Shown in pieces: positions 1 through 64,000 of a stretch of DNA of 64,000 bases. Position 1 is the stretch's first letter; each line of letters begins with the position of its first letter. The DNA lies in contig NZ_JABUXV010000007.1 of the NCBI RefSeq assembly GCF_014897705.1, positions 124,001 through 188,000 of the forward strand, given 5' to 3'. Below the pieces are notes generated by a model. The model made no database searches. It was not told the origin of the DNA and saw only the letters and a program-made list of their open reading frames with translations. This DNA is from Brachybacterium sp. FME24 (GTDB taxonomy: Bacteria > Actinomycetota > Actinomycetes > Actinomycetales > Dermabacteraceae). A program made the position numbers and the translations under genes.

Positions 1-1398
1 CGCCGACGCCTCCGGGAGCTCCTCCGCGACACCCGTGGCGCCGCCGAGGGTCTCGGAGGCCGACTCCCGCTGGGACGCGGTGAGCTGCGCAGGCAGGTCG
101 ACGTGACGTCGATAGGCGGCATTCAGTAGGGACCCCAGCACGGCGGTGCCGAGCACCGCACCGGTCTCGTACGCGGTCTCGGAGATCGCCGAGGCGGCGC
201 CGGCCTTCTCGGCCGGCACCGCGGAGAGGATCAGGTCGTTGCTGATGGTCTCGGCCGCACCGACGCCCGCACCCAGCAGGGCGAAGGCGATCAGCAGCGT
301 CAGGTCGCTGCCCCAGGAGCCCGTGATCGCCACCAGGAGGTAGCCGGAGGCATTCAGCAGCAATCCGCCGGTGACAGCGGTTGCCGGGGAGATGCGGCGA
401 ACCAGGCGCACCACCAGCAGTCCCGCGGCGACGGTCACCAGCAGCCCGGGCAGCAGCACCAGCCCTGCCTCCATCGGGGAGCGCCCGCTGACCAGCTGCA
501 GGTGCTGCGAGATGAAGTAGAGGAAGCCGACCAGGGAGAAGACGCTGAGCAGGTTGGCGCTGACGGCGCCGGTGAACACGGGCCGAGCGAACAGGGTCAC
601 GTCGAGCATCGGCTGCGCACGGGTCAGCTGGCGGCGCACGAAGGCGAACCCGGAGGCCAGTGCGACCGCGGCGCTGAGCACGGCGATCGCGCTCAGGCCG
701 CTGCCGGCGACGGCCTTGATCGCGTAGACCAGCGGCGTCATGGTCAGCAGCGCCAGGGCGATGCTGATCGGGTCGACCGGGCCCGGAGTGGGATCCTTCG
801 ACTCCGGGACCAGCAGGGGGCCCAGGAGCAGCAGCGGCAGCATCACCGGTACGGCGAGCAGGAAGACGGAGCCCCAGGCGAAGTGCTCCAGGAGGAAACC
901 GCCGACGATCGGGCCGAGGGCCGCGCCGCCGGAGAAGCCTGCCGCCCAGATCGCGATCGCGGTGCGCCGCTGCGTGGGGTCGGTGAAGATGTTCCGTATC
1001 AGCGAGAGCGTGGCGGGCATGAGCATCGCCCCGAAGAAGCCCATCAGCACGCGCCCGGCGATCAGGAGCTCCGCAGTCGGGGAGAACGCCGCGGCGGCGG
1101 AGATCACGGTGAACCCGAGGGCGCCGATCAGGAGCAGACGCCGTCGCCCGACGCGGTCGCCGAGGCTGCCCATGGGGACCAGCAGGCCGGCCAGGATCAG
1201 CGGGTACGCGTCGACGATCCACAGCAGCTGCTGACCGGAGGGGGTGAGCGCCTCGGAGATCGCGGGCAGGGCGAAGGCGAGCACCGTGTTGTCGACCGCG
1301 ATCAGCAGCACCGGGAGCATCAGCACCACGAGCGCCCACCAGCGCGCGGCGGAGCCACGGAGGGCGCGGGTAGGGGCGGGGCTGATGACGCTCTGCAC
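1..1398 (-). CDS. DHA2-family MFS drug exporter (QacA/SmvA-like), C-terminus outside window
   Basis: Inner-membrane drug:proton antiporter by family. The 466 visible codons start at a GTG with an AGGAG box 7 nt upstream and stay open to the window edge, so the C-terminus is missing. The N-terminus has the first helix with AVDNTVLAFALP, followed by the loop motif GDRVGRRR (motif A) typical of 14-helix DHA2 exporters such as QacA and SmvA. It is divergent from a TetR repressor, and a perfect palindrome lies inside its promoter, so drug-responsive repression is likely. The substrate is unknown; quaternary ammonium compounds or dyes would be typical of the family. A large set of long reading frames on the opposite strand here are shadows of this gene. 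Confidence 0.9.
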   Translation of the reverse strand, partial: MQSVISPAPTRALRGSAARWWALVVLMLPVLLIAVDNTVLAFALPAISEALTPSGQQLLWIVDAYPLILAGLLVPMGSLGDRVGRRRLLLIGALGFTVISAAAAFSPTAELLIAGRVLMGFFGAMLMPATLSLIRNIFTDPTQRRTAIAIWAAGFSGGAALGPIVGGFLLEHFAWGSVFLLAVPVMLPLLLLGPLLVPESKDPTPGPVDPISIALALLTMTPLVYAIKAVAGSGLSAIAVLSAAVALASGFAFVRRQLTRAQPMLDVTLFARPVFTGAVSANLLSVFSLVGFLYFISQHLQLVSGRSPMEAGLVLLPGLLVTVAAGLLVVRLVRRISPATAVTGGLLLNASGYLLVAITGSWGSDLTLLIAFALLGAGVGAAETISNDLILSAVPAEKAGAASAISETAYETGAVLGTAVLGSLLNAAYRRHVDLPAQLTASQRESASETLGGATGVAEELPEASA

Positions 1399-1457
1399 GG
1401 GAACTCCTGGATCGGGATGCGACGCGCTCAGGACTCGACGCGTGCGGGACTCGCCCT

Positions 1458-1487
1458 AAACTAGACCGTCCAGACGGTACAGTTCAA
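1458..1487 (-). promoter_or_regulatory. Promoter of the partial exporter
   Basis: On the minus strand a TTGAAC box (1487-1482) and a TAGTTT box (1463-1458) are separated by 18 nt. The TetR-type palindrome fills the spacer, so a bound repressor would block RNA polymerase. Prediction from sequence only. Confidence 0.6.
1465..1478. promoter_or_regulatory. Probable TetR operator
   Basis: Perfect 14-bp palindrome ACCGTC-CA-GACGGT in the 125-bp gap between the exporter and the divergent tetR-type gene. It lies in the exporter promoter spacer and about 33 bp upstream of the tetR -10 box. Position and symmetry suit a TetR dimer controlling the exporter. Confidence 0.6.
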
Positions 1488-1510
1488 GAGGCTACGGACC
1501 ACCCATCACG

Positions 1511-1516
1511 TAAGGT
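1511..1516 (+). promoter_or_regulatory. -10 box of leaderless tetR-type gene
   Basis: TAAGGT followed by 7 nt and then the ATG at 1524. The transcript would begin at or next to the start codon; no Shine-Dalgarno sequence is visible. Confidence 0.45.
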
Positions 1517-1523
1517 CGCTCTC

Positions 1524-2108
1524 ATGTCCGCACGCGACTCACTGCTCGACGCCTACCAGGCCCTGCTCCTGGACGAGGGCGAGCGCGCCGCCACGCTCGA
1601 CGCGGTCGCCGCCCGGGCGGGCGTCTCCAAGGGCGGACTGCTCTACCACTTCCGCTCCAAGGAAGCGCTGGCCGCAGGCCTCATCGACCGACTGGACGAG
1701 CTCGTCGCCGCGGACCGCGACCAGATGCGCGACGCCCCGGACGGGCCGTCGCGGTACTACGTGCGCAACTCCGTGTGGAGCGACTCCCCCGTGGATCGCA
1801 CGCTGGTCGCGGTCGCGCAGCTGGCACAGGAGTCCCATCCCCCAGCGCGGGAGGCGATCGCCCGCGCGCGCGATCGATGGCTCCTCCTGATCCTCGAGGA
1901 GGTCGGCGACGAGGCGACCGCCCACGCCATCCTGCTGATCGGCGACGGCCTGTACTTCGATGCCGCGCTGACCGGCGGCTTCACCACGAGCGTCGAGGAT
2001 GCCGAAGCTCTGGTCGGGGTGGTGGACCGGCTCATCGCGAGCGTCGCCGCCCCTGCCGTCGATGCTCCTGTCGTCGACGCCCCTGCCGTGGACTCCCCGG
2101 GGCCCTGA
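1524..2108 (+). CDS. TetR/AcrR-family transcriptional repressor
   Basis: A 194-residue DNA-binding repressor. The N-terminal helix-turn-helix lies at about residues 24-43 (DAVAARAGVSKGGLLYHF), and the rest is a helical ligand-binding domain. Most of it looks like a normal TetR, but the last 25 residues are a low-complexity tail of Ala-Pro-Val-Asp repeats (AVDAPVVDAPAVD) that is not part of the fold. It is divergently transcribed from the DHA2 exporter and almost certainly represses it, and possibly itself, from the palindrome at 1465-1478. The gene is probably leaderless. The inducer cannot be read from sequence. Confidence 0.9.
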   Translation: MSARDSLLDAYQALLLDEGERAATLDAVAARAGVSKGGLLYHFRSKEALAAGLIDRLDELVAADRDQMRDAPDGPSRYYVRNSVWSDSPVDRTLVAVAQLAQESHPPAREAIARARDRWLLLILEEVGDEATAHAILLIGDGLYFDAALTGGFTTSVEDAEALVGVVDRLIASVAAPAVDAPVVDAPAVDSPGP

Positions 2109-2151
2109 CCGCACCATCGCGAACCTGCTGCCGGATGCGGCCCCACGGCGC

Positions 2152-2184
2152 GACGCGCCGACCCCCGGAAGGGGCCGACGCGTC
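2152..2184. terminator. Hairpin between convergent tetR and rpf genes
   Basis: Inverted repeat of 14-nt arms (2152-2165 and 2171-2184) with two mismatches and a 5-nt loop, very G+C-rich. It sits between two convergent genes and could end transcription from either side; there is no clear T-run. Confidence 0.45.
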
Positions 2185-2219
2185 GGGGTGCGGCGATGCG
2201 GCGACCGGGCCGCGACGGG

Positions 2220-3590
<1,371 letters not shown>

Positions 3591-4334
3591 TCAGATGACG
3601 GAGCGCCCGCCATCGACCCGCATGTTCTCGCCGGTGATCATCGCCGAGTCCGCGCTCGCCAGGAAGGCGACGAGGGAGGCGACCTCGTCGGGCGTGGCGA
3701 AACGGCCGGCCGGGATCGCGCTGCGCGCCGTCTCGCCCTTCTCCCCCACCCAGATCTCGCGGGCCAGCGCGGTGTCGACGATGGTCGGGGAGACGGCGTT
3801 GACCGTGACCCCGCGGCTCGCCCACTCCACCGCCAGCACCCGGGTGAAGCCGAGCACCCCGGCCTTGCTGGCGGAGTAGGCGGCATGCTCGACCAGCCCG
3901 ATCTCGGCGGCCTGGGAGGCGATGGTGACGATGCGACCGTATCCGGCCTCGAGCATCGCGCGACCTCCCGCCTGGGACATGAAGAAGCTGCCGGAGAGGT
4001 TCACCGCGAGAGTGGACTGCCAGTCCTTCTCGGAGAGCTCCTCCCCGGGCCCGAAACGGCCGATGCCGGCGGAGTTGACGAGGATCTGCGGGGCGCCGAG
4101 CTCGGCGACGACGCGGGAGATCGCCTCGTGCGCGACGGTGGCGTCGGCGATGTTCGCGGTGACGGCCAGGTGGCCCTCCCCGGGCAGGGCGGCGAGCGCC
4201 TCCTGCAGCGAGGGGGCGATGTCGACTCCGGCGATACGGGCTCCGCGCTCGGCGAGGTAGGTGGCGATGGCGTTGCCGATCCCGGTGGCCGCGCCGGTGA
4301 TGACGGCGATCTGATCGGTGAAGTCGTTGCTCAT
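3591..4334 (-). CDS. Short-chain dehydrogenase/reductase (SDR)
   Basis: A 247-residue cytosolic NAD(P)-dependent oxidoreductase of classical SDR type. It shows the cofactor motif GAATGIG near residue 14, the NSAG motif, and the catalytic YSASK (Tyr-xxx-Lys) with a preceding Ser (TIASQ). The C-terminus DGGRSVI is typical. An acidic residue at the end of the second strand (GVDIAP) suggests NAD preference. The start has a GGAGAC box upstream. It resembles polyol dehydrogenases of the GolD group, but the substrate cannot be fixed from sequence. It is divergent from a DHA2 exporter across 284 bp. Confidence 0.9.
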   Translation of the reverse strand: MSNDFTDQIAVITGAATGIGNAIATYLAERGARIAGVDIAPSLQEALAALPGEGHLAVTANIADATVAHEAISRVVAELGAPQILVNSAGIGRFGPGEELSEKDWQSTLAVNLSGSFFMSQAGGRAMLEAGYGRIVTIASQAAEIGLVEHAAYSASKAGVLGFTRVLAVEWASRGVTVNAVSPTIVDTALAREIWVGEKGETARSAIPAGRFATPDEVASLVAFLASADSAMITGENMRVDGGRSVI

Positions 4335-4606
4335 GCAGGCGTCTCCTGTCTCGTGATCGCGGGGGCCGCGATGTGGTTGCCGTGCCCTTCCGCGTTCTGC
4401 CGTGATGATCCATTCTCACCCCTCACCGCCGCGACGCGGCCGGTGGACTCCCTGCACCGACGAGGACACTGCGGGTGACGCAGAAGGGGGCGCTGCCTTG
4501 CCCCCACGCGATCACGGGACGGGACGAATCCCGACTCCTCTGCGCCGTGGGTGAACGGGGACAGGGGACTCGCGTTAAAGCCTGGCCCCACGCACCACGG
4601 CGTGCC

Positions 4607-4612
4607 TACTCT
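4607..4612 (+). promoter_or_regulatory. -10 box of leaderless exporter gene
   Basis: TACTCT followed by 6 nt and then the GTG start at 4619, a typical leaderless arrangement. This supports the GTG start over an in-frame upstream extension that would begin near 4475. Confidence 0.5.
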
Positions 4613-4618
4613 TCTCCC

Positions 4619-6193
4619 GTGCACAACAACTCTGCCGCCTCCGAGCACACGAGCACGCCCACCTCCGAGACCCTCGCCGGCGCGCGCACCGCCGCCCCCG
4701 CCGCGACCCCTGCGCCGGGCGTCATCTCCCCGCGCGATCGCAGCGTCATCGTGCTGCTGCTGATCAGCGCGTTCGTCGTCATCCTGAACGAGACGATCCT
4801 GTCGGTGGCGCTGCCCCCGATCATGGACGACCTGAACCTGGCCGAGACCACCGCGCAGTGGCTGACCACGGGCTTCATGCTCACGATGGCCGTGGTCATC
4901 CCGATCACCGGCTACCTGATGGGACGCTTCTCCACCCGCCAGGTGTTCGGCCTCGCCATGACGACCTTCGTGATCGGCACCCTGATCTGTGCGATCTCGC
5001 CGTCGTTCCTGCCGCTGCTGCTGGGCCGCATCGTGCAGGCCTCCGGCACGGCGATCATGATGCCGCTGCTGATGACCACGGTGATGAACCTGGTGCCGCC
5101 GTCCAAGCACGGCATGGTGATGGGCAACATCTCGATCGTCATCTCGGTCGCGCCCGCGCTCGGCCCGACGGTCTCCGGCCTGGTCCTGTCCTTCGCCCCC
5201 TGGCGCGCCCTGTTCCTGCTGGTGCTGCCGATCGCGATCATCGCCCTGGCCTTCGGACTGCGCCGCATCGAGAACGTCAACGAGGGATCCTCGCAGCCCG
5301 CCGACGTCCTGTCGGTGCTGCTGTCCGGCGTCGGCTTCGGCACCCTGGTGTACGGCCTGACCGGAATCTCCGGCGGCGAATCCGGTGCGGCCGACGCCGC
5401 CTCCGGCGGGGCTCCGACCGCCGCGATCGTCTGCCTGGTCATCGGCGTGATCTCGCTCGTCCTGTTCGTGCGCCGCCAGCTGGGGCTGCAGAAGGTCGAG
5501 CGCGCCCTGCTGGATCTGCGCACCTTCGCCACCCGCAACTTCTCGGTCGCCGTGGCGCTGATGATGGTCATGATGGGCGCCATGTTCGGTGTGGTCGTGC
5601 TGCTGCCGATCTTCCTGCAGCGCGTGCTGGAGCTGTCCACCCTTCAGGTGGGGCTGATGATGCTTCCCGGCGGGCTCACGATGGGGCTGCTGGCCCCGTT
5701 CGTCGGCCGCCTGTTCGACCGTGTGGGCCCGCGCCCACTGCTGGTCCCGGGCCTGACCGCCGTGGTGATCGGGATCGGGATCATGTCCCGGGTACCGGAT
5801 CAGGCGTGGCTGATCGTGGTGGGCCACGTGGTCATGTCGCTCGGGCTGGCCTTCGTGTTCACGCCCCTGATGACCACCGCCATGGGGTCGCTGCCCAAAC
5901 CGCTGTACCCGCACGGCTCGGCGATCGTGGGAACCGTGCAGCAGGTGGCCGGGGCCGCCGGCGCCGCGCTCATGGTCTCGATCATGGCGCGCGTCTCGGC
6001 CGGGACCGTCGCCGACGGCGGCACCGAGCTCGAAGGCATCTCCAGCGGCACCTCGGTGGCGTTCACGATCTCCGCCGTGCTCGGCGTGGCCACCGTGCTC
6101 ATCGCGCTGTTCATCCGCCGCAACCCGGCGAACGCCGGAGATGCGCCGGTGACGGCGCGCGACGACTCCGCGGAGACCAGCGTCGCCGCCTGA
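4619..6193 (+). CDS. DHA2-family MFS exporter (EmrB/LmrB-like)
   Basis: A 524-residue 14-helix inner-membrane exporter. A hydrophilic Ala/Thr/Pro-rich N-terminal tail of about 40 residues precedes the first helix (VILNETILSVALP). The first-loop motif is degenerate (MGRFSTRQ). The highly hydrophobic body ends in a short charged tail. LmrB/EmrB relatives expel lincosamides, uncouplers and other hydrophobic compounds, but the substrate here is unknown. I chose the GTG start at 4619 because of the -10 box directly upstream. No regulator gene is adjacent; the divergent neighbour is an SDR enzyme. Confidence 0.9.
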   Translation: MHNNSAASEHTSTPTSETLAGARTAAPAATPAPGVISPRDRSVIVLLLISAFVVILNETILSVALPPIMDDLNLAETTAQWLTTGFMLTMAVVIPITGYLMGRFSTRQVFGLAMTTFVIGTLICAISPSFLPLLLGRIVQASGTAIMMPLLMTTVMNLVPPSKHGMVMGNISIVISVAPALGPTVSGLVLSFAPWRALFLLVLPIAIIALAFGLRRIENVNEGSSQPADVLSVLLSGVGFGTLVYGLTGISGGESGAADAASGGAPTAAIVCLVIGVISLVLFVRRQLGLQKVERALLDLRTFATRNFSVAVALMMVMMGAMFGVVVLLPIFLQRVLELSTLQVGLMMLPGGLTMGLLAPFVGRLFDRVGPRPLLVPGLTAVVIGIGIMSRVPDQAWLIVVGHVVMSLGLAFVFTPLMTTAMGSLPKPLYPHGSAIVGTVQQVAGAAGAALMVSIMARVSAGTVADGGTELEGISSGTSVAFTISAVLGVATVLIALFIRRNPANAGDAPVTARDDSAETSVAA

Positions 6194-6243
6194 GGGTCTC
6201 GGGGCACCTTGGGCGCCCAGTTCGCGGGTCGGCCCTCTCGGCC

Positions 6244-7503
6244 TCAGCTGCAGTTGTTCCAGGTCTCGACGTCGGTCGTGAGCATCAGCCCGGTGATCTC
6301 TCCGGTCTCCGCATCCATGCAGAAGGCGTACGAGAAGCCGGACTCGAGGTCCGTCTCCACGGCCAGCTCACCGCCGGGGTCGACGTACGCGATCGCGTCG
6401 ACGTCGACGGGGATGCGCTGCTTCTCCCTTCCCGCCTCCCCGGAGGGCTCGCCGTCCTGGCCCTGCCCCTCATGCGGGGTGAACTCGGCGATCCCACTGC
6501 TGGTGCTCATCACGTACCACATGAAGGCATCACCGCTGCGGGCGTCCACCACGGGCTCCTCCAGCAGTACCCACGTCCCCTGACGGGAGGGCTCGTCGGC
6601 CTCGTCCGCCGAGACGTCGGGGAGCGCGAACGGGCACCCCTCGGGGACCGGCGAAGTGCTGGCCGTGCAGCGCTCGAGGACGTCGGCGACCTGATCCCGC
6701 ACCTCCTCATGACCGGCCTCGCTGAGGTCGTACCAGAGGTTTCCCGCCGGCTTCCTCCACGTTCCGAGCACCGGTGGGGCTTCGAGCGTGACCTGCTTCG
6801 GTCTCTGCCACGGCCCGCTTTCCGGGACGGTGATCTCGTAGGTGCCGGGCAGGAGCTGCATCGCGATCTGCGGTGAGATGCTATCCGGCTGGACCAGCAG
6901 GTCCTCGACCGGAATCGGGATGCCATTGATGACGATGTCCTCGGCCCCCAGCGGGAGGGACACCAGGAACTCGGGCACCTCCACGGGTTCCAGCACCCAG
7001 GTCACGGGTGTGAAGGCACTGCCCGACTCCGGGGTGAGCGTCAGGGTGGTCTCGAGCGCCTCCTCCCCGTTGTCGAGGGTCGCCGTGACCGTGGCGGTCC
7101 CCGCGCCCACCTCCACCTCGTCGATCTCGAACGACTGGATGCGGTCCGTCGCGGACTGCAGGATCTGCGTGGTCAGCGCTGCGCCACTGGCGTCCGGCGC
7201 CGCCACCACGTGCTCACGGAGCTGATCCGCGTCGCCGGCCACCAGCGCCTGGAGGAAGTCCTGGGCCACCCGCTCCGGCGTCGAGGTGGTCGAGAGGAGG
7301 CGAGGCAGTCCCACGGCCAAGGCCACGACCAGCAGGAGGGCGGCGCCGACGCCGAGCATCCGGCGCGCCCGTGGCCGGAGTCCGCCTCGCGGCGCGGGCG
7401 GCGCCGGTCGGGACGGGGCCGGCGCGGCCGACGGGTCGGAATCCTCGCCCCAGCCCAGCGGGATCGCCTGACCCTGCCTGCGGTCGCGTCGTGACGTCCC
7501 CAT
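6244..7503 (-). CDS. Membrane-anchored extracytoplasmic protein of unknown function
   Basis: A 419-residue protein. A charged, Pro-rich cytoplasmic N-terminus of about 48 residues is followed by one hydrophobic helix at about 49-70. The rest is predicted extracytoplasmic. Residues after the helix (VAQDFLQALVAGDADQL) look like a small NTF2/DUF4878-type domain, then beta-rich sequence without a recognised family. Several Cys occur in the second half (for example in CTASTSPVPEGC and near the end, NNCS), compatible with disulfides outside the cell. It starts 24 nt after the stop of the upstream DHA2 exporter on the same strand, with GGAG before the ATG, so they form an operon. Function unknown. 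Confidence 0.75.
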   Translation of the reverse strand: MGTSRRDRRQGQAIPLGWGEDSDPSAAPAPSRPAPPAPRGGLRPRARRMLGVGAALLLVVALAVGLPRLLSTTSTPERVAQDFLQALVAGDADQLREHVVAAPDASGAALTTQILQSATDRIQSFEIDEVEVGAGTATVTATLDNGEEALETTLTLTPESGSAFTPVTWVLEPVEVPEFLVSLPLGAEDIVINGIPIPVEDLLVQPDSISPQIAMQLLPGTYEITVPESGPWQRPKQVTLEAPPVLGTWRKPAGNLWYDLSEAGHEEVRDQVADVLERCTASTSPVPEGCPFALPDVSADEADEPSRQGTWVLLEEPVVDARSGDAFMWYVMSTSSGIAEFTPHEGQGQDGEPSGEAGREKQRIPVDVDAIAYVDPGGELAVETDLESGFSYAFCMDAETGEITGLMLTTDVETWNNCS

Positions 7504-7527
7504 GTCTCTCCTCGCCGGGTCTGCGCT

Positions 7528-8958
7528 CTACAGCGCTCCCGGGTTCGCTTTCTCGCGGGCGCGGTCGGCGAAGCTCACGGCCATCGCGGCGAGGGTGAGC
7601 GCCATGATGATCGCGATCGCGATCGTGAATGCCTCGAGCCAGGCATGACCACCTTCGGTGAGGGAGAAGATGATGCCGGGGATCATCGCGGTGCCGATGG
7701 CGGCGCCGGTGCGCTGGCCCAGCTGCAGGATACCGCCGGCGACGCCACCGAAGCGGGGGTCCACGGAGTTCAGGGTGAGAGTCTGGTTGGGCGAGATCGT
7801 CATGCCCTGGCTGAGGCCCATGAACATCAGTGGCGCGGCGAGGAACCAGAACGGCACGGTCCCGTTCTCCACGAACTGCGTGAGGATCCCGGTGCCGAGC
7901 AGGCCCACGAAGGCGACACCGAAGCCCACGATCACCATGCGCCGGCCCAGGGTGAGCACGTAGCGACCCGCGATCTGCGAGGAGATCGCGGCCGCGATCG
8001 AGGAGGGCAGGCCCATCAGGGAGGCCTCGAAGGCGGTGTGCCCGAGGTGCATCTGCAGATACAGCGGCACGATGATCCACACACTGGTGGCTCCGAGGAA
8101 GTACACCGAGACGATGAGGATGCCGTTGCGGAACGCCCGGTTGGCGAAGATCGCGGTATCCACCATCGGCGGGCGCCCGGAGCGCTTGTACCGCTGCTCC
8201 CACGCCCACCACAGGCCCAGCATCAGCAGCCCGGCGGGGAAGGACAGCCACACCAGCGCGCTCATGCCCCGCTCGAGGAAAGGCAGCATGATGCCGAGGA
8301 TCGCCAGGCACAGCAGGATCGTGCCGAGGGGATCGAGGTCCGGTCTGGCCCTGCCGCGGGCACGGTCGTCCGGGATGAACTTGAAGGCGCCGATGATGGC
8401 GGCGATGCCGATCGGGACGTTCATCAGGAACATCCAGCGCCAGCCCTGGTCGGGGCCGAGGATCTGGATGAGTGCGCCGCCGATGACGGGGCCGACGGCG
8501 GTGGCGACGGCGACCGTGGTGGCCAGCAGCGCGAAGGCGCGGGCGCGATCCTGACCGCGGAAGTGCTGCTGGATCAGGGCGACCGTCTGCGGATTCAGCA
8601 GGCCCGAGCCGAGACCCTGCAGGATGCGGGCGACGTTGAGCATCTCGACCGAGGGGGCGAGACCGCTGAGCAGGGAGCCGACCGTGAACACGCCGACCCC
8701 GATGACGAGCATGCGGCGCCGCCCGGTGGCATCGCCGGCGCGTCCGGCGGGGACCAGGAGCATCCCGAAGGCCAGCGCGTATCCGGAGATCACCCACTGC
8801 AGCCCGCCCGTCGTGGCGTCGAGGCTCTCGCCGATCGCGGTCAGCGCCACGTTGATGACGCTCACGGCGATCAGGGCCATGAACAAGGGGGCGAGGAGGA
8901 CAGCGAGCAGGGGCTTACGACGCACCGCAGGAGTCGGCGCGCTGGGGTCGGGGATCAC
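7528..8958 (-). CDS. DHA2-family MFS exporter
   Basis: A 476-residue 14-helix exporter of the EmrB/QacA group. Visible features are the first helix (LIAVSVINVALTAI), motif A as GDATGRRR, and motif C-like sequence GPVIGGALIQ. I chose the GTG at 8958 because a TATCCT -10 box ends 6 nt upstream and because upstream in-frame sequence is Arg-rich and unlike protein. It is co-transcribed with the membrane-anchored unknown protein that follows. The substrate is unknown. It is the third DHA2 exporter in the first 9 kb. Confidence 0.88.
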   Translation of the reverse strand: MIPDPSAPTPAVRRKPLLAVLLAPLFMALIAVSVINVALTAIGESLDATTGGLQWVISGYALAFGMLLVPAGRAGDATGRRRMLVIGVGVFTVGSLLSGLAPSVEMLNVARILQGLGSGLLNPQTVALIQQHFRGQDRARAFALLATTVAVATAVGPVIGGALIQILGPDQGWRWMFLMNVPIGIAAIIGAFKFIPDDRARGRARPDLDPLGTILLCLAILGIMLPFLERGMSALVWLSFPAGLLMLGLWWAWEQRYKRSGRPPMVDTAIFANRAFRNGILIVSVYFLGATSVWIIVPLYLQMHLGHTAFEASLMGLPSSIAAAISSQIAGRYVLTLGRRMVIVGFGVAFVGLLGTGILTQFVENGTVPFWFLAAPLMFMGLSQGMTISPNQTLTLNSVDPRFGGVAGGILQLGQRTGAAIGTAMIPGIIFSLTEGGHAWLEAFTIAIAIIMALTLAAMAVSFADRAREKANPGAL

Positions 8959-8964
8959 CCCAGC

Positions 8965-8970
8965 AGGATA
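8965..8970 (-). promoter_or_regulatory. -10 box of leaderless exporter gene
   Basis: TATCCT on the minus strand, followed by 6 nt and the GTG at 8958. No Shine-Dalgarno sequence is visible. Confidence 0.5.
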
Positions 8971-9158
8971 TGCACTGACTGCAGGTTGAGGGAGAGTGGG
9001 GTGAGCGGAGAGGCACGGCGAGGACGCCGGACGGAACCGGTTATCCACAAAGGAGGGGGCTGCGCCGACGCCACCTCGCGATCTCTGGTTGCATGGCTCT
9101 CGCGCACCGCCTCGGAGCGCTCGGAGATATGGCGAGACCGCACGACAGGAGCCTGCAG

Positions 9159-10724
9159 ATGTTCTATGGGGCGGATACGGCTGAGCTCTCGGCGTTCGCA
9201 CACCGGTGCGACCTCGGCTCCCGATCGGTCCTGGATCTCGTGCACCGGCTCGATGCCCTGGTGCTCTCGGTGGCCTGGGACGGCCCTGATGCGGAGGCCC
9301 TGCGGGCGGACTGGCGCGCCCGCACCGGGCCCGGTCTGGTTCGCGCCGCGACGATGCTGCTCGAGACCCGAACCGAGGCCATCACGCACGCCGAGGAGCA
9401 GGACCTGGCCTCGGCGCCGGCCCGGGACTCTGCCGACGCTGCGTCCGGGCCAGGGCCCGGCACCAGGCTGGGGAACTCGGAGCTCCACGGCGCGGCCCCT
9501 TCGATGAGCCTGGTCTCCGGGGCATCGGCCGAGTTCATCGGCAGGATGGGACGGGAATCGCGTCCGACGGGCTTCCCCGGCGTCCCTGGACTCGACCGGG
9601 GCGGAGAGTTCCGCGGCGCCGACATCTCTTCGGAGATCTCGGGGATCGCTCCGGGGGAACCGGATACCGGGAAGGACGTCTGGGACTGGGTCCTGGGGAG
9701 GAAGGACTCCCCGCTGCCCGACCTTCCCGGCGGCGGCGAGCACCCTGCGCCCCCGGGTGGTGGCGGGGAGGACGGCCCCCTCGGGGACGGATGGGGAGGG
9801 AAGGAGCAGGAGGTCCCGCCGACGTCGCCGACGAAGCCGGCGAACTGGCCCGACGACATGCCGTGGCCGCCCAGCGGCCCGTTCCCCGGGGACTCGGACG
9901 ACCAGTACGTCTACGGCGATGAGGGCCATGGCAGCGCGGGCGATGCGACGAATGATCCTCGCCCGGTCGGGACGCAGGTGGATGAGGGTGGTCAGCTCGG
10001 CGTCGGCGCCGGGGGCCCCGATGGCGGTGGGTATGCCGAGGGGAAGTGGGTCGTCAATGGCGGTGCCTCCGCCACCTCGGACGAGCACTCGAACTTCACG
10101 GTGACCGCAGGCGGCCGTGCCGGTGTCGAGGCCGGTGGTGCCGCCGGCACCAGCGACGGCACCGGGGTCACGGCCTCCGGCACCGCCGAGGTCTACGCCG
10201 AGGGCGGGCTGACGGTCGGCCGCGATGGGTACGGGGTGGGCTGGCGCGCCGGGGGCGAGGCCAGCGGGAGTGCCAGCTATTCCGAGGTCAATGAGGACGG
10301 CAGCTCCTCGATCTACACCGTCGAGGGCAGCGCGAAGGCCGGGGGGCACGCCTCCCATCACGTCAACGTGGTGCGCAACGGCGAGGGGGAGGCCAGCGGT
10401 ATCACCGCAGGGTTCGACGTGGGTGGCGGCGCGTCTGCCGGGTACAACTACACCGAGGAGCACATCAGCCCGCAGGGATGGTTCCAGATGTCCACGACCA
10501 CCAGCGACGGCGTCGGGAAGAGCGTGGGACTCAGCGGGAACGCCGTGGTCAGCACGGACGAGGTCTCGTTCTCGCTGGGTGGGGGGATTCCGGGCGTCGA
10601 TACCGGCCCGCTCAGCGGAGCAGCGATCGGCATCAACCCGAATCGAATCGTGGAGGACGTGTCCGGCGGAGCCTTCGACGCCGATGACGTCGTGGCGACG
10701 GCCAAAGATATCTCGCCCTTCTGA
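9159..10724 (+). CDS. WXG100-type protein with long Gly-rich C-terminal region
   Basis: A 521-residue protein. The first ~90 residues form a helical hairpin with the WxG turn in AWDGPDAEALRADW, the mark of the WXG100/ESX family exported by type VII secretion. Residues about 95-260 are Pro/Gly-rich linker. From about 270 to the end the sequence is Gly/Ser/Ala-rich with alternating short strands (for example TVTAGGRAGVEAGGAAG), suggesting a repetitive beta structure. I see no known toxin motif. The ATG at 9159 has AGGAG 7 nt upstream; an earlier in-frame ATG at 9093 lacks one. No secretion ATPase or immunity candidate is adjacent. Function unknown; it is likely cell-surface or secreted. Confidence 0.7.
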   Translation: MFYGADTAELSAFAHRCDLGSRSVLDLVHRLDALVLSVAWDGPDAEALRADWRARTGPGLVRAATMLLETRTEAITHAEEQDLASAPARDSADAASGPGPGTRLGNSELHGAAPSMSLVSGASAEFIGRMGRESRPTGFPGVPGLDRGGEFRGADISSEISGIAPGEPDTGKDVWDWVLGRKDSPLPDLPGGGEHPAPPGGGGEDGPLGDGWGGKEQEVPPTSPTKPANWPDDMPWPPSGPFPGDSDDQYVYGDEGHGSAGDATNDPRPVGTQVDEGGQLGVGAGGPDGGGYAEGKWVVNGGASATSDEHSNFTVTAGGRAGVEAGGAAGTSDGTGVTASGTAEVYAEGGLTVGRDGYGVGWRAGGEASGSASYSEVNEDGSSSIYTVEGSAKAGGHASHHVNVVRNGEGEASGITAGFDVGGGASAGYNYTEEHISPQGWFQMSTTTSDGVGKSVGLSGNAVVSTDEVSFSLGGGIPGVDTGPLSGAAIGINPNRIVEDVSGGAFDADDVVATAKDISPF

Positions 10725-10793
10725 GCATGGCGACCGGCCGCGCCGGAGCAGCCGATCAGCCGAGGACGGGCGTGAGCCGGCCGCGGCCCCGGA

Positions 10794-12245
10794 TCATCCG
10801 AACAGCCGCCGCAGGATCGCCTTCTTCGCCCCCTTGTACGGCGGGTAGACCAGGCGCAGGGTGTCGGGCGTCAGCGGCTTGCGGGCGATGGGCTTGGCGT
10901 GGGTGAAGGCCTCCAGGCCGGCGCGGCCGTGATAGGCGCCCATCCCGGACTCCCCCACCCCGCCGAACGGGAGGGCCGGAGTACCGATGTGCGCGAGGGT
11001 CATGCCCACGGCGAGGGAGCCGGAGGAGGTCTCGGTCGCGAAGCGCTCCTGAATCTGCGTGCGGCCGGTGAACAGGTACGCGGTCAGCGGCTTCTCGCGC
11101 TCGCGGATACGGGCGATCGCCTCGTCGGGCCCGTCGACGGTGAGTATCGGCAGGACGGGCCCGAAGATCTCCTCCCCCATCACCGGATCGTCCCAGTCCA
11201 CGCCGGTCATGATCGTGGGCGGGAGGTATCGGGTGGCGCGGTCGGCGTGCTGCGTGCCGCCGGCGATCACCAGATCGTCGTCGATGAGGCCGAGGACCCG
11301 CTCGAAGTGCTTCGGGTTGACCATCCGCCCGTAGTCCCGGCTGCGCTCGGGCGCGCTCCCGTACAGCGCGCGCACCGCCTTGCGCAGGTGCGGAACGAGT
11401 CGTCGGACAGTGCGCGGGGTGGCCATCAGATAGTCGGGCGCGATGCAGGTCTGCCCGGCGTTGGTGAACTTCCCCCAGACGATGCGGCGCGCAGCGACGG
11501 CAAGGTCCACACCATCGTCCACGAACACCGGTGACTTCCCGCCGAGTTCGAGCACGGTCGGGGTGAGATGCTCGGCGGCGGCGCGCGCGACGATCCGGCC
11601 GACGGCGGCGTTCCCGGTGTAGAAGATCAGGTCGAAGCGCTGCTCCAGCAGGATCGTGGTCTCCTCCACCGCGCCCTCGACCACCCGCACCCAGGCGGGG
11701 TCGAGGTGGGTCCGCACGAGGTGCGCGAGTGCTGTCGAGGTCGCCGGGGCCACCTCGCTCGGCTTGAGGATCACGGTGTTCCCACCCGCGATCGCCGCGA
11801 TCAGCGGCACGAGGGTGAGGTTCACCGGGTAGTTCCAGGGCGAGATGATCAGCGTCGTGCCGAGCGGTTCGCGGCGCAGTTCCCCCGAGGCCGGGGCCAG
11901 CATCGCGCCCATCGAGAACCTCTCGGGACGCAGCCAGCTCTTCAGATGCGTGGTGACATGCGTGATCTCCTGGGTGACCACGCCGATCTCGGTGAGCGCG
12001 GCCTCGGTGCGGTTCTTGCCGAGATCCTGCGCCAGGGCCGCCCGCAGGCGCCGGTCCTCGAGGCGCAGGCCGCGCCGCAGGGCCTCGAGCTGCGCCAGGC
12101 GCGCGCCGATGTCGCGAGTGGTCCCGGCGTCGAAGGAGTCGCGCAGGGCGGAGACCTCGGCGGTGATGCGGGTGCGCAGAGCGGCATCCGGAGCGTCGGC
12201 GGGCTCGGCGGCAGGGGTGGTCGAGGCGTTCGCATCGGTCGACAT
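10794..12245 (-). CDS. Aldehyde dehydrogenase (class 3-like, NAD(P)-dependent)
   Basis: A 483-residue soluble enzyme oxidising aldehydes to acids. The catalytic Cys267 lies in NAGQTCIAPDY and the general base Glu233 in LELGGKSP. The cofactor region SPWNYPVNL and C-terminal GESGMGAYHG fit the class 3/AlkH-YwdH branch that acts on medium- or long-chain and aromatic aldehydes. The first ~20 residues are Ala/Pro/Thr-rich and poorly conserved in type. The ATG at 12245 is preceded by a TACGCT box, so the gene is probably leaderless. It is divergent from the MauE-like fusion gene, with 119 bp between them. The physiological substrate is unknown. Confidence 0.92.
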   Translation of the reverse strand: MSTDANASTTPAAEPADAPDAALRTRITAEVSALRDSFDAGTTRDIGARLAQLEALRRGLRLEDRRLRAALAQDLGKNRTEAALTEIGVVTQEITHVTTHLKSWLRPERFSMGAMLAPASGELRREPLGTTLIISPWNYPVNLTLVPLIAAIAGGNTVILKPSEVAPATSTALAHLVRTHLDPAWVRVVEGAVEETTILLEQRFDLIFYTGNAAVGRIVARAAAEHLTPTVLELGGKSPVFVDDGVDLAVAARRIVWGKFTNAGQTCIAPDYLMATPRTVRRLVPHLRKAVRALYGSAPERSRDYGRMVNPKHFERVLGLIDDDLVIAGGTQHADRATRYLPPTIMTGVDWDDPVMGEEIFGPVLPILTVDGPDEAIARIREREKPLTAYLFTGRTQIQERFATETSSGSLAVGMTLAHIGTPALPFGGVGESGMGAYHGRAGLEAFTHAKPIARKPLTPDTLRLVYPPYKGAKKAILRRLFG

Positions 12246-12251
12246 GGGGCC

Positions 12252-12257
12252 AGCGTA
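12252..12257 (-). promoter_or_regulatory. -10 box of leaderless aldehyde dehydrogenase gene
   Basis: TACGCT on the minus strand, followed by 6 nt and the ATG at 12245. Confidence 0.5.
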
Positions 12258-12364
12258 GGGCGAGTCACCGACCCCCGCCTGAGCGTGACTCCACGCGGGC
12301 TCCCGATCCCGGACAATGGGTGGTGACGATGGCCCGGCACGCGGGCCGGCGAGGGAGGACATCG

Positions 12365-13483
12365 ATGGCGAGTCTGCTGATCGCGGCGCCGATCCTGCTG
12401 ACCCTGACGCTCCTGGTCTCCGGACTGGCGAAGCTCGGCGCACGGCAGGGCACCGAGGACGCGATGACGTCGCTGCGGCTGCCGCTGCGGCCCTTCCATC
12501 GGTCGGTCGCCTCGGTGCTGCCGGTGCTGGAGATCGTGCTGGCGCTGGTGCTCTGGGTGCCGTTCGTGCCGCTGCAAGTCATGGTGGCCGTGCTGGTCGC
12601 ACTGCTCATGGTCACGTATCTGCTGATCATCGGGCGCGCTCTGACCTGGGACGAGGTCGTGGAGTGCTCCTGCTTCGGGACTCTCGCCTCGCCGACGGTC
12701 TCGCGCACCACCCTGGGCCGCAATGTCGTGCTCTCGGCGCTCGGGCTGCTGGCCGTGGCCGCCGCGGCATCCGGCATGATGACCCGGGCGCTCGTGCAGG
12801 AGCCCCTCGCCCTGGTGGGTCTCGGCGTCGCCCTGCTCATGGCGGTGGCACTGACCGTGCTCGCGATCGGCGGCACGACGCCCGGGACCGACGAGCCTGC
12901 CGAGTCCTGGACCGCTCGGCCCGGCGCGGCGAGCGGTCCGGCGCACGCCGAGCTCCCGGACTCCGAGGAGGTCGAGGAGGTCGAGGAGGTCGAGGAGGTC
13001 GAGGACACGGACGATGAGGAACTGCTCGATTACGAGCGCGACAGGACTCCGGCAGGTGTGCTGCAGCGCCCCGACGGCTCCCTGATCACGCTGCGCCAGC
13101 TCACCGCCCAGCAGGCGGCCCTGCTGCTGTTCGCCAGCGAGGGCTGCGGACCCTGCGAGCGGGTGCTGGACCAGACCCCGCGGTGGATCGAGGATCTCTC
13201 CCCGTACATGCAGGTGAAGCCGGTGTTCTCCCGGCCTCTGGATCAGTTGCGGGAGCGCACCCGGGAGCGCGTGGGCGAGCACGCGCTGCACGATCTTCAG
13301 TTCAGTGCTCGCGAATCCCTCGGCGGCCGAGGTGCTCCCAGTGCCGTCCTGATCGGGGCCGACGGCCTCCTCGCCGGAGGGCCGGTGACCGGCGGCAGCA
13401 CGGTCATCGAGTTCGTCGAGGAGATCCGGGAACAGCTGCGCGGTGCGCAGAGCGACGGCGAGCTTCCCGTGACCGACGGCTGA
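12365..13483 (+). CDS. MauE/DoxX-like membrane protein fused to a thioredoxin-fold domain
   Basis: A 372-residue protein. Residues 1-185 contain four or five membrane helices of the MauE type, with Cys101 and Cys103 in VECSCFG, a pair also found in MauE proteins. An acidic linker with four EEV repeats follows. From about 225 there is a thioredoxin-like domain with the CxxC motif C261-G-P-C264 and the GxPSAVLI segment equivalent to the cis-Pro loop. MauE-type proteins support disulfide formation in partner proteins, so a membrane redox relay is plausible. The topology needed to place both motifs on the same side is not certain. The ATG at 12365 has GGAGG upstream. Confidence 0.75.
   Translation: MASLLIAAPILLTLTLLVSGLAKLGARQGTEDAMTSLRLPLRPFHRSVASVLPVLEIVLALVLWVPFVPLQVMVAVLVALLMVTYLLIIGRALTWDEVVECSCFGTLASPTVSRTTLGRNVVLSALGLLAVAAAASGMMTRALVQEPLALVGLGVALLMAVALTVLAIGGTTPGTDEPAESWTARPGAASGPAHAELPDSEEVEEVEEVEEVEDTDDEELLDYERDRTPAGVLQRPDGSLITLRQLTAQQAALLLFASEGCGPCERVLDQTPRWIEDLSPYMQVKPVFSRPLDQLRERTRERVGEHALHDLQFSARESLGGRGAPSAVLIGADGLLAGGPVTGGSTVIEFVEEIREQLRGAQSDGELPVTDG
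12965..13000 (+). repeat. Four perfect 9-bp repeats encoding the acidic linker
   Basis: GAGGAGGTC repeated four times without a mismatch, encoding Glu-Glu-Val. It lies between the membrane and thioredoxin-like parts of the fusion gene. Slippage here would change linker length in three-residue steps without breaking the frame. Confidence 0.9.
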
Positions 13484-13492
13484 CGACTCGCC

Positions 13493-14695
13493 TCAGGGCA
13501 CGCTGGCCTGGGCGAACCGACCCGCGCCGCTCGCGACCAGCGGCCCGTCCGCCGCTGGGATGAAGACGGCCTGACCGGCGGCCAGCGCGTGCGTCCCGGC
13601 CGTCGTCTCCAGGGTCATCTCGCCATCCAGACCGAGCACGATGCGGGGCCCGGTACCCGGGATCGGCCGGGGCACCTGCGGTGAGCTGCCCGTGAGCTCG
13701 GTGATGGCCAGCTCGAAGTCGTCGACCGGCGCGTAGTAGGCGACGGACGTGGGGTTCTGCCGTTCCGGGGCCACACGCAGCGGCGGAGCGGCGGTGACGC
13801 TCACGCACTGGAGCACCTCGTCGGCGTCGACCTTCTTCGGGGTCAGGCCCGCACGCAGCACATTGTCGCTGGCCGCCATCACCTCCAGGCCCACTCCGTG
13901 GAGATAGGCGTGCAGCGCGCCGGCGGGCACGAACATCGCCTCCCCCGGCGCGAGCGTGACCGGATTCAGCAGCAGGGCGGCGACCACGCCGGGGTCCCCG
14001 GGATGATGCTCGGCCAGCAGGGCGACGAAGCGGTCGATCCGGGGCGACGGCGAGGCCCCGGCCTCGGCGCGCGCGCGGCATGCCTCCACCACCTCGTGGA
14101 CGGCCTGCGGGGACGGGCGCAGCGAGGCGGAGACCAAGGTGCGGAACGCGGCGCGCATGCCATGGGCCGTCGGGTTGGCGATCAGCAGGCTGTGCAGGCG
14201 ATCGGTCAGCCCTGTGCCCAGACCGTCGAGAATCACGGCGGCGCGACGCGGGGTCCGGAAACCGCACAGCGCGGTGAAACGCGTCAGCGCGATCAGCATC
14301 TCCGGCTTGTGGTTCGCATCGCGGTAGGTGCGACGCGGGGAGTCCAGGTCGAGCCCGGCGGCGTTCTCCGCCGCGTAGGACTCGGCGGCGTGCTCCCGGG
14401 TGGGATGGACCTGCAACGACAGGGGGCGCTCCGCGGCGATCACCTTCAACAGGAACGGCAGCCGATCCTGGAACGCCCGGCCGACGTCGACCCCCAGCAT
14501 GTGCTCGAGATCGGTGGCGATCACCTCGTCGAGGCGACGACCGCCCGCGACGGTCGAGGGGGCCATCGGGTGCGCGCCGAACCACGCCTCCGCCCAAGGC
14601 CTCCCGTCACTCTCGCGCCCCAGGAACTCGGGGATCGCGGTCTCGGATCCCCACGAGTAGTGCTGCAGGTGAGACTCGAGCGCGAGCATGCTCAC
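13493..14695 (-). CDS. manA: Mannose-6-phosphate isomerase, class I
   Basis: A 400-residue cytosolic zinc enzyme interconverting mannose-6-phosphate and fructose-6-phosphate. It carries the type I signature, including QHYSWGSETAIPEFLG at the N-terminus, the metal-binding segment LSLQVHPTREHA and the later PAGALHAY. Length is as expected. The start is the GTG at 14695, which overlaps the upstream stop as GTGA; an in-frame ATG two codons later is the alternative. Translational coupling to the upstream unknown gene suggests a shared role in mannose activation for wall polysaccharide or glycoconjugate synthesis (inference). Confidence 0.93.
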   Translation of the reverse strand: MSMLALESHLQHYSWGSETAIPEFLGRESDGRPWAEAWFGAHPMAPSTVAGGRRLDEVIATDLEHMLGVDVGRAFQDRLPFLLKVIAAERPLSLQVHPTREHAAESYAAENAAGLDLDSPRRTYRDANHKPEMLIALTRFTALCGFRTPRRAAVILDGLGTGLTDRLHSLLIANPTAHGMRAAFRTLVSASLRPSPQAVHEVVEACRARAEAGASPSPRIDRFVALLAEHHPGDPGVVAALLLNPVTLAPGEAMFVPAGALHAYLHGVGLEVMAASDNVLRAGLTPKKVDADEVLQCVSVTAAPPLRVAPERQNPTSVAYYAPVDDFELAITELTGSSPQVPRPIPGTGPRIVLGLDGEMTLETTAGTHALAAGQAVFIPAADGPLVASGAGRFAQASVP

Positions 14696-15744
14696 GCAGT
14701 GCCCTCGAGGATCTGAGCGATCAGCCGGGCGGGCTCGTCGGCATCCTGCGGCGGGGCGGGGGTGGGGTCACCACCGGTGCGACGCATGCCGTAGCGCTCC
14801 CACTGCTCGTGGACCCAGGACGGCATGCGCGGGCCGTGCACCCAGGCGGGCAGGCCGCGGACGGCGGCCTCGAGGACGTCGGCGGAGTACACGGCCACCA
14901 CGGGCCGCCCCTGCTCGGCGACCGGGCGTGGGGGTTCCTGCAGCTCCACGCCGCGGCGGCGCAGCAGCGCATGCGCGGCCCGGGAGAGGCGGTCGGTCTC
15001 CTCGAGTCCCGGCTGGTAGAGCGCACCGAGGGAGCGGCAGTAGGCGTGGGCGGCACCGAGGGTGAGCCGGCGCGGCAGCTCGATCGAGGCCAGCTGGCCC
15101 AGGAACACGGGCCGGTCCTCGGGGGAGCCGCGGTCGACCGAGTCCTCGTGGGCGGCCTGCCACAGGCGCTGGGAACCGACGACCCGCACGTCGATGTCGT
15201 CGCGCCCCCCACGGTGGAACTGGCCGTCGTCATCGGACCAGGCCAGCACGGTGGTCTGCGGGGGCAAGGGAGGGGTGAAGGGGGTGAGGACGTCGTGCTG
15301 GACGACGGCAGCGGGCACTCCGGCCGCCCGCGCCCACTCATGGACCAGCCGACCCACCCCGAGGTGCCAGCCCAGCGTGATCGCCGAGGTGACGCCGACC
15401 GCGTCGAGGGCGGCCTGCGGGTCGGCGACGGCCTCGTGGCGCCACTGCGGTCCCGTCAGTTCCGGCAGGTCCATCCCGGCAGGGGTCAGCACCACCGCTG
15501 TGCCGTGCAGGTACGGCAGCGCCGCGAGGAGTCCTTCGCGGGCGGTCTCCGAGGCGAGGTCGACGCCGAGCAGAAGGCGGCCGGCGCCCTCGCCGTCCCG
15601 GGTGTGCATCACGTGGCCGCTGGCCGCGGGGGAGGACGACCGGTGCAGAGGCCCGCGCGCGGAGCCGTGGATGCCCGGGGCACGCCGCCGGGTGGCCCGC
15701 CATTCCTGCCAGTGCTCCAGGCTTCGCGGATGGATCAACGCCAT
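14692..15744 (-). CDS. Unknown protein, possibly glycosyltransferase-like, in operon with manA
   Basis: A 350-residue protein without a recognised signature. The middle section has alternating strand/helix sequence with VVQHDVLTPFTPPLPP and VVGSQRLWQAA, a pattern reminiscent of GT-B or CDP-glycerol transferase-like proteins that handle wall polymers. I could not identify nucleotide-binding residues, so this is tentative. The start MALIHPRS at 15744 has AGGGG upstream; longer in-frame starts run through non-coding-like sequence. Its stop codon overlaps the manA start by 4 nt. No signal peptide or membrane helix is visible. Confidence 0.6.
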   Translation of the reverse strand: MALIHPRSLEHWQEWRATRRRAPGIHGSARGPLHRSSSPAASGHVMHTRDGEGAGRLLLGVDLASETAREGLLAALPYLHGTAVVLTPAGMDLPELTGPQWRHEAVADPQAALDAVGVTSAITLGWHLGVGRLVHEWARAAGVPAAVVQHDVLTPFTPPLPPQTTVLAWSDDDGQFHRGGRDDIDVRVVGSQRLWQAAHEDSVDRGSPEDRPVFLGQLASIELPRRLTLGAAHAYCRSLGALYQPGLEETDRLSRAAHALLRRRGVELQEPPRPVAEQGRPVVAVYSADVLEAAVRGLPAWVHGPRMPSWVHEQWERYGMRRTGGDPTPAPPQDADEPARLIAQILEGTA

Positions 15745-15883
15745 GGTGCGGCACCCCTTTCTCGGACGACTGTCGACCCCGAGCGTCCAGCATTCCACAC
15801 GGGATGCCCAGATCCTGACGGCTCGGCCCGCTGGAAGGGACCCCTGGATGCCGGACCCGCCTGCTGCGCGCGCACCCTCTCCC

Positions 15884-17635
15884 TCACCGCGGCAGGTTGC
15901 GGATGTTCGTCGCTGCCATGCCGAGCATCTTGCCCACGCCGCCGCCGAGGACGATCTTGGTCGACGCGGTCGCGAAACCGCGGATCTGCTGCGCGCTGAT
16001 CTTGGGCGGCATCGACAGGGCGTCGGGATCGGTGACCACATCGATCAGCATCGGGCCCGGGGTGGCGAGCGCGGCCGCCAGCTCCTTCTTCAGCTTCTTG
16101 GGGTCGCTGATGCGCACCGAGGGGATGCCCACGCCCTGGGCGATCGCCGCGAAGTCGACCTGCTCGTGGTCGGTGCCGTAGTCCGGCAGGCCCTCCACGA
16201 GCATCTCCAGCTTGACCATGCCGAGGCTGGAGTTGTTGAAGACCACGATCTTGGCGTTCACCCGATGGAGCTTCACGGTCAGCAGCTCCCCCATCAGCAT
16301 GCCGAGGCCGCCGTCTCCGCTCATGGAGATGACCTGGCGATCCGGGAAGGCCATCGAGGCACCGATGGCCTGCGGCATCGCATTGGCCATGGTGCCGTGG
16401 TGCCAGGAGCCGAACAGGCGGCGCTTGCCGTTGGGGGTGATGTAGCGGGCGCCCCACACGTTGCACATGCCGGTGTCCACGGTGAAGATCGCGTCGTCGT
16501 CGGCGAGGTCGTCGAGGGTGGCGGCGACGAATTCGGGGTGGATGGGCTTCATCCGCTCCACGTTCTTGGTGTACGCCGCGACCACGCCGGTGAGCGCCTT
16601 GTGGTGCGCCTTGAGCATGCGGTGCAGGAAGCGGTGGCTCTTGGAGGCGGTCAGCAGCGGCATCACGGCCTGCAGGGTGAGGGCCACGTCGCCGTGGATC
16701 GCGAGGTCCAGGCCCACCCGTCGGCCCAGTCGGGAGGCGTCGGCGTCGATCTGCACGATCCTCGGGCCCTGCTTGCCGTCCCCGCCGGGGAGGAACTCGG
16801 TGTAGGGGAAGTCGGTGCCCAGCAGGATCACGAGGTCGGCCTCGTGCATCGCGTCGTAACAGGCGCCGTAGCCGAGCAGGCCGTTCATGCCCACGTCGTA
16901 GGGGTTGTCGTACTGCATCCACTCCTTGCCGCCGAAGGCATGGCCGATGGGTGACTTGATGCGGTCGGCGAGCTCGAGCACCTCCTCGCGCGCGCCGCGC
17001 ACGCCCGCGCCGGTGAACAGGGTGACGCTCTCGGCCTCGTCGATCATCTCGGCGAGACGGCCCACGGGCGCCGGGGCGGGCTGGACCGTGCCCAGGTCGG
17101 TGGCGAGGGCCTTGGTGAGGGGCCCGTCGACCTCCTCGTCGGCGACGTCACCCGGCAGCACGAGCACGGAGACGCCGCTCTTGGCGATCGCGGTCTGCAC
17201 GGCGATGTGAAGCATGGTGGCACCGTGCGCGCCGGAATTGACCATCTCGCAGAAGTGGGAGCACTCCTGGAACAGGATCTCGGGGTGGGTCTCCTGGAAG
17301 AAGCCCGTGCCGATCTTGGCCGAGGGGATGTGGGAGGCGATCGCCAGCACCGGGGCACCATCGCGATGCGCGTCGTACAGGCCCTGGATCATGTGGGTGT
17401 TGCCCGGGCCGCAGGAGCCCGCACACACGGCGAGCTTCCCGGTCAGGCGGGCCTCGGCGCCGGCCGCGAAGGCCCCGGCCTCCTCGTTGCGCACATGCAC
17501 CCACTCGATGCCCTCGGTGGTGCGCACGGCGTCCACCACGGGGTTCAGGGAGTCACCGACCACCCCGAAGATGCGCTCGACGCCGAGGTCGCGGAGCTGG
17601 GTGACGAGGAGCTGAGCGAAAGAAGTGCGAGCCAT
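15884..17635 (-). CDS. poxB: Thiamine-diphosphate-dependent pyruvate oxidase/dehydrogenase (PoxB-type)
   Basis: A 583-residue enzyme that would decarboxylate pyruvate to acetate and CO2, passing electrons to the quinone pool; E. coli PoxB is 572 residues. The three-domain TPP fold is clear: an N-terminal domain with the catalytic Glu in HVRNEEAGAFAA, a central FAD/Rossmann domain, and a C-terminal TPP motif starting SGDGGLGM and ending in NNSSLGMV. The start at 17635 has GGGAGG upstream. The C-terminus is Gly-rich and lacks an obvious membrane-binding helix as in E. coli. Acetolactate synthase is the main alternative, but the sequence favours PoxB. The gene stands alone. Confidence 0.88.
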   Translation of the reverse strand: MARTSFAQLLVTQLRDLGVERIFGVVGDSLNPVVDAVRTTEGIEWVHVRNEEAGAFAAGAEARLTGKLAVCAGSCGPGNTHMIQGLYDAHRDGAPVLAIASHIPSAKIGTGFFQETHPEILFQECSHFCEMVNSGAHGATMLHIAVQTAIAKSGVSVLVLPGDVADEEVDGPLTKALATDLGTVQPAPAPVGRLAEMIDEAESVTLFTGAGVRGAREEVLELADRIKSPIGHAFGGKEWMQYDNPYDVGMNGLLGYGACYDAMHEADLVILLGTDFPYTEFLPGGDGKQGPRIVQIDADASRLGRRVGLDLAIHGDVALTLQAVMPLLTASKSHRFLHRMLKAHHKALTGVVAAYTKNVERMKPIHPEFVAATLDDLADDDAIFTVDTGMCNVWGARYITPNGKRRLFGSWHHGTMANAMPQAIGASMAFPDRQVISMSGDGGLGMLMGELLTVKLHRVNAKIVVFNNSSLGMVKLEMLVEGLPDYGTDHEQVDFAAIAQGVGIPSVRISDPKKLKKELAAALATPGPMLIDVVTDPDALSMPPKISAQQIRGFATASTKIVLGGGVGKMLGMAATNIRNLPR

Positions 17636-17717
17636 CGAAGTGCCTCCCGGGGTTGCGGCAGCCGGGCGTGGCGCCCGGCTCGGGTCCGTCCTCTGAGCGT
17701 AGTCCTGCAACCGCCGG

Positions 17718-17723
17718 ACAATA
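17718..17723 (-). promoter_or_regulatory. Probable -10 box for poxB
   Basis: TATTGT on the minus strand in a locally A+T-richer patch, about 80 nt before the poxB start. No good -35 is visible, so this is weak. Confidence 0.3.
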
Positions 17724-17858
17724 TGACGTATGCCCCGCCAGGAGGTGACAGATGGTGCATAGTGGTGAGCGGCCCGCGCGTAAAACGATTAAGGATCGCT
17801 CAGTCCGGCGCTCTCCTTCCGTCGGTCGCGCCGAACCCTCCCGCCCCGAAAGGCTCCG

Positions 17859-20800
17859 ATGACGCGCCGATCGCTCTCCTCGCCCGCGACCGATCCCGAA
17901 CCGGGATCCTCCCTCGCCTCCGTTCGATCCCGACGCCGACGGGCAGCGGCGCCCTGGGCTCCTTCCCGTCGGCCGCTGCGCAGCCTCGCCCTCGCCGCCG
18001 CCGGCGCGCTGATCGCTCCCCTGGCGATCACAGTGCCCGCGGGCGCCGAGCCCACCTACGTGCCGCTGCCGCAGAGCGCGATGAGCGTGATGGAGGCCGA
18101 TTCCGTCGAGGAAGGCTCGCCGGCGTCGAACGTGCTGGACGGAAACACCTCGACCATCTGGCATTCCGCCTGGAGTGATGAGGTCGACGAGCTCCCCCAC
18201 CATCTTTCGGTGCAGGTCTCCGAGACGCCCGTCGAGGTGGCGCGGGTGCAGCTTGATCCCCGCAAGGATTCGAACGGCTCCGGCCGCATCGGCGACTACG
18301 AGATCCTGACGTCGACCGATCCGACCTGCGCCGACAACGCCTACACCACGGCCGCCGAGGGCAGCTTCGACGGCGCCCTGGCCGACGCCACCACCGAGCG
18401 CACCATCACCCTGGATGCCCCCGTCGAGGCGAGCTGCGTGAAGATCGTGTGGCTCAGCTCCTGGGGCGGCAAGGCCTCCGATCCCGAGACCTCTCCGCCG
18501 GAGAAGGTGGCCTCCCTGGCCGAGCTGAACGTGGACGTCATCGGCGAGGCGGGACCGCCGGACCCGATCGTGGTGGACCCGCCGGAGGGGACCGTCGAGA
18601 TCTCCGACGGGCAGCTGGGTGTGCGCCTGCATCCTGACTTCCCGCAGGTCGTCGACTATTCCCTGGGTGCGAGCACGCTGGCCGGCCGCTACGGCGAGGC
18701 CCATTCCGCCGTCGTCATCGACGACATCTCCTACGACGTCGACGTGACCGCCCCGGAGCTCTCCGCGGAAGGCACCAGCGCGACCTATCACCTCACCGTG
18801 CCCGCGCTCGAGGGGACCTCCTTCGATGCCGTCCTCGGGGTCGAGGACGGCACCTTCACCTGGACGCTCACGAACTTCGTGGACCCCGGCGGCGTGATCC
18901 ACCGGATCTCGGTGCCGCGCCTGGACCTGGCCTCAGCCAACGGCACAGCGGCCGGAGCCCAGGTGGTCGGAGCGGACCTCTCCACGGACCGTGACCGCAG
19001 CGGCGATCACATCTACGACCTGGCATCGCTGGAACCCGGGACGACGCTCGAGGATCCCGCACACGTGGCACTGCTCAACAGCGACCAGCTCGCCGCCGGG
19101 TTCGAGACCAATGCGGTCGAGGACAACACCGCCGGCGGTGCGACCGCGGGGCGCGTCCAGAACGACAACTCCCGCTATCTCGTCACCCTGGGCCAGGGCG
19201 ACGGCGCCTCCTACGGCACGGTCTCCCCGGGCACCTTCGTGGTGCGCGGCTCGACCGCGGACCTCGGGATCGGGGCCGACGCCGACCCGTTCGTGCGGGT
19301 GCGACTGACCGCGGATGCGAACGACGACGGCGCGGTGACCTGGCAGGACAGTGCGATCGCCGCCCGCGCCGTGGAAGCGCCGATCGCCGGCGCCGAGAAG
19401 GTGAAGGACGTCAAGGACACCGTCATCACGCGGATCCCGTTCAACATCGTCTCCCAGGCCACGCACCCGTTCCTGCGCACCCTGGATGACACCAAGCGGG
19501 TGTCGCTGGCCACCGAGGGCCTCGGCCAGTCGGTCATGCTCAAGGGCTACCAGGCCGAAGGTCACGACTCCGCCCATCCCGACTACGCCGGCCATTACAA
19601 CGAGCGAGCCGGCGGCCTGGAGGATCTGAACACACTGGCCGCGGCGGGCGAGGACTGGAACGCCACGTTCGGAGTGCATGTCAACGCCACCGAGTCCTAC
19701 TCCGAGGCGCACGCCTTCGACGAGGACCTGCTGAAGACGCCGATCACACCGGCCTGGGGATGGATGAACCAGTCCTACGCGATCGATGGCCCGAAGGACC
19801 TCGGCACCGGCAAGGTCCTGGAGCGCTTCCAGCAGCTGCGCGACGAAGCGCCCGAGAACCTGACCTTCCTGTACATGGACGTGTACTACCCCAACGGCTG
19901 GGAAGGACAGCGCCTGGCGCAGGAGCTCCAGGCACAGGGCTGGGGCGTCTCCACCGAGTGGGCGGACAAGATGCCGCGCGCCTCGATGTGGTCGCACTGG
20001 GCGAACGACGAGAACTACGGCGGCTCCACCAACAAGGGCATCAACTCGCAGGTCATCCGCTTCATCGACAACGAGGAGAAGGACATCTGGAATCCGGACC
20101 CGCTGCTGTCGAACGCGAACGTGCAGGAGTTCGAGGGCTGGACCGGTCACCATGACGCGAACGCCTTCTTCGACATGGTGTGGGAGCGGAATCTGCCCAC
20201 CAAGTACATGCAGCAGGCACCGATCATGCAGTGGGGCGACGGCCAGGTCGCCCTGGAGAACGGCACCGTGGCCACGAGCGACGTCGAGACCGTCGGTGGC
20301 ACCGAGATCCCCACCGATCGCACCATCACCCATGGCGGTGCGACCGTCTACGAGGACGGGAAGTACCTCCTGCCCTGGGACGACGGCGGCGATCGCCTCT
20401 ACCACTGGAACCCCGAGGGCGGGACGACCACCTGGACCCTGACGCCCGAATGGGCCGAGCAGGGCTCGGTGGTCATGTACAAGCTCTCCGACACCGGCCG
20501 CGGCGGCCGCGTCACCGTGCCGGTGCGTCAGGGCACAGTCACCCTCGAGGCCGAGGCGGGCACCGCGTACGTGCTCCACCCGACGCGGGACATGCCCGAG
20601 AAGGTCGATCCGCAGTGGGGTCAGGGCAGCCCTGTCGCCGATCCCGGGTTCTTCTCCGGCACCCTCGCGCAGTGGTCGCCGCAGGGCGCCGTGGAGATCG
20701 AGACCGACGAGAACCGCAACCTCCAGGCGCGGATCGACGGCGGCGCGGGAGGCATCTCCCAGGAGCTTCACGACCCGGCCGACCCCACCGAGGACCTGCC

Positions 20801-21776
20801 CGCCGGGACCTACAGTGCCTGGGCCTCCCTCCAGATCGCTCCCACCGCGACGCGTGCGGTGAGCGTCTCGGCGACCGGCGACGGTGTCGTTCCGACCGCG
20901 CACCAGGCCGGTGAGGAGGGCGCGGCGACCACCACGATCGACTCGTCCCTGGCGATCAACGCGACCGCCTCGGACGACAAGCACGGGCAGTACTTCCAGC
21001 GCGTACGGGTCACCTTCACCACCGACGGCTCCCCGGTGACCTTCGCGGTCACCGCCGATGACGGTGAGGCGGCGGTGCGCGTGGACGACGTGCGGGTGGT
21101 CCCGTTCGTGGCCCCCGCACCTGCGGACACGACAGATACCGATGCCACGGGTTCCGGCGCGACGGAGCAGACGGTGCTGTTCGAGGACTTCGAGAACGTG
21201 GATACCGGCTACTGGCCCTTCGTCACCGGATCGGCGGAGCTGGGCGGCGACGCCCGCACCCAGCTGGCCGAGCTGCACGCCCCGTACTCGCAGGCCGGCT
21301 GGTACGGGCTGAACACCGACGGCGACGCGGTCGAGGGCGGCAAGCTGCTGGACAACGTGCTGGACGGGAACTGGTCGCTGATGTCGCACGAGGAGAAGGA
21401 AGGGCTCGTCCTGCGCACCACCACCGGTTCGCTGCCGCTGGAGACCGGTCATCGCTACCGGGTCTCCTTCGACCACCAGACCGGATTCGACGGGGCCTAC
21501 CGCCTGATCGTCGGCGGGGACACCCTCGCCGCCGAGGGCGGGGAGCCGGGCACCACGGTGCTCGAGCGCCAGGCGATCCCGCAGGCCCGCGGCAGCGACC
21601 ACCGCTTCGAGCACGAGTTCACCGCCGGCGCGTGCGAGGCGACCTGGATCGGCATCGAGAACGTGGGCAGCGGGCCGCAGAACGATCTGGTCCTCGACAA
21701 CCTGCGGGTCGAGGATCTCGGCGAGGCCGAGGCGACCCCCGACTGCACCGCGACCGAGGAGGCACCGAGCGAGTGA
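17859..21776 (+). CDS. Secreted GH101 endo-alpha-N-acetylgalactosaminidase
   Basis: A 1305-residue exported hydrolase that releases the core-1 disaccharide Gal-beta-1,3-GalNAc from Ser/Thr of mucin-type glycoproteins. A basic, Arg-rich leader and hydrophobic stretch end at about residue 66 (PAGAEP). A discoidin-like carbohydrate-binding domain follows (about 70-230), with the GH101 beta-sandwich and barrel behind it. The nucleophile would be Asp674 in FLYMDVYY and the acid/base Glu700 in VSTEWADK, matching the family arrangement. Further beta-sandwich, galactose-binding-like modules occupy 950-1300. There is no LPxTG or other wall anchor, so it is probably released. The ATG has AAAGG upstream. 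It suggests access to host mucin glycans. Confidence 0.92.
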   Translation: MTRRSLSSPATDPEPGSSLASVRSRRRRAAAPWAPSRRPLRSLALAAAGALIAPLAITVPAGAEPTYVPLPQSAMSVMEADSVEEGSPASNVLDGNTSTIWHSAWSDEVDELPHHLSVQVSETPVEVARVQLDPRKDSNGSGRIGDYEILTSTDPTCADNAYTTAAEGSFDGALADATTERTITLDAPVEASCVKIVWLSSWGGKASDPETSPPEKVASLAELNVDVIGEAGPPDPIVVDPPEGTVEISDGQLGVRLHPDFPQVVDYSLGASTLAGRYGEAHSAVVIDDISYDVDVTAPELSAEGTSATYHLTVPALEGTSFDAVLGVEDGTFTWTLTNFVDPGGVIHRISVPRLDLASANGTAAGAQVVGADLSTDRDRSGDHIYDLASLEPGTTLEDPAHVALLNSDQLAAGFETNAVEDNTAGGATAGRVQNDNSRYLVTLGQGDGASYGTVSPGTFVVRGSTADLGIGADADPFVRVRLTADANDDGAVTWQDSAIAARAVEAPIAGAEKVKDVKDTVITRIPFNIVSQATHPFLRTLDDTKRVSLATEGLGQSVMLKGYQAEGHDSAHPDYAGHYNERAGGLEDLNTLAAAGEDWNATFGVHVNATESYSEAHAFDEDLLKTPITPAWGWMNQSYAIDGPKDLGTGKVLERFQQLRDEAPENLTFLYMDVYYPNGWEGQRLAQELQAQGWGVSTEWADKMPRASMWSHWANDENYGGSTNKGINSQVIRFIDNEEKDIWNPDPLLSNANVQEFEGWTGHHDANAFFDMVWERNLPTKYMQQAPIMQWGDGQVALENGTVATSDVETVGGTEIPTDRTITHGGATVYEDGKYLLPWDDGGDRLYHWNPEGGTTTWTLTPEWAEQGSVVMYKLSDTGRGGRVTVPVRQGTVTLEAEAGTAYVLHPTRDMPEKVDPQWGQGSPVADPGFFSGTLAQWSPQGAVEIETDENRNLQARIDGGAGGISQELHDPADPTEDLPAGTYSAWASLQIAPTATRAVSVSATGDGVVPTAHQAGEEGAATTTIDSSLAINATASDDKHGQYFQRVRVTFTTDGSPVTFAVTADDGEAAVRVDDVRVVPFVAPAPADTTDTDATGSGATEQTVLFEDFENVDTGYWPFVTGSAELGGDARTQLAELHAPYSQAGWYGLNTDGDAVEGGKLLDNVLDGNWSLMSHEEKEGLVLRTTTGSLPLETGHRYRVSFDHQTGFDGAYRLIVGGDTLAAEGGEPGTTVLERQAIPQARGSDHRFEHEFTAGACEATWIGIENVGSGPQNDLVLDNLRVEDLGEAEATPDCTATEEAPSE

Positions 21777-21810
21777 TCCTCGCACTCCAGGTCACCCGAG
21801 GATGAGACGG

Positions 21811-21841
21811 GGCGCCCGCTGCCGGACAGGCGGTGGGCGCC
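21811..21841. terminator. Bidirectional terminator-like hairpin
   Basis: A 13-bp stem (GGCGCCC paired with GGGCGCC, then wobble pairs and GCC/GGC) with a 5-nt loop, between the convergent GH101 and CorC-type genes. No T-run is present, as is common in this G+C range. Confidence 0.6.
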
Positions 21842-21880
21842 TCCATCGGCGTCACGCCGGCCGGGCCCGGGCGCCCGCGA

Positions 21881-23203
21881 TCACCCTTCGTCGGCCTCCA
21901 CCGGATCGGGAGCGGCGGCCCGTTGGAACCGGACCTTCTGCACGCGGCGCTCGTCGACCTCGAGCACCTCGAGACGGCCACCGTCGACCTCGACCACGTC
22001 GCCGCCCTCCGGGATGCGCCCCAGGCGCGCCATGATGAAGCCGCCCACGGTCTCGTAGCCGCCGGTGTCGGGCAGCTCGATGTCGGTGGCGGCCTCGAAC
22101 TCCTGCAGGATCAGCCCGCCCTCGAGCGTGCCGTCGGCCTCGACGATCCGGTCCAGGCCCCCCGCGGCCGGCCAGGTCTCGCGGTCGAACTCGTCGTAGA
22201 TCTCGCCGACCAGCTCCTCCAGCAGATCCTCGAGAGTGACGATGCCGTCGGTGCCGCCGTACTCGTCGACCACCACGGCGATCTGGTCCGCGTGGGCGCG
22301 CATCCGGTTCAGCGCCTGCAGCACCTGCACGGTGCCGGGAATGTGCTCGATGGGGCGGGCGAGGTCCGCCATGCGGGTGGTGGCCGGGTCATCGACCAGC
22401 AGGAGGTCGCGCACGTGGGCGAAGCCGAGCACGTCGTCCACGTCCTCCCCGGTGACGGGGTAGCGGGAGTAGCCGGTGTCGCGGATCTCCGCGCGCACGT
22501 CGGCCACGGTGTCGGTGCCGTCGAGGAAGTGCACCTGGTGGCGGGGCCGCATCACCTCGACGACGGTGCGCTCGGACGCATCGAACACGTCGCCCAGCAC
22601 CCGGGACTCTGCCTCCTCGAGCGCCTCGGAGGAGCGCACCATGGACCTGATCTCCTCGGCGGAGACGGCCTCGCGGTTGGCGTGAGGGTCCCCGCCGAGC
22701 AGGCGCACCACGAGGTTGGTGGACGCGGACAGCAGCCAGATGAACGGGCGCATGGCCTTGCCGAACAGGTGCAGCGGTGGGCCGACGACCTTCGCCATCG
22801 CCAACGCGTTCTGCATCGCGAGCCGTTTGGGCACCAGCTCCCCGAGGACGAGCGAGAGGTACGCGATGACCAGCGTCATCCCGATCAGTGCTGCCGTGCT
22901 CGCGCTCGCCTCGGGCAGGCCCAGATCGGTCAGCACCGGGGCCAGGGACGGGGCGATGGTCGAGGCGCCGTAGGCGGAGGAGAAGAAACCGGCGACGGTC
23001 ACGCCGATCTGCACCGCCGAGAGGAACTGGTTGGGGTCGCGCACCAGCGTCGCCGTGCGTGCGCCGCCGGGACCGCTCTCCTCCAGCTGCTTGATCTGCG
23101 ATTCACGGAGATTGACGATCGCCATCTCGGTGCCCGCGAAGAGTCCGCCGACGAGCACGAAGAGGAGCACGAGGGCGAGGTTGGCGAGCGCAGTCCAGTC
23201 CAT
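21881..23203 (-). CDS. CorC/HlyC-family membrane protein (DUF21-CBS-CorC)
   Basis: A 440-residue protein. A DUF21 membrane domain of about four helices (1-190) is followed by paired CBS domains (about 210-330, including SRYPVTGEDVDDVLGF and VVVDEYGGTDGIVTLEDLLEE) and a C-terminal CorC_HlyC domain (about 345-425). These proteins are linked to magnesium and cobalt efflux or homeostasis; older annotations as hemolysin are misleading. The gene is alone, convergent with the GH101 gene, and probably leaderless. Confidence 0.92.
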   Translation of the reverse strand: MDWTALANLALVLLFVLVGGLFAGTEMAIVNLRESQIKQLEESGPGGARTATLVRDPNQFLSAVQIGVTVAGFFSSAYGASTIAPSLAPVLTDLGLPEASASTAALIGMTLVIAYLSLVLGELVPKRLAMQNALAMAKVVGPPLHLFGKAMRPFIWLLSASTNLVVRLLGGDPHANREAVSAEEIRSMVRSSEALEEAESRVLGDVFDASERTVVEVMRPRHQVHFLDGTDTVADVRAEIRDTGYSRYPVTGEDVDDVLGFAHVRDLLLVDDPATTRMADLARPIEHIPGTVQVLQALNRMRAHADQIAVVVDEYGGTDGIVTLEDLLEELVGEIYDEFDRETWPAAGGLDRIVEADGTLEGGLILQEFEAATDIELPDTGGYETVGGFIMARLGRIPEGGDVVEVDGGRLEVLEVDERRVQKVRFQRAAAPDPVEADEG

Positions 23204-23209
23204 GGCTCA

Positions 23210-23215
23210 ACGCTA
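23210..23215 (-). promoter_or_regulatory. -10 box of leaderless CorC-type gene
   Basis: TAGCGT on the minus strand, followed by 6 nt and the ATG at 23203. Confidence 0.5.
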
Positions 23216-23247
23216 CCGGTGCCCGGGTGGGTCCCGACCACGCCACG

Positions 23248-24258
23248 TCACAGCAGCGGCAGCAGCTCCTGCCACACGGCGCGTGCGATCTCGGCCATGC
23301 CACGACCTTCGAGATGGGAGGTGATCGTGAGGACCGCCTGCTGTGCGGGCAGCACGATGATCAGCTGACCGTAGGCACCGTCGGCCCGCCAGGCACCCTC
23401 CGGGGTGCACTGCCAGACCCCGTAGCCGTAGTGGACGCTCTCGGGTTCGACGTCGCCGGTGGCGACCCAGGCGGCGTCGGCGTGCATCGCATCGATCCAG
23501 GTGGCGGGCACGAGCTGGCGACCCTCGTGCTCACCGCGCTGCAGCAGGAGACGGCCGATGCGGGCCAGCTGACCGCTCTTGAGGTGCAGGCCGGTCGCGC
23601 CCCAGCTGTGGCCGTCCCGAGTGGTGTGCCATTGCGGGTTCATGATCCCCAGCGGCTCGAACAGCCGCGGCATCAGCCAGTCGCGCATCGACTGCCCGGT
23701 GCGTTCACCGATCACCCGCGAGAGCAGGAAGATCGAGCCGTTGGAATACTCCCAGCGCTCCCCCGGCGCGGCGACCAGATCGGTGCCGAGTATCAGCGCA
23801 GTGAGGTCCTCGTGGTCACGCTGCTCGTCGAGGAAGCCCAGGATCGGGGAGCCCGAGGTCATCGTGATCAGGTGCCGCAGTCGCACCCGGTCCATCCCGC
23901 GGCCGTAGCCGCCGCTCGGGGCCGGCAGGTGATCGACCAGGAGATCCTCGATGTCGAGGAGGCCCTCGCCGGCCGCGATCCCCACGGCGAGAGCGGTGAC
24001 CGTCTTCGAGCAGGAGTAGATGTTCTCGGCCGTGTCCTCGACGAAGCGGTGGGAGACCTCCTCGCGACCGGCGCGGTGCAGGTGGATCGCGCGTACTCCG
24101 AGGTCGCGTTCGAGGATCCGCTGGCGCAGCGGGAGCAGGAGCAGGTGATCGGGGAGCACCGGGGTGTCACCGACGACGGCCGAGTCGACCGAGCCGCCCA
24201 CTGAGGAACTGGCTGCGAGGGTCGACGAAGCGGAGCTGGCGGCATCGGCAGGGCACAT
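23248..24258 (-). CDS. Serine hydrolase of the beta-lactamase/class C esterase family
   Basis: A 336-residue hydrolase. It has the active-site S82-x-x-K85 motif in YSCSKTVTAL and the YSN motif in WEYSNGSIF, which define the penicillin-binding-protein-like serine hydrolases. No signal peptide is evident; the Ala/Ser-rich N-terminus is hydrophilic, so it may be cytosolic. Members include esterases, D-aminopeptidases and beta-lactamase relatives; true beta-lactamase activity cannot be claimed. A TAGGCT box 6 nt upstream of the ATG suggests a leaderless mRNA. The gene is monocistronic. Confidence 0.85.
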   Translation of the reverse strand: MCPADAASSASSTLAASSSVGGSVDSAVVGDTPVLPDHLLLLPLRQRILERDLGVRAIHLHRAGREEVSHRFVEDTAENIYSCSKTVTALAVGIAAGEGLLDIEDLLVDHLPAPSGGYGRGMDRVRLRHLITMTSGSPILGFLDEQRDHEDLTALILGTDLVAAPGERWEYSNGSIFLLSRVIGERTGQSMRDWLMPRLFEPLGIMNPQWHTTRDGHSWGATGLHLKSGQLARIGRLLLQRGEHEGRQLVPATWIDAMHADAAWVATGDVEPESVHYGYGVWQCTPEGAWRADGAYGQLIIVLPAQQAVLTITSHLEGRGMAEIARAVWQELLPLL

Positions 24259-24264
24259 GGTTCG

Positions 24265-24270
24265 AGCCTA
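24265..24270 (-). promoter_or_regulatory. -10 box of leaderless serine hydrolase gene
   Basis: TAGGCT on the minus strand, then 6 nt, then the ATG at 24258. Confidence 0.5.
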
Positions 24271-24404
24271 CGGCGCGAGAACCGCTGGCCATAGTCGCCG
24301 ACACCCGTCAGAATATTCAGGACTCCTGACGTCCCGGACGCCGCCCGCTTCCCCCGGTCCTCCTCGGCGGCTTCGACATCCTCGCCTACGCGATCATCGC
24401 GATC

Positions 24405-24419
24405 CGCAGCTGAGCTGCG
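24405..24419. repeat. 15-nt palindrome
   Basis: CGCAGCT-G-AGCTGCG, perfect arms with a single central base, in the 206-bp gap between the serine hydrolase start and the sulfatase 1 stop. The role is unknown; it could help terminate the sulfatase operon. Confidence 0.5.
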
Positions 24420-24464
24420 CACTCAGCAGTGTCACGGCGCCCCGATCCGGTGAGATCCGCGGAC

Positions 24465-25730
24465 TCATGATGGCGCTCCTTGCACGTTCGCCCCTGGTGG
24501 GGCCGGAACGGGTCCGCGCAGCAGCGGGTCGTCGGTCAGGCGCATCCACGATTCCATGCGTGCCCGCATGCCCTCCACCGTGTCGGCGTGCTCGCCGTCG
24601 GAGACGAGATTGTGTGCCTCGTGCGGGTCCAGCAGCAGGTCGAACAGCATCTCCTGCTCTTGACCTTGGTCACCCCACCCGCGGGCGGCGAGGTACTGCT
24701 TGCTGGCACCGGCGTCGGTGTGCTCGAGGATCCGGTGGTCGAGCTGGCGGAACGAGCGGATGTACTTGAACCGATCGGTGCGGACACAGCGCTGCGGCTG
24801 ATAGTCCACGTGGTACGTGAGCTCGGCATGAACCGCGTCGTGCAGATGGTCCTCTCTGCCGTCCATCAGGGGCCGCAGCGATCGCCCGCGCAAGCCCTCC
24901 GAGGGGCTGATTCCCGCGATCTCGCAGATCGTGGGGAACAGATCGAGCTGACTGACCAGCGCATCGTTCACGGTGCCGCCGGTGAAACCACCTGGTCCGC
25001 GCATCATCAGCATCACCCCGATTCCGTCGTCCGAGAGCGTGCACTTCATGTTCGGGAAGGCGAGGCCGTGATCGGTGGTGCAGATGACGAGCGTGTCGTC
25101 GGCGATGCCTGCTCGCTCCACCGCGTCGAGCACCTGACCGACCCCGTCATCGAACCGTCGCACGCTCGACGAGTATCCCGCCATGTCCTCACGGGTCTCC
25201 GGCGAATCCGGAACCGGTGTCGGCGGCTGGAGGTACCGGGGATCGTCCGCCGGTTCCGGAGTCGGATACGGGCGATGGGTCTCGAAGAAGCCGACCTCGA
25301 GATAGAAGGGCTGCTCGGGGGCCGAAGCCAGGAAGTCTGCAGCGGCGGGCGCGACGTCGCCTGCCGAGTGGCTCGGTACAGGGAGGATCTCGTCATATCC
25401 GAGCTCCGTCGGGTCCTGGGCCACGTGCTGCAATCCTGCGAGCGCCGTGCGGTAGCCAGCCGTTCGCAGGACATGGCTCAGATGCTGATGGTGATCGGTC
25501 AGCGAGAATCCGCGATGGCTGAGCCCGAGCATGCCGACCTCATGCGGGTATCGCCCCGTCAACAGCGCCGCTCGGCTCGGCGAGCAGGTCGGTGAGGCGG
25601 AGAAGGCGCGCCGGAAGACCACGCCCTCCTCCGCGAACTGCTGCAGGCCCGGTGTTGCCACCGGATATCCGTAGGGCCTCACATAGCGCCCCGTGTCGTG
25701 GGAATTCACGTAGATGACGTTCGGTCGCAC
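24465..25730 (-). CDS. Cys-type sulfatase (sulfatase 1), last gene of the importer operon
   Basis: A 421-residue alkaline-phosphatase-superfamily sulfatase. The activation motif is C49-S-P-S-R53 (family consensus C-x-P-x-R), where Cys becomes formylglycine after processing by a maturase not encoded in this window. Metal-binding residues are visible in NSHDTGRY and TTDHGLAFPN. There is no signal peptide, so it probably acts on imported sulfated sugars in the cytoplasm. The start is a GTG with GGAGG upstream. Five perfect 12-bp repeats just upstream are in the same frame. Together with the two permeases and two binding proteins it forms a minus-strand operon. The substrate is unknown. Confidence 0.9.
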   Translation of the reverse strand: MRPNVIYVNSHDTGRYVRPYGYPVATPGLQQFAEEGVVFRRAFSASPTCSPSRAALLTGRYPHEVGMLGLSHRGFSLTDHHQHLSHVLRTAGYRTALAGLQHVAQDPTELGYDEILPVPSHSAGDVAPAAADFLASAPEQPFYLEVGFFETHRPYPTPEPADDPRYLQPPTPVPDSPETREDMAGYSSSVRRFDDGVGQVLDAVERAGIADDTLVICTTDHGLAFPNMKCTLSDDGIGVMLMMRGPGGFTGGTVNDALVSQLDLFPTICEIAGISPSEGLRGRSLRPLMDGREDHLHDAVHAELTYHVDYQPQRCVRTDRFKYIRSFRQLDHRILEHTDAGASKQYLAARGWGDQGQEQEMLFDLLLDPHEAHNLVSDGEHADTVEGMRARMESWMRLTDDPLLRGPVPAPPGANVQGAPS

Positions 25731-25752
25731 CCGGTCCTCCTCGTTCTCGTCC

Positions 25753-25812
25753 TTGTCCGCGTTCTTGTCCGCGTTCTTGTCCGCGTTCTTGTCCGCGTTC
25801 TTGTCCGCGTTC
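25753..25812. repeat. Five perfect 12-bp tandem repeats
   Basis: Unit TTGTCCGCGTTC on the plus strand (GAACGCGGACAA on the minus strand), five exact copies. It lies between the second binding-protein gene and the sulfatase 1 start, beginning about 20 bp upstream of the GTG. The array is a multiple of three and in frame with the sulfatase. Confidence 0.95.
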
Positions 25813-25891
25813 GTCGTGCAGTGGATTCGGCGGCGCGCCGGGCCCGGCTCGACCGGGCAGATGGGACTGTTCCGCGCCGCCGCTGCCGGGG

Positions 25892-27541
25892 TCAGCCGTC
25901 GGCCTTCTCGGCGAGTGCCTGCTGATACTCGTCGCGGATCGCGTCACCTCCGCCCTTCTTCCAGGTGGCGACGGCATCCGCCCAGGCACTCACCGGTTTG
26001 CGACCTTGGAGGATGTCCGTCTCGATGTCCCCGAGGGCGGAGCCGATCTGCCGGCCATCGCGGCTCTGGGTCTGGCTGTAGAGACCCTCGACGGGATTGT
26101 GCGTGACCGTCGGAGCCAGCTCCTGCGTGACGTCGTACAGCGCCTTGGTGACCTCGGGGTCCCTCGGGGTGAAGTGGACCCAGGGCCCCTGCGCGATGTA
26201 CTTCTGCCCCAGCTGCAGCTCGTTGCGTCCCTGCTCGGTGAGGATCGGGTTGGTGCCCTCGAGATCATGGTGGACACCTTCCAGCCCATAGGAGTTGAAC
26301 AGGTACTCGGCGGATCCGTGGGGTGCCGCGAAGTAGTTCAGGACGTCGAGGAGGGCAGCCGCACGATCCTCGGACTTCTTGCTGATCGAGGTGATGTTGT
26401 GGGTCGCCGCCCCCATGTGCACCGGGGCCACCCCACCGCCCTCCGCCTTCGGCGGCTGGAGCACTCGCAGGCCGAAACCGTCGGGGAGGGGGAAGTTGTT
26501 GAAATCCGGCCACCCGGACAGGGTTCCCCAGAAGAGGGTGCAGGTACCGCTGACCACCCAGGTCTTGCGCTGCGGGATATTCGCCGTGAAGGCATCCGGG
26601 TGCACCAGGCCCTCCTTGACCAGCTTCCGGCCCGCCTCCAGCGCGTCCTCCTGGCGTTCGTGCTCGTGGGCGCTGACAAGTCCGTCGGCGTCCCCGGACC
26701 ACACGTTGGGGATCTCGAACATCTGCCGCAGGAACCCGAGCGGTACGAGCGGAAGCGCCCAGCGATTCCCGCCGGTCATCTCCTGACAGGACTCGTGGAA
26801 GCCCTCCAGGGAGCTCACGTCGACCTCGAGCCCCTCGCTCTCCATGAGGTCCTGGCGGGAGTACATCACCGTGCACTGCACGATCCCGCGAGGTACGGGG
26901 ACAGAGTAGATCCGCCCACCGTAGATGCACGAGTCCCAGCACCGGGGAGGAACGTTCGCCAGGGAGGGGTAGTCCGCGACCGCACCGCCCGAGAGCAAAT
27001 CGGTCAGGTCCGCTGCACGCTCGGACAGCATGGACGGCAGGCTGGGGACGTCACCGGGGAAGAACGAGAAGATGTCGGGCAGGCGGTCGCCCGCGATGGT
27101 GGTGTTGAAGCGGTCGGCGAAGTCGCCGGTCGGCACCACGGAGATCGAGGTGGTCGCACCGAGGCGCTCGTCGAGCTCCTGCCAGAACGCGTTCGAGTCG
27201 CGCCCCGGAGGTGCCGGCGTATTGGTCATCACGAAGAAGCCCACGTCCTCGCCGTCACCGGGCGGGCCGTCGATCACTGCCTCGGGATTCTCGGGATAGT
27301 CGAGCATCGCTCCGCTGATGCCCGCCTCGTCGTCCCCCTCGAGATCGAGGGTGACCCCTTCGAAGGGGATGTAGTCGGGCCTGGTGACGTTCGCGTTGTC
27401 GCCGAGCTCGGCGCCGCCGCGGCCCTCATTGCTGCAGGCTGCGAGGCTCAGGGGGCCGAGGCCAGCGGCAGCGGTCAGCCCGACCCCTCCTGTGACGAGG
27501 CCACGTCGGGAGATACCTGGTGTGGTGGTGGACGTCTTCAT
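25892..27541 (-). CDS. Tat-type lipoprotein, carbohydrate ABC substrate-binding protein (copy A)
   Basis: A 549-residue binding protein anchored outside the membrane. The leader has a twin-arginine (SRRGLVTGG) and a lipobox ending in LAAC, so Cys35 or thereabouts would be lipidated. The body is a cluster B/D-type solute-binding protein like LplA/YtcQ-type proteins that work with LplB and YtcP permeases. It is colinear over its entire length with copy B and has exactly the same length. The start follows GAAGGAGCAGTC. A much longer open frame upstream is an artefact of reading through copy B. The ligand is presumably an oligosaccharide, perhaps sulfated. Confidence 0.9.
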   Translation of the reverse strand: MKTSTTTPGISRRGLVTGGVGLTAAAGLGPLSLAACSNEGRGGAELGDNANVTRPDYIPFEGVTLDLEGDDEAGISGAMLDYPENPEAVIDGPPGDGEDVGFFVMTNTPAPPGRDSNAFWQELDERLGATTSISVVPTGDFADRFNTTIAGDRLPDIFSFFPGDVPSLPSMLSERAADLTDLLSGGAVADYPSLANVPPRCWDSCIYGGRIYSVPVPRGIVQCTVMYSRQDLMESEGLEVDVSSLEGFHESCQEMTGGNRWALPLVPLGFLRQMFEIPNVWSGDADGLVSAHEHERQEDALEAGRKLVKEGLVHPDAFTANIPQRKTWVVSGTCTLFWGTLSGWPDFNNFPLPDGFGLRVLQPPKAEGGGVAPVHMGAATHNITSISKKSEDRAAALLDVLNYFAAPHGSAEYLFNSYGLEGVHHDLEGTNPILTEQGRNELQLGQKYIAQGPWVHFTPRDPEVTKALYDVTQELAPTVTHNPVEGLYSQTQSRDGRQIGSALGDIETDILQGRKPVSAWADAVATWKKGGGDAIRDEYQQALAEKADG

Positions 27542-27616
27542 GGAGACTGCTCCTTCGCTCTTTCTCGGGATGGGGGAAGGGGATCTTGAGTGCGGGAGAG
27601 GGCACTGCCTCGGGGG

Positions 27617-27634
27617 CGCGGAGCCTGCTCCGCG
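27617..27634. terminator. Intercistronic stem-loop between the two binding-protein genes
   Basis: CGCGGAG-CCTG-CTCCGCG, a perfect 7-bp stem with a 4-nt loop, in the 101-bp gap just after the stop of copy B. Such stem-loops often stabilise or partly terminate messages to set the binding-protein to permease ratio. Confidence 0.5.
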
Positions 27635-27642
27635 ACCTGCGG

Positions 27643-29292
27643 TCAGCCGTCGGCCCTCTCGGCGAGCGCCTGCTGGTACTCGTCGCGTATGTCGTCTCCA
27701 CCACCCTTCTTCCAGGTCTCCACGGCCTTCGGCCAGTCGCTCACCGGCTTTCGGCCCTGGAGGATGTCCGTCTCCAGATCGCCGAGGGTGGTGCCGATCT
27801 GCCTGCCCTTGCGGCTCTGGGTCTCGCTGAAGAGGCCTTCGACGGGATTGTGCGTCGCCCCCGGACCCAGCTCCATCGACGCGTCGTACTGCGCCTGCGA
27901 GACCGTGGGGTCCTTCGCACTGAAATGGACCCATGGCCCCTGGGCCATGTACTTCACGCTGAGCTGCAGTTCGCTGCGCCCCTTCTCGGTGACCACCGGG
28001 TTCGTGCCGTCGAGTTCGTGGTGCACGCCCTGCGCGCCGTACGCCATGAACAGCTGCTCGGCGGTCCCGAAGGGCGCCGCGATGTAGTTCAGGACCTCGA
28101 GGAGAGCAGCCGCACGATCCTCGGACTTCTTGCTGATCGACGTGATGTTGTGGGTCGACGGCCCCATGTGCACCGGGGCCACTCCGCCGCCTTCCGCCAG
28201 CGGAGGCTGGAGCACGTCGAGGAGGAAGCCGTCCGGGAGGGCGAAGTTCGCGAAGTCCGGCCAGGCGGACATGGTGTCGAAGATCAAGGGCGTGGTGCCG
28301 TTGGCGACCCAGGTCTTCCTCTTGGGCTGATCCACGGTGAAGGAGTCGGGGTGGGCCAGGCCCTCCTGCACAATTCGTCGGCCCGCCTCCAGCGCGTCCT
28401 CCTGTCGTTCGTGCTCGTTGGCGCTGGTGAGTCCATCGGCGTCTCCCGACCACCCGTTCGGGATCTCGAACATCTGCCGCAGGAACCCGAGCGGGACGTG
28501 CGGGAGCGCCCATCTGTTCCCACCGGTCAACTCCCTGCACGAATCCAGGAAGCCCTCCAGGGAACTGACGTCGACCTCCAGACCCTCCGACTCCAGGAGA
28601 TCCTGGCGCGCGAACAGCACAGAGGTCTGCACGACGCCGCGGGGCACCGGGATGCTGTAGATCTTCCCGCCGTAGATGCAGGCGTCCCAGGCCTTCGGCG
28701 GCACGTTCGCGAGGAAGGGATAGTCCGCGACCGCGCTTCCGGCGAGCAGATCGGTGAGGTCCGCGGCGCGCTCCGCGAGCATCGCGGGAAGGCTCGGCAC
28801 GTCGCCCGGGAAGAACGAGAAGATGTCGGGAAGACGATCGCCGGCGATCGTGGTGTTGAAACGGTCGGCGAAGTCACCGGTCGGCACCACGGAGATCGAG
28901 GTGGTGGACCCGAGGCGCTCGTCGAGCTCCTGCCAGAAGGCATTGCTGCCGGGCCCAGGAGGCGCCGGCGTGTTGGTCGGGACGAAGAATCCGATGTCCT
29001 GCCCGTCCCCGGGAGTCCCGTCGAGGACCGGCTGCGGGTTCTCCGGGTAGTTGAGCATCGCCCCGCTGATGCCCTTCTCGTCGTCTCCTTCGAGGTCGAG
29101 AGCGACGCCTTCGAAGGGGATGTAGTCAGGCCGGGTGACGCTCGCATTGTTGCCGAGCTCCGCTCCGCCTCGCCCTTCGTTGCTGCAGGAGGAGAGGCCC
29201 AGCGTGCCGAGGCCTGCCGCGGCGCCGAGGCCGAGCCCGCCTTTGACGAGATTGCGCCGGGAGACCCCGGAGGTGGTGGTCGAGAGATTCAT
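27643..29292 (-). CDS. Tat-type lipoprotein, carbohydrate ABC substrate-binding protein (copy B)
   Basis: A 549-residue paralogue of the neighbouring copy A, with SRRNLVKGG and a lipobox ending LSSC. Long stretches are identical or nearly so, including the segment after the lipobox (SNEGRGGAEL) and the C-terminal DEYQQALAE. Differences cluster in the central ligand-facing parts. This indicates tandem duplication followed by divergence, which could widen the ligand range of one permease pair. It lies 83 bp downstream of the YtcP-type permease, with the same GAAGGAGCAGTC-type ribosome site as copy A. Confidence 0.9.
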   Translation of the reverse strand: MNLSTTTSGVSRRNLVKGGLGLGAAAGLGTLGLSSCSNEGRGGAELGNNASVTRPDYIPFEGVALDLEGDDEKGISGAMLNYPENPQPVLDGTPGDGQDIGFFVPTNTPAPPGPGSNAFWQELDERLGSTTSISVVPTGDFADRFNTTIAGDRLPDIFSFFPGDVPSLPAMLAERAADLTDLLAGSAVADYPFLANVPPKAWDACIYGGKIYSIPVPRGVVQTSVLFARQDLLESEGLEVDVSSLEGFLDSCRELTGGNRWALPHVPLGFLRQMFEIPNGWSGDADGLTSANEHERQEDALEAGRRIVQEGLAHPDSFTVDQPKRKTWVANGTTPLIFDTMSAWPDFANFALPDGFLLDVLQPPLAEGGGVAPVHMGPSTHNITSISKKSEDRAAALLEVLNYIAAPFGTAEQLFMAYGAQGVHHELDGTNPVVTEKGRSELQLSVKYMAQGPWVHFSAKDPTVSQAQYDASMELGPGATHNPVEGLFSETQSRKGRQIGTTLGDLETDILQGRKPVSDWPKAVETWKKGGGDDIRDEYQQALAERADG

Positions 29293-29375
29293 GATGACTG
29301 CTCCTTCGCTCTTCATGGAGTAAGTGACCAGGGGTCGCCGACGTGGGGTGCCGGGATCCGTGACAGGTGGTGGCG

Positions 29376-30338
29376 TCAGCCCTTGACGGCGCCGGTGAGC
29401 ATCCCCTTGGCGAAATGTCGCTGCAGGAACGGGTAGACGATCAGGACGGGCACGATCGAGATGACGAGGATGGCCATCTGCAGGGACGTCTGCGGGGGCA
29501 GGGACGAGGTGTCGATACCGAGGTCCTGACCACCGAGCTGGGTGCCCTGGACCACGTACGTGCGCAACACCATCTGCAGAGGCCATTTGCTCGCGTCACT
29601 CAGGTAGAGCAGCGCGTTGAAGAAGGCGTTCCAGTAGCCCACGCCGTAGAACAGGCCGACGACCGCGATGACCGGTTTGGACAGAGGCAGCCCGATACGC
29701 AGGAAGAGCTGGAATTCGCCGGCACCGTCGACCTTGGCCGAGTCGAGGATCTCCTGCGGGAGCTGCACGAAGAAGGCTCGCACCACCACCACGTTGAAGG
29801 CCGATACGGAAGTCGGGATGATCAGCGCCCACAGACTGTCGAGCAGCCCGAGCCGCTCGACGACCAGGTAACTGGGGATGATGCCGGGACCGAACAGCAG
29901 GCTGATCAGGACAAGCACCAGCAACGGTCGATTCGCGAACGCTCCTTTGCGGCTCAGCGCCCAGCCCAGGGTTGTCGTCAGGATCAGGCTCAGTGACGTC
30001 CCGACCACGGTGACCAGCATGCTGACTCCCAGAGCGCGGGTGACCACGCCGCCGGAGAAGATCATCTGGTACGCGGTGAAGTCGATGCCGGTAGGGAACA
30101 GGACGAACCCGCCGGCCTTGGTCACCTGATCCGGCGAGGCGATGCTCGTGGAGAAGACGCCCACGAACGGCAGCACTACCGCCGCACAGGCGATCGTGAG
30201 GACGATGCCCTTGATCACCGACTCCGTGGGGCCCGGCGTCGCAATGCCGTCGATCATCCGGGGCTTCTTCCTCCGGGACCTGCCGCGACGACCCTGGTCG
30301 GCCTCGCGCACATCCTGAGAAGTCTCTGACGCAGTCAT
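29376..30338 (-). CDS. Carbohydrate ABC transporter permease (YtcP/MalG-type)
   Basis: A 320-residue inner-membrane permease with six predicted helices. The cytoplasmic EAA-type loop is near LPQEILDSAKVDGAGEFQLFLRIGLPLSKP, where it contacts the ATPase. The N-terminal ~35 residues are hydrophilic and basic. The ATG at 30338 overlaps the stop of the upstream permease as ATGA, so the pair is translationally coupled. The operon has no ATP-binding subunit; actinobacterial importers of this type usually share a global ATPase of the MsiK kind encoded elsewhere. Confidence 0.92.
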   Translation of the reverse strand: MTASETSQDVREADQGRRGRSRRKKPRMIDGIATPGPTESVIKGIVLTIACAAVVLPFVGVFSTSIASPDQVTKAGGFVLFPTGIDFTAYQMIFSGGVVTRALGVSMLVTVVGTSLSLILTTTLGWALSRKGAFANRPLLVLVLISLLFGPGIIPSYLVVERLGLLDSLWALIIPTSVSAFNVVVVRAFFVQLPQEILDSAKVDGAGEFQLFLRIGLPLSKPVIAVVGLFYGVGYWNAFFNALLYLSDASKWPLQMVLRTYVVQGTQLGGQDLGIDTSSLPPQTSLQMAILVISIVPVLIVYPFLQRHFAKGMLTGAVKG

Positions 30339-31336
30339 GCCTTGTACACCCCTTCTTCGCCGAACATGTGCGCGATCTTGTTGGCCATCAGCACGAGGAT
30401 CAGCCCGACGACGCCCTTCACCAGCCCGACCGCGGCCGAGACGCCCCAATACCCGCCGACCACGCCGTTGTTGTAGACGTAGGTGTCGAGGACTTGCGCA
30501 ACGCCGGCCCCGACCGCGTCCTGCTGCAGGATCAACTGCTCGAAGCCCACGGAGAGGGAGTCGCCGAGCTTCAGGATGAAGAGCATGATGATGATCGGCC
30601 TCATGCCCGGGAGCGTCACGTGCCATGTCTGATGCCAGCGGGTCGCGCCGTCCATGGCTGCCGCCTCGTAGAGCGACTTGTCGATCCCCGCGAGGACGGC
30701 GAGGAAGAGGATGGTCGCCCATCCCGTGTCCTTCCAGATCACCTGGGAGGTGATGAGCGCGTAGAAGGTATCGGCATTGCCAATGATGTCGATGGGCTCC
30801 CACCCGTTGGCGCGCAGGAAGTTGTTGAGCAGACCTGCACCACCGAGCATCTGCTGGAAGACCGCGACGACGATGACCCAGGACAGGAAATGGGGCAGGT
30901 ACAGCACGGACTGGACAACCTGTCGAACCTTGTTGGAGACCAGACTGTGCAGGATGAGCGCCAGAATGATCGGCGCCGGGAAGACGATGACCGTCTGCAG
31001 CGCCGTGATGATCAGCGTGTTGCGCAGTGCGTTGAGGAACTCCGGGTCCCCGCTCACCAGGATCTGGAAGTTCTCGAACCCGACCCAGAGGCTCTTGGAG
31101 ATCCCCAAGTACGGCTGGAAGTCCTGGAAGGCGATCACGTTGCCGCCCAGCGCCAGGTACTGGAAGACGACGATCACCGCCATGCCGGGCAGGGCGAGCA
31201 GCAGCACGGCGCGGTCGCGCCATATCCGCTGCCACCACGGCAACTGCGCTCGAGATCTTCCGGCTCGGGATCCACCCGCCTTGCGGACTTCCTTCTCCTT
31301 CCGGGGGGAGGAGGTGTTCTTGACGTCTGCTGTCAT
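30335..31336 (-). CDS. Carbohydrate ABC transporter permease (LplB/MalF-type)
   Basis: A 333-residue permease and first gene of the importer operon. The EAA loop is visible in LYEAAAMDGATRWHQTWHVTLPGM. Its basic N-terminal region of ~30 residues precedes the first helix (VLLLALPGMAVIVVFQYLALGG). I chose the ATG at 31336 (AAGGGGG upstream) over a start 28 codons earlier that would overlap the regulatory region. It is divergent from a LacI regulator across 305 bp that contain a perfect palindrome. Confidence 0.92.
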   Translation of the reverse strand: MTADVKNTSSPRKEKEVRKAGGSRAGRSRAQLPWWQRIWRDRAVLLLALPGMAVIVVFQYLALGGNVIAFQDFQPYLGISKSLWVGFENFQILVSGDPEFLNALRNTLIITALQTVIVFPAPIILALILHSLVSNKVRQVVQSVLYLPHFLSWVIVVAVFQQMLGGAGLLNNFLRANGWEPIDIIGNADTFYALITSQVIWKDTGWATILFLAVLAGIDKSLYEAAAMDGATRWHQTWHVTLPGMRPIIIMLFILKLGDSLSVGFEQLILQQDAVGAGVAQVLDTYVYNNGVVGGYWGVSAAVGLVKGVVGLILVLMANKIAHMFGEEGVYKA

Positions 31337-31641
31337 CGTGCCGCCCCCTTGGGGAGTCGGGATCCTGCTGAGTACCTGTATGCGCTTTCCCGCGGTTGCC
31401 GGGAAGGCTCGCACTGCCATCGGCCCACAATCTGCTCCATCGCATAGTGATCGATCACTCTGGTATTCTCACGTTAGAGGCAGTTGTTCTAGCGCGCAAC
31501 CCCCTGCTCCGATCGCTCACCCGTCAAGCCCTGGGTCGAGCCCGGAGCCTCGCGCGCAGCAATGCTCAGCCAGGAATACTGGGAGTCATGTCGGATCTGC
31601 CGCAGCGGTGCCGACCACGATCCGATCCAAGGGACGACCAG
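31337..31641. promoter_or_regulatory. Divergent control region of importer operon and lacI-type gene
   Basis: 305 bp without a gene. Rightward there is an extended -10 (TGG-TATTCT, -10 hexamer at 31464-31469) giving the lacI-type gene a leader of about 165 nt. The 14-bp palindrome at 31446-31459 lies directly upstream of it. No clear leftward -35/-10 pair stands out. I see no RNA element. Confidence 0.5.
31446..31459. promoter_or_regulatory. Probable LacI-family operator
   Basis: Perfect palindrome AGTGATCGATCACT with a central CG, the usual symmetry of LacI/GalR operators. It is located in the spacer of the regulator promoter and about 110 bp before the permease start, so it could control both directions. 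Confidence 0.6.
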
Positions 31642-32652
31642 ATGCAGCCGGACTCGACGAAGAGCACCAATCGGGCGACGATCTGGCAGGTCGCGGCAGC
31701 CGCCGGAGTCTCCCACCAGACTGTCTCGCGGTACCTTCGCGCCGACACGGGGATGAAGCCCCAGACCCAGGAGAAGGTGCGCCTCGCCATCGCGGAGCTC
31801 GGATACAGACCCAACCTCTCGGCGAGGACCATGCGCACGCGTCGCACCCAGCGCATCGGGGTGCTGCTGCCGGCGGTCAGCGGGTTCCAGGCGTCAGCAC
31901 TGAGCGGCGCGATCGACATCGCCACCGCCGAGGGGTACGCACTCGAGGTGCTGAGCGTGGACGGCGACGCGCACGCCGCCTTCGAACGTGTCCTGCAGAT
32001 CGCCGACTCAGGGCAGGTGGACGGGGTCCTCGCGCTCGCGCCTCTACCCCCGGAGACGGAGAACAGCTACCCGGGCCGGGCGGCGATCGTCGCCTCGGCG
32101 GACTACGACGAGAACACCCGCAGCATGGGCGCGATGGCGGATGGGGCTCCGATCGCCGAGCTGATGGACGGTCTCCACCGACTGGGACATCGACGGTTCC
32201 TCCACGTGACCGGCGAACTCACCTATGCCTCGGCCCGAAATCGCCTCGCGGTGTTCATCGAGTCCGCCGACCGCCTGCAGGTCGGGCCACCGCAGGTGCA
32301 CACGGGCATCTGGTCGGCGAGATCAGGGCAGGAGGCGATCACATCCTTGGCGGAACAGGATCGCCCCACCGCTGTGATCGCCGGGAGCGACACGATCGCC
32401 GCCGGGGTGATCAACGGTGCCCGGGAACGCGGTTGGAGTGTTCCGGAGGACCTCAGCGTGACCGGCTGGGACAACCAGTTCCTCGGCGCACACCTGCGGC
32501 CCACACTCACGACCGTCAACGATGATCGACGTCAGCTGGGTCGCAACGCCATGAGCCGCCTGATCGCCGCCCTGCGCGAGCAGCCACTCCCGGAAGAGGA
32601 GGCCCTGTCCACGGTGATCTGGCGAGGGTCGACCGGGCCGCCCCCGGGCTGA
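31642..32652 (+). CDS. LacI-family transcriptional regulator of the importer/sulfatase operon
   Basis: A 336-residue repressor: N-terminal helix-turn-helix and hinge (TIWQVAAAAGVSHQTVSRYL, then [12 protein letters not shown]) at about 10-65, followed by a periplasmic-binding-protein-like effector domain. The effector region ends with GWDNQF and the LRPTLTTVN segment typical of the family. The ATG at 31642 has AAGGGA at good spacing; an in-frame ATG at 31588 would add 18 residues. Divergent placement makes it the likely sugar-sensing repressor of the five-gene operon to the left. Confidence 0.9.
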   Translation: MQPDSTKSTNRATIWQVAAAAGVSHQTVSRYLRADTGMKPQTQEKVRLAIAELGYRPNLSARTMRTRRTQRIGVLLPAVSGFQASALSGAIDIATAEGYALEVLSVDGDAHAAFERVLQIADSGQVDGVLALAPLPPETENSYPGRAAIVASADYDENTRSMGAMADGAPIAELMDGLHRLGHRRFLHVTGELTYASARNRLAVFIESADRLQVGPPQVHTGIWSARSGQEAITSLAEQDRPTAVIAGSDTIAAGVINGARERGWSVPEDLSVTGWDNQFLGAHLRPTLTTVNDDRRQLGRNAMSRLIAALREQPLPEEEALSTVIWRGSTGPPPG

Positions 32653-32655
32653 CCC

Positions 32656-32735
32656 GGCGCGGCCCGGCCCGGCGCGGCCCGGCGCGGCGCGGCCCGGCGC
32701 GGCGTGGCCCGGCGCGGCGTGGCCCGGCGGGGCGC
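32656..32735. repeat. Sixteen-copy pentanucleotide array, GGCSY-type
   Basis: 80 bp of contiguous 5-bp units, all GGCGC, GGCCC, GGCGT or a single GGCGG, with a partial 15-bp higher-order pattern GGCCCGGCGCGGCGT. It starts a few bases after the lacI-type stop codon. It yields an Arg-Ala-Gly-Pro reading frame on the other strand that I do not regard as a gene. Confidence 0.9.
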
Positions 32736-32742
32736 ACGAGAA

Positions 32743-32799
32743 CGGGACTTATTCGTGGAACGACTGCCTATATGGCATCGGCTCCACGAATAAGTCCCG
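32743..32799. terminator. Long perfect inverted repeat, terminator or repeat element
   Basis: 17-bp perfect arms (32743-32759 and 32783-32799; left arm CGGGACTTATTCGTGGA) around a 23-nt loop that itself contains TGCC-TATAT-GGCA. It is more A+T-rich than its surroundings and lies between two convergent genes. It may serve as a bidirectional terminator or be a dispersed palindromic element. Confidence 0.65.
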
Positions 32800-32831
32800 C
32801 ATTCGCCACGATGGCGAGCAACCGGGCCCGA

Positions 32832-33068
32832 TCAGTCCTCGGGCAGCTCGGCGAAAGTCGCTTTGGAGGCGTTGTACCACCCCAGGGACTGCTTGGGGTG
32901 CAGCCAGCGGAACTTCATCTCCTGGCGGGCCGGCCCGTGGGCCTCGTCGCCCCTCTTCACGGCCTGCCTGAGGTGCTTGTCCTGGGCATGGATGACGTCG
33001 TCAGCGCTCTCACCCTGATGGGCGAGGTCGCAGGGTCCGCCGAGCTGTTTGCAGGTCATGGTCTTCAT
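32832..33068 (-). CDS. Small DUF1059-like protein
   Basis: A 78-residue soluble protein. The N-terminus MKTMTCKQLGGPCDLAHQG resembles DUF1059-type small proteins, whose opening Cys-containing strand and HxxxxDD region are shared (SADDVIHAQDKH). Two Cys in the first 15 residues could bind metal or form a redox pair. GGAAGG lies upstream of the ATG; an earlier in-frame start adds 15 unlikely residues. It is the gene after the SigJ-like sigma factor on the same strand, 106 bp away, and may be co-regulated with it. Function unknown. Confidence 0.7.
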   Translation of the reverse strand: MKTMTCKQLGGPCDLAHQGESADDVIHAQDKHLRQAVKRGDEAHGPARQEMKFRWLHPKQSLGWYNASKATFAELPED

Positions 33069-33174
33069 CGGATTGTCCTTCCAGGAAGGTGGATGCTGCG
33101 GGTTCTCCCGCACTCACTTCTCTGACGCACGCCGGGCCGGATGTGTGACCGCCGGGCGCGATCCCTGGCGGGGG

Positions 33175-34074
33175 TCAGCGGGGATCGGCCCCGTCGCGCC
33201 GCACCACCCGGTCGATGACCTCAGGATCTGCACGGAAGTCGATGCGCACCACGCGACCGTCCTCGACGGTGAAGTCGAACAGGACCATCGCCTGCCCGCG
33301 GTGGAACCACGCCGAACCGGCGCGACCATCCACACTGACCGGCAGGGCGGCGTGCGCCGAGCCGTTGAAGAAGCTCGCGATGTCGTCGCGTCCATCGAGA
33401 GCTGTGGGAGTGCCCGTCTCGATCGCCTGCCGATCCCCGCGGACCACGGCATCCGGGGCGAGCAGCTGCACCAGGCGCGTGAAGTCGCCTCCCCGGGCAG
33501 CGGCCATGAACGCGTCGACGACCTCCCAGTCGGCGAGCGCGTCCTCGGGGCGGGGCTGGGCGACCTTGGCGCGGGCGCGGGAGGCGAGCTTGCGGGCCGC
33601 CTGCGGCGTGGTGTCCAGGGCCTGCGCGATCGTCGTGAACTCGAAGCCGAAGCTGTCGTGCATGACGAAGGCGACCCGCTCGTTCGGGCTCAGCCGGTCC
33701 AGCACCATCTGCAGGGCGATGCCCACCGTGTCGGCGAGCGCCACGTCCTCCGCCGGGTCGGGGGCGGTCCCCTCGACCTCGATCTCCTCCTCGGGGATCG
33801 GGGTGCGCCGGCGCAGCCGGTCCAGGCACAGTCGCGTCGTCACGGTCGTCAGCCACGCGGGCAGGTTCTCGATGTCCTGGTCCGTGGCATCGAGTCGCAA
33901 CCAGGCACGCTGCGCGATGTCCTGTGCTTCGGTGGCGTCGCCGAGGATCCTGGCGGCGAGTGCGACCAGCCGGGGCCTCTCCTGCTCGAAGCGTCGGGCG
34001 AGGTCGTCCGTACCGGTGCCGTCACTTCCGCCGGCGTCTGTGCCGGCCATCGGATCCATCTCCATCGGGTCCAT
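33175..34074 (-). CDS. SigJ/ECF41-like RNA polymerase sigma factor with SnoaL-like C-terminal domain
   Basis: A 299-residue ECF-type sigma factor. Sigma-2 is at about 25-100 (with DIAQRAWLRL), sigma-4 at about 120-175 (LSPNERVAFVMHDSFGF, then QALDTTPQAARKLASRARAK). The last ~110 residues form an NTF2/SnoaL-like domain (VVDAFMAAARGGDFTRLVQLLAPDAVV), the feature of SigJ and ECF41 factors, which replaces an anti-sigma factor in control. The usual neighbour, a carboxymuconolactone-decarboxylase-like gene, is absent. The N-terminus is Met/Asp/Gly-rich. A purine-rich Shine-Dalgarno region precedes the ATG. Confidence 0.88.
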   Translation of the reverse strand: MDPMEMDPMAGTDAGGSDGTGTDDLARRFEQERPRLVALAARILGDATEAQDIAQRAWLRLDATDQDIENLPAWLTTVTTRLCLDRLRRRTPIPEEEIEVEGTAPDPAEDVALADTVGIALQMVLDRLSPNERVAFVMHDSFGFEFTTIAQALDTTPQAARKLASRARAKVAQPRPEDALADWEVVDAFMAAARGGDFTRLVQLLAPDAVVRGDRQAIETGTPTALDGRDDIASFFNGSAHAALPVSVDGRAGSAWFHRGQAMVLFDFTVEDGRVVRIDFRADPEVIDRVVRRDGADPR

Positions 34075-34159
34075 GACCCCATCCTTCCCTCTGCGCCGCC
34101 GGCCATGCCGCCGAAGACTCCTGCACGTTCGACGCGCACCGTGCGCCGGATGTGACGGG

Positions 34160-34258
34160 CCCCTCGGCGACCTGCTCAGTCTCTCGGCGGCCCGCTCGGT
34201 CTCTCGGCGGCCCGCCTGCCCGTCGACGGCCCGCCCGGCCCCTCGGCGGACTGCCCGC
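34160..34258. repeat. Degenerate ~20-bp tandem repeat
   Basis: The 17-mer GTCTCTCGGCGGCCCGC occurs exactly at 34179-34195 and 34199-34215, and weaker copies (CTCGGCG or CGACGG plus CCCGC) continue to the end of the GH43 gene. No gene is present between the sigma factor start and the GH43 stop. Confidence 0.6.
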
Positions 34259-35272
34259 TCAGGGTCGGTAGTCGGTATCGGGACGCTCGGGGTTGCCGAT
34301 CGATGGACCGTCGATGCTCACGCTCTCGCCGTCGATGCGGACCTTGGAGAGCCAGGTCTGGCGGCCGGGATCCTCGCCGACGGGGCTCGGCTGCCAGGCG
34401 TGATAGACGTACCAGATGCCATCCGATGCACGCACGGGCATGCCGTGCCCGGGCCCCGCGGCGACGTCGTTGGCCGAGAGCACGGGCTGGTCGGAGAGCT
34501 TCGTCCACGGCCCGTCGATCGCGTCGGCGATCGCGACGCCCACCCCGTAGGTCTCGTTCCAGTACTCGCCGGCGGAGTAGAACAGGTAGTAGCGGCCGCC
34601 GTCGGCGATCACCGCCGCGCCCTCGATCGTGTAGATCTCCCAGGCCTGATCGCGCTCGAGGATCCGGGTGCGCTCCCCCTCGAGGGAGAGGCCGTCGTCC
34701 GCAAGGCGCTGGGCGAACAGGAAGGAGTCCTGATCTGCGGCGTTGCCGTCGTTCTTCCAGAGCAGCCAGAGCGAGCCGTCCTCGTCCCGGAACGGGGAGG
34801 CGTCGATGCATCCTCCCTCGTCGGGGGTGGACAGCAGCGGCGCGTCCGCCGAGTCGACGAAGGGCCCCTCGGGTCTCTGCGCCACCGCGACGCCGATCGC
34901 CTGCCGATCCGTGGCGCGCTCCCGGGCCGTGTAGTACGCGTGGAAGCTGCCGTCCACCTCGATGACCTCAGGCGCCCAGTGCCTTCCGCTGATCGACCAG
35001 GGAGCGATGACGGGCTGGCCGTCCCCCACCCGACGCCAGTGCACGAGGTCCGGGGATCTCAGCACGGGCATGTTCCCGGCGGCTCCCGCCGTGGAGTACA
35101 GGTAGTACCCCTGGTCGACGCGCAGAACTCCGGGATCCGGCTGATTCGTGGCGATCACGGGGTTGGTGTAGCCGGAGGTGGCGTGGGCGGCGGGCAGGCT
35201 TGCCCCGGCGGCCACGGAGAGGGTCCCGGAGGCGAACAGGGTGCGGCGGGAGATACGGGCGAGAGGCGTCAT
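34259..35272 (-). CDS. Secreted GH43-family glycoside hydrolase
   Basis: A 337-residue five-bladed beta-propeller hydrolase, probably an alpha-L-arabinofuranosidase, arabinanase or beta-xylosidase. A Tat-like signal (SRRTLFASG, cleavage near AAHATS) starts the protein. The family triad is visible: base Asp46 in NQPDPGVL, pKa-modulating Asp157 in GCIDASPF and acid Glu217 in IYTIEGAA. There is no extra carbohydrate-binding domain; the enzyme is almost only the catalytic blade set. GAAGGA lies upstream of the ATG. Its substrate cannot be fixed from sequence alone. No neighbour on its strand forms an operon with it. Confidence 0.88.
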   Translation of the reverse strand: MTPLARISRRTLFASGTLSVAAGASLPAAHATSGYTNPVIATNQPDPGVLRVDQGYYLYSTAGAAGNMPVLRSPDLVHWRRVGDGQPVIAPWSISGRHWAPEVIEVDGSFHAYYTARERATDRQAIGVAVAQRPEGPFVDSADAPLLSTPDEGGCIDASPFRDEDGSLWLLWKNDGNAADQDSFLFAQRLADDGLSLEGERTRILERDQAWEIYTIEGAAVIADGGRYYLFYSAGEYWNETYGVGVAIADAIDGPWTKLSDQPVLSANDVAAGPGHGMPVRASDGIWYVYHAWQPSPVGEDPGRQTWLSKVRIDGESVSIDGPSIGNPERPDTDYRP

Positions 35273-35381
35273 CGTCGGCGTCCTTCGTGGAGTGGAGACC
35301 GTGCGGCAGTGCCCGGCCGCCCCTATTCCTACGTGAGAAGCCAGGAGGTGTCCAGGCCTCCGTGGAACTCAGACGGTGCGC

Positions 35382-36425
35382 TCAGATCAGCACGGGCTTC
35401 GGCGGGAGCTCGCCCGACGACCGACCGACGGGCTCGAGCAGGCGGAGCCCGTCGCGCCGACTCACCAGCACCACGAACACCACGGTGAGGATCAGCAGCG
35501 CGATCGCGCCAGCCGCTCCCCCGGCCAGGGCCGCCTCGGCGGAGGCGGGCCCGACCTCCGTGCTCGCGAGGGCCGCGGCGGAGGTGCCGGGGGCAGAGAC
35601 CGCCGCGCCGACCGCCGACGCGCCGGCTCCGGCGCCGGTGCCCGCTGCGAGCGCGGAGACGCACAGTGCGGAGACCGTCGCGGTGGCGGTGAGCAGGATC
35701 GGGAGCTCGAGGCCGCCCGTCTTCCAGGCCAGCACGGCGGCGCTGAGCGCAACAGCCAGGGCCGGAAGCATCACCGCGGCGGTGAGCTCACGGCCGATGA
35801 GGGCGAGGGCAGCCACGACCAGGATCCCGACCACCGGGCTCCGCAGCCAGGTGCCGATGGCCTGGAGCACCATCCCGCGCAGTGCCAGCTCGAGACCGAC
35901 GGCTTGGATCGGCGCCAGGACCAGCACGAGCAGGACCACCACCGACAGCTGAAGGAAGGATGCCCCACCGCCGACCGACCCGGCACCGTCGGCGCCGACG
36001 ACCGCGCCCGCGACGGCGGCGATCGCGACCACGCCGAGCGCACCGACCACGACCCAGATACCGGTGGAGCGCAGCAGTTCCGTGCGCCAGCGACTGGCGA
36101 CCGACCAGGTCGGGCCGAGCGGACGCCACCCGCCGACGCGCACGCCGACCAGTGCGGCGGGCCACCACAGGGCCCCCATCGCGAGAGCGATGCCCACATC
36201 GAGGGGACTGGTGGGGTCGCCGCTGGTGACTCCCATCGCGGCGTTCACGCCCGGTACGAGCGCGAGGACCAGCACGGTCCCCACGAGCAGGACGGAGGCG
36301 AGGATGACATACACGACCAGGGCCGTCGCGAGCGTGAGCACGGGCCGGGACGGGGCTGCCCAGGCGGGGCGCAGCGTCGCGAGTCGGTGATACGGAAGGG
36401 GGCGATCGGCCCGGGGGGTGCTCAT
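35382..36425 (-). CDS. CPBP-like polytopic membrane protein lacking the protease residues
   Basis: A 347-residue membrane protein homologous to the CPBP (Abi) intramembrane protease at 41545-42663: both contain QAxGTWLR and [14 protein letters not shown] at equivalent places. In this copy the catalytic positions are changed: the first Glu of EExxxR is Leu178 (Glu179 and Arg183 remain), the first His is Arg212, and the HxxxN pair is Thr246 and Thr250. It is therefore probably a non-catalytic membrane partner or relic. The C-terminal half has a long Ala/Gly-rich stretch. The ATG overlaps a small upstream reading frame as ATGA. Confidence 0.75.
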   Translation of the reverse strand: MSTPRADRPLPYHRLATLRPAWAAPSRPVLTLATALVVYVILASVLLVGTVLVLALVPGVNAAMGVTSGDPTSPLDVGIALAMGALWWPAALVGVRVGGWRPLGPTWSVASRWRTELLRSTGIWVVVGALGVVAIAAVAGAVVGADGAGSVGGGASFLQLSVVVLLVLVLAPIQAVGLELALRGMVLQAIGTWLRSPVVGILVVAALALIGRELTAAVMLPALAVALSAAVLAWKTGGLELPILLTATATVSALCVSALAAGTGAGAGASAVGAAVSAPGTSAAALASTEVGPASAEAALAGGAAGAIALLILTVVFVVLVSRRDGLRLLEPVGRSSGELPPKPVLI

Positions 36426-36574
36426 GCGGCGTTGCCTGCACTCTCGTCGTGGGCGGCGGGGCTCGCCCCGTCGGCGTGCGCACGCGACGGGTCCGGCAGG
36501 GATCGGGGCGCACCGAGCGACCGGAGATCGGCCGTGACGGGCTGGTCGGGAGGAAGAGCGAGGAGTCTGCACAT
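36422..36574 (-). CDS. Possible 50-residue leader ORF coupled to the CPBP-like gene
   Basis: Starts at an ATG 9 nt after a TACAGT box (36589-36584) and its TGA overlaps the ATG of the following CPBP-like gene. The peptide (MCRLLALPPDQPV...) has no recognised domain. The opening residues resemble class II amidotransferases by chance only; it is far too short. The overlap and promoter position are the only support, so it may be just a translated leader. Confidence 0.35.
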   Translation of the reverse strand: MCRLLALPPDQPVTADLRSLGAPRSLPDPSRAHADGASPAAHDESAGNAA

Positions 36575-36840
36575 GACCGTTCCACTGTAGAACCCCCTGG
36601 CTGTGGACGCCGTGAGGGCGGCCACCCCTGGGCAGTCCGGTCCTGATCCGTCGCTCACGACGGCGATGCCGGTCGCCCGTCCGGCCTCGTCGGCGCACTC
36701 CGGAGACGGGCTGCCCCTCTCCGCCAGGGCCGCTCGGCACCTCAGGAGTTACCGCAGGGAAGGCCTTGACCCCGCAGCATTACAGCGCTGTAGAGTCACG
36801 GGCGGGACATCACCCACCGGCCACGACGAGGAGGCAGGAC
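36426..36840. other. 415-bp divergent intergenic region
   Basis: Contains the possible small leader ORF on the left and the sulfatase 2 promoter with its palindrome on the right. The centre (36600-36760) shows nothing I can support as a gene or structure. Confidence 0.5.
36766..36796 (+). promoter_or_regulatory. Promoter of sulfatase 2 operon with overlapping operator
   Basis: TTGACC (36766-36771) and TAGAGT (36791-36796), 19-nt spacer. The perfect 12-bp palindrome TACAGCGCTGTA (36781-36792) with central GC overlaps the -10 region, a good place for a LacI-type repressor, presumably the one at 39771. Confidence 0.55.
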
Positions 36841-38367
36841 ATGCCAGGATCACGCTCCCCGGACGTCCTGCTGCTGATGACCGACCAGCAGCGCGTGGGC
36901 TGCACAGCCGCCCAGGGCGGCCCCGACACGATGCCTCGCACCGACGCCCTGCTCGCCGCCGGGACCCGCTTCGAGCGCGCCTACACCAGCTCCCCGGTCT
37001 GCGTCCCGGCTCGGACCAGCCTGCTGACGGGCCGCTTCCCGACCGCCCACCGGGTGCGCCAGAACAGCACCGCGCGGCACGCGAGCTTCGGGACCGACCT
37101 GCTGGACGTGCTGCGCGACGCCGGCTACTCGCTGCACTTCAGCGGCAAACCGCATATGCACCCCGGCCCGGACGATTTCGACAGCTACAGCGGGCCGTTC
37201 TTCCACGACAGCGGGCCCAGCGCAGGCCCCGACGCCTCTCCTGGCGCATCTGCCACGCCGATCCCGTCGGACCGGTCCGATCCGCCTGCTCCTCCCGACC
37301 GCGACCCGGCCGCGTTCGAGCAGTGGCTGCGCGAGCTCGACCACGGCGTCGCCGACGTGCCCACCCCCTTCGCCCTCGAGGACCAGTTCCCGGTGCGCAT
37401 CGTCGACGGCGCGCTGCAGGCACTCGACACCGCGCCGGCCGATCGCCCGCAGTTCACCTGGGTGTCCTTCCCCGAACCGCACAATCCGTACCAGGTGCCC
37501 GAGCCGTACTTCAGCATGTTCGAGGACCAGATCCCCGAGCGCGCGACCGACGCGAGCGTGCTGGACGGGATGGACTGGCGGTTCCGCTGGCTGCACCGCC
37601 TGATCGAGGAGAAGCGGCCCGGCTTCGACCGGCAGTGGCGCCGGTACCGGGCGAACTATCTGGGCATGCTGCGGTTGATCGACGACCAGATCGGGCGTCT
37701 GCTCGACGCGATCGCCGAGGGCGGCCGGGAGACGATCATCGTGGTGCTCTCCGATCACGGCGACTTCGTCGGCGAGTACGGGCTGCAGCGCAAGGGCGCC
37801 GCCATGCCCGACGCGCTGATGCGCATCCCCCTGGGCTTCAGCGGCCCCGGCATCGTTCCCCAGGTCCGCGAGGAGCTGGTCTCGATCATCGACATCATGC
37901 CGACCCTCGCCGAGCGCCTCACCGGCGCCATCCCGGACGGGGTGCAGGGCCGTTCCCTCGATCCGCTGCTGCGCGGCGAGAAGGTACCCGAGGAGGAGTT
38001 CGGCTCGATCCTCGGTGAGCTCGGCTACGGCGGGGTCTCCTACGAGGAGACCGATCGGCCACCGCTGCACTTCTCCTACGAGGGAGCCGGTTTCGACGAA
38101 CTCAACTCCGTCACCCTCGGCGGCGAGATGCGGATGCTCGTCCACGGCCACCACAAGCTCGTCGTCGACGACCACGGCCACGACACCCTGCACGACCTGA
38201 CCGCCGACCCCCTGGAGATCCACGACCTCAGCGAGGATCCCGAGCACCAGGAGATCCGCTCCGACCTGCACCGACGGCTGGTGCGCTGGATGATGCGGGC
38301 CGCCGACGACCTCCCCGCCGGCGCATACACGCCCCGCACCCGACCCCACAACTGGCGCTGGGCATGA
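36841..38367 (+). CDS. Cys-type sulfatase (sulfatase 2)
   Basis: A 508-residue sulfatase of the alkaline phosphatase superfamily. The activation motif is C54-V-P-A-R58, preceded by the N-terminal metal site LLLMTDQQR; the second metal cluster is in VLSDHGDFVGEYGLQRKG. A Pro/Ala/Ser-rich insert of about 35 residues near 135-165 is unusual. No signal peptide is present, indicating a cytoplasmic enzyme acting on imported substrate. GAGGAGG precedes the ATG. It is followed after 38 bp by a binding-protein gene, then a LacI gene. FGly formation needs a maturase encoded elsewhere. Confidence 0.9.
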   Translation: MPGSRSPDVLLLMTDQQRVGCTAAQGGPDTMPRTDALLAAGTRFERAYTSSPVCVPARTSLLTGRFPTAHRVRQNSTARHASFGTDLLDVLRDAGYSLHFSGKPHMHPGPDDFDSYSGPFFHDSGPSAGPDASPGASATPIPSDRSDPPAPPDRDPAAFEQWLRELDHGVADVPTPFALEDQFPVRIVDGALQALDTAPADRPQFTWVSFPEPHNPYQVPEPYFSMFEDQIPERATDASVLDGMDWRFRWLHRLIEEKRPGFDRQWRRYRANYLGMLRLIDDQIGRLLDAIAEGGRETIIVVLSDHGDFVGEYGLQRKGAAMPDALMRIPLGFSGPGIVPQVREELVSIIDIMPTLAERLTGAIPDGVQGRSLDPLLRGEKVPEEEFGSILGELGYGGVSYEETDRPPLHFSYEGAGFDELNSVTLGGEMRMLVHGHHKLVVDDHGHDTLHDLTADPLEIHDLSEDPEHQEIRSDLHRRLVRWMMRAADDLPAGAYTPRTRPHNWRWA

Positions 38368-38405
38368 GGCCCTCGCCGCCCCCTCGAAGATTTCGGAGGC
38401 CCGAC

Positions 38406-39695
38406 ATGACCCCTTCGACCCGCCTCTCGCGCCGATCGCTGCTCGCCGCCGGAGGCGCCGCCGCAGCCCTCCCTCTGGCCGCCTGCGGTCCGGGCGCCAA
38501 GGACGCCTCGGCCGATCTGCTGGTCGCCTGGTACGGCGGCCAACCGGTGCACGACGGCATCGACGGGGCGCTGACCGCCTATCGGGAGGCGAAACCCGAC
38601 CTCCCGATCACCACCCAGAAGGCCGCCTTCGTGGACTACTGGGACAAGCTCGCCACCCAGGTCGCGGGCGGGCAGGGGCCCGACATCGTGCGCATGTCGA
38701 TGTCCTGGCTGTCCGAGTACGCCGAGCGCGGTGCGCTGCTGGACCTCGGTGACCTCATCGGGTCCACGATCGACGTCTCCGCGCTCGACGAGGATGCCGC
38801 CGCGGCCGGCACCACCACGGAGGGGCAGTTCGGCATCGGGCAGTCCTCGATCACCCAGACCAGCTTCCGCAACCCCGCCCTCGTCCAGGAGCACGGGATC
38901 GAGCTGCCCGAGACCTGGGACTGGAGCGACTTCACGGAGTTCGCCACCGGCTTCGCCGAGCAGGCTGGTCCCGACATGTACGGGACCACCGACGCCGGCG
39001 GGGATTTCCAGCTCTTCGGGGTGTTCGCGCGCCAGCACGGGACGGAGCTGTTCGACGGGCGCTCCCTCGCCGTCGGGGCCGATGTCATCGAGGAGTGGCT
39101 GGTGATGTGGCAGAGCCTGCGGGACGCGGGCGCCGCGCCGCCCCCTGAGCTCACCGCGGAGTCCACCGGTTTCGAGGACTCGCAGTTCGCCGCCCTGACG
39201 GCAGCGGTCACCTTCGGCTGGGTGCAGCAGGTGACGTTCTACCAGCCGGTGGTGCCGGACCATCCGCTCGAGGTGGCCGACGTCCCGGGCGCCGCCGCCG
39301 GCGACCTGTCGGGACAGTTCGTGACCGCCCTCGACTTCTGGTCGATCCTCTCCTCGAGCCCCCGCCCCGACGACGCCGCCGCCCTCATCGATTTCCTCGT
39401 CACCGATGCCGCGGCCGTCTCGTCGATCGGTCTCACGCTCGGCGTGCCGCCGTCGTCCGCCTCCCGCGACCTGCTCGACGAGGCGGCGGACTCCGCCGCG
39501 TCGAAGGCCATGGCCTACGTCGAGTCCGTGGCCGGGAGCACGGGACCGCCACCGGCTCCCTGGCCTCAGGGCTACGGCGCCCTGCAGGGCACCGAGTTCG
39601 GCCGCCTGAACGAGGACGTCGCCTTCGGCAAGGCGACCCCGTCGGCCGCTGCGGCGTCGTTCATCGAGGCCGCGGCCGCCGCCCTCTCCGATTGA
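38406..39695 (+). CDS. ABC sugar-binding lipoprotein (orphan, no permeases adjacent)
   Basis: A 429-residue family 1 extracellular solute-binding protein. It has a Tat-like leader (SRRSLLAAGG) and a lipobox ending LAAC. The pattern of a ligand-binding lobe with MSMSWLSEYAERGALLDL is typical of sugar-binding proteins. GGAGG lies upstream of the ATG. It follows sulfatase 2 in an apparent operon, but no permease or ATPase gene lies nearby. It may use permeases from another locus, possibly those at 29376-31336. The ligand is unknown. Confidence 0.88.
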   Translation: MTPSTRLSRRSLLAAGGAAAALPLAACGPGAKDASADLLVAWYGGQPVHDGIDGALTAYREAKPDLPITTQKAAFVDYWDKLATQVAGGQGPDIVRMSMSWLSEYAERGALLDLGDLIGSTIDVSALDEDAAAAGTTTEGQFGIGQSSITQTSFRNPALVQEHGIELPETWDWSDFTEFATGFAEQAGPDMYGTTDAGGDFQLFGVFARQHGTELFDGRSLAVGADVIEEWLVMWQSLRDAGAAPPPELTAESTGFEDSQFAALTAAVTFGWVQQVTFYQPVVPDHPLEVADVPGAAAGDLSGQFVTALDFWSILSSSPRPDDAAALIDFLVTDAAAVSSIGLTLGVPPSSASRDLLDEAADSAASKAMAYVESVAGSTGPPPAPWPQGYGALQGTEFGRLNEDVAFGKATPSAAAASFIEAAAAALSD

Positions 39696-39757
39696 CGGCG
39701 CGGCCGGCCGTGCGCGTCCCGTCGGCGACATCGCCGTCGGGGTGGTCAGGCCGTCAG

Positions 39758-39763
39758 TAGACT
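39758..39763 (+). promoter_or_regulatory. -10 box of leaderless lacI-type gene
   Basis: TAGACT, followed by 7 nt and the GTG at 39771. An imperfect GGCGA-CA-TCGCC dyad is located at 39724-39735 upstream. Confidence 0.5.
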
Positions 39764-39770
39764 GGCCCGC

Positions 39771-40823
39771 GTGCCGCAGGACAGACGCTCTCCCCGTCCG
39801 CGCCTGACCGACGTCGCCGCGGTCGCAGGCGTGTCGATGAAGACCGTCTCCAACGTCATGGGCGGTTACGCACCCGTCTCCGAGCCGACCCGCACGAAGG
39901 TGCTCGCGGCCGTCGACCAGGTCGGGTACCGACCCAATCTCTCCGCCCGGAACCTCGCCCGTGGCCGCTCCGGGGTGATCGTGCTGGCGGTCCCGCGCCT
40001 CGAGCTGCCCTACTTCGCCTCGCTCGCCGGGAGCGTGGTCGAGGCCGCCGGAGAACATGGCTGGTTCGTGCTCATGCACCAGACCGGCGGGGATCCCGAC
40101 GGCGAGCGCCGCGCTCTCCACGGCGATTTCCCGCAGCGCATCGACGGCATGATCCTCAGCGCCCGGGAGCTCGGTGCCGACGACCTGGCCGATCGCCGCG
40201 CCACCCTCCCCCTGGTGATGCTCGGGGACCACCGGCTCGCGGGCGCCGCCCCGCATGTCGGGATCGACAATCGCGCGGCCGGCCTCGAAGCTGCTCGACA
40301 CCTGATCGCGGGTGGGTGCCGACGACTCGCGATGATCGGTGCCACCGCCTCCGGGGTGGCGGACGACCGCGCCTCCGGGGTCCTGGACGGACTCCACGAG
40401 GCCGACCTGCCGGTGATGCCCGAGCTCATGCGCCCGATCAGGGCGAACACCGGCGAGGACGGCGAACGGGCCACCGCGCAGATGCTCGACGAGGTCGCCG
40501 ACCCGCCGGACGCCCTGTTCGCCGTCACCGACTGGGTGGCGATGGGGGCGATCCGTGCCCTCCACGCCCGCGGCCTCTCCGTGCCGGAGGACGTCGCGGT
40601 CATGGGGTTCGACGACATCCCGTACGCGAGCAGCGTCTCCCCCTCGCTGACGACGATCGCCCCGGACCGCGGCGCCGTCGCCCGCCTCGCCGTCGACGCT
40701 CTCGAAGAACTGGTCCCCCGTGGAGCCGGTGGGAGTCCAGGGGCCACGGCCTCCCCGCCGGAGTCCGAGCGGTGCGCCCCGTTCCGTCTGGTCATCCGCG
40801 AATCCACCCGGCCCGTGGCCTGA
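39771..40823 (+). CDS. LacI-family transcriptional regulator (second)
   Basis: A 350-residue repressor. The helix-turn-helix and hinge lie at about 12-65 ([32 protein letters not shown]). The effector-binding domain ends in the family motif [18 protein letters not shown]. The GTG start is supported by a -10 box 7 nt upstream, giving a leaderless message and independent transcription from the preceding binding-protein gene. It probably controls sulfatase 2 and the binding protein through the palindrome at 36781-36792 (inference). Confidence 0.9.
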
Positions 40824-40894
40824 TCACCGGCAGGCGGGCGCGGCCCCGGTCACATCCGGGAAGCCCGCGCCTGCCGTCGGCGTTCGGGAGGGAT

Positions 40895-41632
40895 GTGAGC
40901 ACACATAGTCACCGCACCCTCGGGATCCTCGGCGCCGGCAAGGTCGGCACCGTGCTGGCGCGACTCGCGGTCGCCGCCGGGCACGATGTCCTGATCTCCG
41001 GCTCCGGCGACCCGGCCAAGATCGACCTGATCACCCGGATCCTGGCCCCCGGCGCACAGCCGGTGACGAGCCGGGAGGTTGCCGAACGAGCCGACCTCGT
41101 GATCCTGGCGCTGCCCTTGGGCAAGCACGCCTCGCTCCCGGCCGACGCCCTGACCGGGAAGATCGTCGTCGATGCCATGAATTACTGGTGGGAGACCGAC
41201 GGGCACGTCGAGGAGTTCGCGCATCCAGGCGCGTCGACCAGCGAGTTCGTGCAGCAGCAGTTGCCCGGGGCGAGAGTCGTGAAGGCCTTCAACCACATGG
41301 GGTACCACGACCTCGAGGATCTCGCGCGGCGCACCGCCCACACGGACCCGACCCCGCGGGCGGCCATCGCGATCGCCGGGCCCTCGCCGGCGTCCGGCGT
41401 GGTGGCCGAGCTGGTCGACGAGCTGGGCTTCGAGCCGGTGGTGATCGGGCTCCTCCCCGACGGAGTGCGCCTGCAGCCCTTCGCCGAGGCCTTCGGTGCC
41501 GGGGTCGATGCCGCCTCGCTGCGGGCGATCGTGGACCGTTTCCCTCAGACCGAGAGGGGGCGCGAGGTGCTGTCGGCGCTCGGAGCGGGTGCCGGCGCGA
41601 GTGCCGATGAGCTGACCGACGAGAGGGTCTGA
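40895..41632 (+). CDS. NAD(P)-binding protein of the F420-dependent reductase (NADP oxidoreductase) family
   Basis: A 245-residue Rossmann-fold protein with [16 protein letters not shown] near the N-terminus. It belongs to the family of archaeal F420:NADP oxidoreductases (Fno), but most bacterial members have other, unknown partners. A conserved motif [18 protein letters not shown] near residue 125 also occurs in the C-terminal domain of the fusion protein at 57773-60445. The GTG at 40895 has GGGAGG upstream. Its 3' end overlaps the convergent CPBP gene by 88 bp. Function unknown; reduction of a flavin-type cofactor or an alcohol/ketone is possible. Confidence 0.8.
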
Positions 41633-42663
41633 CCCCTCCCGCGCTGCGGCTCCCACATCCCCAGTCCGACGCGCCGCGAGTACCACCACCAGATGCCGGC
41701 GCTCAGCAGCAGCATCGGCACCATGGCGAGTGCGAGGCCCAGGAGGCCGACCTCGCCCTGTTCGGTGAAGCCCGGGATCAGCGGCGAGATCGCGAAGAGG
41801 GTCCAGTTGTTGGCCGCATGCAGCAGGATCGGGATCTCAAGGCCCCCGGTCTTCCAGGCCAGCAGGCCCATGACGATCGCGAAGGCGGCGATGTCGATCT
41901 GGCCCACCCAGTTGTAGCCGTGGCCCACCATGAACAGCGGGACGGGTACGAGAATCCCGACGATCGGCCAGCGCAGCCAGGTGCCCAGAGCCTGCATCGG
42001 CAGCGCCCGGAAGGCGAACTCCTCGCCCGCGGACTGCAGCGGGGCGAGCACGAGGGCCACCAGCCACGCGAGAACCACGCCCGCCTCGAGCGGGGGCACC
42101 ACGACGGCTTCACGCTCCAGGATCAGGTTCGCGCCCATGTTGAGCAGCACGTACACCGGAACCACGACGAGCGCCGCGCGCCCCATCAGGCCCCAGCGGA
42201 ATCTCCCGAGCACCGACAGGGCGATGCCGGCGCGGCCGTAGCCGACCAGCGTGCCCACCAGCACGGCGGGGACCAGCAGGGCCAGCATGCCCAGCCCCAG
42301 GAATTGATCGGCCGGATTCAGCGGATCGGTGAGGGAGGGACTGGTCGCCAGGGCGGGCCACACCTCTCCGATGATCATCAGCGGCACCATCACGTGAAGG
42401 TTCATCGCGATCCACACGATTCCGGCCACTGCGATCGTGACCAGCGGGCGCCACCAGTAGTGACGGTGCGGGATCGCGTGAGCGGAGCGATGGTAGGGCT
42501 GCGCCGGCGAGGACGCCGCAGCGTCGACCGACACCGCTTCGCCGGGAACAGTCGCCGTGGCGGAGCCGTGGCCCTCGTCGGCCGGTTCTGCGTCGGCCGG
42601 TTCTGCGATGGGGGCGCCGACGGAGTCGAGCAGGGTTCGGGGAAGGGGTTCGTGCTGCATCAT
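41545..42663 (-). CDS. CPBP-family intramembrane glutamic endopeptidase
   Basis: A 372-residue polytopic membrane protein with an intact CPBP (Abi, Rce1-like) active site: E214-E215-x-x-x-R219 in GEEFAFRA, H248 in FMVGHGYN, and H282/N286 in LLHAANN. A hydrophilic N-terminal region of about 65 residues precedes the first helix. Such proteases cleave membrane peptides, for example in bacteriocin self-immunity. A double ATG marks the start (42663 or 42660), with GAGGATCGGGG upstream. It is divergent from the sensor kinase gene at 42827. The 3' end overlaps the convergent F420-reductase-like gene. Confidence 0.85.
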
Positions 42664-42814
42664 GCCCCGATCCTCTCGGTTCCTCCGGTCCCCGGGCATC
42701 CGCCTCTCGTCCCCCTTCGCGCAGCGCGGGTCCCCCGCCCGACCCTGCCGCACGGCTGATACTGCAGGCCGGGCCATCAGCCGCACGGTCGATCCGTCGG
42801 CCGTGGGTTCTCCC

Positions 42815-42820
42815 TACGCT
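42815..42820 (+). promoter_or_regulatory. -10 box of leaderless histidine kinase gene
   Basis: TACGCT followed by 6 nt and the ATG at 42827; the same hexamer and spacing as for the aldehyde dehydrogenase. Confidence 0.5.
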
Positions 42821-42826
42821 GTCACC

Positions 42827-44125
42827 ATGACCGTCACCGCGCCCACGACCTCGACGCCGCCCTCTCCACGGCGGTTCCGTGAATGGGCCGTGGCCATCGT
42901 GCAGTCCGTGGGCTGCACTCTCGTCGGCCTGCTCCTCTGGCTGATCATCTTCGGCTTCCTCCTCGAGGAGTTCCACGACGATCCCCCCGTCGGGCTGCTG
43001 GCCATGACAGGCATGGATGCGCTGGTCGGCGCCGCCGCGGGACTCGCAATCGGTCCTGCGCGCTTCCTGCACCCCGGGCGCCTCCACTCCGTCGTGCACC
43101 TGCTCCTCGCGATGAGCGGAGGGCTCAGCGTCTGGGCTCTGCCGGCCTCAGCGATCGCGCTGTACCGCCTGGGGATGCGGAGGCGACCGGTGCTGGACGT
43201 CTCCGTGCTCGTGGTGATCGGCGTGGCCTCGATGGTCACGATGCTGCTGGACTCCTGGATCCGCTCCGACCCGATGGGCACCTTCGTGCTCCTCACGATC
43301 CTGGTGATGATCGCGGGCGCGACGATCCCGCTGCTGATCGGCCGCGTCGTCGGGACCCGTGATGAACTGCTCGCCTCCCTGCGGGACCGAGCTGCATCCT
43401 CGGACCGGGAGCGGGAGACCGCGCAGCGCGAGCGCGAGGCCGCGGAACGGGAGGCTGCAGCGCTGGTGCGCGAACGCGACGCCGACGCCGCCCGCGTGCG
43501 CGCCGAGGAGCGCGCCGCCCTGGCCCGCGACATGCACGACAGCATCTCCCATCACCTGGCCACCATCGCCATGCACGCCGGGGCCATGTCCTACCGCGAA
43601 GACCTCCCGCCGCAGGAGCTGCGGCGCACCGCGGGCACCGTGCGGGACGCGGCGCAGCAGGCCAACCGGGAGCTGCGCACCGTGCTGCTGACCCTGCGCA
43701 CCACCGAGGGCGACGCGCCGCTGGCCACTGCCCCCACGCTGTGCGACATCGTGGAGCGCTGCCGCGAGGAGAACCAGGATGTGGAGCTGACCTGGGACGG
43801 TGTCACGGCCGATGCTCTCGCCGCCCACGACCGCAGCGCCGTGGTCACCCTTGCGCGGATCCTCACCGAGGTCACCACGAACGCTGCCAAGCACGCGCCG
43901 GGCGAGCCGCTGCGCATCACGCTGTCCCGAACCGACGACCACGTGGTGCTCCGCGCCCGCAACCCCTGCCCCGCGAGCGCGGCCACCGGGGAAGCCTCAG
44001 CGGCGCCCACCTCCACCGGGCACGGGCTGCTCGGGGTGCAGGAACGGGCCCGACTGCTGGGTGGCGACGCCCGCTATGGGGTGAACGACGGCGCCTTCGA
44101 GGTGGAAGCATGGATGCCATGGTGA
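42827..44125 (+). CDS. Sensor histidine kinase, NarL/DesK-type (HisKA_3)
   Basis: A 432-residue membrane sensor. Five or so helices span about 25-175, then a coiled coil rich in Glu/Arg (about 190-235), then the dimerisation box with the phospho-His in ARDMHDSISHHLATIA and an HATPase domain (EVTTNAAKHAP, later GHGLLGVQERARLLGG). There is no large external domain, so the signal is probably sensed in or at the membrane, as with DesK or LiaS-like kinases. It overlaps the following response regulator gene, so the two form one system. The gene is probably leaderless. Confidence 0.93.
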   Translation: MTVTAPTTSTPPSPRRFREWAVAIVQSVGCTLVGLLLWLIIFGFLLEEFHDDPPVGLLAMTGMDALVGAAAGLAIGPARFLHPGRLHSVVHLLLAMSGGLSVWALPASAIALYRLGMRRRPVLDVSVLVVIGVASMVTMLLDSWIRSDPMGTFVLLTILVMIAGATIPLLIGRVVGTRDELLASLRDRAASSDRERETAQREREAAEREAAALVRERDADAARVRAEERAALARDMHDSISHHLATIAMHAGAMSYREDLPPQELRRTAGTVRDAAQQANRELRTVLLTLRTTEGDAPLATAPTLCDIVERCREENQDVELTWDGVTADALAAHDRSAVVTLARILTEVTTNAAKHAPGEPLRITLSRTDDHVVLRARNPCPASAATGEASAAPTSTGHGLLGVQERARLLGGDARYGVNDGAFEVEAWMPW

Positions 44126-44856
44126 ACGAGACAGGGAGCGAGGACCGCCGGGTGCGGGTGCTGCTGGTGGACGACGAGGCGCTGATGCGTGCCGGTCTCC
44201 GGCTGATGATCGACGGCGCCCACGGGATCGAGGTGATCGGTGACGCGGCAGACGGTCAGGCCGCGCTCGAACAGATCCACGAGCTCACTCCCGACGTGGT
44301 CCTGATGGACATCCGCATGCCCCGCATGACCGGTCTCGAAGCGCTGCAGGCACTGCGCGAGACGGGCTGCGAGGCGCGAGTGATCATGCTGACCGCCTTC
44401 GACACGGACGAGTTCCTGCTGCAGGCGCTGCGCGCCGGGGCAGTGTCGTTCCTGCTCAAGGACTCCCCGCCGGAGGAGGTCGTCCAGGCCGTGCTCGAGG
44501 CGGCCGGGGACCGCCCCCGCTTCTCCCCCGACGTGCTCACCCGCCTGGTGCGGCTCGCATCGGCCGACGGCACGGACCCGTCCGGCGCAGTGACCGGACG
44601 CGGAGCGTCAGGCGGGGAGAAGGCCGGGGAGGGACCTGGGGCGTCGACGACCGCTTCCCCGACCCCCGCGGGGATCACCGAGCGCGAGTGGGAGGTGGGC
44701 CGTCTGGTGGCCCGGGGCCTCGCGAACCCGGAGATCGGCGAGAAGCTGTTCATGAGCGTCGCGACGGTGAAGACCCACCTGGGCAGGCTGTACCACAAGC
44801 TGCAGGTCACCAATCGGGTCCAGCTCGCGATCCGGGTGCTCGAGCTGGGCGGCTGA
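44110..44856 (+). CDS. Response regulator, NarL/LuxR-type
   Basis: A 248-residue DNA-binding regulator. The receiver domain has VLLVDDEALMRAGL at the N-terminus and the phospho-Asp in DVVLMDIRMPRM. A Gly/Ala-rich linker of about 35 residues is longer than usual, then the LuxR helix-turn-helix (ITEREWEVGRLVARGLANPEIGEKL...VKTHLGRLYHKLQV). It overlaps the kinase stop: the ATG at 44110 or the one at 44119 could start it, and the latter forms an overlapping ATGGTGA. The gene just downstream (leader and exporter) may be a target, but its own leader suggests other control. Confidence 0.93.
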   Translation: MDAMVNETGSEDRRVRVLLVDDEALMRAGLRLMIDGAHGIEVIGDAADGQAALEQIHELTPDVVLMDIRMPRMTGLEALQALRETGCEARVIMLTAFDTDEFLLQALRAGAVSFLLKDSPPEEVVQAVLEAAGDRPRFSPDVLTRLVRLASADGTDPSGAVTGRGASGGEKAGEGPGASTTASPTPAGITEREWEVGRLVARGLANPEIGEKLFMSVATVKTHLGRLYHKLQVTNRVQLAIRVLELGG

Positions 44857-44954
44857 GCACGCGCCGACGATCCGATTGCTCCCGACATCCCGCGCGACGA
44901 CCCGCGTGCGTCAGCGCATACGTCTGCGCCGGGCAGCCCGACGGTGCCCTCTGA

Positions 44955-44960
44955 TAGCGT
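44955..44960 (+). promoter_or_regulatory. Extended -10 box before the leader ORF
   Basis: TGA-TAGCGT, an extended -10 (TGn) element, followed by 7 nt and the ATG of the 18-codon leader. The transcript would begin at the leader start codon. Confidence 0.55.
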
Positions 44961-44967
44961 TTCGGGC

Positions 44968-45024
44968 ATGTCAGCCGCATCATGCTCGGCCGCTTGCGCG
45001 GCAGTGACCAGGACGACCCGCTAG
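44968..45024 (+). CDS. 18-residue leader peptide, probably leaderless
   Basis: ATG to TAG encoding MSAASCSAACAAVTRTTR. The sequence is Ala/Ser/Cys-rich with a basic end (R-T-T-R). It sits directly after a -10 box and in front of structured RNA leading to the DHA2 exporter. Leader peptides in this position control resistance genes by ribosome stalling in other bacteria. The identity of the inducing compound is unknown. Confidence 0.55.
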   Translation: MSAASCSAACAAVTRTTR

Positions 45025-45131
45025 CGGCGGGCGTTCCGAGTCACAGAACCACTCACCTGGAACGTACTGCCGCTTCGTGATCACTCCGGAGCGGCGCTTC
45101 CATGCTGCTCAGACGCACTACTGAGCGGAGC
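45024..45131 (+). promoter_or_regulatory. Structured 5' leader with mutually exclusive hairpins
   Basis: Hairpin A pairs GCGGC 45024-45028 with GCCGC 45069-45073 and CGTTCC 45032-45037 with GGAACG 45059-45064. Hairpin B pairs GCCGCT 45069-45074 with AGCGGC 45090-45095 and shares bases with A. Hairpin C pairs GCTCAG 45107-45112 with CTGAGC 45121-45126, and its extension GCT/AGC occludes the GGAG (45127-45130) of the exporter. Hairpin A begins at the leader stop codon, so a ribosome halted there would disrupt it and favour B. Pairing seen in the sequence; the switch mechanism is inferred. Confidence 0.6.
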
Positions 45132-45136
45132 ACTTG

Positions 45137-46549
45137 ATGCTTTCAGACATTCTTTCCTCACGCGGGCAGAGCCCGTCTTCGACACGCGCATGGCTGGTGC
45201 TGTGCTCGATGTCGATGCTGCAGTTCTTCATCGCAGTCGACGTGACCGTGGTCAACATCGCGCTGCCGTCGATCGGCGCCGATTTCGACGTCGCCGGGCA
45301 CGCCCTGACCTGGGTCGTCGTCGGCTACACCATCACCGGCGGTGGCCTGCTGATGCTCGGCGGTCGCCTGAGCGATCTGTTCGGTCGCCGTCGTGTGCTG
45401 CTGGCGGGTGCCACCTTGTTCGGTGCCGCGTCCCTGCTGGCGGGGCTGGCCCCCTCGTTCCTCGTTCTCGTGCTGGCGCGACTCCTGCAGGGCGTCGGCG
45501 AGGCCATCGCCCTGCCGGCCGCGATGGCCACCATCGTGATGATGTTCCCCGAGGGACCGCTCAGGTCACGGGCGTTGAGCGTGTGGGCCGCGGTCGCCAG
45601 CTGCGGGCTGGTGCTCGGCTTCGTCCTGTCGGGCATCATCACCGCGCACCTGGGCTGGCGGTGGGTCTTCCTGATCTCGGTGCCGTTCATCCTCATCGTG
45701 ATCGTGGCGTCCCTTCTCCTCGTGCGGGCCGACCGGCCCGTGGCGCGTGGAACCGCTCCGCTGGACCTGCCGGGGGCGCTGCTGCTGACCGCCTGCCCGC
45801 TGGCGTTCACCTACGGCGTGGTACAAGTCGGCGAGCCCGGCGCGAATCTTGTGGTGAGCGCGGCGGCGCTGGCTGCTGCAGTCCTGGCTGGTGTCGGTTT
45901 CGTGCGTGTCGAAGCGCGCTCTCCTCACCCGCTGGTGCCGCTGAGCTTCTTCGCTGATCGGGCACGGGTCGCCGCGAACCTGGCCACGATGCTGCTCAGC
46001 GGGGCGCTGTCGACCTCATTCCTGCTGTTCACGTTCTACCTGCAGGACGTCCTCGGGATCGGCCCGTTGGGGGCGGGACTGACGATGCTGCCGCTTGCCG
46101 TCTCGCTGGTGATGGCGTCACTGCTGGTGCCTCGATTGCTCAGCAGATGGGGAGCTCGCATCTGTGTACTGGCCGGTCTCGGCCTCGCGGCAGCCGCGAT
46201 GGCCACGATCGCGCTGGTCGCCGCCCTCGGGGCCGGGTCGCTGTGGCTCCTCCCGGCGATGGTGCTGATCGCTGCTGCGATGGGCTTCGGGCTGGTCGGC
46301 CTGCAGTACATAGCCGTCAGCGGCGCGACGGAGAAGGACGCGGGCATCGCCTCAGGAGTCCAACGAGCGGCTGATCAGCTCGGCGGCGCCAGCGGGGTAG
46401 CGATCTACGTCGGGATCGGGTTCGCCCCGGCCGTGCACTTCGCGGACCCGTTCCTGATCGCCACCGTGCTCGCAGTCGCCGGCCTGATCATCGGTGCCGT
46501 GGTCATTCATCGCGCACCGGTTGCGAAACTGTCCGAACCCGCCGCGTGA
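45137..46549 (+). CDS. DHA2-family MFS exporter with leader control
   Basis: A 470-residue, 14-helix exporter close to the LfrA/EmrB/Pur8-type actinobacterial pumps. The first helix reads FIAVDVTVVNIALPS and motif A is GGRLSDLFGRRR; motif C is GLVLGFVLSG. The start is the ATG at 45137 (a TTG sits just before it), with GGAG 6 nt upstream, partly within a predicted stem. It is the only exporter in this window behind an upstream peptide and structured RNA, and probably responds to a translation inhibitor. A 10-bp perfect stem follows the stop. Confidence 0.92.
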   Translation: MLSDILSSRGQSPSSTRAWLVLCSMSMLQFFIAVDVTVVNIALPSIGADFDVAGHALTWVVVGYTITGGGLLMLGGRLSDLFGRRRVLLAGATLFGAASLLAGLAPSFLVLVLARLLQGVGEAIALPAAMATIVMMFPEGPLRSRALSVWAAVASCGLVLGFVLSGIITAHLGWRWVFLISVPFILIVIVASLLLVRADRPVARGTAPLDLPGALLLTACPLAFTYGVVQVGEPGANLVVSAAALAAAVLAGVGFVRVEARSPHPLVPLSFFADRARVAANLATMLLSGALSTSFLLFTFYLQDVLGIGPLGAGLTMLPLAVSLVMASLLVPRLLSRWGARICVLAGLGLAAAAMATIALVAALGAGSLWLLPAMVLIAAAMGFGLVGLQYIAVSGATEKDAGIASGVQRAADQLGGASGVAIYVGIGFAPAVHFADPFLIATVLAVAGLIIGAVVIHRAPVAKLSEPAA

Positions 46550-46555
46550 GAGTTC

Positions 46556-46602
46556 GCCCGCCGCCGTGCTGACCCCTTCGTGGAGCGGGCGTGGCGGCGG
46601 GC
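46556..46602 (+). terminator. Stem-loop after the leader-controlled exporter
   Basis: Perfect 10-bp arms GCCCGCCGCC and GGCGGCGGGC around a 27-nt loop, starting 7 nt after the exporter stop codon. No T-run follows. Confidence 0.5.
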
Positions 46603-46706
46603 TGCACGCTCCGGCCGCGACACCTGGCCGAGGGTGAAATATTCCCTGGGCGGGCCCCCGGTGCCCTTGTATTCTCACGCCCATAATCCGCCCGCTGGTC
46701 TCCGCA

Positions 46707-47393
46707 GTGCTCGATGCTCTCGATGCCGAATCCACGCACCGCGACGCCGAGCATCTGCTCTGCGATTCCGGCTGGAGCTCATGCGGCGCTGGCGATTGGG
46801 CGGTCGCCTTCGCGGCCCCTGACGCCGACGTCGTCGCCCGGATCAGCCCCTTCGACCCCGTCGGGCCCTACACCGTTCGGCTCTACGACGAGGCGTCCAT
46901 GACGGGCCGGGTGCCTCGATTGCTGGCGCATCGGCGCCTGGCCGGGGGCGGTGATCTCCAGGTGATGGAGCGGCTCCTCCAGGTGCCGGAACCCGAGGCG
47001 ATGGACTTCCTGGCCCGGTTCGCGGAGCCCGAGCCGGAGCTCGCTGCCCTCGCCGAGACCGTGGCCCGCGTGCATGCCGATGCGCGGAGCGACCTTCCGT
47101 GGTGCGGGCCTCTGGACACGAACCCGTCGAACATCATGCGCACTCTCGCCGGGCAGCTCATCCTGACCGACCCGTACTACGCGGACGGCCGGGAGCTGTA
47201 CGCCACCGCCGAGCGCGAACCGGACCGCTTCACCCTGGTGATCCCCGAGGACCAGCGTCGCTACCTGACTGAGATCCCGCTCGCCTGGTCGGGCCCGTGG
47301 AGCCTCGAGGATCGCGCGGCACTGCGCACGTCGCTCCGACGCGCCGATAACCGCAGAACTCCTCGTCGAGGCCCGGTAGCCGCAGCCCCGTGA
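46707..47393 (+). CDS. Protein kinase/aminoglycoside-phosphotransferase-fold protein
   Basis: A 228-residue protein that looks like a reduced kinase-fold enzyme. The segment GPLDTNPSNIMRTLAGQLILTDPYY corresponds to the catalytic (D-x-N-P-x-N-x-M) and metal-binding DP segments of aminoglycoside phosphotransferase-like proteins; AVARISPF-type sequence precedes it. A typical P-loop is not obvious. The recorded start is GTG at 46707; a TATTCT box at 46670-46675 would place transcription 24 nt upstream and in frame, at an ATA codon. Actual substrate unknown; a role in resistance is only a possibility. Confidence 0.65.
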   Translation: MLDALDAESTHRDAEHLLCDSGWSSCGAGDWAVAFAAPDADVVARISPFDPVGPYTVRLYDEASMTGRVPRLLAHRRLAGGGDLQVMERLLQVPEPEAMDFLARFAEPEPELAALAETVARVHADARSDLPWCGPLDTNPSNIMRTLAGQLILTDPYYADGRELYATAEREPDRFTLVIPEDQRRYLTEIPLAWSGPWSLEDRAALRTSLRRADNRRTPRRGPVAAAP

Positions 47394-47419
47394 CCCGTCG
47401 AGCTCGGCGCGGGTCAGCA

Positions 47420-47425
47420 TAGGCT
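47420..47425 (+). promoter_or_regulatory. -10 box of response regulator gene
   Basis: TAGGCT, about 37 nt before the ATG at 47462, which has its own Shine-Dalgarno GGAGGA. The short leader contrasts with the leaderless genes of this window. Confidence 0.45.
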
Positions 47426-47461
47426 GGCAGCCCGTCCGCCCCGAGATCCCGGAGGATCCAC

Positions 47462-48169
47462 ATGGCCCGCATCCTCGTCGTCGAGGACTCCCCTGATGTG
47501 CATGCCCTGGTGGTCGAGACGCTGCGCGCCGAAGGCCACACCGTGCATGGGGTGCACGACGGGCTCGCCGCTCGCGCGGCCCTCGCGGACAAGGACGCGG
47601 CGCGTACGGCCGGGCCGGATCTCGTCGTGCTGGACCTGATGCTCCCCCACGTCGACGGCTCCGTGCTGCTCGCCGAGATCCGTCGCGACAGCGATCTGCC
47701 CGTGCTGGTGCTCTCCGCGAAGGATGCCGTGTTCACGAAGGTCGACATGCTGCGGCTCGGGGCCGACGACTACGTGACCAAGCCATTCGACCTCACCGAG
47801 CTCACCGCCCGCATCGAGGCCCTGCTGCGCCGCTCCTCACCAGCATCCGCTGTCCCGAGCGTGCTCCGCCATGGCGACCTCGAGCTCGACTCCGCCGCTG
47901 CACGGGTGCGCCTCGGCGGCGCCGACGTCGCGCTGACCAGCACCGAGCTGCGCATCCTGCAGCTTCTCCTGGAGCAGCCCGAGCAGGTGTTCTCCCGGCC
48001 GCGGATCTACCAGGGCGTGTGGGGCGAACCCTTCCTCGGCGACGACGCCGCGGTGAAGACCCACCTCTCCAATCTGCGCGCGAAGCTGCGTGAAGCCGCT
48101 CCTGACCACGACCCGATCGAAACGGTGTGGGGGCTCGGCTACCGACTGCGCGCCCTGCCGAGCGCCTGA
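47462..48169 (+). CDS. OmpR-family response regulator of the ABC module
   Basis: A 235-residue regulator. The receiver domain (1-125) has the acidic pair in VVEDSPDV, the phospho-Asp in VVLDLMLPHVDG and the conserved Lys in VTKPFDL. The winged helix follows (about 140-232; TSTELRILQLLLEQPEQVFSR and VKTHLSNLRAKL). It heads the set regulator - ATPase - permease - kinase, an arrangement typical of BceRS- and LanFEG-like peptide-antibiotic response modules. Phased direct repeats just downstream of the gene are its probable target. Confidence 0.93.
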   Translation: MARILVVEDSPDVHALVVETLRAEGHTVHGVHDGLAARAALADKDAARTAGPDLVVLDLMLPHVDGSVLLAEIRRDSDLPVLVLSAKDAVFTKVDMLRLGADDYVTKPFDLTELTARIEALLRRSSPASAVPSVLRHGDLELDSAAARVRLGGADVALTSTELRILQLLLEQPEQVFSRPRIYQGVWGEPFLGDDAAVKTHLSNLRAKLREAAPDHDPIETVWGLGYRLRALPSA

Positions 48170-48176
48170 GGCTCGG

Positions 48177-48193
48177 CGCGCCCGTCGGGCGCG
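48177..48193 (+). terminator. Intercistronic hairpin after the response regulator
   Basis: CGCGCCC-GTC-GGGCGCG, perfect 7-bp stem, 3-nt loop, starting 8 nt after the stop codon. It is followed by a partially T-rich stretch, and the ABC genes have their own promoter-like elements further down. Confidence 0.55.
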
Positions 48194-48207
48194 ATCTTCA
48201 CGGATTC

Positions 48208-48260
48208 CTGACCTTCTCGCGCCGGGCCCTGACCTCCGCCCGACCTTCGCTCCGTACCGT
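48208..48260 (+). promoter_or_regulatory. Phased direct repeats and -10 box in front of the ABC genes
   Basis: Three related 9-mers CTGACCTTC (48208), CTGACCTCC (48229) and CCGACCTTC (48240) start 21 and 11 nt apart, two and one helical turns. A TACCGT -10 box is at 48255-48260, so the last two repeats cover the -35 position. OmpR-type regulators bind such direct repeats; activation of the ABC operon is likely. Confidence 0.55.
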
Positions 48261-48286
48261 CGAACCATCGCACGAGAGGAGCACCC

Positions 48287-49207
48287 ATGAGCGAGGACGT
48301 CCTGATCACCCGGGATCTCACCAAGCGGTACGGCAGCCACGCCGCCGTGCAGTCGATGGACCTGCGGCTGCAGCGCGGCCGCATCTACGGACTGATCGGG
48401 CGCAACGGGGCCGGCAAGACCACCCTGATGCGCCTGGTCTCCGGGCTGAGCGTCCCCACCAGCGGGAGCATCGAACTGTTCGGTTCCGGGTCCGACTCGC
48501 CGCGCCAGCAGGATCTCGCCCGGATCGGCACCCTCATCGAATCCCCCAGCCTGCACGGCGGGATGACCGCCCGGCAGAACATGCACCTGCACCGGCTCAT
48601 GCGAGGCGTTCCCGACGCCGCCGTCGAGCAGCGTCTGCTGGACCTGGTGGGCCTGGGCGACACCGGTCGCAAGCGGGTCAAGGACTTCTCGCTGGGCATG
48701 CGGCAGCGCCTGGGCATCGCCCTCGCGCTGATCGCGGATCCGGAGCTGTTGATCCTCGACGAACCGGTCAACGGCCTGGATCCGCTCGGGGTGATCGAGG
48801 TGCGACGCCTCGTGCGCGAGCTCGCGACCGAGCGGGGCATCACCGTGCTGATCTCCAGCCACAACCTGCCCGAGCTGTTCCAGACCGCGACCGATTACCT
48901 CATCGTCGAGGCCGGTGAGGTGAGATTGACCCTCCCCCTCGAGGAGCTGGAGGCGCAGACCCAGCAGTTCCTCGAGATCGCCGCCGCGGACACCGAGCGG
49001 CTGGTGACGGTGCTCGAGCGGGAGCTCCCGAAGGTTGATCTGCAGGTGATGCCCGATCGCACCGTGCGCCTGCCCCACCACGCCGATGAGGCCGAGCAGG
49101 TGCTGCGCACACTGATCGCCGCCGACGTCTGGCCCACCCGCCTGGCCCGCGAGGGCGAGAGCCTCGAATCCTTCTTCCTGTCCGTCATCGGAGGTGACCG
49201 GTCATGA
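48287..49207 (+). CDS. ABC transporter ATP-binding protein (BcrA/LanF-like)
   Basis: A 306-residue ATPase with Walker A GRNGAGKTT, signature FSLGMRQRLGIA and Walker B LLILDEPVNGLDP. The signature with GMRQR is that of the bacitracin/lantibiotic self-protection family (BcrA, LanF). The last 80 residues form the usual C-terminal extension. It overlaps the permease gene by 4 nt (ATGA). AGGAG is upstream of the ATG. By family it would drive removal of a peptide antibiotic or lipid substrate from the membrane. Confidence 0.93.
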   Translation: MSEDVLITRDLTKRYGSHAAVQSMDLRLQRGRIYGLIGRNGAGKTTLMRLVSGLSVPTSGSIELFGSGSDSPRQQDLARIGTLIESPSLHGGMTARQNMHLHRLMRGVPDAAVEQRLLDLVGLGDTGRKRVKDFSLGMRQRLGIALALIADPELLILDEPVNGLDPLGVIEVRRLVRELATERGITVLISSHNLPELFQTATDYLIVEAGEVRLTLPLEELEAQTQQFLEIAAADTERLVTVLERELPKVDLQVMPDRTVRLPHHADEAEQVLRTLIAADVWPTRLAREGESLESFFLSVIGGDRS

Positions 49208-49986
49208 TCAACCAGCTTCGCGCGGACCTCTACGTCCTGCGCCACAGCCCCACCGCGTCGCTGTGCCTGCTCGTCGCCTCGGTGGCTGCGGCGCTCTACA
49301 CCTGGCTGCAGCACAGCCTCATCGTCGATGAGCTCAGCGCCGCCTCGGCCAACGGCGTGCAGGGCCTCAGCGACATCCTGCTGGTCTCCCTGCTCGGGCC
49401 GCTCCTGTACGGAGTGGTCCTCTCCCAGCCGTTCGAGACGAGGTCCGTGCACAATGCGCTGCTGGCTTCCGGGCGCGGCGCGTTCGTCGCCTCCAAGGCC
49501 ACGATCGCGGCGGTTCTGGTCACGGCGCTGTCCCTCCCTTACGGGGTGGCTGTGCTGATCGGCCGCGCCACCGGAGCGGAGTTCGCTCCGGCGATCCCGA
49601 CGGCTTTCTCCCTGGCGCTCGCCGAGGGCGGCGACCTCACCGGCCAGGCTGCCGGGTCGATCGTCGCGCTCACGCTGACCAGCGCGGTCCTCACCGCGGC
49701 GAAGCTGGCGGTGTGCCTGCCGCTGGCGATCTGGCTGAAGCGCCCGTTGGTGGTCATGGCCGCCGGATTCGTGTGGTCCTTCCTCGCGGATCTGCTGGCG
49801 GGAGCCGCGGCCGACGTCGACGGCCTGGACGCCCTGGTGCGGCTCACCCCGTTCTCGGCCGAGCACCTGCCGGCTCCGGGGTCCACCGGTGGCGAGATGC
49901 TGTCGACGGTCGCGGTCTCGATCGTGTTCATCGCCCTGATGGGCGCGCTGTCCTGGCTGATCTTCCGTCGGGCCGACGTGAAGTGA
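49204..49986 (+). CDS. ABC-2-type permease of the peptide-antibiotic module
   Basis: A 260-residue membrane protein with about six helices, typical of BcrB/LanE/LanG-type permeases. It starts with MINQLRADLYVLRHSPT, a usual opening for this group. A single permease suggests homodimers. ATGA overlap with the ATPase gene ensures coupled translation. Confidence 0.88.
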   Translation: MINQLRADLYVLRHSPTASLCLLVASVAAALYTWLQHSLIVDELSAASANGVQGLSDILLVSLLGPLLYGVVLSQPFETRSVHNALLASGRGAFVASKATIAAVLVTALSLPYGVAVLIGRATGAEFAPAIPTAFSLALAEGGDLTGQAAGSIVALTLTSAVLTAAKLAVCLPLAIWLKRPLVVMAAGFVWSFLADLLAGAAADVDGLDALVRLTPFSAEHLPAPGSTGGEMLSTVAVSIVFIALMGALSWLIFRRADVK

Positions 49987-50012
49987 TCACGCGATCGCAG
50001 GGGTCGCAGCCG

Positions 50013-50018
50013 TAGGCT
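50013..50018 (+). promoter_or_regulatory. Possible internal promoter -10 box
   Basis: TAGGCT, about 37 nt before the GTG of the kinase gene, the same hexamer and distance as at the response regulator gene. It could give the kinase basal expression independent of the ABC promoter. Confidence 0.4.
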
Positions 50019-50055
50019 GAGCGGCGTCCGCCACCAGCCTCACCCCGGGAGCGCC

Positions 50056-50976
50056 GTGACCGTCCTCATCGCTCTCCTCGGCGCTCTCCTGCTGGTCACC
50101 GCCGGGTACCTGGTGGTCGTGCTGCGGCAGATCACCGCAGTGCGTCGGCAGCTGGAGCGGCAGCTGCACGAGGAGTCCCACCGTGCCGTGACGCTCTCGC
50201 TGGTGGTGCCGCAGCTGGAGGCGCTGGTGGCACGGGTCAACGACACGGTGCGGCAGTCGCAGGCGGCCTCCACCCGCACCCGTCAGGAGGAGCGCAGGAT
50301 CCGCTCTTTCATCGCTGACATCTCCCACGACCTGCGCACCCCGCTCACCACGGTGCGCGGGTACCTGCAGCTGCTGGAGCGTACGGACCTCGACGAGAAC
50401 CAGCGGATGCAACTCGCGGTGGCGCACCGGCAGGCCGAGGAACTCGGTTCCCTGGTCGACCGCCTCTACGAGTACGCGTACCTGCTCGAGGTGGAGCCGA
50501 CCCTGGAGATCGAGCCGCTGGACGTCGGCGTGCTGGTCGGCGAATGCCTGCTGGGGATGACCACGGAGATCGAGCGCGCGGGATTGGACGTCGAGGTCGA
50601 GCCGCCGACGGGCCTGGTGATCGGGACCGATCGGGAGAAGCTGACCCGGATCGTGCAGAATCTCGCCCGAAACGCCGTCCAGCACGGCCGTGACCTGCTC
50701 GAGGTCGAGGTGGAGCAGGGGAAGGAGACCGTCGAGATCCGCTTCACCAACGGGCTTGCGCCGGGCGCGGAGATCGATGCCGCGCGCCTCTTCGACCGCT
50801 TCTACACGACGGATCGCTCGCGCACCGGTCGCACCAGCGGGCTGGGCCTGGCGATCGTGCAGGTGCTGACCACCCAACTGGGAGGGAGCGTCGGGGCGCG
50901 GCAGGACCACGACGCCGGCACCGTGCAGATCTGGGTACGGATCCCGAGCTTCACCACTGCTTCGCGGGCTCAGTGA
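50056..50976 (+). CDS. Sensor histidine kinase of the ABC module
   Basis: A 306-residue kinase with a single N-terminal helix (1-25) and no second membrane segment, so it lacks an external sensor. The HisKA box with the phospho-His is FIADISHDLRTPLTTVRGYL, followed by HATPase motifs (RNAVQHG, TTDRSRTGRTSGLGLAI). This compact form fits kinases that read the state of their partner ABC transporter rather than a ligand, as in BceS-type systems. The start is a GTG with GGGAG upstream. Confidence 0.92.
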   Translation: MTVLIALLGALLLVTAGYLVVVLRQITAVRRQLERQLHEESHRAVTLSLVVPQLEALVARVNDTVRQSQAASTRTRQEERRIRSFIADISHDLRTPLTTVRGYLQLLERTDLDENQRMQLAVAHRQAEELGSLVDRLYEYAYLLEVEPTLEIEPLDVGVLVGECLLGMTTEIERAGLDVEVEPPTGLVIGTDREKLTRIVQNLARNAVQHGRDLLEVEVEQGKETVEIRFTNGLAPGAEIDAARLFDRFYTTDRSRTGRTSGLGLAIVQVLTTQLGGSVGARQDHDAGTVQIWVRIPSFTTASRAQ

Positions 50977-51006
50977 CCGCATCTTCGTCGACGAGAGGTT
51001 CGCCGC

Positions 51007-51549
51007 ATGCAGCCCCACCCATCTCCCACTCCCCTGGTGCTCATGGCCGGTCCCATCGCCGCCGGGAAGAGCGCCGTCTCTCGCCGGCTTGCCCAGGAGC
51101 TGCGCGCGTCCGGGCAGCAGGCGGCGCTGGTCGAGCTCGATGCGATCGCCGACATGGCCCGGCCGACGCTGCCTGACTGGGCGCACGCGCACGGCATCTT
51201 CGCCGCAGTGACCGGTCAGTGGCTGGTCGCCGGCCTCGATGTGGTGATCGCCGAGTCCGTCAGCGACCGCGCCGAGCTAGCGATGGTGCTCCAGAACGTT
51301 CCCGCGGGAACGGATGTCCTCACCGTCGTGGTCACCTGCCCGTTCGAGACCGCGCTCGAGAGGGCTTCGGCCGATCCGACGCGCGGCATCTCCCGCGATC
51401 CGGGTTTCCTGCGCGGGGTGCATGAGCGATGGGTCGACGAGATGCCTCTGATCAGCGCCGATCTCGTGCTCGATACCGCGACGACGGATCTCGCGGAGAG
51501 CGTGCGGCGGATCCGTGCTGCGCTGGGGACGCGGTCAGGCGCGCACTGA
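51007..51549 (+). CDS. P-loop nucleoside/shikimate-kinase-like ATPase
   Basis: A 180-residue small P-loop protein. Walker A is GPIAAGKSAVSRRLA near residue 15. The layout, with a later Arg-rich lid (RASADPTRGISRD) and VVVTCP strand, is that of the shikimate/gluconate/adenylyl-sulfate kinase superfamily or the chloramphenicol phosphotransferase group. The substrate is not deducible. GAGAGG lies upstream of the ATG. It follows the sensor kinase by 30 bp and may be in the same transcript. Confidence 0.75.
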   Translation: MQPHPSPTPLVLMAGPIAAGKSAVSRRLAQELRASGQQAALVELDAIADMARPTLPDWAHAHGIFAAVTGQWLVAGLDVVIAESVSDRAELAMVLQNVPAGTDVLTVVVTCPFETALERASADPTRGISRDPGFLRGVHERWVDEMPLISADLVLDTATTDLAESVRRIRAALGTRSGAH

Positions 51550-51598
51550 CCGGACCGGCCGAGCGCCGTCACCAGCCGTCGGCGCCCGCCGCGCGGGA

Positions 51599-51778
51599 TC
51601 ACAGAGCGGTCAGTACCGCTGCGACCGCGACGAGGACGGCAGCGGCGCCGAGGTAGATCACCGTGCGGGAGACTCCGCGACTTTTTCTGGACGTCACGTT
51701 CGCGAAGTACAGGAAGATCAGGGCCGCAAGCATCAGGACGCTGGCCCCGATGAAAAGAATCATGGTGAGGGCGCTCAT
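51599..51778 (-). CDS. Small two-helix membrane protein
   Basis: A 59-residue protein with two hydrophobic helices (about 3-25 and 39-58) joined by a basic loop (SRKSRGVSR). The ATG at 51778 has a strong GGAGG; an earlier in-frame start is unnecessary. The basic loop predicts it on the cytoplasmic side, with both ends outside. Convergent with the P-loop kinase gene. No family recognised. Confidence 0.7.
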   Translation of the reverse strand: MSALTMILFIGASVLMLAALIFLYFANVTSRKSRGVSRTVIYLGAAAVLVAVAAVLTAL

Positions 51779-51925
51779 GAGGGTCCTCCGTCGTGAGAGA
51801 GCTGGGACATAATCCACGGTCCTTTCGCTCATCAAGGCGGTGATGCGGCTTCCCGTTTCTGCCGCGGAGGGTCTTCGAGTTTACCTTCCCTCTGTCGCCC
51901 TCTCCTCGAAAAGCGCTGGCCCCTG

Positions 51926-52705
51926 ATGCTGCGTCCCCTCACCATGCTTCCCATGCGCACCACCGATGAGCTCATCGCCGACGCCGCCATGGCCGACGTG
52001 GACGGCTGGGGCTTCGGCCATCTCGAGGGCCGCGCCACCGAGGAGCGACCGTCGTGGGGGTATCTGGGGCTGCTCGCGGACTCCGTGGCCAGGGCGAGCG
52101 TCGCGGTCGACCTCGACACCGGCGGCGGCGAGGTGCTCGCCCAGTGCCCGCGCCTTGCCGCCCAGCAGCACGTCACCGAGGGGTGGCCACCGAACGTGGC
52201 GAAGGCGCGGGAGCTGCTGGGTCCGCTCGGGGTCGAGGTCCATGAGGTCGGGCCCGGAGCGCCGATCCCGCTGGCCGACGACGAGGCAGATCTGGTCACC
52301 GCACGGCATCCGGTGCGACCGGACTGGACGGAGATCGCCCGCGTGCTCACGTCGGGCGGGGAGTACCTCGCTCAGCATGTCGGCCCGGCCTCGGCCTTCG
52401 AGCTGATCGAGCACTTCGTCGGCGAGACCACCGCGCAGCAGCGGCGCGGCCGCCATCCGGACGATGAGGTCGCCGCGGCGGAGGCCGCCGGTCTCACCGT
52501 CATCGAGCTGCGCACGGCGCGGCTGCGGATGGAGTTCTATGACGTCGGCGCCGTGGCGTGGATCCTGCGCAAATGCGTGTGGTGGGTGCCGGGCTTCGAC
52601 GTGGATCGCTATCGGGAGCGTCTGCTCGCGATGGACGAGATCATCCGGCGCGACGGTGCCTTCGTCGCCCACTCGACGCGGCACCTGATCCGGGCGCGGC
52701 GCTGA
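51926..52705 (+). CDS. SAM-dependent methyltransferase-like protein
   Basis: A 259-residue protein with class I methyltransferase features: AVDLDTGGGEVLAQ as the SAM-binding motif I, DLVTARHPVRPD after it, and IARVLTSGGEYLAQHV as the usual motif following strand 5. Substrate unknown. The start is uncertain: ATGs at 51926, 51944 and 51953 are all in frame and none has a clear ribosome site. A TACCTT box at 51882-51887 could be the -10. Confidence 0.75.
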   Translation: MLRPLTMLPMRTTDELIADAAMADVDGWGFGHLEGRATEERPSWGYLGLLADSVARASVAVDLDTGGGEVLAQCPRLAAQQHVTEGWPPNVAKARELLGPLGVEVHEVGPGAPIPLADDEADLVTARHPVRPDWTEIARVLTSGGEYLAQHVGPASAFELIEHFVGETTAQQRRGRHPDDEVAAAEAAGLTVIELRTARLRMEFYDVGAVAWILRKCVWWVPGFDVDRYRERLLAMDEIIRRDGAFVAHSTRHLIRARR

Positions 52706-52729
52706 CCGCACCCGGACCGGCGCCACCGG

Positions 52730-53710
52730 TCACTGGGCGCCGACGACCCGGTGCGGGACGTACGGAGCCTCGAGCGCGGTCAACTCCTGCTCGGTCAGCT
52801 CGAGGTCGAGCGCCCCCAGGGCGGCGTCGAGGTGACCGGTCCTGGTGGCACCGATGATCGGGGCGACCACGGGATCCTTGGCCAGCAGCCAGGCCAGCGC
52901 CACATGAACCCGCTCCACGCCGCGCTGCTCGGCGATGGCCGCGACCTGCTCCACTATCGCCCGGTCGGTGTCCTCGGTGGAGTCGTACTTCGAGATCGCG
53001 GTCTTGTCGGTGCGTGCGCGCTCGGTGTCGGCGTTCCAGTCGCGGGTCAATCGCCCGGCGGCGAGCGGGCTGTACGGCGTGGAGGCGATGCCGGTCGCGC
53101 GCAGCAGCGGCATCATCTCGCGCTCCTCCTCGCGGTAGAGGAGGTTGTAGTGGTTCTGCATGGAGACGAACTTCGTCCAGCCGTTGACCTCGGCGACATG
53201 CTGGGCCTGCAGGAACTGCCAGGCGAACATCGCCGAGGCACCGATGTACCGGACCTTCCCGGAGCGCACCACGTCGTCCAGCGCGCGCATGGTCTCCTCG
53301 ATCGGGACGGAGTAGTCCCATCGATGGATGATGTACAGGTCGATGTAGTCGGTACCCAGGCGGCGCAGGCTGTTCTCGACCTCCGACAGGATCGCCTTGC
53401 GGGAGAGTCCGGCACCGTTGGGCCCCTCATGCATGCGCCCATGCACCTTCGTGGCCAGCACGATCTCCTCGCGGTTCGCGTAGTCCACCAGGGCCTTGCC
53501 GAGGATCTCCTCGCTGCGGCCGATCGAGTAGACGTTCGCGGTGTCGAAGAAATTGATGCCCCGATCGAGAGCATGCTTGATGACCGGACGGGAGGCGTCC
53601 TCGTCGAGGACCCACGGGTGGATCCATCTCTCGCGGTCCCCGAAACCCATCGCGCCCACGCACAGCCGCGAGACGTCCAGTCCGGTGCTGCCCAGCTTCA
53701 CGTACTCCAT
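52730..53710 (-). CDS. Aldo/keto reductase
   Basis: A 326-residue NADPH-dependent TIM-barrel reductase of the YajO/IolS-like branch. The catalytic Asp and Tyr are in FFDTANVYSIGRSEE, the Lys in ATKVHG and the His in IIHRWDYSVP. The conserved NADP-binding region GATRTGHLDAALGALDLEL ends the barrel. I chose the ATG at 53710 with AAGGAG upstream rather than the one 11 codons earlier. It is a stand-alone gene, divergent only from poorly defined sequence. The substrate is unknown. Confidence 0.92.
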   Translation of the reverse strand: MEYVKLGSTGLDVSRLCVGAMGFGDRERWIHPWVLDEDASRPVIKHALDRGINFFDTANVYSIGRSEEILGKALVDYANREEIVLATKVHGRMHEGPNGAGLSRKAILSEVENSLRRLGTDYIDLYIIHRWDYSVPIEETMRALDDVVRSGKVRYIGASAMFAWQFLQAQHVAEVNGWTKFVSMQNHYNLLYREEEREMMPLLRATGIASTPYSPLAAGRLTRDWNADTERARTDKTAISKYDSTEDTDRAIVEQVAAIAEQRGVERVHVALAWLLAKDPVVAPIIGATRTGHLDAALGALDLELTEQELTALEAPYVPHRVVGAQ

Positions 53711-53859
53711 GAGGTACTCCTTCTCCAGCGTGATCCGAGGCATCGTCGCTCGTCATCACGACCATGCTCGCATCAAGAACAGACGCGAGGGAGGCTCTGC
53801 CAGGTCCTCCCTCACCGATCCGGAGCTGACCTGACTTGCCCGTCACAGACGGCGCGCTC

Positions 53860-54426
53860 TCAGCGGTTGAGGTTCCGCCGCAGCATCCGGATCCCCCGGC
53901 TGAGCAGTGGGAAGCCCACCACGAGGATGACCCACCAGAGGTTCATGCCCATGTTGTAGGCGATGACGGCGAAGATGACGAGGCCGACGAGCGAGGTCAG
54001 CAGCCCGATCAGCTGGGCGGCCATCGACTTCCCCGTGGCGCCGCTCGAGCCGTCCTCTGATCCGTTCTCACCACCGAAGCCCGCGGCCCAGCCGGACTCC
54101 GCATCGTCACGCCCACGAGCCTGGCCGTCTCCGTCACCCCGGCCGAACTCGGGTGCCTGATGGTGGAACGGATCCGTCGAGGAGCCGCTGCCAGCATCCA
54201 CGCTCGTGCCACCTGCTGGTGACGACTGCGCACTGGAGGGGTCCCTGCCGAAGTCGGAAGACCATCCGCCGTTCGATGTCCCGTTTCCGGCCGGCTCCCC
54301 TGCCGTGCCGAACGCACCGGACCTCCCCAGGTCGGAAGCTCCCTGCTGGCCGCCGCGATCCTTGCCGCCCAGCCATGACGGGTCCCCACCCGGTCCGTGA
54401 TCGTTGTTCCCCCATGGAGTGTTCAT
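53860..54426 (-). CDS. Membrane protein with long Gly/Ser-rich N-terminus
   Basis: A 188-residue protein. The first ~130 residues are disordered and rich in Gly, Ser, Asp and Asn; two hydrophobic helices follow (about 136-158 and 160-178), ending with basic residues (RGIRMLRRNLNR). The disordered part would lie on the cytoplasmic side by the positive-inside rule. No domain recognised. A TATCGT box 6 nt before the ATG marks it as leaderless. It is divergent from the ArsR-SulP pair. Confidence 0.7.
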   Translation of the reverse strand: MNTPWGNNDHGPGGDPSWLGGKDRGGQQGASDLGRSGAFGTAGEPAGNGTSNGGWSSDFGRDPSSAQSSPAGGTSVDAGSGSSTDPFHHQAPEFGRGDGDGQARGRDDAESGWAAGFGGENGSEDGSSGATGKSMAAQLIGLLTSLVGLVIFAVIAYNMGMNLWWVILVVGFPLLSRGIRMLRRNLNR

Positions 54427-54432
54427 GCGTCC

Positions 54433-54438
54433 ACGATA
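54433..54438 (-). promoter_or_regulatory. -10 box of leaderless membrane-protein gene
   Basis: TATCGT on the minus strand, followed by 6 nt and the ATG at 54426. Confidence 0.5.
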
Positions 54439-54507
54439 GGTGCAGGAGCCCGCTCAGGGACCGACGGCCGTACCTCACAACTCCTCGCCAGGGCCCCGAC
54501 CAGTCCA

Positions 54508-54524
54508 TATGATGCTTTCATCAT
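54508..54524 (+). promoter_or_regulatory. ArsR-type operator overlapping promoter and start codon
   Basis: The -10 box TATGAT (54508-54513) is within an inverted repeat ATGATG-CTTT-CATCAT (54509-54524) that reaches the first two bases of the ATG at 54523. The dyad resembles ArsR/SmtB sites (ATGA...TCAT), implying autorepression. Confidence 0.6.
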
Positions 54525-54891
54525 GCCGCTATCTCATACCCAGCGCCCGCTCTACGAGGTGAAGGCGAACCTGTTCAAGGGCCTCGCCCATCCGTTGCGC
54601 ATCCGCATCCTGGAACTGCTCGCGGCCTCCGCAGAAGTCAGCGTCGGCGATCTCCAGCGAGAGACCGAGTTGGAGGCCTCCCACCTCTCCCAGCACCTGT
54701 CCGTCCTGCGACGCCACCACCTGGTGATCTCCGAGCGTCGGGCGAGCCACGTCTACTACCGCCTCGCCGACCCTCGCACCGCGGAGCTGCTCGCCGTGGC
54801 CCGCGCGCTGCTGCTGGGCATCCTCGCCACGGACGGCGATCGACTCAGCGACGCCCAGGAGCTCCCGGCGCTGCCCGGAGCAGGTCGATGA
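54523..54891 (+). CDS. ArsR-family winged-helix regulator coupled to SulP
   Basis: A 122-residue repressor: FKGLAHPLRIRILELLAASAEVSVGDLQRETELEASHLSQHLSVLRRHHLV is the canonical ArsR winged helix. No Cys residues occur in the protein, so it does not use the CxC metal site of arsenic/cadmium sensors, nor a Cys-based redox switch. It overlaps the SulP gene by 4 nt (ATGA) and such ArsR-SulP pairs are common in actinobacteria. It probably represses the operon; the signal (sulfate, sulfur metabolite, bicarbonate) is unknown. Confidence 0.9.
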   Translation: MPLSHTQRPLYEVKANLFKGLAHPLRIRILELLAASAEVSVGDLQRETELEASHLSQHLSVLRRHHLVISERRASHVYYRLADPRTAELLAVARALLLGILATDGDRLSDAQELPALPGAGR

Positions 54892-56687
54892 CGTCCCCCG
54901 CCCGGATCCCCCCGATCCCCTCATCGCCCGACGGCGCGTCCGACGCCTCTCCCGCGACCTCCACCCGCCTGCGCGCATCCCTGCGCCGCGCCGCGACGCT
55001 GCTTCCCTCGCCGGCCGACTACCGCACCCTCCGCCGCACCTGGAAGGGGGACCTGCTGGCTGGCGTCACGGTGGGAATCGTGGCTCTCCCGCTCGCCCTC
55101 GGCTTCGGGGTCAGCTCCGGACTCACCGCCGAGCAGGGCCTGGTCACCGCGATCATCGCGGGGGTGCTCGCCGCCGTCTTCGGTGGATCGAACGTCCAGG
55201 TCTCCGGCCCCACCGGCGCGATGGTCGTGGTGCTCGTCCCGATCGTCGCGACCTACGGCGTCGCGGCCGTCGCGACCGTGACCCTGCTGGCCGGACTGCT
55301 GGTGCTGGCCGCCGGTGTGCTGCGCCTGGGCCGCGTCGTCGGGGTGATCCCCTGGCCCGTCATCGAAGGGTTCACCCTCGGGATCGCCTGCATCATCTTC
55401 CTGCAGCAGATCCCCCTGGTGACCTCGCCGGTCCAGGCCGCCCCCGGGGAGCACAGCTCGAACGCCCTGGTCGCGGCCTTCCAAGCCCTCACTGCGGCCG
55501 ATCCCGGGTACCTGCTCCTGGCGCTCGGTGCGGTCGCCGTGGTCGTGGCGTGCATGCTGATCGCTCCGCAGATCCACCCCTCGATCCCGGGCTCCCTCAT
55601 CGGCATCGCCGTGGTGACCGTGCTGTGCGCCATCCTGCCCAGTTCGCTCGCGCGGATCGGGACGATCCCCGCGACTCTGCCGCCCCCGTCCCTGCCTTCC
55701 CTGGACCCCGCGCTGCTCCAGGTGCTGCTCCCCGCCGCCGCGACGGTCGCGGCCCTGGCGGCCATCGAATCTCTGCTCTCGGCACGGGTGGCAGCCGGAC
55801 TCGCCGACACCGGGGTGTACGACCCGGACCGGGAGCTCGTGGGCCAGGGTGTCGCCTCGATCGGCGCCTCCCTGTTCGGCGGCATGCCCGCCACCGGCGC
55901 GATCGCCCGCACGTCGGTGAACGTGCGCGCCGGTGCTCGGAGCCGCTTGGCCTCGGTGGTGCATGCGCTCGTGCTGCTCGCCGTGGTCTACGTGGCCGCC
56001 GGCCCGGTGGGCGCGATCCCGCTGGCCGCGCTCGCGGGCGTGCTGTTCATGACCGCGGCGCGCATGATCCACCTGGCCACGGTGCGCACGATCCTCCGCT
56101 CGACCCGAGCGGATTCCCTCACCTTCGCCGTCACAGCCCTGATCACGGTGTCCTTCGACCTCATCGCGGCCGTGCTGATCGGCGTGACGCTCGCGGCGGT
56201 CTTCGCCCTGCGCGGCATCTCCCGCTCCAGCGGGGTCACCCTCGAGCCGATCCGCGCCGCACAGCCCGAGGTAGGCGATGAGGAGATCCTCGCGGTGCGC
56301 TTCGACGGCCAGCTGTTCTTCGTCTCCGCGGAACGGGTCTTCGACACCGTGATGGCGGTGGGACCCGTGAGCGTGGTGATCCTGCGGATGTCCGCCCTCG
56401 AGGCGGTGGACGCCTCCGGCGCGAAGATCCTCTCGGAGCTCGTGCGCGGTCTCGAGCGTCGCGGGATCACCGTGCTCCTCAAGGGTGTGCAGGCCGACCA
56501 TTCCGAGCTGTTCCGCAAGGTCGGGGTGCTGCGGGCGCTGCGCCACCACAAACACCTGTTCGTGGAGTTCGACGACGCCCTCGAGCATGCCCGCTCGCAT
56601 GTGCGGCGGGACCGCGCCGCCCGGCGGACGGCGGCGCAGGAGGCACCGGCCGCCGACGGGCCGTCGGCTCACGCCACGACCAGCTGA
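54888..56687 (+). CDS. SulP-family anion transporter with C-terminal STAS domain
   Basis: A 599-residue inner-membrane anion transporter (SLC26/SulP). The transmembrane part spans about 60-440, with the conserved GSNVQVSGPTGAM and LFGGMPATGAIARTSVNVRAGARS. The STAS domain follows (about 465-570, VVILRMSALEAVDASGAKILSELV). Substrates in the family are sulfate, bicarbonate or dicarboxylates; the co-transcribed ArsR regulator does not resolve which. The N-terminal 45 residues are Pro/Ala-rich. Confidence 0.93.
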   Translation: MTSPARIPPIPSSPDGASDASPATSTRLRASLRRAATLLPSPADYRTLRRTWKGDLLAGVTVGIVALPLALGFGVSSGLTAEQGLVTAIIAGVLAAVFGGSNVQVSGPTGAMVVVLVPIVATYGVAAVATVTLLAGLLVLAAGVLRLGRVVGVIPWPVIEGFTLGIACIIFLQQIPLVTSPVQAAPGEHSSNALVAAFQALTAADPGYLLLALGAVAVVVACMLIAPQIHPSIPGSLIGIAVVTVLCAILPSSLARIGTIPATLPPPSLPSLDPALLQVLLPAAATVAALAAIESLLSARVAAGLADTGVYDPDRELVGQGVASIGASLFGGMPATGAIARTSVNVRAGARSRLASVVHALVLLAVVYVAAGPVGAIPLAALAGVLFMTAARMIHLATVRTILRSTRADSLTFAVTALITVSFDLIAAVLIGVTLAAVFALRGISRSSGVTLEPIRAAQPEVGDEEILAVRFDGQLFFVSAERVFDTVMAVGPVSVVILRMSALEAVDASGAKILSELVRGLERRGITVLLKGVQADHSELFRKVGVLRALRHHKHLFVEFDDALEHARSHVRRDRAARRTAAQEAPAADGPSAHATTS

Positions 56688-56710
56688 TCCCCACCACCTG
56701 ATCCCCTCGA

Positions 56711-56730
56711 CCCCGGAGCGGGCCCCGGGG
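56711..56730 (+). terminator. Hairpin after sulP
   Basis: CCCCGG and CCGGGG arms with an 8-nt loop, between convergent sulP and ohr genes. Short and without a T-run. Confidence 0.4.
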
Positions 56731-56770
56731 CCGAGGGCCAGCGACCCGGCCAGTCGACCAGCGGGGCTGC

Positions 56771-57193
56771 TCAGTCGTCGGAGACGGTGACCGTGACCTC
56801 GATGTTGCCGCGGGTGGCGTTGGAGTACGGGCACACCTGGTGGGCGGTGTCGGCGAGCTCCTGCGCCTGCTCCTGCGGCAGGTTGGGGATGACGACCTCG
56901 AGCTCGACGGCCAGCTGGAAGCCGCCCTTGTCGTCCGGCCCGATGTGGACGCGTGCGCCGACGGTCGAATCGGTGACGTCGGCCTTCGCCTTGCCGGCCA
57001 CCAGGGTCAGCGCCGAGTGGAAGCAGGCGGCGTAGCCGGCGGCGAACAGCTGCTCGGGGTTCGCGCCCTTGCCGGAGCCGCCCATCGCCGTCGGAGTCGC
57101 CATGTCGAGATCGACGGCGCCCTCGACGGTGCGCACGTGGCCGTCGCGTCCCGATCCGGTGGACAGGGATTCTGCGGTGTAGAGCGTCTTCAT
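56771..57193 (-). CDS. ohr: Organic hydroperoxide resistance protein (Ohr)
   Basis: A 140-residue thiol peroxidase that reduces organic and fatty-acid hydroperoxides. Both catalytic cysteines are present: Cys57 in AAGYAACFHSAL and Cys121 in HQVCPYSNATRGN. Length and ends match the Ohr family (not OsmC). It starts with ATG overlapping the ohrR stop as ATGA, so the two genes are translated from the same mRNA. Confidence 0.96.
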   Translation of the reverse strand: MKTLYTAESLSTGSGRDGHVRTVEGAVDLDMATPTAMGGSGKGANPEQLFAAGYAACFHSALTLVAGKAKADVTDSTVGARVHIGPDDKGGFQLAVELEVVIPNLPQEQAQELADTAHQVCPYSNATRGNIEVTVTVSDD

Positions 57194-57690
57194 GAAGTCT
57201 CCTTCGCTGGTGCCGACGGGGGTCGGCGAATGGTCCCGGCGGGCGTGCCGGGGGGCTGGGGCGGAACGACGTCGCGGATCGACCGGGTGAGCTCCTGCAG
57301 CGTGGAGATCAGCGTGCGCGCCTCCTCGATGCTGCCGAGCCCGGTGCCCTCGGCGATGCAGGCGGGCACATGGGAGAGCTGGTCACGCAGGTCCTCGCCG
57401 TGCTCGGTGAGGGACACGGTGACCACGCGCTCGTCGGGTCCGCCGCGGCGGCGCGCGACCACTCCGGCGTTCTCCATGCGTCGCAGCATCGGCGAGAGGG
57501 TGCCGGAGTCCAACTGGAGCACCTCTCCCAGCGCCGACACCGTCTGCTCCCCCTCGGACCACATCACGACCAGCACGAGGTACTGGCCGTAGGTGAGCCC
57601 CCAGGGGTCGAGCAGTACCCGATAGGCCTGGGTGGTGGCGCGCGAGGCCGCGTAGAGGGCGAAGCACACCATCTCGTCGGTCGTCGTCAT
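57190..57690 (-). CDS. ohrR: MarR-family peroxide sensor OhrR
   Basis: A 166-residue repressor that releases DNA when an organic peroxide oxidises its reactive Cys. This is Cys9 in MVCFALYAASRA; a second Cys in HVPACIAEG suggests the 2-Cys type. The wing region has RRRGGPDERVVTVSLT. The C-terminal 25 residues are Pro/Ala-rich and longer than usual. It precedes ohr in the same operon and probably binds the two TTGTGC-based sites upstream. Confidence 0.94.
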   Translation of the reverse strand: MTTTDEMVCFALYAASRATTQAYRVLLDPWGLTYGQYLVLVVMWSEGEQTVSALGEVLQLDSGTLSPMLRRMENAGVVARRRGGPDERVVTVSLTEHGEDLRDQLSHVPACIAEGTGLGSIEEARTLISTLQELTRSIRDVVPPQPPGTPAGTIRRPPSAPAKETS

Positions 57691-57711
57691 GGGCTCATGC
57701 TCCCACTGGAT

Positions 57712-57740
57712 TAGGTTGTGCGCAACCTACTTGTGCACAA
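57712..57740. promoter_or_regulatory. Double OhrR operator
   Basis: Two adjacent dyads: TAGGTTGTGCGCAACCTA (57712-57729; 16 of 18 positions symmetric) and TTGTGCACAA (57731-57740; perfect). Both contain TTGTGC, and they lie 22-50 bp before the ohrR start. Sites of similar core are known for OhrR of other bacteria. Confidence 0.7.
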
Positions 57741-57772
57741 TCCTTTTCCGAAGGAAGCCCGGCCTGCAGGGA

Positions 57773-60445
57773 TCAAGCCACGCGACTCTGCTCCCGGTGA
57801 CGGCGATGCAGCTCGGCCCGAGTGCTCCAGCCGCTGAACAGCCCGGCCCCGGGCTCCAGATGGCGACCGGAGGCGAGCGCACCGAGCTTGACCCCGTCGT
57901 AGCCCATCCGGTTCAACAGCGCACCGACCACGTCGGCCGCGCGGGAGTCGTCCGAGGCCACCGCGATCGCCCGTCGCTGCGGGTCGCCGGACTCCCGGCC
58001 GAGGTCCTCGACGTCGTGGTAGCCGATGTGGTTCAGGGCCTTCACGACTCGGGACCCGACGAGGTGGGCGTCGAGCAGCTCGCTCGTGGAGAGCTCGCCG
58101 TGGACATCACCGATCACGGCGCGGGCAGCGGCCACGGCGGCGGCGTCGGCCTCGCCCCAGGGGTTGGTGGCGTCGATGACGATCGCGCCGCGCAACACCT
58201 CCGGATCGATCCCGAGCGCCACGTGGAGTGGCACCGTGATCGCCACGACGTCGCACGTCGCACCCAGGTCCGCGACGTCCACACGCAGCGCGCCGGGGAG
58301 CTTCGCGGCGACCGCTGCGGCTGCAGCACGGCCGGCCACGTGGACCTCGAGCCCGGAGCGCAGGGCGGTGCGGGCCAGGGCCGTGCCGATCTTGCCGGGG
58401 CCGAGGATTCCCAGGCGCGGGGCCGTCAGCGCGCGCGGCGCCGGCTCGTCGGGGACCGCTCGCCGATCGATGTGCGACCGTCCCAGGATCCCCCGCGACG
58501 CCCGGGCGGCCTCCCCGGCCGGCTCCGCGGCGCTCCACGCGGTCCGCTCGCCCCGGGCGAGAGCCGTCTCCAGGATCTCCCGGGCCAGGGCGTCGTTGCG
58601 ACGGTGGCACGGTGCGTTGGTCCGGGGGCGGGCGAAGGCACCGATCGGCAGTTCGGAGGTCCAGGGACCCACCGCCCACAGGGTCTCGTGCGCGACGCCG
58701 TCGGGCCCGATCACCCGGTACCGGGCATCGACCTCGAGCTTGCCGGCCGCCGCAGCGGACTCGCGGCCCACCGCATCCGCCCCTGCGGCGACCAGGTCCC
58801 GCAGCACGGGATTGGTGGATTCCGTGAGGGAGGGTTCGGGCAGGAAGGCGTCGACCAGGGCGGTGGCGGCGATCTGCGCACCGGCGCCGCCGTGCGCCAC
58901 GAAGCGCCCCGTGGCATCGTCCGCGGTGACGCGGGTGCGCGGGCCCAGGAAGTGCACGACGCCTGCGCGTTCGAGGGCGAGCAGCTGGTGGAGACGGTGC
59001 GGGGGCGGGCCGGAGTCCACGAAGCTGAACAACGAGTGCCACCAGTGCGGGTAGTCGCCGCGTGAGGACTCCCGCAGCCGGGTGGCGGGCAGCTGGTCCA
59101 CGAGGACGCCGTGCAGTCGCAGCAGCAACTGGAACAGCGCCCGGGCGGAGTCGGCACCGCCCCGGGTGCGGGAGCGCAGATCGTGCTCGATATGGCGCAC
59201 CACGGCGTCGCGGGTGACCTGCGCCGGGGCGTCCCCTTCGAGCCAGGACAGAGGGTCGTCGAGCCAGGCCAGGGGCTCCTCGCCGGGCTGGGCGCGCGGG
59301 GCATCGGGCACCCAGCGAGCCACCTCAGCGGCTATCAGGGGCACCACGTCGGCCCGGAAATCGAGGCGCCCTTGCACATCCTCCCGCTCCCGGAGGTTCT
59401 CAGCGGTGACGTGCACGAGATCACCGGGGCCGGCGGGGTCGCCCTCCGCGCGCACCTTCGAGTGGTACGGCACGCCGCGGCGCGAGCCGACCCAGAGCCG
59501 GGGTTCGCGACCGGAGGGCCGGTAGTCGAGACGATCCGGGTCCCCGGGCAGCGGGGCGGGCTCGAACTCTCCGCCGCGCCCCTCGGTGAGCAGCGCCATG
59601 AGGTCGATGAAGCCCAGGCCCATGCCGCGCACGATCGTCTCCTGACCGGCAGCGAGCAGGTCGAGGTGGGCATCACCGGCCTGCGAGGGCGCCAAGTAGG
59701 CACCGCCGTGGCGACGGGCGAACGCCGCCAGCTCGTGCCGTGCGGCCGACGGGCGCGAGTCGGTGTGGCCGGCGGCGATCACGAGCAGGTCGGCATGCAG
59801 CGGATCGCGCTCCTCGAGCTCGACGCTCCAGCTCGCGGGACGGTCGCCGGACGACGACGCTGACGCTCCCGACGACGGCGCCGCCGCGGACTCCGCGTCA
59901 CTCACATGCCCGGGCCCGCCCACATCCCCGGATCGACGCACGGCGGTCGCGGTGGTGCGATGGACCGTGACGGTGACGGTGGCCGGCAGGGTCGCGAGCA
60001 CCTGACCGAAGAACCACTCGAGGTACAGCGCCTGCACCCGACGACTGGCGAAGCTCGTGGCCTCCAGGGCGTGGATCTCCGCGAGGCGAGCAGTGCCTGC
60101 GGTGGGCGCGGCGATGGTGCCGCGGCGGATCCCGTCGGCCCATTGCGCCAGCGACGGCCCGGCGACCACCGGGCCCTCGCACTGCACGGTGTCGTCGGTG
60201 AAGATCGACACGTCGGCAGCGCGCGAGTTCATCAGCAGCAGCGGGCTCTCGGTGGCGCGCCAGATGCGCCCGGCGCCCGGCATGTGCGGATCCACGATGT
60301 CCACGTGCAGTGGGGCCCGCTCGAGGCGCGCGGCCTGCACGGGCTCAGCAGCGCTGGCGCCGAGCCGTTCGAGCAGGCCGATCGCCCGCGGCCCGCCACC
60401 GACGATCACCAGTCGCGTGGCGGTGGTACTGATCCAGGGGTTCAT
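57773..60445 (-). CDS. FAD/NAD(P)-binding protein fused to an F420-reductase-like domain
   Basis: An 890-residue two-part enzyme. Residues 1-650 form an FAD/NAD(P)-binding protein (Rossmann motif VIVGGGPRAIGLLERL near residue 10), of the NAD_binding_9 group found in amine- and sulfur-compound gene clusters. From about 675 an independent Rossmann domain starts (RLGILGPGKIGTALART) and contains VVKALNHIGYHDVEDL, as in the stand-alone protein at 40895. An Ala/Arg-rich linker joins them. The start is the ATG at 60445, AAGGGA upstream. It is divergent from an amino acid importer and luciferase-like gene. Joint function unknown; it may supply reduced flavin or oxidise a product of the monooxygenase. 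Confidence 0.8.
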   Translation of the reverse strand: MNPWISTTATRLVIVGGGPRAIGLLERLGASAAEPVQAARLERAPLHVDIVDPHMPGAGRIWRATESPLLLMNSRAADVSIFTDDTVQCEGPVVAGPSLAQWADGIRRGTIAAPTAGTARLAEIHALEATSFASRRVQALYLEWFFGQVLATLPATVTVTVHRTTATAVRRSGDVGGPGHVSDAESAAAPSSGASASSSGDRPASWSVELEERDPLHADLLVIAAGHTDSRPSAARHELAAFARRHGGAYLAPSQAGDAHLDLLAAGQETIVRGMGLGFIDLMALLTEGRGGEFEPAPLPGDPDRLDYRPSGREPRLWVGSRRGVPYHSKVRAEGDPAGPGDLVHVTAENLREREDVQGRLDFRADVVPLIAAEVARWVPDAPRAQPGEEPLAWLDDPLSWLEGDAPAQVTRDAVVRHIEHDLRSRTRGGADSARALFQLLLRLHGVLVDQLPATRLRESSRGDYPHWWHSLFSFVDSGPPPHRLHQLLALERAGVVHFLGPRTRVTADDATGRFVAHGGAGAQIAATALVDAFLPEPSLTESTNPVLRDLVAAGADAVGRESAAAAGKLEVDARYRVIGPDGVAHETLWAVGPWTSELPIGAFARPRTNAPCHRRNDALAREILETALARGERTAWSAAEPAGEAARASRGILGRSHIDRRAVPDEPAPRALTAPRLGILGPGKIGTALARTALRSGLEVHVAGRAAAAAVAAKLPGALRVDVADLGATCDVVAITVPLHVALGIDPEVLRGAIVIDATNPWGEADAAAVAAARAVIGDVHGELSTSELLDAHLVGSRVVKALNHIGYHDVEDLGRESGDPQRRAIAVASDDSRAADVVGALLNRMGYDGVKLGALASGRHLEPGAGLFSGWSTRAELHRRHREQSRVA

Positions 60446-60505
60446 CCGGGTGGATCCCTTCCGAGGTGGTTCTGTGTCGCACTGTGACGACCCATAGTCG
60501 CCGCC

Positions 60506-60533
60506 TTGCACATCCATTAGATTGGCTTATACC
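60506..60533 (+). promoter_or_regulatory. Promoter of the amino acid importer operon
   Basis: TTGCAC (60506-60511) and TATACC (60528-60533) with 16-nt spacing in a conspicuously A+T-rich patch, about 60 nt upstream of the permease ATG. Confidence 0.55.
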
Positions 60534-60593
60534 GTCTGGCGGTGCAAGCCCTGTCCGCCCCCGCGTTCATGCACCGTCACGGAAGGCACCGCC

Positions 60594-61631
60594 ATGACCC
60601 CCTCCGCCGTCTCCACCGAGACCGCACGCCACGCGCCCTCGGCAGCTGCTGCCGCCGGGACCGCTCCGGCGACGGGAGCCACCGCGATGTCGTGCCCACC
60701 TGCGCCGCCCCACCACGAGGACCTCTCCCAGCTGCGGGTCGTGCCGGCAAAGCATCCGGGCCGCGTGGTGCTCGCGATCGTCGTCGGCCTGCTGCTCGCC
60801 GCCGTCGCGTTCTCCTTCGCCACCAACCCGCGCCGGGAGTGGGGCGTGGTCGCCCAGTGGTTCTTCGCGGAGACGATCATCCGTGGTCTGCTGGAGACCC
60901 TGAAGCTCACCGTGCTGGCCGGCGCGGTCGGCTTCGGGCTGGGTCTCCTCCTCGCCCTCATGCGCCTCTCCCCGTCCGGCTTGATCTCCGGCGTGAGCTG
61001 GACGTTCTCCTGGGTCTTCCGCTCGACCCCGCTGCTCGTCCAGCTGCTGCTCTGGTACAACCTGGGCTACCTCTATGAGCGCGTCACTCTCGGCATCCCG
61101 CTGACCGACGTCACCTTCTTCGATGCCCGCACCAGTGACCTGATGACCCCGATGCTCGCGGCGGTGCTGGGTCTGGGCCTGCACCAGGCCGCCTACGCGG
61201 CCGAATTGATCCGCGGCGGCATCCTCTCTGTGGACCAGGGTCAATTGGAGGCGGCGAGCGCGCTCGGCATCCCGGCCCGTGACCGCTCGCTGCGGATCGT
61301 GTTGCCCCAGGCGATGCGGGCGATCCTGCCCACTGCCTTCAACGAGATCATCGGCCTGGTCAAGGGCACCTCGATCGTCTACGTGCTGGCCCATGCGGAA
61401 TTGTTCTTCACGATCCAGCTCATCTATGGACGCACCCAGCAGGTGCTGCCGATGCTGCTGGTCGCCACGCTCTGGTACGTGGTGATCACCTCCGTGCTGT
61501 CCGTCGGGCAGTACTACATCGAGCGCCACTACTCCAAGGGCGCGGTGCGAAACCTGCCGCCGACGCCGCTCCAGAGCCTGCGCGCCCGCCTCACCCGGCA
61601 CCGCGCCCAGCCGACGGGAGCCCTCGCATGA
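60594..61631 (+). CDS. Polar amino acid ABC transporter permease
   Basis: A 345-residue permease of the HisM/YxeN-type. The N-terminal ~55 residues are hydrophilic (Ala/Thr/Pro); then several helices, with the EAA loop LEAASALGIPARDRSLRIVLPQAMRAILPTAFNEI. As sole permease it would form a homodimer. The ATG at 60594 has GGAAGG upstream; an earlier in-frame start is less likely. It overlaps the ATPase gene by ATGA and heads an operon of permease, ATPase, binding protein and monooxygenase. Confidence 0.92.
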   Translation: MTPSAVSTETARHAPSAAAAAGTAPATGATAMSCPPAPPHHEDLSQLRVVPAKHPGRVVLAIVVGLLLAAVAFSFATNPRREWGVVAQWFFAETIIRGLLETLKLTVLAGAVGFGLGLLLALMRLSPSGLISGVSWTFSWVFRSTPLLVQLLLWYNLGYLYERVTLGIPLTDVTFFDARTSDLMTPMLAAVLGLGLHQAAYAAELIRGGILSVDQGQLEAASALGIPARDRSLRIVLPQAMRAILPTAFNEIIGLVKGTSIVYVLAHAELFFTIQLIYGRTQQVLPMLLVATLWYVVITSVLSVGQYYIERHYSKGAVRNLPPTPLQSLRARLTRHRAQPTGALA

Positions 61632-62659
61632 CGCTCCTGGACCGTCTTCGCTCCCTCGGCACCCGTGACGGCGCCCCACGCGGCACCGAGCATCACCTCA
61701 CCCCGCACCTCGGCACGGATTCCGAGCCAGGATTCCGACTCTCCGCCGCAGTCTCCACCCCGGACTCCATCCCGGAGCGCCCCGCCGCCGCGGGAGCTGC
61801 GACGGCGCGGGGCGGGCTGGTCGAGATCCGCGGGGTCCACAAGTCCTTCGGGGACCTCGAGGTGCTGCGCGGCATCGACCTGACGATCACCCCCGGCTCG
61901 GTCACCGCGATCCTCGGCCCCTCCGGCTCCGGCAAGTCGACGCTGCTGCGCACGATCAACCACCTCGAGCCCGTGAACCAGGGACTGATCAGCCTGGACG
62001 GTGAGGTGATCGGCTACCGCCGTGAGGGGAACCTGCTGCACGAGCTGCCCGAGCGCGAGGTGCTCCACCAGCGCACGGCGATCGGCATGGTGTTCCAGAG
62101 TTTCAACCTGTTCGCCCATATGACGGCGCTGCAGAACGTCACCGAGGCGCCGCGACGCGCCCTCGGAATGCCACGGCGCGCCGCCGAGATCCGGGCCCGG
62201 GAGCTGCTCGCGCTGGTGGGCCTGCAGGACAAGGCCGACGTCTACCCGCGCCAGCTCTCCGGCGGGCAGCAGCAGCGGGTGGCGATCGCCCGGGCGCTGG
62301 CCCTGGAGCCGAAGGTACTGCTGTTCGACGAGCCCACCAGCGCTTTGGACCCGGAACTGGTCGAGGAGGTGCTCGCCGTGATCAGGTCGCTCGCCCAAGC
62401 GGGCACGACCCTCGTGATCGTCACCCACGAGATCTCCTTCGCCCGCGACGTGGCCGACGCCGTCGTATTCATGGATCGCGGCCTGATCGTCGAGCAGGGC
62501 CCGCCGGCCCAGGTCATCGACCATCCCGCCCAGGAACGCACCCGTTCCTTCCTGCAGCGCGTACGCACCGGCGAGGAGGCGCCGCCGCTCGATGGCGACC
62601 GCTCCCCCTCCGCTGCCGACCGCTCCCCTCTGCCCCGCTCCCCTTCCAAGGACCACTGA
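61628..62659 (+). CDS. Polar amino acid ABC transporter ATP-binding protein
   Basis: A 343-residue ATPase with Walker A GPSGSGKST, signature LSGGQQQRVAIARAL and Walker B VLLFDEPTSALDP. The core starts at about residue 60; the first 60 residues are extra, hydrophilic and Pro/Ala-rich. Also extended at the C-terminus by a Pro/Ser-rich tail. GlnQ/YxeO-like. It overlaps the binding-protein gene by one base (TGATG). Confidence 0.94.
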   Translation: MTLLDRLRSLGTRDGAPRGTEHHLTPHLGTDSEPGFRLSAAVSTPDSIPERPAAAGAATARGGLVEIRGVHKSFGDLEVLRGIDLTITPGSVTAILGPSGSGKSTLLRTINHLEPVNQGLISLDGEVIGYRREGNLLHELPEREVLHQRTAIGMVFQSFNLFAHMTALQNVTEAPRRALGMPRRAAEIRARELLALVGLQDKADVYPRQLSGGQQQRVAIARALALEPKVLLFDEPTSALDPELVEEVLAVIRSLAQAGTTLVIVTHEISFARDVADAVVFMDRGLIVEQGPPAQVIDHPAQERTRSFLQRVRTGEEAPPLDGDRSPSAADRSPLPRSPSKDH

Positions 62660-63654
62660 TGACCCCACGCCCTCTCTCCCGCCGCACCCTCGCGGCCTCC
62701 GGCCTGCTGCTACCTCTCGGACTGCTCGCGGCCTGCGCCGATCCGGAACCCGCGGCCACCGGCGGCGCATCCGCCAGTGGTGCCGGTGCCTCCGACGGGG
62801 GTGGCGCAGGCGGCGCCGCCCTCGACACCTCCGGCACCCAGGAGCTGATCCGTGCCGCCGCCGACGAGGAGGTCGCCACCCTGCTGCCGCCGGAGATCGC
62901 AGAATCCGGCGTTCTGCGGGTGGGCATCAACGGCGCCAGCGCCGCCCCGCTGTCGTTCCTGGCCGACGACAACCAGACATACATCGGCTCCGAGATCGAC
63001 ATCGCCCGCATCGTGGCCGACAAGCTCGGACTCGACTTCGAGCTGAAGCTGACCACCTGGGAGAACTGGCCGCTCAAGCTGGAGGCCGGGGAGTTCGACG
63101 TGGTGCACGCCAATATCGGCATCAACGCCGAGCGGCTGCAGAAGTTCGACTTCGCCTCGTACCGCGCGGCGTACATGTCGTTCCTGGTCGCCAAGGGCGC
63201 CGACTTCCAGCTCGAGGACGCCGAGTCGCTCAGCGGTCGCCTCATCGCCGTGAGCGCTGCCACCAATCAGGAGCGCATCCTGACCGAGTGGAACGCGCAG
63301 TTGGAGTCCGCGGGGAAGGAACCCGCGGTGCTCAAGCACTACTCGAGCGACGCCGACACCCTGCTGGCCCTCGGCTCCGGCCGCATCGACGGCTACCTCT
63401 CACCGTACGCGTCGCTGTCCTTCGTCACCGCGCGTCGTGACGACCTCGAGCTGCAGGGCAAGATCAACGCCGGCTGGCCGGACGAGACCCTGGTCGCGGG
63501 AACCTTCCCGGCCGGCACCGGCCTGGTCGAGGCGTACGCGGCCGCGCTGAACGCCCTGATCGCGGACGGCACCTACACCCAGGTGCTCGAGCGCTGGCAG
63601 CTGACCGAAGAGGCCCTTCCCGCATCCCGCGCCCATACCCAGGAGAACCCGTGA
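62659..63654 (+). CDS. Amino acid-type solute-binding lipoprotein
   Basis: A 331-residue extracytoplasmic binding protein of family 3 (polar amino acids). The leader has RRTLAASG and a lipobox LLAAC, so it is a lipoprotein. After a Gly/Ala/Ser-rich spacer, the two-lobe fold begins with LRVGINGASAAPLSFLADDNQTYIGSEIDIARIVADKLG. Relatives bind cystine, histidine or modified sulfur amino acids; the exact ligand is not readable. The stop overlaps the GTG of the monooxygenase gene. Confidence 0.92.
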   Translation: MTPRPLSRRTLAASGLLLPLGLLAACADPEPAATGGASASGAGASDGGGAGGAALDTSGTQELIRAAADEEVATLLPPEIAESGVLRVGINGASAAPLSFLADDNQTYIGSEIDIARIVADKLGLDFELKLTTWENWPLKLEAGEFDVVHANIGINAERLQKFDFASYRAAYMSFLVAKGADFQLEDAESLSGRLIAVSAATNQERILTEWNAQLESAGKEPAVLKHYSSDADTLLALGSGRIDGYLSPYASLSFVTARRDDLELQGKINAGWPDETLVAGTFPAGTGLVEAYAAALNALIADGTYTQVLERWQLTEEALPASRAHTQENP

Positions 63655-64000
63655 GCACCATGACCGACCATCCCTCCATCGCGGCGCGCGCTGACGCCCC
63701 GGGAGCCCCGCAGAATCCGCCGTGCGGCCTGCCTGTGCTCGCGGTCGATCTGGTCACCGATCCCGCTCTGCTCGGTGGCCTCGCGGACCTTGCGCGCGGC
63801 CTCGACAAGGCCGGCGTCGGCGCCCTCACGCTCAGCGACGGCGGATTGCACCCGATCCAGGTGGCTGCCCACCTGGCCCCGCTCACCCGTGCCATTGCGC
63901 TGCTGCCGCGCACCGATGCGGTGTACGTGGAGCCGTTCCACCTGGCCACGCAGCTGATGAGCCTGGACCACATCTCGCACGGCCGGGCCGGCTGGCTGCT
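63651..64000 (+). CDS. Luciferase-like FMN-dependent monooxygenase, cut by window end
   Basis: About 116 N-terminal residues are visible. After a disordered start (to about residue 25) come DLVTDPALLGGLADLARGLDKAGVGALTLSD and the segment VEPFHLATQLMSLDHISHGRAGWLL, the hallmark of the NtaA/SnaA/DszA group of flavin-dependent luciferase-like monooxygenases. These open N- or S-substituted compounds with O2 and FMNH2. The GTG at 63651 overlaps the preceding stop (GTGA); an in-frame ATG is at 63660. With the ABC importer it recalls the yxe and ytm-type clusters (YxeK, YxeM-O), which use S-(2-succino)cysteine-like or other sulfur amino acids (by family). Confidence 0.85.
   Translation, partial: MSTMTDHPSIAARADAPGAPQNPPCGLPVLAVDLVTDPALLGGLADLARGLDKAGVGALTLSDGGLHPIQVAAHLAPLTRAIALLPRTDAVYVEPFHLATQLMSLDHISHGRAGWL

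Follow-up and report, generated by a model that had tools for sequence, protein, structure and literature searches.

A candidate drug-inducible translational attenuator with a probably leaderless sensor ORF upstream of an LmrA-like exporter gene in actinomycetes

We report that the gene for a DHA2-type exporter in Brachybacterium sp. FME24 is preceded by a conserved leader that quite probably acts as a ribosome-mediated, drug-induced translational attenuator, with a presumably leaderless upstream ORF (uORF) as its sensor. The leader lies in the window, by which we mean the entire 64,000-nucleotide stretch of DNA that was analysed. An earlier note on the same DNA had proposed antibiotic-induced translation attenuation; this proposal is partly supported, by a conserved uORF, coding selection, covariation in the OFF stems and a modelled helix flip, although the folding model gave no clear release of the exporter Shine-Dalgarno (SD) sequence.

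Layout of the leader and start of the uORF

On the + strand of the window, TAGCGT (44955-44960) is followed after 7 nt by the ATG (44968) of an 18-codon uORF (MSAASCSAACAAVTRTTR*, 44968..45024) ending with TAG at 45022-45024, confirming the positions that the earlier note gave for a -10 box and an 18-codon ORF. The uORF stop is separated by 112 nt from the exporter ATG at 45137. The leader segments, likewise on the + strand, have overlapping choices of partner. Segment 0, the 5' part of the uORF (CATCATGCTC, 44978..44987), pairs with the exporter SD and start in the unmasked minimum-energy fold of the window leader. Segment 1 (GGACGACCCGC, 45011..45021), which comprises uORF codons 15-18, pairs in the OFF state with segment 2 (CGGCGGGCGTTCC, 45025..45037), whose ON partner is segment 3 (GGAACGTACTGCCGCTTCGTG, 45059..45079). 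Segment 3 can instead pair with segment 4 (CCGGAGCGGC, 45086..45095) or with the SD arm, segment 4 with 3 or 5, and segment 5 (TGCTGCTCAG, 45103..45112) with 4 or the SD arm. The SD arm, segment 6 (45121..45132), includes the exporter SD, GGAG at 45127-45130, which is invariant in 48/48 aligned leaders. The earlier note had drawn three hairpins, with the uORF stop codon as the first pair of the first one. The leader does have the potential for alternative pairing, but the options are more numerous (1:2, 2:3, 3:4, 3:6, 4:5, 5:6 and uORF 5' part with SD), and the stop codon actually lies in the 1:2 loop, its U contributing at most an innermost U-G pair.

The exporter itself (45137..46549, + strand, 470 aa) is an LmrA-like member of the DHA2 group of MFS proteins. 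Its best curated model was LmrA (NF000031) at 471.3 bits, with the next model at 190 and a match to MFS_1 at 177.7 bits; since the NF000031 cut-off is 850 bits, its profile scores make it a relative of LmrA that falls outside the family as delimited by that model. An ORF upstream of the leader ends at 44856 and by eye resembles a response regulator, and a small ORF downstream of the exporter (46707-47393) looks by eye to be of phosphotransferase type. Scanning both strands, we found a single instance in the window of a TAnnnT-N7-ATG ORF of 12-25 codons. A leader covariance model scored 134.4 bits at the leader and 11.8 bits at its next match, in agreement with the earlier observation that other DHA2 exporters in the window lack this arrangement. 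Rfam covariance models gave 0 matches at gathering thresholds across the window, and 0 at E up to 1 between 44900 and 45200.

The TAGCGT hexamer is part of an extended -10 element (CTGATAGCGT, 44951..44960, + strand) of the form TGn plus TAnnnT, as defined by column conservation among 49 distinct leaders. T-13, A-12 and T-8 occurred in 49/49 of these, a count to be read with the fact that leader detection required TAnnnT, while G-15 occurred in 48, T-16 in 43 and C-1 in 47. Detection allowed gaps of 4-9 nt, yet 42/42 loci gave 7. No column between -60 and -21 reached 80% conservation in the distinct leaders, and a scan for a sigma-70 type -35/-10 pair found none at the window leader. Because TAnnnT stands 7 nt ahead of the ATG, the uORF is probably leaderless, with transcription starting at or very near the A of its start codon.

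Conservation of the uORF and distribution of the leader

The uORF together with TAnnnT-N7-ATG was present in 56/56 ortholog loci on chromosomes or contigs among the best matches listed, which span several actinomycete orders. These loci comprise 42 named and 14 unnamed ones, and dropping 7 duplicate leaders left the 49 distinct leaders. The named orthologs came from a contig scan in which the best 80 places were kept, so that their real number is at least that found: at least 41 orthologs at 64-81% identity plus one partial match (L092). Hosts among the matches listed include Streptomyces, Nocardia, Nocardiopsis, Micromonospora, Nonomuraea, Pseudonocardia and Brevibacterium. All 42 named loci encode a uORF of 17-18 codons with an AVTRxxR-like end, and the leader is shared by 14/14 loci from genome searches; at one of these, L032, the uORF stop is lost and the frame reads on to 23 codons. 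At that locus (1223-1461) the hairpin of the lost stop is retained and the leader is lengthened to 239 nt. The stop lies within a hairpin in every distinct leader except one. Homologues at 39% identity or less are a different matter, no leader being found in the 33 named and 4 unnamed (L015-L018) loci scanned; the 33 were counted from 37 distant named loci, L085, L097, L098 and L101 being left out since their match did not start near base 3001.

To judge by its substitution pattern, the uORF evolves as a protein and is under protein-level selection: pN/pS for codons 2-14 of 39 distinct 18-codon uORFs was 0.17 in frame versus 2.63 and 3.13 in the other frames. Five of the 48 leaders in the alignment lack exactly one codon. 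A11, A12 and V13 were found in 43/43 18-codon uORFs, and departures from AVTR are AVTW (L063, L069), AVN (L027, L074, L028), AVI (L013) and AVTK (L070, L071). The earlier note had pointed to an RTTR end; the C-terminal end is indeed conserved, but mostly as RTSR, RTTR being a minority form. It had also named the absence of a conserved frame or stems among orthologs as evidence against its proposal. That comparison was run and came out in the proposal's favour: 56/56 loci keep the uORF and the -10 spacing, the frame is under protein-level selection, and the OFF stems described below hold more doubly changed pairs than shuffles do.

The nucleotide sequence of the uORF appears to be constrained as well. 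Third-position variation was 0.045 in codons 15-18, which form segment 1, versus 0.229. At codon 4, GCT accounted for 30/41 Ala codons, versus 52/252 at the other Ala codons of the uORFs and 6% of those in exporter genes. This bias at codons 4-5 suggests a second layer of RNA constraint within the uORF. In the alignment of 48 leaders (A4), the GCT-favoured codons 4-5 match an anti-SD string found again in segment 3. A hairpin internal to the uORF (GCCGC-TTGC-GCGGC) was rejected as a conserved helix, given that one of its five pairs forms in 27/48 leaders and no compensating change was seen.

Distribution within the genus is patchy. The close exporter was carried by 6/38 genomes, the window included (the other five at 77-83% identity), and the leader was present in exactly those 6. 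Over the order, the exporter was detected at E up to 1e-90 in 12/396 sampled genomes; one of the order-level genomes (G225) has two exporter copies (L026, L033), both with the leader. The window exporter is 81% identical to Nonomuraea and Actinomadura copies versus 77-79% to four of the five genus copies, which points to acquisition by horizontal transfer. For four of the five other genus members that carry the exporter, similarity at the DNA level starts at 44966-44968. A covariance model of the region from the uORF to 3:4 (R1), built from 28 of 48 leaders, matched 14/394 sampled genomes of the class, in a scan whose stricter filters lose weak matches. The 10 strong matches (88-139 bits) all precede this exporter, and the four weak ones (L131-L134, 23-30 bits) were rejected as leaders since no uORF was found at them. 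A possible second copy in the window's own genome (L025, E 4.8e-4) was attributed to chance, as it lies at the end of an unrelated ORF. Throughout the material sampled, the leader is tied to one exporter family.

The exporter also occurs in 16 plasmid records at 58-77% identity. We examined 8 of these, counted apart from the 56 loci; five keep the full uORF, three of them in Gram-negatives, and the remaining three, enterobacterial, have lost the uORF start or the leader. Streptomyces (L117) and Rhodococcus (L116) plasmid copies carry the leader. Brevundimonas pBH3a (L115), Klebsiella p13294-KPC (L118) and Enterobacter IMT49658 (L120) have a divergent leader and exporter (58-60% identity) with a 22-codon uORF (MISLDSESAAAAAASAVTRTLR*) whose stop falls in the same hairpin. 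The Klebsiella and Enterobacter copies lie between IS26 elements and have TAGTTT 7 nt ahead of the uORF and TTGACA a further 17 nt upstream; the Brevundimonas copy has CAGCTT in place of TAGTTT. The Enterobacter copy has armA and blaTEM-1 nearby. Behind ISVsa3, the copies of E. coli CVM N56338 and Salmonella 34514 retain just the part of the leader that starts inside the uORF, and about segment 6 alone remains of it on the E. coli S56 IncQ1 plasmid. The LmrA-like exporters with 5'-truncated or deleted leaders on these E. coli and Salmonella plasmids are L113 (2832-4401), L119 and L114 (3034-4374), for which no resistance gene prediction appeared among the entries listed. In the gene tables of the eight plasmid records, which are incomplete, the leader is not annotated, and the L120 and L113 cassettes gave 0 megablast matches in the E. 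coli complete-genome set. To judge by the enterobacterial copies that lack the uORF start or the leader, the exporter can be separated from its switch in the course of transfer.

Alternative pairing and access to the exporter SD

We analysed pairing in A4, from which L032 was left out because of its 239-nt leader and lost stop. Helices 1:2, 3:4 and 5:6 together were paired in 92.5% of cells. The earlier note had proposed a covariation check of its own stems; these three OFF stems together covary more than shuffles do, with 8 doubly changed pairs versus 3.5 +/- 1.4 in shuffles (0/500 as high), a count to be set beside a sliding control in which shifted versions paired in 37-49% of cells and two of them (pairing 37-40%) contained 7-8 doubly changed pairs, with 15 and 18 doubly changed cells versus 11. 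Helix 1:2, at 95.3% of cells paired, includes 4 pairs changed on both sides, so in the alignment this stem carries compensatory changes. The competing pairings 2:3 and 4:5 together were paired in 91.8% of cells (2:3 alone in 92.0%), and their covariation in the 48 leaders was not above shuffles. Each helix of 1:2, 3:4, 2:3 and 4:5 was paired in 91-97% of cells. Pairing 3:6 was found in 97.6%, with hardly any variation, and the fold favoured by RNAalifold has 1:2 together with 4:5, the latter enclosed by 3:6, in which segment 3 covers the SD.

Folding of the unmasked leaders gave mean probabilities of 0.82 for 1:2, 0.59 for 3:4, 0.10 for 2:3 and 0.31 for 4:5, with 3:6 and 5:6 minor (0.06 and 0.23). 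Blocking the bases up to column 54 brought 1:2 to 0 and raised 2:3 to 0.83 (above 0.5 in 43/48) and 4:5 to 0.66 (35/48); when segment 2 was covered as well, 2:3 fell to 0 and 3:4 returned to 0.60. An additional masking scan covered 24 of the 48 leaders. A ribosome footprint spans about 30 nt, the value used in the model. With one such footprint, 2:3 peaked at 0.77-0.80 for P-site codons 12-14 across the 48 leaders, versus 0.31 at codon 11, 0.60 at codon 15 and 0 at codon 18. In the folding model, a ribosome at codons 12-14, covering segment 1, flips 1:2/3:4 to 2:3/4:5. L115 and L118 flip likewise, their masked minimum-energy folds forming 14 pairs in 2:3.

Access to the exporter SD followed a different course. 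On naked RNA, its mean unpaired probability was 0.07 (48 leaders), and it paired with the uORF at a mean of 0.72 (above 0.5 in 35/48 leaders, 0.71 in the window), mainly through GCUUCGU-like codons 4-6 with ACGGAGC. Single footprints at codons 11-18 left mean SD access at 0.06-0.09 (0.07-0.09 at codons 12-14), because the SD is then captured by the uORF 5' part (0.41-0.63). With footprints at codons 2-9 access was 0.17-0.23, and 0.33-0.49 in the window, with 2:3 absent. When the uORF was blocked entirely, through its last sense codon, as two queued ribosomes would do, access rose to 0.28 versus 0.07 unmasked; with segment 2 shuffled it was 0.22, the native value being higher in 35/48 leaders (p 0.007). 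In the window leader, the same block gave 0.076 versus 0.067 unmasked and 0.249 with shuffled segment 2; the SD stays closed there because CUCCG beside segment 4 re-pairs with it. For the plasmid leaders of Brevundimonas and Klebsiella, masking gave a minimum-energy fold whose last 14 bases, from GGAC, are single-stranded; ensemble SD access rose from 0.03-0.05 to 0.28 when masked, versus 0.12-0.13 with segment 2 covered. Shuffled segment 2 equalled the native one in 8 and 10/200 cases for these two leaders, and in 2 and 3/200 for L070 and L071. Taken together, the folding model supports the helix flip and leaves SD release unproven.

Proposed mechanism, alternatives and relation to known systems

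We propose that the transcript would begin at the A of the uORF ATG or very close to it. Without drug, the uORF 5' part would hide the exporter SD on naked RNA, and segments 3 or 5 would hide it (3:6, 5:6) once the uORF is occupied or cleared. A drug would then arrest a ribosome on the uORF, in our preferred reading at codons 12-14, the conserved A-V-T; by covering segment 1, the arrested ribosome would let segment 2 capture 3 and segment 4 capture 5. Since a leaderless start would keep loading, a second, queued ribosome would cover the uORF 5' part and open the SD, and the exporter so made would remove the drug. Conservation, coding selection, the potential for pairing and, within the model, the change from 1:2 to 2:3 and 4:5 are shown here; we infer that the transcript is leaderless, that a drug arrests the ribosome, which drug this is and at which codon, that a second ribosome queues, and how far the SD opens. 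In its most specific form, which we offer tentatively as falling somewhat short of an even chance, an undescribed arrest peptide (core AAVTRxxR-stop) would act from a leaderless start; a leading ribosome, arrested by a context-dependent elongation inhibitor other than the lincosamides that gave the exporter family its name, and a second one loaded on the bare 5' end would jointly unmask the exporter. Such a two-ribosome sensor would have moved between phyla, its leaderless promoter geometry being retained in Gram-negative IS26 copies.

Where on the uORF the ribosome would stop, and for which drug, is the point at which a variant of this explanation, compatible with translational attenuation, deserves serious if guarded consideration, although we lean against it. 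It places the arrest early, at codons 1-9, with the uORF 5' part as the main anti-SD and a lincosamide-type drug as inducer. The strong SD:uORF pairing on naked RNA, the early footprints, which give the widest opening of the SD and do so most markedly in the window, and the GCT bias at codon 4, which would fit a GCUUCG retained for its role in RNA pairing, all speak for it. So does LmrA as by far the best model of the exporter, since LmrA exports lincomycin according to the available text of PMC8546547, as does the stalling of lincosamide-type drugs at the start codon described in the accessible part of PMC12421871. More broadly, pleuromutilins, lincosamides and streptogramins A depend little on context, exert their effect shortly after initiation and have very short uORFs as their sensors (PMC10201436 and PMC12421871, as far as available). 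Such lincosamide-type uORFs have 3-9 codons in the accessible portions of these two papers, however, versus 17-18 here; the exact GCTTCG string occurs in just 24/49 uORFs, the uORF 5' part differs in L115 and L118, and an early arrest leaves the conserved codons 8-18 and stems 1:2 and 2:3 unexplained. Chloramphenicol and linezolid arrest best with penultimate Ala, then Ser or Thr (PMC8987054, available text); A12 before V13 fits that context, although residues of this kind are frequent in the uORF. Lincosamides are suggested by the exporter family and by the early footprints, whereas the conserved codons 8-18 and stems 1:2/2:3 point to a later arrest.

The same sensor might act through premature termination of transcription instead of SD sequestration, an outcome that we judge unlikely. 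The weak computed SD release and the premature terminator used by actinomycete lmrC (PMC8546547, available text) would favour it, but we found no intrinsic terminator in the window leader, T-runs after the 3:4 stem are of 4 or fewer in 48/48 leaders (which bears on intrinsic terminators, not Rho), and the SD and start sit within conserved pairing segments. A response of the uORF to the supply of amino acids such as cysteine, and not to a drug, seems very improbable to us. The uORF is short and probably leaderless, and the window peptide has two Cys; these are replaceable, however (C6 in 38/43, C10 in 40/43) and absent from L070, L071, L115 and L118, and the downstream gene is an exporter. The Cys codon run of leaderless cysteine attenuators is not found here. 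Finally, short ORFs and hairpins are common in G+C-rich DNA, but a chance ORF with hairpins in a G+C-rich intergenic region is contradicted by the conservation, coding selection, OFF-stem covariation and single instance in the window, and we give it practically no credence.

Drug-induced translational attenuation, the reading we prefer, has well-known relatives. Erm-type translational attenuators combine a short uORF, a drug-stalled ribosome, 1:2 and 3:4 helices that re-pair as 2:3, and a hidden resistance-gene SD. The window leader shares the short uORF, the re-pairing and the hidden SD, and drug stalling is here proposed. It differs in that its uORF is probably leaderless with an extended -10, its gene encodes an exporter and not a methylase, the uORF stop lies inside the first hairpin, and there are extra segments (0, 5, 6) and a peptide ending in AVTRxxR. 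In mycobacteria, polycysteine leaderless uORFs with a run of Cys codons serve as cysteine attenuators. The mycobacterial leaderless short ORFs described in the available part of PMC4633059 are likewise leaderless short ORFs of an actinomycete; here there is no Cys run, the downstream gene is another one, and there are re-pairing segments. The attenuators of lmrC in S. lincolnensis and of are5sc/tiaA in S. coelicolor likewise control resistance genes of actinomycetes by way of the ribosome, as is proposed here; the genes themselves are of another kind, and in the accessible texts of PMC8546547 and PMC12421871 they differ in being ABC-F genes with terminators, and the are5sc/tiaA uORFs have 3-9 codons, their own ribosome binding sites and a start-codon stall (PMC12421871), versus 17-18 codons in the present leader. 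The lincomycin exporter LmrA represents the curated family closest to the window exporter, which differs by scoring under the family cut-off, and lmrA itself is GlnR-regulated (PMC8546547/PMC12421871, parts available).

The earlier note had called the sensor possibly undescribed. Among the papers listed in searches of the open-access PMC literature, whose coverage mostly excludes subscription papers, we found no description of this leader, but the mechanism class has the ABC-F precedents just cited (PMC8546547, PMC12421871, available parts). We regard the proposed switch as ordinary in its logic and unusual in its build, with a probably leaderless sensor uORF, a conserved peptide and mobility. 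If our interpretation is true, a resistance switch with a leaderless sensor ORF would have spread widely but patchily in actinomycetes, and its peptide would be a new candidate arrest peptide, readable against drug context rules.
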